A model generated the notes under the pieces. It ran no database searches. It had not been told where the DNA came from and saw nothing but the letters and a program-made list of their open reading frames with translations. A DNA stretch of 32,664 nucleotides from Candidatus Magasanikiibacteriota bacterium (GTDB lineage Bacteria; Patescibacteriota; Patescibacteriia; Magasanikbacterales; UBA922), in the NCBI GenBank assembly GCA_903837125.1, contig CAILTG010000075.1, positions 1-32,664 of the forward strand, given 5' to 3'. The translations under genes and the position numbers were made by a program. This document shows, in pieces, positions 1 to 32,664 of the stretch; the stretch's first letter is position 1, and the number at the start of each line of letters is the position of its first letter.

Positions 1-487
1 CTTCTCCCTCATCTCCTTCTTTTTTTTCAGAAGGTTCTGTGGGCTTGGTAGCGTCTGTTTCGGTTAGTGGTTTTTTAGCTTGGTCTTTTGGCTGGTCAGT
101 TTTAGCTGTATCAGGTTTTGGTGGTTGTTCATCTTCATCAAAAACCTTATTGTGATCATCAGCTAATTCTTTTTCAAAATCGCTATATTCTTGTTCTTCG
201 TCATCTGCCTCTTTGCCTGGTTTAAAATTGTCAGTCATGTATTTTTCCTCATCAAACCCTGAAGTATCATCTAGCATTTCTTGAGCTGCGTCTTTGGAAA
301 TTGATTTTTCTAAACTTGGTAGAGCGGTTTTAACTACTGCTTCGTCCATTTCTAAGGCTATCCTACGTAATTCTGCATCACCAACCAGTCCGGTTAAAAA
401 TGATTGCAAAAATCCGGTGCTGGGGCCCCTCATTTTTTCATCAACTAAACGATCCAAATTTCTTTCAATATTTTCCCAGTTGGTCAT
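1..487 (-). CDS. Hypothetical protein with acidic, low-complexity tail (3' end outside window)
   Basis: The frame opens with ATG at 487-485 and stays open to the window edge, giving 162 visible codons. The first ~80 residues look helical and include the stretch GPSTGFLQSFLTGLVGD. The remainder is dominated by Asp, Glu, Lys and Pro (for example ADDEEQEYSDFEKELADD) and is probably disordered. No signal peptide or membrane segment is visible. Its ATG lies one base after the stop of the 489-833 gene, which itself follows clpC by three bases, so all three are almost certainly co-transcribed and translationally coupled. I recognise no family. The coupling suggests, but does not show, a role with the ClpC-like unfoldase, for example as adaptor or substrate-delivery factor. 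Confidence 0.7.
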   Translation of the reverse strand, partial: MTNWENIERNLDRLVDEKMRGPSTGFLQSFLTGLVGDAELRRIALEMDEAVVKTALPSLEKSISKDAAQEMLDDTSGFDEEKYMTDNFKPGKEADDEEQEYSDFEKELADDHNKVFDEDEQPPKPDTAKTDQPKDQAKKPLTETDATKPTEPSEKKEGDEGE

Positions 488-488
488 A

Positions 489-833
489 TTATTGCATCAA
501 TTTTGCAGTGGCTCTAATCATTTTAAGGCAATCTTTGTAATAATTTTTTGTAGCTTCTTTTAATTTGTATTCAGTAATTTCACCTTGTTTTTCTTTTATT
601 TCTTGGAGTAGTAGAGCAGTGATTTGTGCGCGCGTTTTCATTAAAAGATCCAGATATTTGTCTGTACTAATCTGATCTTTGTTTTCACAGGCTTCAATTA
701 ATACTCTTTTATAGTAGTTAAATTCTTCTTTTGCTTGTTTTTTTTTAATACTTAAAGGAACAGCTTTTTGCTGTTTAGTTTGTGTTTGTCCTTTTTTTAA
801 AGCCACGGCCCACTGCTGTTCAAAGTCGGACAT
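489..833 (-). CDS. Hypothetical small helical protein between clpC and an acidic protein
   Basis: This 114-residue protein is rich in Lys, Gln and Glu and reads as almost entirely alpha-helical. The first ~35 residues are basic (KKGQTQTKQQKAVPLSIKKKQ). The part from about residue 36 has heptad-like hydrophobic spacing (YYKRVLIEAC, YLDLLMKTRAQITALLLQEI), which fits a small helical bundle or coiled coil. There is no signal peptide, membrane segment or recognisable catalytic motif. It starts three bases after the clpC stop codon and ends one base before the next ATG, so it belongs to the clpC operon. I do not recognise its family; a partner of ClpC is a guess from position only. Confidence 0.75.
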   Translation of the reverse strand: MSDFEQQWAVALKKGQTQTKQQKAVPLSIKKKQAKEEFNYYKRVLIEACENKDQISTDKYLDLLMKTRAQITALLLQEIKEKQGEITEYKLKEATKNYYKDCLKMIRATAKLMQ

Positions 834-836
834 AAA

Positions 837-3398
837 TTATTTAAGCTTATATCCTTCCACTTGTTTAATAAGTTGATAATTATTTTTAGTTTGTTTGTTT
901 TTTAAAATTTCAATCACCAAATTTTCTAAGATATCTTCTACTAAATGTTCCACATTTCTAGCGCCCATTTCTTCATTGTATGATTCTTTGGCTAAAGAAC
1001 TTAAAACCTCTGCAGATGGTTTGATACTAATTTTTTTAGTTTTTTGTAGCTCCAAATTTAATTCAGCAATTTTGTTGGCCACAATTTTTTCCACATCTTC
1101 TCTAGATAGGGGATTGAAAACACAAATATTATTTAATCGTCCCAAGAGCGCAGTTCCAAACTCTTCTTTTAGTTTACTAATTATTTTATCGTTTACCTGT
1201 TTATTGTCATAGTGCTCAAGTGCTAGAGTGCTGGAGTGTTTAGGCGTGTGATCAAAGCCAATTCCTGCTGATTTAAAATATTCACTGCCTAAATTACTGG
1301 TTAAAATAATAATAGCGTGATTAAAATAAGTTTTTTTGCCGGAGCTGTCGGTTATGGTGCCTTCATCTAAAATTTGCAATAAGAGTTTATTGACGTCCTT
1401 ATGTGCTTTATCAAATTCATCAAATAAAATGACTGAGTAGGGTCGCTCACGGATTTCATCTAAAAAGCGGTTGCGATCGCGGTAGCCAATATAGCCTGCA
1501 GGGGAGCCTAAGAGTTTGGAAACACCATGTTGTTCTGTAAATTCACCCATGTCCAGTTTGATTAAGGCTTTGTCACTATGAAATAATTCTTTGGCTAACA
1601 CTTTGCTTAATTCGGTTTTGCCGGTGCCCGAGGGACCGACAAACAAAAATGAGGCCAAGGGTTTGTGTGAAGGTTTTAAACCAAGTTGGGCTTGTTTTAA
1701 ATTTTTAGTTATTGTCTCAATTATTTCGTCTTGGCCAATAATACTTTGTTTTAATTTTTCTGGTAAAGCATTAAGCTCTTCCCAGCCATCGGCCAAAATT
1801 ACTTCAGCTTTAATGTTGAGTTTATTTTCTAAAATATGAGCAATGTCTTTTGCTTCAACTTTTTGAGGGGGAATAGTTATATTTTTTTTAAGTTGTTTTT
1901 CTTGTGCTAATAGTTTTTTTTGTAATTTTTTAATTTGCCCTTTTAATTTAAGTGCCACCTCAAATTTTTCTTGGGTGATAGCTGTTTCTTTTTGATTTTG
2001 TAGTTCTTCAATTTTGGTAGTTAATTTTAACACTTTACTTTCCTGGGGGTTTTTCGGTTGTTTTACTTTTACCGAAGCACAGGCTTCATCAATTAAATCA
2101 ATGGCCTTGTCTGGCAGAAAATTATCATGAATGTATTTATCGCTTAAATTTACAGCTGCCAACAATGCCGAGTCGGTAATTGAAGTGTGATGAAAATCTT
2201 CGTAATATTTTTTTAGGCCTTTCAAAATTTTTAAAGTTTCATCTTTAGATGGTTCTTCAATTTGAATTGATTGAAAACGGCGTTCTAAAGCCGGATCAGC
2301 AGCAATGTGTTTTTTGTACTCATCAATAGTAGTGGCCCCAATACAGTGGAGTAGGCCTCGGGCTAAGGCGGGTTTTAAAATATTGGCCGCGTCCATAGCG
2401 CCTTGACTTGAACCAGCGCCAATAATATTATGCAATTCGTCAATAAACAAAATTATGTCTGGGGAGCGGGTAATTTCATCAATAATTTGTTTGAGCCGAG
2501 CTTCAAATTCGCCGCGGTAAATGGTGCCCGCCAAAAGCAAGGTCATATCTAGTGATAGTATTTTTTTTCTTTTTAATACGTCAGGCACTTGGCCCTCGCT
2601 AATTTTTTTGGCTAGACCCTCGATAATGGCAGTCTTGCCCACACCTGGTTCACCCACTAAGACTGGATTATTTTTGTGTCGGCGACAGAGAATATTAATT
2701 AGCCGTTCTATTTCCTTTTCTCGGCCAATAATTGGATCAATATTTTTTTGTAATTTTTTATCAGTTAGGTCGGTGGTAAAAACCTGTATGGCATTTAGCC
2801 CCTGTTTTTTGTTTTTGGGATTGCCTGTTGAGTTTGGGGAATTAGGAATAGAAGCATTTGGTGAATCTCCGCTTATTAAATCTTGCATTTGATCCATTAC
2901 TTCGGAAACCTCATTGAGATTGGGGAATTTACTGGTGCTTTGTAAAGCACTTTCTAGTTGATTAATTAAGTCTTCTTTATTTATTTTATAATGATTAAGC
3001 AAAGCTTCGGTTTCAAGATCATTGTTTTGGATAATTCCTAAAAGTAAATGTTCAGTACCCACATAGTTATGCTCGTGCTGATAAGCTAGAAGCATAGCTT
3101 TTTCCAAAGCTTTTTTACTTGTACTATCTAAACTAGGTATCACAGCCGTGGCGGTTTTGTTTTCAGTTTTTATTGGAGTTTTTGGTTTGTTGTCTAAAAA
3201 ACGATAGATTACATTTTGGTCTATCGCTGTTTTTTGTAAAATTTCTTTGCCAACTGATCCTTCTTCTTCCAAAATGGCCAACAAAAGATGAACTGAAGTA
3301 ACTTCGGTTTGTTCCATGGAAGTAGCAAGAGTCATGGCTTTGGCTACTACGTTTTTTAGGTGAGTTGAAAAGCGGTCTAAGAGAGGGTGTGGATTCAT
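837..3398 (-). CDS. clpC: ClpC-like double AAA+ protein unfoldase
   Basis: This 853-residue protein is an ATP-driven unfoldase of the Hsp100/Clp class. Two Clp N-domain repeats fill residues ~1-150, followed by a Pro/Asn-rich linker. AAA+ module 1 has Walker A GEPGVGKT at 249-256 and Walker B IILFIDE at 315-321. A short middle region carries a UVR-like helix ([16 protein letters not shown], ~477-492), typical of ClpC and unlike the long ClpB middle domain. AAA+ module 2 has Walker A GPSGTGKT at 588-595 and Walker B VILFDE at 656-661. A tripeptide IGF (713-715) sits where ClpC proteins dock ClpP, so it probably feeds a ClpP peptidase encoded elsewhere. The usual 'RPEFINRID' stretch is altered to ALLGRLNN. 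Residues 721-730 are encoded by an 8-bp tandem repeat. It is divergent from the mutase gene and leads a three-gene operon. Confidence 0.93.
1209..1238. repeat. 8-bp tandem repeat inside clpC (unit CACTCTAG, ~3.75 copies)
   Basis: On the minus strand the units read CACTCCAG, CACTCTAG, CACTTGAG and a partial CACTAT. The array is 30 bp and coincides exactly with codons 721-730 of the ClpC-like protein (peptide [10 protein letters not shown]), in phase 0. It lies six residues after the IGF tripeptide, in the presumed ClpP-docking loop, so it lengthens an exposed loop without breaking the frame. Confidence 0.75.
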
Positions 3399-3404
3399 AT
3401 TTTC

Positions 3405-3433
3405 TTGCTTTTATAACTAGGATATTATATACT
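3405..3433 (+). promoter_or_regulatory. Sigma70-type promoter for the mutase gene
   Basis: TTGCTT at 3405-3410 and TATACT at 3428-3433 are separated by exactly 17 bp. Transcription would start near 3440, 20 bases before the ATG at 3461. This supports the internal ATG over an upstream in-frame ATG at 3365, which would lie ahead of the promoter and inside clpC. The -10 box overlaps that of the divergent clpC promoter by two bases. Confidence 0.65.
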
Positions 3434-3452
3434 TTTTTCATAATTTTAGCAA
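3424..3452 (-). promoter_or_regulatory. Sigma70-type promoter for the clpC operon
   Basis: On the minus strand, TTGCTA (3452-3447) and a perfect TATAAT (3429-3424) are separated by 17 bp. Transcription would start near 3417, giving a leader of about 19 bases before the clpC ATG at 3398. No clear CIRCE or CtsR-like operator is visible in the short intergenic region. Confidence 0.7.
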
Positions 3453-3460
3453 AATATCTT

Positions 3461-4951
3461 ATGTATATAAAACCAACAATTTTTAGGGAGTATGATATAA
3501 GGGGTATCGCGGGTAGTAAATTTAATGAAAAGATAGTGGCTGAATATGAAAAATGGTACGGTAAATTTCCTGGAGTTACGCTAGATGAAGAAGCCACTGA
3601 GGCCATTGGTAAGGCCTATGGCACCATTATAGTACGCGGAGGCGGCAAAAAAGTGGTGGTAGGTTATGAAGAAAGGCCTTTTGGTAAAGAGCTCAAAAAA
3701 GCGCTAATTAAAGGTATTTTAGCCACAGGAATTGATGTAATAGATATTGGTCCGGCCTTAACTCCAATGACCTATTTTGCCAATGCTTTTTGGCAAGTTG
3801 ACGGTTCAGTAAGCATTACTGGTAGTCATAATATTTATTTTTATAATGGTTTTAAACTGATGAAACGGGATAATTGGCCGATTTATGGTAAGGAATTACA
3901 AAAAATGCACCAAATGATTGATAAAGAAGATTTTGTTATTGCCACAGAGTCTGGCAAAGTTGAGGAGAGAACGGATTTGAAACAAACTTATTTTGATTAT
4001 ATTGCAGAAAAGGTACAAATAAAAAAGAAGTATCAAGTAACTGTTGATACCGGTAATGGCTGTGCTGGATTGTTTGCTGAAGATTATTTGCATAGTTTAG
4101 GTTGTGATGTAAAAGGTTTGTTTTTGGAAATGGATACCACTTATCCTAACCATGTACCAGATCCTGAACCGCCACAGAATTTAAAAGATTTGCAGGCAGC
4201 AGTTTTAAAAAATGAATCAGATTTAGGTATTGCCTTTGATGCTGATGGCGATCGAGCAGGTTTTGTAGATGAAAAAGGAGTTATAATTCAGTCTGATGAT
4301 CTGCTGATTATTTTAGCAGAAGATTTATTGTCTCGGTATCCAGGCAAGAAGATTATTTATGATGTAAAATGTACTCAACTGCTTGATATTTTAATAAAAA
4401 AACATGGGGGAGTACCGATGATGCACTGTACTGGGCACGCGCCAATTAAAGAAACTATGCGTCAAGATAAAGAAGTAATGTTGGCGGGGGAAGTTTCTGG
4501 TCATACTTATTTTGTGGAAAATTATTTTTCTTTTGATGATGGTTTGTACACAGCCGCTAGAGTGTTGGAATTAATGAGTCGTTTAAATAAAAAAGCTTCA
4601 GAATTGGTTGCAGATTTACCAAAGTTAGTTAAAACGCCGGAGATTAAATTGTCGGTTAGTGATGAACTTAAGTTTAAAGTGGTGGAACAAGCTACCAAAG
4701 CCTTTGTAAAAAAGTATGATGTTTCTACAATTGACGGCGCTCGCATTCAGTTTACTAAAGATTCCTGGGCCATTGTACGGGCTTCCAACACTTCCCCCTA
4801 TTTAACCTTGAAGTTTGAAGGGCCAACTAATGAAGAAGTCATAAGAATTAAAAATTTGGTGGCTGATGAATTGGATAAATGTCCAGAAATTGAAGAGAAA
4901 ATAAATAGAAAAGCGGTAGCTACACTTACTGGCAAATTGGGGTGGTTATAG
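3461..4951 (+). CDS. Phosphomannomutase/phosphoglucomutase
   Basis: This 496-residue enzyme of the alpha-D-phosphohexomutase family interconverts hexose 1- and 6-phosphates, supplying activated sugars for surface glycans. The hallmarks are in order: FREYDIRG at 8-15; the phosphoserine loop TGSHN with catalytic Ser122, followed by YNGFK; the metal loop DADGDRAG with Asp260, Asp262 and Asp264; the sugar-binding loop GEVSGH at 343-348; and the phosphate-binding RASNTSP at 440-446. One oddity is that the usual Pro after SHN is Ile. The start chosen is ATG 3461, because family N-termini begin just before FREYDIRG and a promoter lies immediately upstream; an upstream ATG at 3365 would add 32 residues overlapping clpC. 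Whether mannose or glucose phosphate is preferred cannot be read from sequence. Confidence 0.92.
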   Translation: MYIKPTIFREYDIRGIAGSKFNEKIVAEYEKWYGKFPGVTLDEEATEAIGKAYGTIIVRGGGKKVVVGYEERPFGKELKKALIKGILATGIDVIDIGPALTPMTYFANAFWQVDGSVSITGSHNIYFYNGFKLMKRDNWPIYGKELQKMHQMIDKEDFVIATESGKVEERTDLKQTYFDYIAEKVQIKKKYQVTVDTGNGCAGLFAEDYLHSLGCDVKGLFLEMDTTYPNHVPDPEPPQNLKDLQAAVLKNESDLGIAFDADGDRAGFVDEKGVIIQSDDLLIILAEDLLSRYPGKKIIYDVKCTQLLDILIKKHGGVPMMHCTGHAPIKETMRQDKEVMLAGEVSGHTYFVENYFSFDDGLYTAARVLELMSRLNKKASELVADLPKLVKTPEIKLSVSDELKFKVVEQATKAFVKKYDVSTIDGARIQFTKDSWAIVRASNTSPYLTLKFEGPTNEEVIRIKNLVADELDKCPEIEEKINRKAVATLTGKLGWL

Positions 4952-5062
4952 CCATCCGTCCCTAAGGGAATGGTAATCGTTTGATTTGTTTTTTACAGGC
5001 AATAAATTGTCCGTCTATCAATCGAATGTCCTTAACAGATCAAAAAGGTAAAAAAATAAACT

Positions 5063-8000
5063 ATGCCCGGAAGCGAAGCGCCGAGAAAATTAGAACATCA
5101 AGATGTATTTGAGCAAAGACAGGAAATGTTTGAGGCGGTTTTGAAATTGAAATATGCAGGATTGGATGAACAAGTCGCCGTAGTTCGTCATGTGATGGCT
5201 TATAATTTTGATGATGGGTTAGAATTGGCCAGACAATTTCGTTTTGGTCCGGGAATTTTTTATGATCTTTGTTCAATGGCCGGTTATCAGCATGTGGAGT
5301 TGCTTAAAGGCGTGCACGAGTTTGCAGTAGATGTGATGGTTAAGGCGACTAATGATCCGGCCGTGTGGAGTGGAAAAGGACAACTCAATGATGTTTTTGA
5401 ACGCGTTGGCCAACAGGTAATAAATTTTAGTGGGAATGTTGCGGAGCTTGAAAAGGACGTCAGTAAGGGACAAGAATCATTGGTTAAAATTGAAGAAGCA
5501 TATTTGGCGCGTTTGAAAAAATCTATTCCCCCGAAAATTTTTTCGGCCATAGATGCTTATTATTCGCAGTTTTACAAAAATTATCATTTTGAGCCACAGG
5601 AAAAATCCAAGAGCGACAACAGTACCACGCCGATCTTACCGGTTATGCAGTCTGCTGAGCGGTTGTTAACTTGTGTTCAACAAGATAGAAGCGAGCCATA
5701 TTATGTAGGGCCGGTTATTGATTTGTTGGTTGAAGAAATAATTGGGCAGGATTCAACTTTTTCACACGTTCAATTTGAAGCCTATCTTAGGCGAGGTGCC
5801 TCACGCTTTGGGTATAAAAAAGATGAAGGAGAAAAATTAAAAAGAGCTTTAACTAAGAAAGATGGTGAAGTAGATTTAAAAAGGGATTTTTTGGAACATT
5901 TTTTAAGTCGGCATAATACTAGCTCAAAAAAAGCCTGTGAAATACTTTTTTCTAGGAATATTTTATCCAAAGAAGAATTGGCCGTAGTGCTGGAGGCGTT
6001 TCCTCGTTTGGCAGAAGCTTTTGGAACAAGTGATAGTTTGGAAAAAAAGCGCTTGGATCGCGCTCGTTATCGTTTTTATAAAGACACCTGGCATTCGGAA
6101 ATTGCCGGGGTGCGCTCCGAACTCTTGGAACAAATAAAGGCTTCTTTAACACTCCGCAATTTGAATCCGGATGATTTTGAAATTGCCATAAATCCTGAGA
6201 CTGATAAATATGAAGTAAAAAGAATTAAAGGAGAGTCAGAGCCAGGCAAGGAAGCGGTAACAGATTTAAAAGAATTTTTTAAGTTGGATAAGTGGGGTAA
6301 GAGCGAGATTGATTTTGGGCCAAGGGATTTTGATAGAGAAGGTCAAATAATGGCAATTGATGATGAAGGAGATGTGGTTATCACCAGCAAAGAAAATGAG
6401 TTTATTGTTTGTCCAATGTTTGGTGGGGGGCAAGAGCGTAGATTTAAGACTACTACTGGACTTAGAGTATGGGGTCTTGAGTCCTGTGGATCGCAAAAAT
6501 TTTGTTCGGTAACTTCTTCACGTGCAAATGGTGCCCAGTTCATTGTTTTTGATAGTCAAGGCAACCTTTCTTCGGGTTATTTTTTGGACCGTATTGAATC
6601 AGAAATTTTAAAGTCCAAAGATAAAGTTTATATTATGGCCAAGGAAGGAGATAATGAGAAATGGCAGTTTTATGGCTATGATGGCGTCATTCTTAAACCA
6701 GTTCCTGAATATGGTCAGTATGGAATAGACGACATCATGCTCGGCAGTGTGGGAGATTTGCAATGTACTGAAGACGGTCGGATATTTTTTAGAAAAAAAG
6801 ATGACCAAAAGATCACTGGCTATGGTTGGTATTGTGCCCATGATGGCCAAGTTGAAGATTTGGCAACAAATGATGATTACCGATTAGAAGTAAGGGGTAA
6901 TGAGGTGGTTGTCTATCAGGCGAGCAGTGATGAAACTTTTATGAAGGTTTATCAAGTAAAGTTGAATGATGTTGGGCGGCATATTTATGGAGGACCCCTT
7001 GTTTATAGAAATTTAAATCCAAAATTTAAGACTGAATTATTGTTGGATGGAGAAGATGATGTTCAATGCCTGCAGATTGATACAGATAATAAAACAGAAA
7101 ATTTTGTGGGAAGTGATGTGGGAAAATACGCGGTTGGCTCGATAGAACCTTATAAAGACAAAGACGGTGAGCACTGTTTTATTGGTTTTGATGTAGACAT
7201 CGATTGTTGGATGTTGAATACGCCGGGTGGTGTCCAGCCTTTACTGAAAGAACCTGGTATTGTTATTCCTAGAATATTTGGACCAAAATCTGTGGTGGTT
7301 TCTGTAGGCGGCAATGAAAATATATTTTTTGTTTATGCCTTTGATAGGTCAGGTAGACCTAGCAAAAAAACTGAGGCTTTTACTGTAATTTTTAATGAAA
7401 AGGGAGAAGAGTTAGGACGGATTCCTGATCTCTATGTGGACCAAGTAGAGGTTAAGGGGGGAGGAATCACGGTCAGCGGCTACATGGGAAATAAAAGAAC
7501 CACCTACTATCGCAAGTTAGCAGATTCAAAACTGGATGTTGAGCCTAAGGAACACCATACCACAGCCACTGAACAGCGGGAGTTGGATTTATTAACTATT
7601 TTGGGAAAGCCAGCCTCGGATTTACCCAGTTTTCAGGATATTAAAGAATATTTTAAAACTTATTATCCCAAAATGTTTGCTCCCAGCGAAGAGGAGGATG
7701 AAGATTTTTATTTAGAAAAGATTTCTCAGGTGCTTTCTCAATCATTGGTGGTGGCTAATAATGCCACTCGAGCTCTGCACGCTTCACAGTCGCCACGTGA
7801 GCTTTTTCCACTACTCCCCGCAGTGCGCGATGATTTAAGTTCAGGTCATGTGGAAAGGGTGGCAGAAATTTTATTTCCGGGGTTAAAAGATTTGCAAGTT
7901 GGCTGGTGGGAGGGTTTAAAAAAACGATTGGCCGGAAGCCAAACTGAATCAGAAAATCGTGAAGCCACCGCTACTTCATTTCTTAGCCCCCGAGAAAATA

Positions 8001-9529
8001 TGCAAATAGTTGATGGTGATCCTTTGCAAGAAAATGCTGAAGAAATAATGAGTTGCCGTGAGCCGATTGATGGCCTGGTAGTTTCCCAAGTTCTCTCTGC
8101 TTATCAAAAAGACAGAGCTGAATGGAGAACCGTGCAATTTTCAGTAGCTCCGGAATTGGCCGAGTCGATTCATGAATACACTTTTACGGTGCCAGTGCCA
8201 CCGGGCGCGAAAGAAATAAATTTACCCTGTTTGGCAGGAGCGGAAATTATTGTTGAACGTATAAAAACTATTGATAAAGCTGGCGTAGAAAAAACTGCTA
8301 AAGTCACAGCTAATGCTTTGGGACAGGTAAAGGTGGAGGTGAAATCTGGTGACACACAAATTGTATTTTCCGCGCGTCGTTCTGAATTATCAACTAAATT
8401 GGACGACGTTACTCCGGATGAGTATGAAAAATTTAAAAAAATTTTTGGCAAAATGAATAGTCCGGAACTCCAAGAAAAAATTGCTAAGCTGCCGGCTGAG
8501 TTCTTGGTATTTTTAAAATCCTTGGAAACTTTGCCTCCAAGAGAAAAGGTGGCGGCCATTCAAAATTTTGTTAAGAGAATCGGTTTTTATGATTTTGCCA
8601 ATAAAGAGGTGCAAGGTTTACGCTGGGGAAAAAATATTGAAGATAAATTGGTTCTAATGAAAGCGCGTTGGGAAGAATTATCCGCCAGAGGCGGATCCGC
8701 CTTGGGCGGAAAAGCCAAATCAACAGCCGCCGCTGGTATGGCTGGTAAACAATATGCTGGGGTTTGCGCGGATTTTGCGGAAATCACAGCAGCTTTACTC
8801 AGAGAGGCCGGATTTTTGTCCGGAATTTTAAGTGGTGCTAAACTGCACCAAGGAAAAACCACTACCAAAGATTGTCATTCAGTGGCTTTTGTTTTGTGGC
8901 CAGATGAAAAAACCGGCAAAGCTAAAATTATCCCCATAGATGCCACGCCTGGCGCCGTGGCCGAAGGAAAAGAAGCAAAACTCTTAGATTCAATGGCTCT
9001 ACCCTCAATTGAAGAAGCAGAAGTGGACAGACGAGCAGAAGAAGAAGTGGCATTGCAAACTGCCAAAATGGGATTGGAAGTGGCTTTAATGTCAATCAAG
9101 AATCGGGATTTGGCAGCCATTGGTAGAATGGCCAATGGTGAATTAGAAAATTTTGTAAATATAATTTTGCACTACGGAGTAAATGAATCTCATCTGCGCG
9201 ATTTAACTCAAGTTTTTAACGCTGTTAGGTATTCGGGAATTGATTTTGGTAGTCCTGCTGGCAAAGCGCAACTGTTAAAGGAAATGGATTTAGTGTTAAT
9301 TGATAAAGACACAACTTCAAAAAAACCGGCTGGTTCGGAATTTATGAGTTTAATAGAAGAATTTGCCCGAAGATATGCCAAAGATTTTGGTGGAGATAAA
9401 GAAAAAGCTTTGCAACTTTTAAGAGAAGTGGTGGAATTAGGTTCGGCGCGGTTAGAGGAAATGGAAGCCAAAGCGGCTCTGGCAGTGATCCAGTATTTGC
9501 AGGCCAAGGATATGTTGGGTAAGAAGTGA
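5063..9529 (+). CDS. Giant multidomain protein with C-terminal transglutaminase-like domain
   Basis: This 1488-residue protein has no signal peptide or membrane segment. Residues ~1-400 are helical. Residues ~410-820 are beta-rich, with repeated short strands and motifs such as DDEGDVVI, DSQGNLS and YGYDGVIL, suggestive of a beta-propeller. Another helical stretch follows, then a beta-sandwich-like part (~1030-1120). A transglutaminase-type domain carries Cys1235 (GVCADFAEITAALLREAGF), His1272 (DCHSVAFVLWP) and Asp1293 (IPIDATPG), the expected order and spacing of the catalytic triad. The C-terminus (~1320-1488) is helical. The intact triad argues for an active cysteine peptidase or amide-transferring enzyme, but no substrate can be inferred. 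Residues 1207-1216 come from a 30-bp palindromic insert 19 residues before the catalytic cysteine. It is followed by a strong bidirectional terminator. Confidence 0.88.
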   Translation: MPGSEAPRKLEHQDVFEQRQEMFEAVLKLKYAGLDEQVAVVRHVMAYNFDDGLELARQFRFGPGIFYDLCSMAGYQHVELLKGVHEFAVDVMVKATNDPAVWSGKGQLNDVFERVGQQVINFSGNVAELEKDVSKGQESLVKIEEAYLARLKKSIPPKIFSAIDAYYSQFYKNYHFEPQEKSKSDNSTTPILPVMQSAERLLTCVQQDRSEPYYVGPVIDLLVEEIIGQDSTFSHVQFEAYLRRGASRFGYKKDEGEKLKRALTKKDGEVDLKRDFLEHFLSRHNTSSKKACEILFSRNILSKEELAVVLEAFPRLAEAFGTSDSLEKKRLDRARYRFYKDTWHSEIAGVRSELLEQIKASLTLRNLNPDDFEIAINPETDKYEVKRIKGESEPGKEAVTDLKEFFKLDKWGKSEIDFGPRDFDREGQIMAIDDEGDVVITSKENEFIVCPMFGGGQERRFKTTTGLRVWGLESCGSQKFCSVTSSRANGAQFIVFDSQGNLSSGYFLDRIESEILKSKDKVYIMAKEGDNEKWQFYGYDGVILKPVPEYGQYGIDDIMLGSVGDLQCTEDGRIFFRKKDDQKITGYGWYCAHDGQVEDLATNDDYRLEVRGNEVVVYQASSDETFMKVYQVKLNDVGRHIYGGPLVYRNLNPKFKTELLLDGEDDVQCLQIDTDNKTENFVGSDVGKYAVGSIEPYKDKDGEHCFIGFDVDIDCWMLNTPGGVQPLLKEPGIVIPRIFGPKSVVVSVGGNENIFFVYAFDRSGRPSKKTEAFTVIFNEKGEELGRIPDLYVDQVEVKGGGITVSGYMGNKRTTYYRKLADSKLDVEPKEHHTTATEQRELDLLTILGKPASDLPSFQDIKEYFKTYYPKMFAPSEEEDEDFYLEKISQVLSQSLVVANNATRALHASQSPRELFPLLPAVRDDLSSGHVERVAEILFPGLKDLQVGWWEGLKKRLAGSQTESENREATATSFLSPRENMQIVDGDPLQENAEEIMSCREPIDGLVVSQVLSAYQKDRAEWRTVQFSVAPELAESIHEYTFTVPVPPGAKEINLPCLAGAEIIVERIKTIDKAGVEKTAKVTANALGQVKVEVKSGDTQIVFSARRSELSTKLDDVTPDEYEKFKKIFGKMNSPELQEKIAKLPAEFLVFLKSLETLPPREKVAAIQNFVKRIGFYDFANKEVQGLRWGKNIEDKLVLMKARWEELSARGGSALGGKAKSTAAAGMAGKQYAGVCADFAEITAALLREAGFLSGILSGAKLHQGKTTTKDCHSVAFVLWPDEKTGKAKIIPIDATPGAVAEGKEAKLLDSMALPSIEEAEVDRRAEEEVALQTAKMGLEVALMSIKNRDLAAIGRMANGELENFVNIILHYGVNESHLRDLTQVFNAVRYSGIDFGSPAGKAQLLKEMDLVLIDKDTTSKKPAGSEFMSLIEEFARRYAKDFGGDKEKALQLLREVVELGSARLEEMEAKAALAVIQYLQAKDMLGKK
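8681..8710. repeat. 30-bp double-hairpin element in frame in the transglutaminase gene
   Basis: The element is two adjacent perfect hairpins: TCCGCC-3 nt-GGCGGA (8681-8695) and again TCCGCC-3 nt-GGCGGA (8696-8710). It begins on a codon boundary and supplies exactly ten codons, SARGGSALGG, residues 1207-1216. An element of the same size, architecture and phase occurs in tsaD at 23756-23785. The local GC content is far above the surrounding gene. Confidence 0.8.
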
Positions 9530-9556
9530 TCAGATAATTGAATGGCTAAAAGATTA

Positions 9557-9585
9557 AAAAATCCCGAGTTCAGTTCGGGATTTTT
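9557..9585. terminator. Bidirectional rho-independent terminator between convergent genes
   Basis: An 11-bp perfect stem (AAAAATCCCGA at 9557-9567 with TCGGGATTTTT at 9575-9585) encloses a 7-nt loop. T tracts follow on both strands. It serves the plus-strand transglutaminase gene and the minus-strand lemA-to-S51 operon. The stop codon of the S51-like gene (9572-9570) lies in the loop, so the terminator and that gene's 3' end overlap. Confidence 0.85.
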
Positions 9586-10133
9586 ATTATCTTATATTCA
9601 TGTTCTTTGAGTTTTATAGTTTCTAGTTTTTCGCGGTAGTTTTTTAATCTTTGAAATGCTAATTCTTGTTTTTTAGAGTAGTGGGGAAAAACTTTAACTG
9701 GCAAAATTCCTAAGCCGTGATGTATTTTTTGATGAATGTAACTAAAACCATATTTTGCCAGCACATTAGCGCCAGCTGATGAACCAACTACCACTTTACC
9801 TATAATTAAATCGGCAAATTTTATTCTTTTTAGTTTTTTTAATAATTTAGATGTCCGTCCACCTCTTAAATAAATTATATTTGCTTGTTTTAGTTGTTTG
9901 GAAAAAATGATAGGATTATCGCTGGCGGAAATAAAATTAATTTTTTTCTTGGTATTTTGGCTGAATTGTTCTTGTTGCCGAATAAAAATTTTTGGCCAAA
10001 GATATTTTTTAGCAGCAAAATTTACAATTAAAACAATGGGATGGGCTACACCTTTAGTTATTTCATTAAAGAATTTTTGACTATTTGAGTAATCTGAATT
10101 TTTTACACCACCATGCAATATAAATTTGGTCAT
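9570..10133 (-). CDS. Peptidase S51 (dipeptidase E)-like protein, short C-terminus
   Basis: This 187-residue protein has the alpha/beta fold signature of S51 serine peptidases: IIYLRGGRTSKLL (~86-98), then the nucleophile elbow GSSAGAN with Ser119, and FPHYS with a likely catalytic His151. S51 enzymes usually run past 200 residues and continue after the 'I-P-x' strand seen at its end (IIKIPN) with a Gly-containing strand. Here the frame stops there at TGA inside the terminator hairpin, so the C-terminus looks clipped. Reading through the TGA does not restore the family sequence. It overlaps the upstream HAD gene by four bases (ATGA), indicating translational coupling. Known relatives cleave Asp-X dipeptides or cyanophycin fragments; the substrate here is unknown, and reduced activity is possible. 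Confidence 0.75.
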   Translation of the reverse strand: MTKFILHGGVKNSDYSNSQKFFNEITKGVAHPIVLIVNFAAKKYLWPKIFIRQQEQFSQNTKKKINFISASDNPIIFSKQLKQANIIYLRGGRTSKLLKKLKRIKFADLIIGKVVVGSSAGANVLAKYGFSYIHQKIHHGLGILPVKVFPHYSKKQELAFQRLKNYREKLETIKLKEHEYKIIKIPN

Positions 10134-10768
10134 AGTGATAATTGTGGTATTTTAACAAAATTTTTGGCAAATTTATCAGCTAAATGGAGTTCTTTTTTTG
10201 AGCAGGTAGATAAAATTCCGATCACTTTCATGCCTGCACGCTTGCCGGCTTTTACACCAAGCATTGAATCTTCAAATACAACACAATTAGCTGGTTTGGT
10301 ATTTAATTTTTTTGCGGTTTTTAAAAATATTTCTGGGTGAGGTTTGCCATGTTTTAGATTTTTGGCATCTACTATTTTTGAGAAATATTTTTTTGTTTTG
10401 GTTTTTTCCAGAACAAATTTAACATTTTCCGCTGGAGCAGAGGTAGCTAAGGCGATTTGGTGTTTCTGTTTTTTTAATTTTTTAAGAAAAGTTATTAGCC
10501 CTGGCAAAGGTTTTATATCGGGAGAATAAATTTGGCGATAAAATTTTTCTTTTTCGCTAGCGTATTTATTTATTTTTTCCCGACTGATATTTTTGCCAAA
10601 AAGTTTAGTTAGGATTTCTTTATTAGTTTTACCATTTATTTGGGTATCAAAAAATTTTTTTGAATAAATAAAGCCGTAATGTTTCATGAATTTAATCCAA
10701 GCTTTTTTGTGAAAGGGAATATTATTACAAACAACACCATCCATGTCAAAGATAAAAGCAGTGATCAT
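10130..10768 (-). CDS. HAD-superfamily hydrolase, beta-phosphoglucomutase-like
   Basis: This 212-residue protein carries the HAD motifs: FDMDGVV with Asp8 (nucleophile) and Asp10 (acid/base), an alpha-helical cap, motif II ALATSAP, the Lys-containing KPHPEIF, and the metal motif VVFEDSMLGVKAG. The overall arrangement (N-terminal DxD, helical cap, EDS near the end) is that of the beta-phosphoglucomutase/phosphatase subgroup. It may act on sugar phosphates or be a general phosphatase; the sequence does not decide. It lies 18 bases after the channel-like gene and overlaps the S51-like gene by four bases, so it is an internal operon gene. Confidence 0.85.
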   Translation of the reverse strand: MITAFIFDMDGVVCNNIPFHKKAWIKFMKHYGFIYSKKFFDTQINGKTNKEILTKLFGKNISREKINKYASEKEKFYRQIYSPDIKPLPGLITFLKKLKKQKHQIALATSAPAENVKFVLEKTKTKKYFSKIVDAKNLKHGKPHPEIFLKTAKKLNTKPANCVVFEDSMLGVKAGKRAGMKVIGILSTCSKKELHLADKFAKNFVKIPQLSL

Positions 10769-10786
10769 AATTTAATTTTTGCAGAT

Positions 10787-11131
10787 TTATTTTTTATCAT
10801 CTATATGCAAATTATGCAACAAGCGGTGGGCGATTGGGGCAATTATAATGCCAACTGATACTAAAAATATTATGCCAGAAAAAAGGGCATAAAGTGAGGC
10901 AAAGATTTTGCCGCCATCAGTAACAATTTTATCCACTGGTCCCATGCCACCTAAAATCATTGAGGCGTTTAATAAGGAATCTATCCAGCTTAAGCCTTCA
11001 GTTAGGTGGTAACCAATAACGCCGATTCCTAAGGAAATGGCGATTACTGCCAAGGCGGCCAAAAGGTGAAAAAATACTCGATTGAAGAATTTTTTTAGTG
11101 AAATTAATGGTTCTGATTTGTGTTCGTACAT
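10787..11131 (-). CDS. Small two-helix membrane protein, ion-channel-like with degenerate pore
   Basis: This 114-residue protein has two hydrophobic helices (~20-42 and ~77-103) separated by a re-entrant-looking segment (EGLSWIDSLLNASMILGGMGPV). The arrangement, and the following GGKIFASLYALFSGIIF, match the two-transmembrane Ion_trans_2 potassium-channel fold. The selectivity filter TVGYGD is missing; GGMGPVD stands in its place, so K+ conduction as in KcsA-type channels is unlikely. Similar filterless proteins with a GGMGPV motif are, from memory, common as uncharacterised bacterial proteins. It sits five bases downstream of htpX, so a link with membrane-protein quality control is possible but only positional. 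Confidence 0.7.
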   Translation of the reverse strand: MYEHKSEPLISLKKFFNRVFFHLLAALAVIAISLGIGVIGYHLTEGLSWIDSLLNASMILGGMGPVDKIVTDGGKIFASLYALFSGIIFLVSVGIIIAPIAHRLLHNLHIDDKK

Positions 11132-11136
11132 AATTT

Positions 11137-12030
11137 TTACATCATTTCTTTTAATTTCTTAATTCTGTCAGCAATCGGTGGGTGAGTAGAAAACAGTCCG
11201 GTAATTCCACCTGATTTTAGAGGATTGGAAATAAATAAGTGAGCAGTGGCGGCCGAAGCAGTGGGAAGAGGTGTGTTTGATTGCTCGATTTTTTCTAAAG
11301 CTCGTGCTAATCCTTCTGGATAACGAGTTAACAACGCGCCAGAAGCATCGGCTAAATATTCTCGTTTGCGGGAAATGGCTAGTTTAATTAAGTTGGCAAT
11401 TATTGGCGAGAGAATTAGCAAAACAACGCCGACAATCATAATAATCGCGCCCAGTTGCCCACCTCCTTCGCGGTCATTATTTCTTCTGCCGCCTAAACCG
11501 AATAACCTGGCTCTAAAAAACATGTTAGAAATTAAAGCGATTGAGCCCACCAAAACCACCACAATAGTCATTAAGCGAATGTCATAATTTTTTACATGGG
11601 ATAATTCATGAGCAATTACGCCCTCTAATTCTTCATTTTCTAAAGCGCTAATTATACCGGTGGTTAAAGAAATGGAAGCATGTTCAGGATCACGTCCAGT
11701 GGCAAAAGCATTAAGAGCAGGGGAGTTAATAATATAAACTTTTGGTGTGGGTACACCAGCGGTAATGGACAAATTTTCTACTAATCTAAAGACATAAGGA
11801 TTGTCTTCTTTTTTTATTTGTTGTGAGCCAGTGGAAGCTAAAGCAATAGCGTCGCCGCTGTAGTAACTGACAGCGGTCATTCCCAAAGACAAAACAATCG
11901 CAAATAAAAAAATACCATTGCCGTAGCCTAGATAATCACCAATAAACCAGCCTAAGGCGATTATAAATACCAGGAAAATGGTGATTAGGAGAGTGGTTTT
12001 TCTTTTATTGCTGTCTATTTGGGAGTACAT
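11137..12030 (-). CDS. htpX: HtpX-family M48 membrane metalloprotease
   Basis: This 297-residue protease belongs to the M48B family, which degrades misfolded membrane proteins. It has N-terminal hydrophobic helices (~13-30 and ~39-57), a zinc site HELSH at 141-145, a third ligand Glu224 in KREYLADAS, and further helices at ~152-170 and ~192-215. The NAFATGRDPEHA stretch before the zinc site is typical. The active site faces the cytoplasm in known homologues. Length is normal. It lies downstream of lemA, a pairing seen in many bacteria, with a palindromic element of about 120 bp in the spacer, and five bases ahead of the channel-like gene. Confidence 0.94.
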   Translation of the reverse strand: MYSQIDSNKRKTTLLITIFLVFIIALGWFIGDYLGYGNGIFLFAIVLSLGMTAVSYYSGDAIALASTGSQQIKKEDNPYVFRLVENLSITAGVPTPKVYIINSPALNAFATGRDPEHASISLTTGIISALENEELEGVIAHELSHVKNYDIRLMTIVVVLVGSIALISNMFFRARLFGLGGRRNNDREGGGQLGAIIMIVGVVLLILSPIIANLIKLAISRKREYLADASGALLTRYPEGLARALEKIEQSNTPLPTASAATAHLFISNPLKSGGITGLFSTHPPIADRIKKLKEMM

Positions 12031-12035
12031 AAATG

Positions 12036-12157
12036 GTTTCGTAATTCCGAACCCCGAGCGGTGAGGAATCCCTTTTTAGGTCACCAAGCTTCGCTATTTA
12101 TAAAGCGATTTTAAATTCACAGAAAAGGGATCTCTCACTTCGTTCGAGATTACGAAC
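12036..12157. repeat. ~120-bp palindromic element in the lemA-htpX spacer
   Basis: The left arm (12036-12076, containing GTGAGGAATCCCTTTTT) and right arm (12121-12157, containing AGAAAAGGGATCTCTCAC) are imperfect inverted repeats of each other, around a 44-nt centre that has its own small hairpin (TCGCT/AGCGA). The element fills nearly the whole spacer. A clearly related copy, in the opposite orientation on the plus strand, lies inside tsaD at ~24020-24142. There is no ORF or transposase in it, so it is a MITE- or REP-like non-autonomous element. Confidence 0.75.
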
Positions 12158-12161
12158 GGTA

Positions 12162-12725
12162 TTAAAATTTCACTGCCACATTTTCTCTCTCCGCTTTGTC
12201 TTCAATTTCAAAAAATTCGTATTTAGTAAATTTAAGAGAATTGGCAATTAAATTATTGGGGAAAGTTTCCATTTTGGTGTTGAAGTCGCGTACCATGCCA
12301 TTGTAAAATCTACGACTGGCTTGGATTTTATTTTCAGTGTCAGAAAGTTCATCCATTAATTGTGCCATGTTTTGATTGGCTTTTAAATCTGGATAAGCTT
12401 CTACAGCTACGCGTAAATTACCCAAAAGTCCGCCAAGTTGGTTTTCAGCTTTGGCCAAATTAGCAGTGTTGCCTGTTGATTGAGCGGTCATGGCAGCTGA
12501 ACGAGCAGTAGTAATGTTTTCTAGTAAGCCTTTTTCATGTTGCATGTAGCCTTTCACGCTTTCCAATAAGTTCGGAATTAGATCATGACGTCGTTTTAAT
12601 TGAATGTCAATATCGCTCCAACCCTCTTTGGTGCGATTATTCAGGCGAATTAAGCCGTTGTAGAGGCCAATGGCCCAGAGGACGAGAACCACGATGATGG
12701 CGAGAATGATGTAGAATGCTGTCAT
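12162..12725 (-). CDS. lemA: LemA family membrane protein
   Basis: This 187-residue protein has one N-terminal transmembrane helix (~4-25) and a long helical domain with the LemA signature: NNRTKEGWSDIDIQLKRRHDLIPNL near the start, then YPDLKAN, LSDTENKIQASRRFYNG and the C-terminal FPNNLIAN. The start taken is ATG 12725, giving the usual short cytoplasmic N-terminus. An ATG at 12785 would add 20 residues partly encoded by an 18-bp tandem duplication and is less likely. It is the first gene of the operon with htpX. LemA proteins are widely paired with HtpX or TPM-domain proteins; their biochemical role is not established. Confidence 0.92.
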   Translation of the reverse strand: MTAFYIILAIIVVLVLWAIGLYNGLIRLNNRTKEGWSDIDIQLKRRHDLIPNLLESVKGYMQHEKGLLENITTARSAAMTAQSTGNTANLAKAENQLGGLLGNLRVAVEAYPDLKANQNMAQLMDELSDTENKIQASRRFYNGMVRDFNTKMETFPNNLIANSLKFTKYEFFEIEDKAERENVAVKF

Positions 12726-12735
12726 ATTTTTGTAA

Positions 12736-12771
12736 ATTAAGACTAAGAATAAGATTAAGACTAAGAATAAG
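12736..12771. repeat. 18-bp perfect tandem duplication upstream of lemA
   Basis: The 18-mer ATTAAGACTAAGAATAAG occurs at 12736-12753 and again, without mismatch, at 12754-12771. It lies in the lemA leader, 10 bases before the chosen start codon. It probably arose by replication slippage and creates a spurious 20-residue N-terminal extension if the upstream ATG is used. Confidence 0.8.
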
Positions 12772-12849
12772 AATTTCCTCGTCAAGTAGTTGTTTTTTTA
12801 TCTAACAGTAAAAAGTGGCTAGCCTATAGGGCCATTTGACAGGGTGAAC

Positions 12850-12878
12850 TTGGCTTTTTAAGAACTTTATTATATAAT
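12850..12878 (+). promoter_or_regulatory. Sigma70-type promoter for the 12904 gene
   Basis: TTGGCT (12850-12855) and a perfect TATAAT (12873-12878) are separated by 17 bp. Transcription would begin near 12885, 19 bases before ATG 12904. Its -10 box shares two bases with the lemA promoter on the other strand. A consensus TTGACA at 12836 is 31 bp from the -10 and cannot pair with it. Confidence 0.7.
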
Positions 12879-12897
12879 GGGTTAGTTAATTAATCAA
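12869..12897 (-). promoter_or_regulatory. Sigma70-type promoter for the lemA-htpX operon
   Basis: On the minus strand, TTGATT (12897-12892) and TATAAT (12874-12869) are separated by 17 bp. The predicted start near 12862 gives a leader of about 137 bases before the lemA ATG, which contains the 18-bp tandem duplication. The geometry is identical to the clpC/mutase divergent promoter pair. Confidence 0.65.
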
Positions 12898-12903
12898 GTT
12901 ATT

Positions 12904-13221
12904 ATGAAAGGCGAAAATCCAACCACAGAAGAAGTACGAGTATTTCTAAAAAGTGATAACGAAAGACATGTTGATCGTGTTTCTCAAAGAAAAGCAGGGC
13001 TTTTGAAATTGTTGAATGTGGAAAATTTGAGAGATGCAGTGGGTAAAATTTTGGAAATGGAAGATAAAAAACGCATGATAGTGAGAGTTACCGAGCATCC
13101 TGGTATTAATATTATTTTAGAAATGGCTGTTTTAAGACCAGATGGCACACCTGTTTCAAGAACAACTAGTTTTGGCTTATCTTCAGAGAATTTTAATTTT
13201 TTGGATAATCCGGCCCAATAA
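12904..13221 (+). CDS. Hypothetical 105-residue protein
   Basis: A small soluble protein with no signal peptide or membrane segment. The N-terminal ~60 residues are charged and helical (RQRKAGLLKLL-like heptads; the actual text has SQRKAGLLKLLNVENL). The rest alternates as beta strands (RMIVRVTEHPGINIILEMAVLRPDG). I recognise no family. It follows its own promoter by about 20 bases and ends four bases before the rseP start, so it is the first gene of the rseP operon. A role connected with the site-2 protease is possible from position only. Confidence 0.7.
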   Translation: MKGENPTTEEVRVFLKSDNERHVDRVSQRKAGLLKLLNVENLRDAVGKILEMEDKKRMIVRVTEHPGINIILEMAVLRPDGTPVSRTTSFGLSSENFNFLDNPAQ

Positions 13222-13225
13222 ATTT

Positions 13226-14398
13226 ATGACTATTATTATTTTTATTTTAATTTTAGCTTTACTGGTATTAGTCCACGAGTTTGGACATTTTATTACTGCC
13301 CGAAAAAGTGGTATGCGGGTTTATGAATTTGGCTTTGGTTTTCCGCCTCGTGCGGTGGGAATTTACCGCCAGCCTGAAACTAAAAAATTTAAAGTGATTT
13401 GGGGAAAAGGCAAAAGTAGTATTAAAGAGGCAGTTAGTGGTGAGGAAACTGGTGAGGAAAATACATTTCCAGCTACTTTGTATTCCCTAAATTGGTTGCC
13501 GTTGGGTGGTTTTTGTAAAATAAAAGGTGAGAATGGAGAAAAAGTTGCTGAAGCTGATAGTTTTGGTTTTCAAAAGTGGTGGAAGAAAATTATTGTGCTG
13601 GCGGCGGGAGTGACCATGAATTTTTTGTTGGCCGGAGTTTTATTATCTTTGGGTTTTATGATTGGTTTACCAACTGATTTTTCTGGCGGCGCAGATCCCA
13701 AAGCCATAGTGGTGGAACAGCCAAAAGTAATGGTTCAAGGTGTTGATAAAAAGTCTCCAGCTGATGAAGCAGGCCTTAAATTTGGTGATGTTGTGTTAAA
13801 AATAGATAATCAAGTAATTGCTGGTTCTAGTGGCATGATTGAGTATATAAAAAATCATAGTCAAGAAGAATTAACTTTAACCATAGAAAGATCGGGTGAA
13901 GAAATATTTTTAAAGGCCAAACCACGGATTTTAAACCAAGAAACTAGCCCGCGTTTGGGGGTTACCTTGGCCGATGCTGGTGTGATTCGTTATCCTTGGT
14001 ATGTTGCTTTGTATAAAGGTTTTGTAGCCGCATTTTTCGGCCTAATTAATATTTTTGTGGCTTTTTATATTTTATTTAAAAATTTAATTATTGGTAAAGG
14101 AATGGCATTTGCTGTTTCCGGACCGGTAGGTATTGCGGTAATAGTTGGACAAAGTGTTAAATTGGGATTAAGTTATTTAATAAATATTACTGCCATGCTC
14201 TCTTTAAGTTTGGCAGCGGTGAATATTTTGCCCATTCCAGCACTAGATGGTGGACGGATAATTTTTATTTTAATTGGAAAAATATTTAGACGGCCAGTGC
14301 CAATGAAATATGAACAGTTAGCACATACGATTGGTTTTTTATTACTAATGTTTTTAGTGGTCTTGGTGACCTTTAGAGATATAAAGGGTTTGTTTTAA
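13226..14398 (+). CDS. rseP: Site-2 protease, RseP family (M50)
   Basis: This 390-residue intramembrane zinc metalloprotease has the active-site HEFGH at residues 17-21 in its first transmembrane helix. A PDZ domain is visible around VDKKSPADEAGLKFGDVVLKID. The second metal motif NILPIPALDGG lies in a C-terminal helix. The GFP-like loop of the family appears as GFGFPPRAVGIY. The start is ATG 13226; an in-frame ATG at 13142 would overlap the upstream gene and displace HEFGH from its usual place near the N-terminus. Homologues cleave membrane-anchored anti-sigma factors or leftover signal peptides; no anti-sigma gene is present here. It is four bases after the unknown gene and four bases before the next small gene. 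Confidence 0.94.
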   Translation: MTIIIFILILALLVLVHEFGHFITARKSGMRVYEFGFGFPPRAVGIYRQPETKKFKVIWGKGKSSIKEAVSGEETGEENTFPATLYSLNWLPLGGFCKIKGENGEKVAEADSFGFQKWWKKIIVLAAGVTMNFLLAGVLLSLGFMIGLPTDFSGGADPKAIVVEQPKVMVQGVDKKSPADEAGLKFGDVVLKIDNQVIAGSSGMIEYIKNHSQEELTLTIERSGEEIFLKAKPRILNQETSPRLGVTLADAGVIRYPWYVALYKGFVAAFFGLINIFVAFYILFKNLIIGKGMAFAVSGPVGIAVIVGQSVKLGLSYLINITAMLSLSLAAVNILPIPALDGGRIIFILIGKIFRRPVPMKYEQLAHTIGFLLLMFLVVLVTFRDIKGLF

Positions 14399-14402
14399 AG
14401 AT

Positions 14403-14696
14403 ATGATTTTAGGTGATACTGCTTTACGTCGGACACATGAAATGTTTAGGAGCCAACATAGGAAGCTTGAAGAAGCTTTTGGGGCTTATCAAATAGAATT
14501 GACGGCAACAGGGTGTGATGAAAGAATAAAAGAAAAGATTTTTGAAGCGGTATTTTCACAGGTTATGAAAGGAGCCAGCTTTAGTGCTACAATGAGAGAA
14601 ATGTCGATAAGGATAGTAGATAATGATAAATTGGAAGTGGTCAGGAAAATATTACAAAATTATTTTACACCAGAAAATCGGCCATTTGCTCAATAA
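14403..14696 (+). CDS. Hypothetical 97-residue protein
   Basis: A small, soluble, mostly helical protein (HEMFRSQHRKLEEAFGAYQ; later KLEVVRKILQNYF). There is no membrane segment or known motif. It begins four bases after the rseP stop and ends 45 bases before pheS, so it is probably in the same transcript. Composition matches its neighbours and gives no sign of transfer. I do not recognise it. Confidence 0.7.
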   Translation: MILGDTALRRTHEMFRSQHRKLEEAFGAYQIELTATGCDERIKEKIFEAVFSQVMKGASFSATMREMSIRIVDNDKLEVVRKILQNYFTPENRPFAQ

Positions 14697-14741
14697 TTTT
14701 TTTAAGTATTTTGTAAATATAAATAAAATTGTAAACTAATT

Positions 14742-15773
14742 ATGAATTCTCAATTAGGAAAAATTAAACAAGAATTTTTTAAAAGTCTTGAAGAAATTAA
14801 AGATGTTTTGCAATTGGAAAAATTAGAGAACGAATTTTTTTCGCGTAAGTCCGGTAAAATGAATGAGGTGATGAAAGTACTTAAAGATTTGGTCGGCGAA
14901 GCTCGAAAAGAATTCGGAATTTTGGCCAATGAATTAAAAATTGAAATGGAAAAAAAGTTGGCTGAAAAAAAACAAGAATTAAATCAGGAAAAATTGGGTA
15001 GCCTTATTCAAGAAGAGGAAATTGATGTAACCGAGCCTAAACTGCCAATTCATGAAGGTGGACATTTACATCCAGAAACTAAAGTTCTATGGGAAATGGA
15101 AGATGTGGCACGTAGTATGGGATTTATTGTGGAGGATGGGCCGGAATTGGATAGTGATTACTATTGTTTTGAAGCTTTGAATATTCCCAAAACTCATCCT
15201 GCTCGCGATTCACAAGATACTTTTTATATTAAAGATCATCCAGAATGGTGTATGCGCCCGCATGTATCCAATATGCAGGTTCGGTTGTTGCAAAAGTACG
15301 GTGTGCCATTGCGTGCTGCTTATCCAGGCAGAGTTTTTCGAAATGAAGCCACTGATGCTTCTCATGAACATACTTTTTATCAATTTGAGGCTTTGGTGGT
15401 GGGCAAGGATATTAATATTGGCCATTTAGTAGGAATTATTAAAGAATTATTACGCGGACTTTATAATACAGATGTTGAAGTGCGTTTGCGTCCGGGATAT
15501 TTTCCATTTGTTGAACCAGGATTTGAAATGGATATGAAGTGCTTAATTTGTCATGGCGTTGGTTGTGGTGCTTGCAAGCATAGTGGTTGGGTAGAAACGC
15601 TTGGTTGCGGTTTGATGCATCCTAAAGTGATTGAGGGGGCAGGTTTTGATTCTAAAGTTTGGACGGGTTTGGCATTTGGTATGGGGCTCACTCGTTTGGC
15701 AATGCAAAAATATAAAATTGATAATATTCGATTATTACAAAGTGGAGATCTAAATTTTTTAAAACAGTTTTAG
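14742..15773 (+). CDS. pheS: Phenylalanyl-tRNA synthetase alpha subunit
   Basis: This 343-residue class II synthetase subunit charges tRNA-Phe as an alpha2-beta2 enzyme with PheT. An N-terminal coiled-coil arm (~1-95) contacts tRNA. The catalytic core starts at LPIHEGGHLHP, has motif 2 in GRVFRNEATDASHEHTFYQFE and motif 3 in GLAFGMGLTRLAM. Four cysteines (267, 270, 275 and 278, pattern CxxC-x4-CxxC) form a probable zinc ribbon; some bacterial PheS proteins have this and E. coli PheS does not. The usual HP of HPG is GGHLHP. It is followed after one base by pheT. Confidence 0.95.
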   Translation: MNSQLGKIKQEFFKSLEEIKDVLQLEKLENEFFSRKSGKMNEVMKVLKDLVGEARKEFGILANELKIEMEKKLAEKKQELNQEKLGSLIQEEEIDVTEPKLPIHEGGHLHPETKVLWEMEDVARSMGFIVEDGPELDSDYYCFEALNIPKTHPARDSQDTFYIKDHPEWCMRPHVSNMQVRLLQKYGVPLRAAYPGRVFRNEATDASHEHTFYQFEALVVGKDINIGHLVGIIKELLRGLYNTDVEVRLRPGYFPFVEPGFEMDMKCLICHGVGCGACKHSGWVETLGCGLMHPKVIEGAGFDSKVWTGLAFGMGLTRLAMQKYKIDNIRLLQSGDLNFLKQF

Positions 15774-15774
15774 T

Positions 15775-18237
15775 ATGTTAGTAAGTTTTAATTGGCTCAA
15801 ACAATTTGTTAAATTACCAGATTCTGTTACTCCTGAAGAGGTGGCCGATAGATTAATTATGAGTACTGTGGAAGTGGAGGGAGTAAAAAAACAAGGTGAA
15901 AATCTGGAAAATATTGTAATTGGAAAAGTGGTGTCTGAAGAAAAACATTCTGATGCTGATAAATTAAAAGTTTGTAAAGTTGATGTAGGAAATGAGGAAC
16001 TGCAAATTGTTTGTGGTGGTTCAAATGTTTACGCTGGAATGTTGGTGGCTTTGGCCAAAGTGGGTGCAAAAGTGCGCTGGCATGGGGAAGGAGAATTGGT
16101 AGAACTTCAGCCAGCCAAAATTCGTGGAGTGGAATCTTTTGGCATGATTTGTGCATCTTCCGAAATTGGTTTAGCAGAAAAGTTCCCAGTTAAAAATGAG
16201 AAAGAAATTCTCGACTTAAGTTTTAGTAAAACTAAAATAGGTACACCGGTGGCTAAAGCACTTGGTCTGGATGATGTTATTTTTGAAATTGATAATAAAT
16301 CAATGACTAATCGTCCGGATCTTTGGGGTCATTATGGATTGAGTCGTGAAGTGGCAGCACTTTACAAAAAAGAGTTGAAAAAATATCAGCCGGCGAATAT
16401 TAAACCAGGTAAAGGTTTGGCTCTTAAGGTGAAAATTGAAGATACAAAATTGTGTCGTCGCTACATGGGTGTGGCAATTTCAGGAATTAAAGTTGTGCCG
16501 TCACCTGATTGGTTACAGGCAAGGCTTTTGGCTGTTGGTCAGCGGCCTATCAATAATATTGTGGATATTACTAATTATCTAATGTTTGAATTGGCACAAC
16601 CTATGCATGCGTTTGACGTACGCGATTTGGTTGGAGAAAAAGAAGATGAGGTAGAGATTATTGTTCGTCATTCAAAAGACGGAGAAAAATTTACTACTCT
16701 AGATGGTGTTGAGAGGTTGTTGACCGCAGAGATGTTGGTAATTGCTGATAAAGAAAAAACTGTAGCTTTGGCTGGATTAATGGGAGGTTTAAATAGTGAA
16801 ATAAAAAATGATACTACGACTATTGTTTACGAATCAGCAAATTTTGATCCAACAGTAGTAAGAAAAATGTCACAAACATTGGGGTTGCGTACTGAAGGTT
16901 CAACGCGTTGGGAAAAAAATTTAGATCCAAATAACGCTGAATTTGCTCTTAAACGCGCAGTGGAGTTAACTTTGGAATTATGTCCAGGTGCCAAAATAGT
17001 CAGTCAGGTAGTGGATGAGTCAAAATTCAAATTAAACCAAGGACCAATTGTTGTATCTCTTCAATTTATTAATAAAAAGATTGGGGTTGAACTTAAAGGA
17101 AAAGAAATAAAAGTAATTTTGGAACGTCTGGGTTTTGAAGTAGTATTTAAGAATGAGGTTTTTTCAGTTAAGGTACCTAGTTGGAGAGCCACCAAAGACA
17201 TTTCTATTCCTGAGGATATTGTAGAAGAAGTGGCGCGAATTTATGGTTATGGAAATATTCCTACAACTTTGCCAATTGCACCAATTACTCCTGCAGTAAA
17301 AAACAAGTTGAAAGATATAGAAAGGGAAATAAAAGAAATTTTAGTTTTAGAGTTTGGTTTTAGTGAAGTTTATAATTATTCTTTTTTAGCACCAGATTTA
17401 ATGAATAAAATAGGTCTCTCTTTAGAGGATCATTTAGAACTCGCCAATCCGATAGCCAAAGATCGTCCATATTTACGCCATAATCTCTGGCCAAATTTAT
17501 TAGAAAATGCAGAAAATAATTTACATCGCTTTGATAAAGTTAAATTATTTGAAATTGGCAAAGTATTTGTTGGTGAAAAACCAGGTTTAAGAGTTTCACA
17601 AAATAGTGATGAATTATTACCGCGCCAGGATCTAATGCTGGCAATGGTTTATGCTGAAAAAAATGTAGCGGTGCCATTTTATGAATTGTCTGAAGCTTTA
17701 AGTGGTTTAATGAAACGTTTGGGTTATGATTTTCAATTGGAGTCGGCAGTTAATAATGAACAAAAAGATTTGATTGCTCACCATGGTCGGGGAGCTACTA
17801 TTAATGTTTCGGGAGTTGTAATCGGCGCCATTGCTGAATTGCATCCCGTGGCTCAGCATAATTTAGGTATTGAAAGTAGAGTGGCAAGCTTGGAAATAAA
17901 TTTGGATAAATTATTAGAATGTCAAAATAAATCTTTAAATTATCGTCGTTTGTCAGATTATCCAGAAATAGTGCGTGATATTGCTTTTGTGGTAGATAAA
18001 AAAGTAGAACATGCAAATATTGTAAAGAAATTTAAAAAAGTTGATTCATTAATCGTGAATATTGAGTTGTTTGATGTTTATAAAGGTAAAAATCTTTCGG
18101 AAAATAAAAAGAGCCTGGCTTATCATATTATTTACCAATCTAGAGAGCGCACTTTAACTGGTGAAGAAGTGGATAAAGTTCATCAGAAGGTATTAAGTGT
18201 AATTGAGAAAGAATTTAGCGGAGAAATTAGAAAGTAA
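15775..18237 (+). CDS. pheT: Phenylalanyl-tRNA synthetase beta subunit
   Basis: This 820-residue protein is the tRNA-binding and editing partner of PheS. Domains in order: an EMAP/OB tRNA-binding fold (~40-150, with HSDADKLKVCKVDVG and IVCGGSNV); the B3/B4 editing domain (GQRPINNIVDITNYLM and QPMHAFD visible); the B5 domain with PSWRATKDISIPEDIVEEVARIYGY; the core-like domain; and a C-terminal ferredoxin-fold anticodon-binding domain starting near YPEIVRDIAFVVD. Length is normal for bacteria. The start codon is one base after the pheS stop, so they are coupled. No leader-peptide attenuator or T-box was seen ahead of pheS. Confidence 0.95.
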   Translation: MLVSFNWLKQFVKLPDSVTPEEVADRLIMSTVEVEGVKKQGENLENIVIGKVVSEEKHSDADKLKVCKVDVGNEELQIVCGGSNVYAGMLVALAKVGAKVRWHGEGELVELQPAKIRGVESFGMICASSEIGLAEKFPVKNEKEILDLSFSKTKIGTPVAKALGLDDVIFEIDNKSMTNRPDLWGHYGLSREVAALYKKELKKYQPANIKPGKGLALKVKIEDTKLCRRYMGVAISGIKVVPSPDWLQARLLAVGQRPINNIVDITNYLMFELAQPMHAFDVRDLVGEKEDEVEIIVRHSKDGEKFTTLDGVERLLTAEMLVIADKEKTVALAGLMGGLNSEIKNDTTTIVYESANFDPTVVRKMSQTLGLRTEGSTRWEKNLDPNNAEFALKRAVELTLELCPGAKIVSQVVDESKFKLNQGPIVVSLQFINKKIGVELKGKEIKVILERLGFEVVFKNEVFSVKVPSWRATKDISIPEDIVEEVARIYGYGNIPTTLPIAPITPAVKNKLKDIEREIKEILVLEFGFSEVYNYSFLAPDLMNKIGLSLEDHLELANPIAKDRPYLRHNLWPNLLENAENNLHRFDKVKLFEIGKVFVGEKPGLRVSQNSDELLPRQDLMLAMVYAEKNVAVPFYELSEALSGLMKRLGYDFQLESAVNNEQKDLIAHHGRGATINVSGVVIGAIAELHPVAQHNLGIESRVASLEINLDKLLECQNKSLNYRRLSDYPEIVRDIAFVVDKKVEHANIVKKFKKVDSLIVNIELFDVYKGKNLSENKKSLAYHIIYQSRERTLTGEEVDKVHQKVLSVIEKEFSGEIRK

Positions 18238-18239
18238 TT

Positions 18240-18268
18240 TTGCTTGTTAGCTGCTGATGTGTTATAAT
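18240..18268 (+). promoter_or_regulatory. Sigma70-type promoter after pheT
   Basis: TTGCTT (18240-18245) and a perfect TATAAT (18263-18268) are 17 bp apart. The predicted start is near 18275, about 60 bases ahead of ATG 18335. The leader can form an imperfect hairpin (ATTCGCGGG with TTCGTGAAT). An unusually good ribosome-binding site, AAGGAG at 18323-18328, lies six bases before the ATG; most genes in this window have none so clear. Confidence 0.7.
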
Positions 18269-18334
18269 AATTTTGTCTGTTAAATTTTAATCATTCGCGG
18301 GACGTGCTTGTCTTCGTGAATAAAGGAGTGGCTT

Positions 18335-18646
18335 ATGTTAGAAAATAGTAAGGACCTTTTATTTGTGGTGTTGTCTTTGTGTATCTTGTGGTTTACGGTA
18401 TTTTTATGCTGGTTATTATTTCAAGCGGCCAGAGTACTTCGGAATGCCAATAGAATTGTGGAAAATTTAATGCAAAAGTTGGAACTCATAACCGATGCTG
18501 TGGAATTTATTCGTCATAAAGTTGATAGTTTGCATAATACTATGGGTACAGTTAGTGGTATGGTAGGTGGTTTGGTGGAGAAATTTATGGTGAATAAACT
18601 AAGTGAGAAATTGGAAGAGCGCGTGGCGAAAAAAAAGAAGAAATAG
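18335..18646 (+). CDS. Hypothetical small membrane-anchored coiled-coil protein
   Basis: This 103-residue protein has one N-terminal transmembrane helix (~8-32, LLFVVLSLCILWFTVFLCWLLF). It is followed by a helical tail with coiled-coil-like spacing (RNANRIVENLMQKLELITDAVEFI) and a Lys-rich end (KKKKK). This resembles short DUF948-like proteins in layout, but I cannot assign a family. It has its own strong promoter and ribosome-binding site and is closed by a terminator 30 bases later, so it is a single-gene unit, probably well expressed. Confidence 0.75.
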   Translation: MLENSKDLLFVVLSLCILWFTVFLCWLLFQAARVLRNANRIVENLMQKLELITDAVEFIRHKVDSLHNTMGTVSGMVGGLVEKFMVNKLSEKLEERVAKKKKK

Positions 18647-18674
18647 TACTGATTTAGACAGATTAAAACAGAAT

Positions 18675-18701
18675 AAAAAACCACCAGAAGGTGGTTTTTT
18701 T
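18675..18701 (+). terminator. Rho-independent terminator
   Basis: An 11-bp stem (AAAAAACCACC with GGTGGTTTTTT) around the tetraloop AGAA is followed by a seven-T run. It ends the small membrane-protein transcript. The A tract on the other side makes it potentially bidirectional, but no minus-strand gene reads into it. Confidence 0.88.
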
Positions 18702-18706
18702 AGGGG

Positions 18707-18735
18707 TTGATTTTGAATTGGAGATAAGGTAAGAT
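18707..18735 (+). promoter_or_regulatory. Weak candidate promoter for dnaE
   Basis: TTGATT (18707-18712) and TAAGAT (18730-18735) are 17 bp apart directly after the terminator. Each box matches consensus at four positions, so this is tentative. The predicted leader of about 85 bases contains the palindrome at 18770. Confidence 0.35.
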
Positions 18736-18769
18736 ACCCAAGCAAAATAACAAATTTCCAATTTCCAAT

Positions 18770-18781
18770 CATTGATCAATG
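18770..18781. repeat. 12-bp perfect palindrome in the dnaE leader
   Basis: CATTGATCAATG is a perfect palindrome. It is flanked by AT-rich text with loosely inverted AACAAAT and ATTTGTT arms, about 21 and 20 bases away. It lies 47 bases before the dnaE ATG and could be an operator or part of an intergenic repeat; a protein partner is not evident. Confidence 0.45.
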
Positions 18782-18827
18782 ACAAAGTTAAAAATTAACA
18801 TTTGTTATTTGAATTTTGAACTTTATT

Positions 18828-21800
18828 ATGTCTTTTGTTCATCTCCACGTCCACTCTCACTATTCACTCCTAGACGGTCTTCCTCAAATCAAACCTCTGA
18901 TTAAGGCTGTCAAAGATCGTGGATTTAAAGCTTTAGCATTAACAGATTATGGTTCAATGTACGGAGCGATTGAATTTTATCAAGAATGTGAAAAGCAAGG
19001 GATAAAACCAATTATTGGTTTTGAAGCTTATATTGTTTCCGGTAGTCGTTTAGAAAAGGATCCTACTAAGGTTCAGGAAGTTTATCATTTAGTGTTATTA
19101 GCCAAGAATTATCAGGGTTATAAAAATTTGATGGTTTTATCTTCTTTGGGACATCTTGAAGGATTATATAATGGCAAACCGAGGATAGACAATGAAATAT
19201 TAAAAAAATATGCGCAAGATGTAATTTGTTTGTCTGGTTGTATAAAAGGACAGATTCCCAGTTTGTTAAAAAAAGGAGATTATGAAGAAGCTAAAAAATT
19301 AGCCTTGGAATATAAAGAAATTTTTGGGGCTAATAATTTTTATTTAGAACTCCAAGATCATCCCGCAATTGTGGGGCAAGTAGAAGTGAACACAAAAATT
19401 GTTCAATTGGCCAAAGAAACTAATATTCCAATGGTGGTTACTAGAGATGTACATTATCTAAATACTGAAGATGCCGAAGCTCAGGACATTTTAACTTGTA
19501 TTAGAGAAGGTTGGAAAGTGGGACAAATGAATCGGGAGGATTTCCGCCAGATAGATCGATCTCTAAACAGTGAAAAAGATATTTTGTCTCGTTTTCGTCA
19601 TGTAAAAGAAGCAGTGGAAAATACTGGTAAAATTGCGGAAATGGTAGATCTTAAAATTTCTTTGGACGAATGGCACTTTGCTGACGTAGAATTGCCTCTA
19701 GGCAAAACTGCTGATCAAGTTTTAACAGAAAATGCTTGGGAAAATGTTGGTAATTATTATTCACCAGTAACAGAAGAGGTAAAAGAAAGAATTGATTATG
19801 AATTGGATATTATTAAGAAGAAGGGGTATTCTCCTTACTTTTTGTGTGTGGCTGATTATGTTAATTATGCTAAGACACATGGCATAGTGGAAACTACCCG
19901 TGGCTCGGCTGCTGGTTCATTGGTTTCTTATGTTTTAGGTATTACCACAGTTGATCCAGTTAGATTTAAGTTGCCATTTGAACGTTTTTTAAATCCGTAT
20001 CGTCCTTCACCACCAGATATAGATACAGATTTTGCGGACGACCGTCGTGAAGAAATGATTGAATATGTAACGCAAAAATATGGCAAAGATAGAGTGGCCC
20101 AGGTAATTACTTTTGGAACGATGGCTGCTCGGGCAGCGGTGCGCGATGTTGGTCGGGCTCTAGGTTTTTCCTATACTTTTTGTGATCAGGTAGCCAAATC
20201 AATTCCTATGGGTTCTCAAGGTTTTCCAATGACTATTGAAAGAGCTTTAGAAGAAGAACCGGATTTAAAAAAACTTTACGGAGTTAATGCTGATGTAAAA
20301 AAATTAATTGATTTAGCTCAAAGAGTGGAAGGTTGTGCGCGTCATACTTCTATTCATGCAGCCGGTGTAGTTATTTCGCCAACTGCTTTAACTGATTTTA
20401 CTCCAGTACAATATGAAATTGGTGGCACCCGTCTTACTACTCAATATGAATTTCATTCTGTGGAAACTGCTGGAGTTTTAAAGATGGACTTTTTGGGTAT
20501 TCGGAATTTGGCAATTTTAGGAAAAGCAGTGGAATTTGTGGAAAAAACTACTGGTGAAAAAATTGATATTTATAATTTACCACTTGATGATAAATTAACT
20601 TTTGAGATGTTGGCACGTGGTGAAACTATGGGCACTTTTCAGCTTGGTGGATCTGGTATGACGCGTTGGCTTAAAGAACTTCAGCCAACTACCGTGGATG
20701 ATATTATGGCAATGATTGCCCTTTTCCGTCCTGGGCCAATGGCTGTTATTCCAGAATATATTGCTCGTAAAAATGGTAAAAATCCAGTCATTTACTATCA
20801 TCCTAAAATGGAAAAATTTTTGGATAAGTCATATGGTCTTTTGGTTTATCAGGATGATTTGTTGTTTACCGCCATGGAATTAGCAGGTTATGATTGGGTG
20901 TCGGTAGATAAATTTAGAAAAGCTGTGGGTAAAAAAATTCCTGAGGAAATGGCTAAACAGCATGTGATTTTTGTGGATGGGTGTATTAAATACAGCAAAA
21001 TGACCAGAGTAGAAGCAGAAATGATCTGGGGTCTTTTTGAACCTTTTCAAGGTTATGGTTTTAATAAAGCCCATGCGGCTAGTTATGGTATAGTTGCTTA
21101 TCAAACTTCGTACATGAAAGCGCATTATCCAGTGCAATATATGACCGCAGTATTGGTTGCCGAAGCTGGCGACGCGGAAAAGGTTTCAGCTATTGTTCAT
21201 GAATGTGATCGTATGGGTATAGAGGTGTTGCCTCCAGATGTAAATGAAAGTTTTCGCAATTTTGCTATTCCTTTAACCACTCTTCATTCTGCTCAAGAAA
21301 AAGGTTTAGCAGTTCCCAAAATTATTAGGTTTGGGTTGTCAGCTATTAAAAATGTGGGTGAGCATATTTGCGAAATTATTTATCATGAACGCAAAGAACA
21401 TGGATTTTATGAGACTCTAGAAGATTTTTTACAAAGAGTTTCTGATAAAGATTTAAATAAGAAATCTTTAGAGAGTTTAATTCAAGCTGGAGCTCTGGAT
21501 TGTTTTGGTTATGATCGTGGAGTTTTGTTTGCCAATTCTGAAAATCTTTTGTATTTTGTTAAACAAAGCCGCGAGAAAAGTTCTTCCAATCAGCATTCTT
21601 TATTTTCTGGAACCGATATTGCCATTGATTCTAAAGTACTGTTAAAAGATGCGGCAGTTGTTTCTTTGGATGAAAAATTGAAATGGGAAAAAGATTTGTT
21701 GGGGTTGTATCTTTCTTCGCATCCTTTTAAATATTTTCAAGAAGTAATGAATAAGGTGTTAACGCCAATAGCCGATTTGGAAGGGGCAGGGCGCAATCAG

Positions 21801-22331
21801 TGGGTGGTGATTGGTGGAGTAATTGGTTTTTTAAAAAAGAAAATATCTAAAAAAGGCGGCATTATGATGTTTGCCACCATTGAAGATACTACCGGTTCGG
21901 TTGAACTTTTAGTTTTTCCAAAGGCTTATGAAAAAACGCAAAGTGTTTGGCTAGATGGAAATATTGTTTGTGTAGTTGGCCGTACACCAAAAGAAGATGG
22001 AGATAATAAAATTTTTGTAGAAAAGGCTTCGGTGATTACTCAAGAAAATGCTTTACAAATTTGTCATCAATTGTCTTTTGGTTTATCAGTAAAAGATTAT
22101 GCGCCACAGGTTCAAGAAAAGTCTATTTTGATTAAAATGAGTCAAGAGGAATTAAAAAATAATACCGAGGCTTTAAAAAAGTTGTTTCTGGAATTTCCAG
22201 GAGTTTATCAAGTTTATATTCAGGTTGGCAAGAGTACAATTAAGGCCCAATCAGTCGTTGATTGGAATTCTGGAATTTCAGATAAACTGGAAGAGATTGT
22301 TGGGAAGGGAAGAGTGGAAGTGTTTAATTAA
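18828..22331 (+). CDS. dnaE: DNA polymerase III alpha subunit
   Basis: This 1167-residue C-family replicative polymerase begins with a PHP domain (HLHVHSHYSLLDG at 5-17, metal-type histidines retained). The palm carries PDIDTD with Asp399 and Asp401, and the third catalytic Asp is near 554 (KMDFLGIRNL). The fingers, a tandem helix-hairpin-helix region and a C-terminal OB domain (VIGGVIGFLKKKISKKGG, with VFPKAYEK) follow. A beta-clamp-binding peptide QHSLF is at 922-926. The intact PHP metal motif leaves open a built-in proofreading activity. The start is ATG 18828; a TTG four codons earlier is also in frame but less likely. Its stop overlaps the stop of the convergent prs gene. Confidence 0.96.
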   Translation: MSFVHLHVHSHYSLLDGLPQIKPLIKAVKDRGFKALALTDYGSMYGAIEFYQECEKQGIKPIIGFEAYIVSGSRLEKDPTKVQEVYHLVLLAKNYQGYKNLMVLSSLGHLEGLYNGKPRIDNEILKKYAQDVICLSGCIKGQIPSLLKKGDYEEAKKLALEYKEIFGANNFYLELQDHPAIVGQVEVNTKIVQLAKETNIPMVVTRDVHYLNTEDAEAQDILTCIREGWKVGQMNREDFRQIDRSLNSEKDILSRFRHVKEAVENTGKIAEMVDLKISLDEWHFADVELPLGKTADQVLTENAWENVGNYYSPVTEEVKERIDYELDIIKKKGYSPYFLCVADYVNYAKTHGIVETTRGSAAGSLVSYVLGITTVDPVRFKLPFERFLNPYRPSPPDIDTDFADDRREEMIEYVTQKYGKDRVAQVITFGTMAARAAVRDVGRALGFSYTFCDQVAKSIPMGSQGFPMTIERALEEEPDLKKLYGVNADVKKLIDLAQRVEGCARHTSIHAAGVVISPTALTDFTPVQYEIGGTRLTTQYEFHSVETAGVLKMDFLGIRNLAILGKAVEFVEKTTGEKIDIYNLPLDDKLTFEMLARGETMGTFQLGGSGMTRWLKELQPTTVDDIMAMIALFRPGPMAVIPEYIARKNGKNPVIYYHPKMEKFLDKSYGLLVYQDDLLFTAMELAGYDWVSVDKFRKAVGKKIPEEMAKQHVIFVDGCIKYSKMTRVEAEMIWGLFEPFQGYGFNKAHAASYGIVAYQTSYMKAHYPVQYMTAVLVAEAGDAEKVSAIVHECDRMGIEVLPPDVNESFRNFAIPLTTLHSAQEKGLAVPKIIRFGLSAIKNVGEHICEIIYHERKEHGFYETLEDFLQRVSDKDLNKKSLESLIQAGALDCFGYDRGVLFANSENLLYFVKQSREKSSSNQHSLFSGTDIAIDSKVLLKDAAVVSLDEKLKWEKDLLGLYLSSHPFKYFQEVMNKVLTPIADLEGAGRNQWVVIGGVIGFLKKKISKKGGIMMFATIEDTTGSVELLVFPKAYEKTQSVWLDGNIVCVVGRTPKEDGDNKIFVEKASVITQENALQICHQLSFGLSVKDYAPQVQEKSILIKMSQEELKNNTEALKKLFLEFPGVYQVYIQVGKSTIKAQSVVDWNSGISDKLEEIVGKGRVEVFN

Positions 22332-23269
22332 TTTATATCATTTAATGATTTAACGCTTTCATTATTGTGGATTCTTTTAATCATTTCAGCGAAACGATTG
22401 GTTACAGAAACTATTTCACAATCACGTAAGGTACCTGGTTTTTGGGGAATAGTATCAGTAATCACAAAACGTTTTATGGGCGAAGCGTTAAGTTTTTCAG
22501 CTGCTCCTAAACCCAAGTTGGCATGTACCAGAGCTGTTTCTACGCTAATAACGCCGGTATTTTCCAGTAAAAATTTAGTATCGGCAATTAAAGTTCCACC
22601 GCTCAAAGTTTCGTCATCAATAATTAAGGCTTTTTTATTGGCTACCTCACCAATCACTCCTTTAATGATTACTGTTTCATCGTTGCCAATTCTTCTTTTA
22701 TCCATCATGGCCACTGGCAAGTTTAAACCATCAGCGTATCTTTTTACCATTTTTGCCGCTCCAGCATCGCCAGCAATAATTACATAATTGGTTAAATCCC
22801 AATTGGTTTTAAGGTGGTTAATAATGTCTATGGCACCAGTAAGGTGATCACAAGGAATAGAGAAAAAACCTTGAATTTGTGGAGAATGCATTTCCATAAT
22901 TAAAGCCCGGTTGGCCCCAGCTGACTCCAAAAGATCTGCTACTAATCGGGCAGTAATACAAACTCGCGGTTGGTCTTTTTTGTCAGAACGGGAATAAGGT
23001 AAGTAAGGCATTACTGCGGTAATGCGACCAGCCGAGGCGCCACGTAAAGTTCTAATAATAATTAACAACTCCATTAAATCAGAATCACAATTTCGGGTTT
23101 GAGTTTGGATTACAAAAATATCATCACCTCGTACTGGTTCGTCAATAGTAACAAAATGATTACCATTACTAAAAGAAAATAAATTGGATTTTGTTTCGGA
23201 TATTTTTAATTGTTCACAGATTTTTTTTGTAAATTCTTTATGGCTGGAACCGCCAATTATTTTTAACAT
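22328..23269 (-). CDS. prs: Ribose-phosphate pyrophosphokinase
   Basis: This 313-residue enzyme makes PRPP from ribose 5-phosphate and ATP, for nucleotide and NAD synthesis. Visible motifs are EPVRGDDIFVIQT (44-56), the flexible loop YSRSDKKDQPR (92-102), MEMHS with His128, and the PRPP-binding loop LIIDDETLSGGT (215-226), where the usual DTxxTGGT is DETLSGGT. It is the last gene of the minus-strand block holding nadC, whose product consumes PRPP. It is convergent with dnaE, and the two TAA stop codons overlap by two bases with no terminator between them. Confidence 0.93.
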   Translation of the reverse strand: MLKIIGGSSHKEFTKKICEQLKISETKSNLFSFSNGNHFVTIDEPVRGDDIFVIQTQTRNCDSDLMELLIIIRTLRGASAGRITAVMPYLPYSRSDKKDQPRVCITARLVADLLESAGANRALIMEMHSPQIQGFFSIPCDHLTGAIDIINHLKTNWDLTNYVIIAGDAGAAKMVKRYADGLNLPVAMMDKRRIGNDETVIIKGVIGEVANKKALIIDDETLSGGTLIADTKFLLENTGVISVETALVHANLGLGAAEKLNASPIKRFVITDTIPQKPGTLRDCEIVSVTNRFAEMIKRIHNNESVKSLNDIN

Positions 23270-23317
23270 ATAATTTTGTGTAATTAAAAGTTTTCCTTCA
23301 CCCTGTGTGGTTCGGGA

Positions 23318-24493
23318 TTAATTTATTTCCCAGTTGGGGTTGGCTATTAGTTTATTCCATTTAGTGAATTTTTTATTTTTGGCTTGGTAATAACCAGCCA
23401 CAGCGATCATTGCAGCATTGTCCATGCAGTATTTAAAGTCCGGAATTCTTAGTTCACAATTCAGGGGAGTGATTGCTTGAGTTAGCGTATCACGTAATTT
23501 TTTATTAGCAGCAACACCACCACCAATAATAATTGTTTTTGGCTGATGTTTTAAAGCCGCCTTAGTGGTTTTACCAACCAAGACATCAATAATGGCTTGT
23601 TCAAAGCTGGCACAAAAATCGTTGATAGTAATTGGGTTTGGTTGTTGGCCATAAATACCAGCCGGTAAATTGTATGGTAATATTTTTACTGCAGCTAGGT
23701 TATGGTCTCTGAGCCAATAAAGGGCAGAAGTTTTTAAACCGGCAAAACTAAAATCCCAGCCCGAGGCTGGTCCGCCTTTGGCGGAAAAATTATTAAGCAT
23801 TGGTCTTGGAAAATTTATTGCTTGGGGATTCCCAGTTTCAGCGAATTTAGATATTTTTGGTCCACCCGGGTAGTCAAAACCGAGTAGTTTTGCCACTTTA
23901 TCAAAACACTCCCCAGCTGCATCATCTAAAGTGGCACCAATTTTATTATAAATTCCTTGTTTTTTAATTAAAATTAATTCTGTATGTCCACCGCTGGCGA
24001 TTAAAGCTAAAGCTGGGTAGACAAAATCTCGAATCCCCGAAGGGGTGAGAGATCCCTTTTCTGTATTATTAAGATTCATTTTGCTGTTTGCTTTTGTTGT
24101 GGCACGGAAAAGGGATTCCTCGCCATTTGGGCTCGGAATTAGTGGTGAACAAATGTGTCCTTCAATGTGATTGACGCTAACAATCGGCACCTTACATAAA
24201 TAAGATAATGTTTTAGCTGCTTCTACACCTACCAAAAGACCAGTTATTAAACCCGGGCCAGAAGTGACAGCTATACAATCAGGTTTTTGATTATTTAAAA
24301 CCTCTTCGATAAGCGGTAGAATTTTTTCTGCATGCATTCTACCAGCTATTTCCGGAACTACACCGCCGTATTTTTTATGTATTTCAATTTGACTGGCAGT
24401 CTTTTCTGCTAGTATTTTAAAACAGTGGGCTGTTGCTTCAACCAGTGCTACTGAGGTGTCATCACAGGATGATTCAATTCCTAATATTTTCAT
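23318..24493 (-). CDS. tsaD: tRNA threonylcarbamoyladenosine transferase TsaD, with two palindromic inserts
   Basis: This Kae1/Qri7-family protein moves the threonylcarbamoyl group to A37 of ANN-decoding tRNAs. It is universally conserved and usually essential. Motifs: GIESSCDDTS at the start, the metal ligands His109 and His113 in HIEGH, SGGHTEL, GECFDKVAKLLG, FSFAGLKT, GGGVAAN and YCMDNAA with Asp358. At 391 residues it is about 50 longer than usual. The excess is explained by two inserts: residues ~119-157, just after HIEGH, from a ~120-bp palindromic element, and residues 237-246 (SAKGGPASGW) from a 30-bp double hairpin. Removing them restores HICSPL-YPALALIASGGHTEL and NNF-DFSFAGLKT, as in relatives. 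All catalytic motifs are intact, so it is probably functional. No tsaB, tsaC or tsaE is in the window. Confidence 0.95.
   Translation of the reverse strand: MKILGIESSCDDTSVALVEATAHCFKILAEKTASQIEIHKKYGGVVPEIAGRMHAEKILPLIEEVLNNQKPDCIAVTSGPGLITGLLVGVEAAKTLSYLCKVPIVSVNHIEGHICSPLIPSPNGEESLFRATTKANSKMNLNNTEKGSLTPSGIRDFVYPALALIASGGHTELILIKKQGIYNKIGATLDDAAGECFDKVAKLLGFDYPGGPKISKFAETGNPQAINFPRPMLNNFSAKGGPASGWDFSFAGLKTSALYWLRDHNLAAVKILPYNLPAGIYGQQPNPITINDFCASFEQAIIDVLVGKTTKAALKHQPKTIIIGGGVAANKKLRDTLTQAITPLNCELRIPDFKYCMDNAAMIAVAGYYQAKNKKFTKWNKLIANPNWEIN
23756..23785. repeat. 30-bp double-hairpin element in frame in tsaD
   Basis: Two adjacent perfect hairpins are present: CCAGCC-3 nt-GGCTGG (23756-23770) and TCCGCC-3 nt-GGCGGA (23771-23785). 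Read in the tsaD direction, it starts exactly at a codon boundary and supplies codons 237-246, SAKGGPASGW. The transglutaminase copy gives SARGGSALGG in the same phase. The insertion sits immediately before the conserved DFSFAGLKT. Confidence 0.82.
24020..24142. repeat. ~120-bp palindromic element in frame in tsaD
   Basis: Read on the minus strand, the element matches the lemA-htpX spacer element: TAATTCCGA-type left end, GCGAGGAATCCCTTTT, a variable centre, AGAAAAGGGATCTCTCAC, then a TCGAGATT-type right end. Its arms are inverted repeats. It encodes ~39 extra residues (IPSPNGEESLFR ... EKGSLTPSGIRDF) between HIEGH and the conserved YPALALIASGGHTEL, with no stop codon or frame loss. Confidence 0.8.
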
Positions 24494-24554
24494 AGTGTTG
24501 ATTTAAACAGTTTTTTACAGGTAGTGATAGTAAAAGTATTTATTAGTTGGACAT

Positions 24555-26066
24555 TTATTTTAATAAATAATGAGCTCCAATACTCTTTTTTCTAGCCAAA
24601 GCGGCTTTAGTTATCAATATGGCAACTTGGCATAAATTTTGCAATTCAATAATTTCCTTATTAAGGCCTTTTTTTAATATTTTATTAATATTTTTATGAT
24701 AGTTATTTAATTTTTTTAAAGCTTCGGTCAATTTTTTAGTTTCTCTAATTATACCAACATTTTTCCACATTAACGTTTGTAGGTTGATTTTTATAGCCTT
24801 AATTTTTGGATTAACTGTTTTGTTAATTTTCAGTTTGGAGTTTTTTGTTGGTAGATGATAAATGATAGATGATAAATTTTTTACAAATCTTGTGGCTGAA
24901 CTAACAGCACGGGAACCAAAGACCAAACATTCAAGTAGAGAATTGGAAGCTAACCTGTTGGCTCCATGAACACCAGTGTGAGCAACTTCACCAAAGGCAT
25001 AAAGACCTTTGATATTTGTTTCTCCATAAGAATTAGTATGTACACCGCCGCAAGTGTAATGGGCAGCAGGGGCAATAGGGATTAAATCTTTATCCATTAA
25101 AATACCAAACCACCATAATTCATTGTAAAGATAGGGGAATCTGTTTTTTATGTATTCAGTACCTTTGTGTCTAAGATCTAAATATATTTTATTTTTTTTC
25201 ATTTCTTCAAAAATAGCCCGACTAACAATATCGCGTGGAGCTAAGTCTTTTAGTTCGTGGTATTTATTCATAAAGGCTACACCCTTATTGTTTTTTAAGA
25301 TACCACCTTCACCGCGAACAGTTTCAGAAATTAGAAATGTTGGTTTGCCGGGAATATTTAACGCGGTGGGATGGAATTGAATGAATTCCATGTCTTGTAT
25401 TTTTGCGCCAGCGCGCGCTGCCATGGCTACACCATCACCAGTGGCGATTTTCGGATTGCAGTTTCTAGAGTAAACCTGAGCTGATCCACCAGTGGCTAGA
25501 ATGATGGCCTTACTATAAAAAATATCAACAGTATTTTTTTCTTTGTCTAAAACTATGGCCCCATAGCAAATTTGATTTTGGACAATCAAATCAATAGCCA
25601 GATGTGATTCAAAAGTTTTTATATTTTTGTTATGGCGTACCTGAAAAATTAGGGCGCGCTCAATTTCACGGCCTGTGGTATCTTTGGCATTGGCGATTCT
25701 TCTTTCACTGTGTCCGCCTTCTTTGGTTAAAATTAATTTATTATTGAGTTGATTAAAAGCGACGCCTAATTTAATCAATTTTTTAATTTGTTTAGGTGCT
25801 TCTTTAACCATTATTTCTACAGCATTTTTATCATTCAAATAGCAACCAGCTTTTAAAGTATCTTCAAGATGTTTTTTAAAACTGTCTTTTTTATCTAAGA
25901 CGGCCGCGATTCCACCTTGAGCATAATTAGAGTTGCTTTCCATTAGTTCTTTTTTGGTTACAATTGCAACTTTGCCGAATTTTGAAGCTTCTAAGGCAAA
26001 ATTCAGCCCGGCAATACCGGAACCGATTACTAAGAATTCAAAATGAAGTATGTTTGTTTTTTTCAT
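24555..26066 (-). CDS. nadB: L-aspartate oxidase
   Basis: This 503-residue flavoprotein oxidises L-aspartate to iminoaspartate, the first step of de novo NAD synthesis. The FAD-binding motif GSGIAGLNFA is near the N-terminus. Family motifs NYAQGGIAAV, HSERRIANAKD, QFHPTAL, ETVRGEGGIL, RDIVSRAI, AAHYTCGGV and HGANRLASNSLLEC are present. The start is ATG 26066, followed by KKTNILHFEFLVIGSG; an ATG three codons upstream lies in repeat DNA. A short extra segment, NLSSIIYHLPTKNSKLKINKT, between the catalytic part and the helical C-terminal domain is encoded by 7-bp repeat DNA. Known enzymes use oxygen or fumarate as electron acceptor. It supplies iminoaspartate directly to the NadA domain encoded upstream. 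Confidence 0.94.
   Translation of the reverse strand: MKKTNILHFEFLVIGSGIAGLNFALEASKFGKVAIVTKKELMESNSNYAQGGIAAVLDKKDSFKKHLEDTLKAGCYLNDKNAVEIMVKEAPKQIKKLIKLGVAFNQLNNKLILTKEGGHSERRIANAKDTTGREIERALIFQVRHNKNIKTFESHLAIDLIVQNQICYGAIVLDKEKNTVDIFYSKAIILATGGSAQVYSRNCNPKIATGDGVAMAARAGAKIQDMEFIQFHPTALNIPGKPTFLISETVRGEGGILKNNKGVAFMNKYHELKDLAPRDIVSRAIFEEMKKNKIYLDLRHKGTEYIKNRFPYLYNELWWFGILMDKDLIPIAPAAHYTCGGVHTNSYGETNIKGLYAFGEVAHTGVHGANRLASNSLLECLVFGSRAVSSATRFVKNLSSIIYHLPTKNSKLKINKTVNPKIKAIKINLQTLMWKNVGIIRETKKLTEALKKLNNYHKNINKILKKGLNKEIIELQNLCQVAILITKAALARKKSIGAHYLLK
24853..24877. repeat. 7-bp tandem repeat inside nadB (ARATGAT)
   Basis: Three and a half copies of ARATGAT lie in the plus-strand text; on the coding strand they encode LSSIIYHL. 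The 23-base string at 24852-24874 is repeated exactly in the nadB-nadC spacer at 26112-26134, and a four-copy relative sits in nadE. It falls between the two domains of NadB. Confidence 0.75.
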
Positions 26067-26067
26067 G

Positions 26068-26134
26068 TTTATCATTTATCATTTATCATTTATTTATCTT
26101 ACGTATCCGTATAGATGATAAATGATAGATGATA
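26068..26134. repeat. Inverted 7-bp repeat arrays in the nadB-nadC spacer
   Basis: The left arm holds three TTTATCA units (26068-26088). The right arm holds three ARATGAT units (26113-26133). They are inverted relative to each other and can pair around a 24-base loop that contains a small TACG/CGTA hairpin. The structure fills most of the 72-bp spacer and runs into the nadB start region, so it might influence nadB translation or mRNA processing. Confidence 0.65.
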
Positions 26135-26138
26135 TTTA

Positions 26139-27008
26139 TTATTGTATTTTTAAACTCAGATCTAGTGCTTTCGGAGAGTGGGTAAGTGCTCCAATTGAAA
26201 TAACATCCACGCCGGTTTTAGCATATTCTGTAATATTTTTTTCATTAATTCCACCCGAAGCCTCAAAAATCATATTTGGTTTATATTTTGCTAATATTTT
26301 AATAATATTTTTTGTTTCTTTCGGTTTCATATTATCAAACATTATTGCTCCAGGGTTATGTTTAGCAAATTTTAAAGTTTCTTGTTTATTTTTTACTTCA
26401 ATTTCCCAAAAATAGTTTATGGCTTCTAGCTTACTGCTTATAGCATGATTCAGATGATTGTCTTTTATTAAGATCCAATCATAAAGTCCAAGTCGATGGG
26501 TGCCACCGCCACCGATCACAACAGCTTTTTTGTCCAATAATCCTAATGGTGTTTTGCGAGTAGAACAAATTAAAACTTTTTTTCTTGCGAATTTTACTAT
26601 TTTGTTGGTTTCGGTGGCAATGCCAGACATTCGTTGCAGAAGATTTAGAATAGTTCGTTCGGTTTTCAAGATATCCTTTATCCCACCCGTGAGAGCTAAA
26701 ATTTTCTCTCCGGATTTTACCCGTTGTCCATCATTTTTGTATTTTATTCCATGTATTTTGTATTTTGTTAGTAGCCATTTAATTTCTTCTAATCCGGCAA
26801 TAATTCCATTTTGTTTAGCAATAATATTTGCTGTGACCCGTGAATTATCTTTTATTAAAGTATCAGAGGTGATGTCGCTATTACTTCTCAGATCGTCGGC
26901 TAGGCAATTAATTAAATATTTTTTTACTTGGTCAAAATAAACTTCATTTTTTAAAGTTAGTTTTTCTTTTTGATTAAAATATTTTTTTATTATTTGTTGT
27001 TTGTTCAT
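26139..27008 (-). CDS. nadC: Nicotinate-nucleotide pyrophosphorylase (quinolinate phosphoribosyltransferase)
   Basis: This 289-residue enzyme converts quinolinate and PRPP to nicotinate mononucleotide. Motifs: DITSDT at the N-terminal domain, ERTILNLLQRMSGIAT, STRKTPLGLLDKKAVVIGGGGTHRLGL, IKDNHL, EIEVKN, IMFDNM and EASGGI. A short stretch at residues 81-92 (TKYKIHGIKYKN) is encoded by 7-bp tandem repeats and falls just before the DGQRVKSG turn. It overlaps the upstream fused nadA gene by four bases (ATGA). The PRPP substrate would come from Prs encoded downstream in the same strand block. Confidence 0.95.
   Translation of the reverse strand: MNKQQIIKKYFNQKEKLTLKNEVYFDQVKKYLINCLADDLRSNSDITSDTLIKDNSRVTANIIAKQNGIIAGLEEIKWLLTKYKIHGIKYKNDGQRVKSGEKILALTGGIKDILKTERTILNLLQRMSGIATETNKIVKFARKKVLICSTRKTPLGLLDKKAVVIGGGGTHRLGLYDWILIKDNHLNHAISSKLEAINYFWEIEVKNKQETLKFAKHNPGAIMFDNMKPKETKNIIKILAKYKPNMIFEASGGINEKNITEYAKTGVDVISIGALTHSPKALDLSLKIQ
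26739..26766. repeat. 7-bp tandem repeat inside nadC (AAAATAC)
   Basis: On the coding strand the array is AAAATAC, AAAATAC, one degenerate unit ATGGAAT, and AAAATAC: four 7-bp steps, 28 bp. It encodes most of TKYKIHGIKYKN (residues 81-92) in the N-terminal domain, ahead of the conserved turn DGQRV. The frame is kept. Confidence 0.65.
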
Positions 27009-28345
27009 AATAGTAGCATTTTGTCTAAACTTTTTTTGGCTTTGGTAATTATTTTTTTATCCAATTTAACGATTTGGTTTTTTCTGGGATTTTTTAAAGC
27101 AATTAAAATATCTTGTAAAGTAATTTTTTTCATGTAAGGACAGAGATTGCAGGTGCCAATAATATTTTTATCCGGGTGTTCTACGCGCACACGGTCAGAT
27201 AATCCACATTCAGTAATTAACATAATATCTTTGGATTCAGTTTTGTCCACGAAATTTAACAGATCATTGGTGCTACCAGCTAAATCAGCAAAATCAACTA
27301 TGTTGGGATTGCATTCAGTATGCGCTAAAATTTTAGCATTGGGAAATTGTTTTTTGACTTGCAGAATACTGTGAGCATTAAATTTTTCATGAACAATGCA
27401 AGTGCCATTCCAGAGAATTATTTTTTTGCTAGTTAATTTTTGTAAATTTTTGCCCATTAAAATATCTGGTAAAAAAATAATCTCGTCTTGGGGCAGGGAA
27501 TTAATGACTTTTAAGGCGTTGCCAGAAGTACAACAGATGTCACTTTCAGCCTTAACTTTTGCTGTGGTGTTAATATAACAAACTACGGGTCGCCCTGGGT
27601 ATTTTTTCTTAAGTTTTCTTACTTGGGCAGGAGTGATTGAATCTGCTAGAGAGCAACCAGCCAGAGTAGGTACCAGCACTTCTTTTTTAGGATTTAAAAT
27701 TTTGGCGGTTTCGCCCATGAAATAAACTGAACAAAAAATTATTTTTTTGGCTTTACTGGTTTTGGCTATTTTACTTAAAGAGTAAGAATCTCCAAGATAA
27801 TCAGCTACCCCATACATTATGTCTGGGGTTTGGTAAGAATGGGCGAGAATAATAGCGTTTTGTTTTTTCTTTAATTGATTAATTTCTAAAGTTAGAGGTG
27901 CAATTTTTAAACAATCTTCATATGAATAACAAGTTTTTTGTAGATATTCAAAAAGGCGATTGGCTTCGTCGCGAATGGCTGTTCCGGAAATCTTAACCTT
28001 AATCTTAGTTTTTCTTACTTGGTACCCTTTTTCTTTAAATAATTTTTCTGTTAGTTTGTTTCCAGTAAAAACTATATCAAAGTTTCCAACAATTTTTTTA
28101 ACATGCTGTACCCAGCGTAGGTTATTATGAATGTCAGGGATAGCCATAATTTGATATTGGTTATTTTTACCAAGCATGGTTTCAATTATTTTTTTGCGTT
28201 CAACAAAACTATAAGGATTGTCTTTGGTTCCTTTATATTGTGAACTACCAATGCCGATAATAATTTTATCAGCTTTGATTTGTTTAATGGCATCCAAGTG
28301 GCCTTCGTGGAATGGTTGGAAACGGCCAATGAACAGGGCAATCAT
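27005..28345 (-). CDS. nadA: Fusion of NMN/NaMN adenylyltransferase and quinolinate synthase NadA
   Basis: This 446-residue protein joins two NAD enzymes. Residues 1-~140 form an archaeal-type NMN adenylyltransferase: GRFQPFHEGH (7-16) holds the HxGH motif, and SGTAIR (120-125) is the second nucleotide-binding motif. Residues ~143-446 are quinolinate synthase: AHSYQTPDIMYGVADYLGDS opens the domain, and the three expected 4Fe-4S ligands appear as Cys231 (LAGCSLADS), Cys316 (NGTCIVHEKF) and Cys399 or Cys402 (GTCNLCPYM). The NadA half makes quinolinate from iminoaspartate and dihydroxyacetone phosphate. The other half adenylates the mononucleotide formed by NadC. No frameshift or internal stop separates the domains. 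It overlaps nadC by four bases. I do not recall this fusion as a standard one. Confidence 0.92.
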   Translation of the reverse strand: MIALFIGRFQPFHEGHLDAIKQIKADKIIIGIGSSQYKGTKDNPYSFVERKKIIETMLGKNNQYQIMAIPDIHNNLRWVQHVKKIVGNFDIVFTGNKLTEKLFKEKGYQVRKTKIKVKISGTAIRDEANRLFEYLQKTCYSYEDCLKIAPLTLEINQLKKKQNAIILAHSYQTPDIMYGVADYLGDSYSLSKIAKTSKAKKIIFCSVYFMGETAKILNPKKEVLVPTLAGCSLADSITPAQVRKLKKKYPGRPVVCYINTTAKVKAESDICCTSGNALKVINSLPQDEIIFLPDILMGKNLQKLTSKKIILWNGTCIVHEKFNAHSILQVKKQFPNAKILAHTECNPNIVDFADLAGSTNDLLNFVDKTESKDIMLITECGLSDRVRVEHPDKNIIGTCNLCPYMKKITLQDILIALKNPRKNQIVKLDKKIITKAKKSLDKMLLL

Positions 28346-28361
28346 AAGGTATTGATTTAAA

Positions 28362-28397
28362 CCACCGTCATGAGGCGGGGTCCCGCTTTGGCGGTGG
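28362..28397. repeat. Degenerate GC-rich palindrome in the nadE-nadA spacer
   Basis: An outer stem CCACCG/CGGTGG encloses an inner GCGGG-2 nt-CCCGC hairpin. The string GAGGCGG followed by a TCCCGCTTTGGCGG-type half resembles the 30-bp double-hairpin elements in tsaD and the transglutaminase gene, with a few insertions and substitutions. It is probably a decayed relative, here outside a gene. There is no T tract, so it is not an obvious terminator. Confidence 0.55.
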
Positions 28398-28411
28398 CAG
28401 ATTGAAACAGA

Positions 28412-29146
28412 TTATGCTGAAATTTTACAAAGTGGCGGGGAAATAAGTTTGTGTTTTGAACTGTTTATCATTTGTTTTACTTTTTCCACATCTTTTTTAG
28501 AAAATTTGCTTAAGTTTTTTTTCTTTTTAATTGCCTCTAAAATTTGATCAAGTTTTTCATAAGTAATACCCATTTCAATTTCATCAGTTTGTCCTGCCCA
28601 GAGTCCGGCAGTGGGTGCGCGGTCAATAATTTCTTGGGGGACGCCTAAATATTCGGCTAATTTTTTTACTTCAGTTTTGTATAAATCACCAATTGGCAAA
28701 ATATCTACTCCACCATCGCCGTACTTGGTAAAATATCCAGCCAGTAATTCACTTTTGTTTCCAGTGCCTAAAACCAGACCGTTAATTTTATTGGCTTTGG
28801 CGTAAAGAATTGACATGCGGATGCGAGCCTTGAGGTTTCCTGTAATCTTTTGGTCTTGTGATTTTATTATTTTTTGGTAGCTCTCCAAAATAGTTGATAA
28901 ATGATAAATGATAAATGATAAATTTAATTTTTTACAAACTAATTTTGCTAAACTTAAATCTTGTTTAATATTAGAAGAGGAGGGGAGAATGAGAATGTGG
29001 ACTTTTTTATGCCCTAAAGCCTTTACAGCTAAATAGGCCATCACAGCTGAATCCACTCCGCCGGATAGGCCAAGGACTACTGGTTTTTTGCCAGCTTGTT
29101 GTTTAATAAATTTAGTTATTTTTTGGGTAATTTTCTCCTGATTCAT
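28412..29146 (-). CDS. nadE: NAD synthetase, ammonia-dependent type
   Basis: This 244-residue enzyme amidates nicotinate adenine dinucleotide to NAD. It has the PP-loop LSGGVDSA (27-34), then GNLKARIRMSILY, GTGNKSE, KYGDGGVDILPIGDLYKT and the late RAPTAGLW(A)GQTDE. There is no N-terminal nitrilase/glutaminase domain, so free ammonia is the expected nitrogen donor. Residues around LSFIIYHLST are encoded by four copies of a 7-bp repeat, in the strand following the PP-loop subdomain. It is the first gene of the nad block. A TAGAAT box eight bases ahead of the ATG, with TTCCCA 17 bp upstream, could give a nearly leaderless mRNA, but this is weak. Confidence 0.95.
   Translation of the reverse strand: MNQEKITQKITKFIKQQAGKKPVVLGLSGGVDSAVMAYLAVKALGHKKVHILILPSSSNIKQDLSLAKLVCKKLNLSFIIYHLSTILESYQKIIKSQDQKITGNLKARIRMSILYAKANKINGLVLGTGNKSELLAGYFTKYGDGGVDILPIGDLYKTEVKKLAEYLGVPQEIIDRAPTAGLWAGQTDEIEMGITYEKLDQILEAIKKKKNLSKFSKKDVEKVKQMINSSKHKLISPPLCKISA
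28895..28922. repeat. 7-bp tandem repeat inside nadE (TGATAAA x4)
   Basis: Four perfect copies of TGATAAA, 28 bp, lie within the coding region. On the coding strand all three frames of this repeat read through as permutations of LSFIIYH, whereas the opposite strand carries stop codons. The encoded peptide NLSFIIYHLST parallels NLSSIIYHLPT in NadB. Confidence 0.78.
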
Positions 29147-29167
29147 AGCGCGGGTATTCTACCAAAA

Positions 29168-29186
29168 ACTTCCCATTATGGGAAGT
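29168..29186 (-). terminator. Terminator between the PAP2 gene and nadE
   Basis: A perfect 8-bp stem (ACTTCCCA with TGGGAAGT) has a 3-nt loop, followed on the minus strand by a five-T run. It lies 30 bases after the stop of the PAP2-like gene and just ahead of nadE, so it probably separates their transcripts. Confidence 0.65.
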
Positions 29187-29215
29187 CTAATTTTATACAC
29201 TACATTTTGGTATTA

Positions 29216-29878
29216 TCAGAGTCTCATGTACCTGTAATCTTTTTTAAATAACCATAAAGAAATATGGTAGATACCGTAACTGATAAAAAATGCCGAAAAA
29301 ACATCAATTGAATAATGCAGATGTCCTAAAAGAGTGACTGTACCTAAGATTATTGAAAAAGACAAAAAAATTATCCGTAAATATTTATTTTTCCAAAAAA
29401 TGAGTGCCATGAGGAAGGGGAGTCCGGTGTGTGCTGAAAAAAATAAATCACCGGTAAAGGTAAAAAAACGGGCAATACTAGTTGGTGAAATAATTGCTGC
29501 TTGTGGTTGTGGACCAATATGAGTGAGACAAATAAAAATAGAACGAATGATAATAAAGAGACTTAAACTTTTAATAATAAAAGGAGCATTGTGTGGTTTC
29601 CAAAGCAGTAAGCCAGCTACGAAAGCAAAGAAAATGACAATGCCATAAACAAAAATACCATCAACATCAAAAGTGGGAATGTTGTCCAAAATGATATCAC
29701 GGACAGAACTACTGGCATGCTCTGTGGCATAGGTGCCAGCAAAATAATTGATTGTCAAGCTAATAACAAACAGAAACAAAGCTGAAGCAATTGCTAGGGC
29801 CATTTCTTTGTGATGCCATTTTGTTAAGGTAGTAAAAAATCCCTGAGGTTGTTTATCTGAAAGTGTTTTTGGCTGCAT
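29216..29878 (-). CDS. PAP2-type membrane phosphatase / sphingomyelin synthase-like
   Basis: This 220-residue integral membrane protein has about six hydrophobic helices. The motif pair GDLFFSAHT (about two thirds along) and GHLHYSIDV (near the C-terminus) matches the PAP2_C/sphingomyelin-synthase-like subgroup, where the His of the first motif and the His and Asp of the second form the active site. It probably dephosphorylates or transfers headgroups on lipid phosphates or polyprenyl carriers; the lipid substrate cannot be read from sequence. It has its own 180-bp upstream region, in which I see no convincing promoter, and a terminator after it, so it appears to be a separate unit from the nad genes. 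Confidence 0.75.
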   Translation of the reverse strand: MQPKTLSDKQPQGFFTTLTKWHHKEMALAIASALFLFVISLTINYFAGTYATEHASSSVRDIILDNIPTFDVDGIFVYGIVIFFAFVAGLLLWKPHNAPFIIKSLSLFIIIRSIFICLTHIGPQPQAAIISPTSIARFFTFTGDLFFSAHTGLPFLMALIFWKNKYLRIIFLSFSIILGTVTLLGHLHYSIDVFSAFFISYGIYHISLWLFKKDYRYMRL

Positions 29879-30060
29879 ATATGCATTAATACGAAAGAAA
29901 GAAGGTTTTTGGTGCTTAACCTGTGAGATTTTTAAGAGTATTGTTATTGTATTTTACAAGACAAATAGTTTTTTGTCTACCAACTGGACTTTTTTAGCAA
30001 ACTTTTGTGGTAGAATTGATGGTGCAGTTGCAAATGGTTGAGATTGACGAGGTTTAAATA
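29879..30060. other. Intergenic region between PAP2 gene and permease
   Basis: This 182-bp stretch holds no credible gene. A weak 7-bp hairpin (AGACAAA/TTTGTCT at 29959-29978) is present. It receives the 3' end of the permease operon and should contain the PAP2 promoter; no box pair with good spacing stands out. Confidence 0.5.
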
Positions 30061-31023
30061 TTATTTAATTAGAAAATTAAATAAATACCCTGTAAAGATA
30101 ATACCAATTCCTACTATTGAAGCAAAAATTATAATCAACTTAGTTTTCATTACTTTCTTCAAAATCATAAACTCTGGAAGAGATAGAGCAGTTACAGCCA
30201 TCATAAAAGCAAGTGTGGTTCCAATGGCCACACCTTTTTCAGTTAAGGCACTTACCAAGGGAATTACCCCTGCGGCGTTAGAATAAAGCGGAATGCCAAT
30301 AAGTACAGCCAATGGCACGGCATACCATTTATCTGCTCCCGCATATTTGGCCAAAAAGTCTGCTGGCACATAGCCGTGTATCAAAGCTCCAACACCAATA
30401 CCAATTAAAATATATGGCCAGACTTTTTTAACAATGTCCCAAGTATAGCTTTTGGCATAGTTTAATCTCTGTGGCCAATTCATTTGTGGAAGTTTAATAG
30501 CATTTTTAGCTTGGTTTTGACGGACAAAATCAGCCAGTAAATGTTCTACTGGTAATTCACCAATAATTAAACCCGAAACAATAGCAATAATTACCCCACT
30601 TAAAACATAAATAGTGGCTATCTTCCAACCAAACATACCAAACAATAATACCAAAGCAACTTCGTTAACCATTGGTGAAGATACTAAAAAGGAAAAAGTG
30701 ACCCCGAGTGGCACACCTACTTCCACAAAGCCTAAAAACAAAGGTACCGCACTACAAGAACAGAATGGGGTAATAATGCCAAACAAGGCGGCCAGAATAT
30801 TACCAATGATTTTGTGTTTATGGGATAAAATATTGCGGATTTTTTCTGCTGGTAAAAACGAACGGATTATTGAAACGGCAAAAATGATAATCCCGAGCAA
30901 AATAAATATTTTAATTGTGTCAAAGATAAAAAAATTAACCGCACTCGCCAACAATGTTTTGGGTGCAATACTAAAAACTGAATAAGACAGCCAGTCGGCT
31001 AATAGTTGAATTGGGTAAAACAT
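30061..31023 (-). CDS. Permease with CxC motif (ArsP/DUF318 family)
   Basis: This 320-residue protein has about eight to ten membrane helices in two halves. The first half carries TPFCSCSAVPLF with Cys88 and Cys90, the hallmark of the PF03773 permeases, and the second half has IPLYSNAAGVIPL. Members such as ArsP export trivalent organoarsenicals; others are linked to metal resistance. The start is ATG 31023, one base after the stop of the thioredoxin-like gene, in preference to an ATG 10 codons earlier that overlaps it. Its position behind an ArsR-type regulator and a thioredoxin-like protein supports a metalloid or metal efflux role, but the ion is not determined. Confidence 0.88.
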   Translation of the reverse strand: MFYPIQLLADWLSYSVFSIAPKTLLASAVNFFIFDTIKIFILLGIIIFAVSIIRSFLPAEKIRNILSHKHKIIGNILAALFGIITPFCSCSAVPLFLGFVEVGVPLGVTFSFLVSSPMVNEVALVLLFGMFGWKIATIYVLSGVIIAIVSGLIIGELPVEHLLADFVRQNQAKNAIKLPQMNWPQRLNYAKSYTWDIVKKVWPYILIGIGVGALIHGYVPADFLAKYAGADKWYAVPLAVLIGIPLYSNAAGVIPLVSALTEKGVAIGTTLAFMMAVTALSLPEFMILKKVMKTKLIIIFASIVGIGIIFTGYLFNFLIK

Positions 31024-31024
31024 A

Positions 31025-31330
31025 TTAGCATTTACCCCCACAAGAACAGCCACTAGTTTTTGGAGTAGGGTTATTGATAGTTGGTTTTATTAACTCAGGG
31101 TTAGATAACATTGCTTTAATTTCGACAACATCGGGAATACGTCCATAACTCATTACCTGCTCATTTATTACCAACGCTGGAGTACTCATAATGCCATAAT
31201 TTATAATTAGCCCCATATCCGTTACTTTGTTGATTACAGCATCAGAACCCAATTCTTCTACTGCTTTTTGGGCGTTGGCTTCTAACCTTTTGCAATTAGG
31301 ACAGCCTGAACCTAATATTTTAATTATCAT
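31025..31330 (-). CDS. Thioredoxin-like redox-active disulfide protein with Cys-rich tail
   Basis: This 101-residue protein has a thioredoxin fold. It starts directly with MIIKILGSGCPNCK, where Cys10 and Cys13 form the redox CxxC, and has the cis-Pro loop STPALVINE. It matches the small 'redox-active disulfide protein 2' type. An extra tail after residue ~78 ends in GCSCGGKC (Cys95, Cys97 and Cys101), which looks like a metal-binding or metal-handover site. Its start overlaps the regulator gene by 11 bases and its stop is one base before the permease ATG. It probably passes electrons or metal to the permease system. Confidence 0.88.
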   Translation of the reverse strand: MIIKILGSGCPNCKRLEANAQKAVEELGSDAVINKVTDMGLIINYGIMSTPALVINEQVMSYGRIPDVVEIKAMLSNPELIKPTINNPTPKTSGCSCGGKC

Positions 31331-31643
31331 AGCATTTTGGTTTTAAGAATAAATATAAATTATCTAATTGTTTGTTTAAGTTTTTATCATTCAATTCATA
31401 AAAAACTTTTAGACCTTGTTTGTTGGATTTTACCAAACCATATTCTTTCAATATTCCTAAATGATGTGAAGTTAAGTTTTGGGGTAAATCTAAAGCTGGC
31501 CAAATCTCACAGACACATTTAGACCCATCCTTTAACATACATAAAATACGCACTCGGTTTTCCTCGGAGATAATTTTTAGAAAGTCTACTGTTTTTTTAA
31601 TATCGTTTGAGACTTTTTTGTTATTGCAACATTTGATTGGCAT
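31320..31643 (-). CDS. ArsR/SmtB-family metalloregulator
   Basis: This 107-residue winged-helix repressor has the metal motif CVCEI (Cys43 and Cys45), the counterpart of ELCVCDL in arsenic-sensing ArsR, leading into the recognition helix region NLTSHHLGILKEYGLV. Additional cysteines lie at the N-terminus (KCC, residues 5-6) and C-terminus (KPKCYDN) and may complete a metal site. It heads the regulator-thioredoxin-permease operon, and a palindromic operator lies in its own promoter, so autoregulation by metal release is expected. Arsenite or antimonite is the likeliest effector from the CVC motif. Confidence 0.92.
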   Translation of the reverse strand: MPIKCCNNKKVSNDIKKTVDFLKIISEENRVRILCMLKDGSKCVCEIWPALDLPQNLTSHHLGILKEYGLVKSNKQGLKVFYELNDKNLNKQLDNLYLFLKPKCYDN

Positions 31644-31657
31644 AGGTATAATTTAAG

Positions 31658-31686
31658 AGTATATCAATGGTGATTGATATTGTATA
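31658..31686 (-). promoter_or_regulatory. Promoter and operator of the ArsR-type operon
   Basis: A perfect inverted repeat, ATATCAAT-4 nt-ATTGATAT, spans 31661-31680. On the minus strand it fills the 17-bp spacer between TATACA (31686-31681) and TATACT (31663-31658) and overlaps the -10 box. The ATCAA/TTGAT half-sites are of the kind bound by ArsR proteins. Repressor bound here would block RNA polymerase. The start codon is 15 bases after the -10. Confidence 0.78.
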
Positions 31687-31759
31687 CCAAAAACAAATAT
31701 AGTACAAGTGTTGAATAATTTTTTAATTGGTTTTGATTTCTTCCTGAGGGTATAAAAAA

Positions 31760-31779
31760 CTTCGCTATAATAAGTGAAG
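31760..31779 (-). terminator. Terminator-like hairpin without an assigned gene
   Basis: The stem CTTCGCT/AGTGAAG (7 bp, one G-T pair, 6-nt loop) is followed on the minus strand by six T residues and on the plus strand by C and four T residues. No annotated gene reads into it from the right on the minus strand, so it may end a small untranslated RNA or be fortuitous. Confidence 0.4.
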
Positions 31780-31964
31780 CTTTTCGACGTAGGGTCAGTC
31801 AGAACGCTTGGCAAACTTTTTACTTGAGTACATTTTACAAATATAGGTAGATAAGTTTGTCTAACAATGTGTAGTTTTTCATTATTTTATGATAGTAGTT
31901 CAATTCATGGTTGGAAGTCATCTTTTACCTCTATTAGTATGTGTATATATTCTTGCAAAAAAAA

Positions 31965-31993
31965 TTCACTTAGGAGTCAAAGTGTGGTATAAT
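31965..31993 (+). promoter_or_regulatory. Extended -10 promoter for the surface-protein gene
   Basis: TTCACT (31965-31970) and TATAAT (31988-31993) are 17 bp apart. The bases TGG directly before the -10 make a TGn extended -10. Transcription would start near 32000, leaving an AT-rich leader of about 65 bases before GTG 32067. Confidence 0.7.
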
Positions 31994-32066
31994 TACCTCA
32001 GAAAAAGTCAGATAAAAAAATTTCAGATAGTTAATTAAAAATTGAATTATTTGATGATTTAATTTT

Positions 32067-32664
32067 GTGTTACAAAATAAATTAAAAATTTATTTTGGTG
32101 TTATTACAATAGCTGTTTTAGTCGGTTTTTTTTATTTTTCTTCTTCAGTTAAAGCTGTCAATTCTTGTACCTCCAATGCCACTGGTAATTGGAATGCAAC
32201 CAGCACTTGGACAGGTTGTAATAGTGTTGTACCGCAGCCTGGTGATAGTGTTACTATTTCTTCTGGGAAAACAGTAACGATAGATAGTGGTTTAACTATT
32301 AATCAAATAGTAGATCTTACAATTGCCGGTACGCTTACGCAAAATAATACGTCCACTCAAATAATTTCCGGTACGTTAACTATTCAAAGTGGCGGTCTTT
32401 TAAATCATACTGCCAATACCACAGCGCTATCTAGGAGTGTTAATTTTTCCGCGGCAAATATTGATATACAATCTGGTGGCTCCATAAATCTCGATGGTTT
32501 AGGGTACAGTGGTGGTTCTTGGAATGTCTCTGGCAATGGTCCGGGAGCAGGTACTGTCATTGTCGATGGCGGTGGTGGCGGTGCCCATGGTGGTAATGGT
32601 GGAAATGCCAACAGTAGCAAAGGTTTTGGTGGCACGGCTTACTGTAGTATTAGTAATGTGGCCA
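32067..32664 (+). CDS. Secreted glycine-rich surface protein, N-terminal part (3' end outside window)
   Basis: The frame begins at GTG 32067; an in-frame stop 12 bases upstream leaves no better start, and the window ends after 199 codons. A classical signal peptide is present: LQNKLK, then a hydrophobic core (IYFGVITIAVLVGFFYF), and a likely signal-peptidase cut after VKA (residue 30). The mature part opens with CTSNATGNWNATSTWTGC, VVPQPGDSVTISSGKTV and beta-helix-like repeats (LTINQ, GTLTQ, GTLTIQSGG, IDIQSGGSINLDG), resembling a G8-like start on a right-handed beta-helix adhesin. A Gly-rich run follows (VDGGGGGAHGGNGGNA). It is probably a large surface or attachment protein. The antisense open frame seen here is a by-product of the Gly-rich coding. 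Confidence 0.85.
   Translation, partial: MLQNKLKIYFGVITIAVLVGFFYFSSSVKAVNSCTSNATGNWNATSTWTGCNSVVPQPGDSVTISSGKTVTIDSGLTINQIVDLTIAGTLTQNNTSTQIISGTLTIQSGGLLNHTANTTALSRSVNFSAANIDIQSGGSINLDGLGYSGGSWNVSGNGPGAGTVIVDGGGGGAHGGNGGNANSSKGFGGTAYCSISNVA

Follow-up and report, generated by a model that had tools for sequence, protein, structure and literature searches.

Repeat DNA is tolerated inside coding genes of Rickettsia, where the palindromic elements are insertions of a long palindrome that the host genes accommodate through stop-free reading. Tandem repeats with a seven-nucleotide unit have been described in other bacteria. Direct repeats of the heptamer TAACTGA occur in Beggiatoaceae, Cyanobacteria and Bacteroidetes (MacGregor 2015, PMC4679880), over a limited phylogenetic range, mostly in intergenic regions and, when in genes, at protein ends. 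The STRR of filamentous cyanobacteria are dispersed 7-bp units that can form hairpins in operon spacers, e.g. hupS-hupL (PMC2670836), and the title of a work cited in PMC4748335 places them within the RNase P RNA gene as well. Heptamers of the GGGNATC type in Xanthomonas and Nostoc are over-represented in a genus-specific manner, partly as inverted pairs, and vary in length and sequence at conserved intergenic positions (PMC4692102); that paper also cites bacterial heptamer over-representation along with a polymerase-footprint idea. The tandem repeats of archaeal Borgs are fast-evolving, independently formed and located in both genes and spacers (PMC9879509).

We analysed heptamer arrays in a stretch of 32,664 nucleotides from Candidatus Magasanikiibacteriota (hereafter the window; Table 1). 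A reading made from the sequence alone (the sequence-only reading) had described a 7-bp repeat within nadE, within nadB and as inverted arms in the nadC-nadB spacer, and this was confirmed by coordinates and by Tandem Repeats Finder, which in nadE reported 4.1 copies at 28895-28923 (100%), four of them perfect TGATAAA units (28895-28922). The second unit of the repeat family, beside TGATAAA, is TGATAGA, which the sequence-only reading had overlooked. In nadB the array is situated in a hypervariable linker preceding the C-terminal helical domain, and its 23-mer TAGATGATAAATGATAGATGATA (24852-24874) recurs without a difference in the spacer (26112-26134), as had also been claimed. The arms of the spacer are 92% complementary, 17 nt apart and were computed to fold into a hairpin of -21.8 kcal/mol (z -6.7); an Rfam search of the window gave no structured-RNA match. 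The arm next to nadB ends in TGATAAAC, directly followed by ATGAAA. The first ATG of nadB (26075) is within the array, and the ATG at 26066 is a better fit to the homologues. Across the window, 17 matches to TGATAAATGATAA with at most two mismatches were found, against 3.1 expected and a maximum of 8 in 100 shuffles. We also observed AATTTCC in 2.4 copies at 18753-18769, a short way upstream of an ORF starting at 18816, and, at 27005-28345 on the minus strand, a single ORF of 446 aa in which an NMN adenylyltransferase-like domain (PF01467) is fused to quinolinate synthase NadA (PF02445).

Table 1. Heptamer arrays and the NAD operon genes that carry or flank them, in positions of the window.
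Feature	Position	Strand	Remark
TGATAAA array in nadE	28890..28923	+	minus-strand nadE reading SFIIYHL
TGATARA array in nadB	24852..24877	+	minus-strand reading SSIIYHL; sequence TAGATGATAAATGATAGATGATAAAT
Inverted heptamer arm, nadC-nadB spacer	26068..26093	-	3' hairpin arm as transcribed
Second inverted arm (TGATARA), nadC-nadB spacer	26111..26134	+	just past nadC stop
nadE, NH3-dependent NAD synthetase (PF02540)	28412..29146	-	array host gene
nadB, L-aspartate oxidase	24555..26075	-	array host gene
nadC, quinolinate phosphoribosyltransferase	26139..27008	-	upstream of hairpin in operon

Genome-wide counts were obtained by pattern searches and by reading of stretches in the genome of the window (G000; 1.35 Mb in 101 contigs, with a G+C content of 31-35% over these stretches). 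The motif proved far more frequent than chance allows: two perfect unit copies matched 13 times and three TGATARA copies with at most three mismatches 56 times, compared with 0 and 4 matches for the reversed controls. About 30 TGATARA arrays are present, roughly half of them inside genes, and with AATTTCY (46 matches versus 0 for the control), which is equally dispersed, the genome has two or more such heptamer families. Neither the genome-wide spread nor the second family is part of the sequence-only reading. Thirteen in-gene arrays lie on the open strand in nine genes: nadE, nadB, lspA (Peptidase_A8), a methyltransferase, a FemX-like gene (a name given here, since the gene has no Pfam match), an O-antigen ligase (two arrays), a PMT_2 gene, a 789-aa membrane protein (four arrays) and mnmA. 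Twelve of the intergenic arrays form six inverted pairs, and a few single ones are located at starts or stops; the arrays found 0-7 nt ahead of a start precede nadB, the FemX-like gene and the C91 and C60 genes. In contigs picked blind to the motif, period-7 exact repeats numbered 7 against 0-0.2 expected, other periods 0-3, and no period-7 excess was seen in the samples read from the relatives G073, G002 and G026. In mnmA (C16, 19776-21021) the gene is split into two ORFs with the frame change inside a TGATAGA array, and a further heptamer array (AATTTCC) lies farther along the gene; the split may reflect a genuine off state or a fault in the assembly. Beyond this genome, record names among the matches listed for exact (TGATAAA)4 include Bacteroidales, Prevotella, Cyanobacteria, Bacillota, Chlamydiae, Planctomycetota, Acidobacteria, Desulfobacterales, Levybacteria, Peregrinibacteria and Proteobacteria such as Providencia, and four TGAYAAM copies were found in 8 of the 380 genomes of a phylum sample versus 2 for the reversed control. 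The lineages in which MacGregor found TAACTGA form a narrower set.

Translation confirmed the matching peptides NLSSIIYHLPT in NadB and NLSFIIYHLST in NadE and the claim that a single strand of the repeat is stop-free: TTTATCA reads FIIYHLS in every frame, and TGATAAA reads stop-stop-MINDK, i.e. two stops per seven codons. In-gene arrays use the open strand in 13 of the 14 clear cases in G000, the exception being one grpE array on the closed strand, 17 nt long and fitting between stops. That one open strand is used by both genes holds in G000, but it is the outcome of a stop-codon filter and not a general rule. In the relative G005 the unit is TTATCTC, its complement GAGATAN has one stop per cycle, and in-gene arrays are found on both strands, the second strand being used inside GluRS, CysRS, a class I synthetase (called IleRS from the alignment alone) and an M16 peptidase; glycosyltransferases are also among the G005 genes with arrays. 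Thus strand use reflects what the stop codons leave, no strand-specific mechanism is required, and strand-specific insertion was ruled out.

The homologues do not encode the same peptide with other codons; they have different peptides made of different heptamers. In other genera, the corresponding codons of NadE, GluRS, LspA, the methyltransferase and the FemX-like protein hold period-7 arrays with other units, usually at unchanged length, a pattern that the sequence-only reading does not mention. The NadE units in four genera are TTTATCA (G000), GGTCTTC (G042), TATTCAA (G008) and CTTACAA (G017); those of GluRS are GAGATAN (G005), ATGGAAC (its genus-mate G007) and TTTTCCA (G000); those of the methyltransferase are TTATCTC (G005) and ATATCAG (G042); LspA of G005 has TTATCTC, and the FemX units include CCTACRT, CCTAAAA and TCTCAAC. 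At the sites found in G000, 24 of 74 ortholog segments, which are not independent of one another, gave a lag-7 signal at p<0.05 under an own-gene null, compared with 2-10 at control lags 4-6 and 8-13 and 19 at the double lag of 14. In a null model that keeps the peptide and draws its synonymous codons anew, p was 0 to 0.0105 for NadE in four genera and 0.035 or less for FemX in eight genera, so the peptide alone is insufficient for the period-7 signal. The sites found in G005, an independent second sample, showed a weaker effect (6 of 27 at lag 7 versus 1-4 at other lags). In-register similarity of orthologous arrays ranked first in 21 of 31 pairs, a figure that separates inheritance from independent hits on permissive sites poorly because conserved residues can also give in-register similarity. 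In G000 the NadE array does not share the register of its relatives and looks as though the dominant unit of the genome had overwritten it. The G005 unit has 48 matches versus 0 in its own genome and is sparse elsewhere. The NadE unit of G017 is not dispersed in G017, so not every site holds a genome-wide unit. Periods of 8 and 9 occur in the NadB linker of G008/G009 and in spacers of G032/G035, and the step is thus not always 7. Two further arrays were noted in these relatives, namely a AAAGTTGG octamer array in nadB of G008, which contains an in-frame TAA with the frame open to either side, and an alternating TGATAGA/TGATAAA array of ~188 nt in G007 (C23, 27919-28106).

Alignments showed that length is for the most part kept in conserved cores. 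In NadE the repeat takes the place of a native strand and is not an inserted peptide, the alignment being gapless both against relatives and against solved NadE structures, e.g. 2e18; the methyltransferase and FemX-like arrays have a net-zero length change, the LspA array is within natural length variation, and the IleRS array, common to G005 and G007, is gapless against several relatives without an array. NadB, in contrast, has its array in the hypervariable linker and CysRS of G005 is ~8 residues longer, so true insertions are found as well, at loose sites. At the same LspA loop, lspA of G015 has a different, longer insert (RGSAHWRSRSNPKEVGDCFATLRSARNDR). Together, these data suggest that conserved protein cores can be rewritten by repeat DNA and that a site outlasts its repeat unit, which is exchanged or overwritten.

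The spacers ahead of nadB and femX likewise have repeats or hairpins that are specific to the lineage. Between nadC and nadB, G000 has the heptamer hairpin, G030 has heptamers, G032/G035 have nonamers, G042/G008/G017 have other hairpins and G029/G033 have an almost empty spacer. Ahead of femX, heptamer hairpins are present in G000, G005 and G043, hairpins of inverted nonamer arrays (AGCAGAGTA-type) in G011 and G023 and another hairpin in G008; elsewhere this spacer is short or of other kinds. A conserved NAD-operon regulatory element was ruled out, as relatives have other units, periods or folds or lack the spacer. The hairpin was likewise rejected as a universal part of the arrays, since under a strict pattern inverted arms stand beside only a few of 100 intergenic (TGATAAA)4 arrays from other phyla.

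The best explanation, to which we give about an even chance, is 7-nt-step copying at tolerant sites combined with spread of a dominant unit. Mutation in steps of 7 nt would create or maintain period-7 arrays where protein and operon tolerate them, and length-conserving copying at a 7-nt offset, by slipped or template-switched synthesis, would homogenise local units. The units that dominate a genome (TGATARA and AATTTCY in G000, TTATCTC in G005) could then spread to already similar sites through short homology-guided template switching, selection would retain copies that are in frame, without in-frame stops and at tolerant positions, and fold-back synthesis would yield the inverted pairs. Array function is not required by this explanation, and slippage alone does not account for the number 7. 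We infer the mechanism from sequence patterns, i.e. the arrays themselves, the period-7 excess, the unit differences at orthologous sites, the mostly unchanged length and the inverted intergenic pairs; among the relatives compared (~50-65% protein identity, one pair at 87%) no intermediate or mutation event was found. A bolder version, which we consider rather doubtful, is an active, clade-specific 7-nt-step DNA synthesis (due either to a trait of a polymerase or to a dedicated enzyme) that overwrites permissive sites with a favourite heptamer and keeps their length; if true, orthologous enzymes of each genus would hold a different repeat at the same place. The mutational mechanism becomes testable at the matched sites of NadE, GluRS, IleRS and LspA, essential enzymes in which the site is kept, the unit changed and the length mostly the same.

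Several other readings of the arrays were weighed. It is unlikely that they are remnants of a mobile heptamer-hairpin element (MITE-like or REP-like) moved in trans and leaving half-elements in genes. The six inverted pairs, the same array-start context in nadB and femX, the shortness of hairpin-less spacers, as if they were empty sites, and the presence of AATTTCY and TGATARA at at least 20 places each would fit such an element, but zero-length replacement in conserved cores and the different units at the same site among genera do not, and, although inverted arms exist, neither fixed ends nor target duplications were seen by eye. Furthermore, a search with the Y1_Tnp profile (PF01797) gave no match in G000 and matches in five control genomes, so RAYT/REP mobility was rejected with the lack of a Y1 (RAYT) transposase. 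We hold a regulatory role, in which closed-orientation copies just ahead of starts control translation and in-gene copies are by-products, to be similarly improbable. Such control has been proposed for TAACTGA in Beggiatoaceae, which often stands just before start codons (PMC4679880), and the start-adjacent arrays of nadB, the FemX-like gene and the C91 and C60 genes, the strong hairpin ahead of nadB and the 22 of 100 intergenic (TGATAAA)4 arrays elsewhere that lie at most 30 nt from a downstream ORF start are in line with it. Many relatives, however, have no such spacer, its unit, period and fold vary between those that do, and roughly half of the arrays in G000 lie within genes.

A still smaller likelihood is given to phase-variable contingency loci, in which 7-bp copy changes toggle genes. 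A heptanucleotide case is known from Haemophilus HMW1A (PMC8262952), and the two ORFs of mnmA overlap at the array with a frame offset such as one 7-bp unit would give, but this is a single frameshifted case in about nine genes, possibly an assembly error, and the NadE, GluRS and IleRS arrays keep a constant length across genera. That AT-rich codons of hydrophobic strands converged by chance would suit the low G+C content of G000 and the mostly hydrophobic peptides of the copies, which fall in strands, membrane segments or loops, yet this is hardly credible, being refuted by the shuffle and reversed-pattern controls, the synonymous-codon null and the control lags.

In our preferred reading the arrays belong to the heptanucleotide tandem repeats of the STRR/TAACTGA kind and are not a dedicated NAD-operon element. 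Like the Rickettsia elements, they are repeat DNA tolerated in genes through stop-free reading, but NadE, the methyltransferase and FemX show no insertion here. With TAACTGA, a rotation of TGATAAC and thus one base from the unit here, they share dispersed tandem sets, one strand with stops and the other open (peptide LSVISYQ for TAACTGA) and a position often immediately ahead of start codons, with some sets in genes. They differ in that the unit is TGATAAA/TGATAGA, genes hold about half of the arrays, with several of them in conserved cores, inverted pairs are common and other heptamers occupy orthologous sites; a forward position upstream of a start, the majority situation for TAACTGA, was found for nadB, the FemX-like gene, C91 and C60. 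Of the STRR features, tandem 7-bp units in at least three copies and above-chance dispersion are both present. As to intergenic, hairpin-forming copies, the six inverted pairs and the strong nadB hairpin stand beside the half or so of the arrays that lie in genes; the units and the phylum are different, and the arrays here also lie in protein genes at unchanged length. The GGGNATC heptamers resemble them in genus-specific over-representation, inverted pairs and variability at conserved positions and differ in being G-rich, quadruplex-forming and intergenic. Borg repeats are likewise fast-evolving and found in genes and spacers, but their in-gene units are all divisible by three (PMC9879509) and the in-gene unit here is 7. 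In the partial library available, no account was found in which coding sites that are orthologous differ in their heptamer and keep their length, nor a tested account of why the unit is 7, how it spreads and what it does to genes. The heptanucleotide repeat itself is of a known kind (PMC4679880, PMC2670836, PMC4692102); the persistent coding sites, the turnover of the unit and the conserved length look like new features of such repeats.
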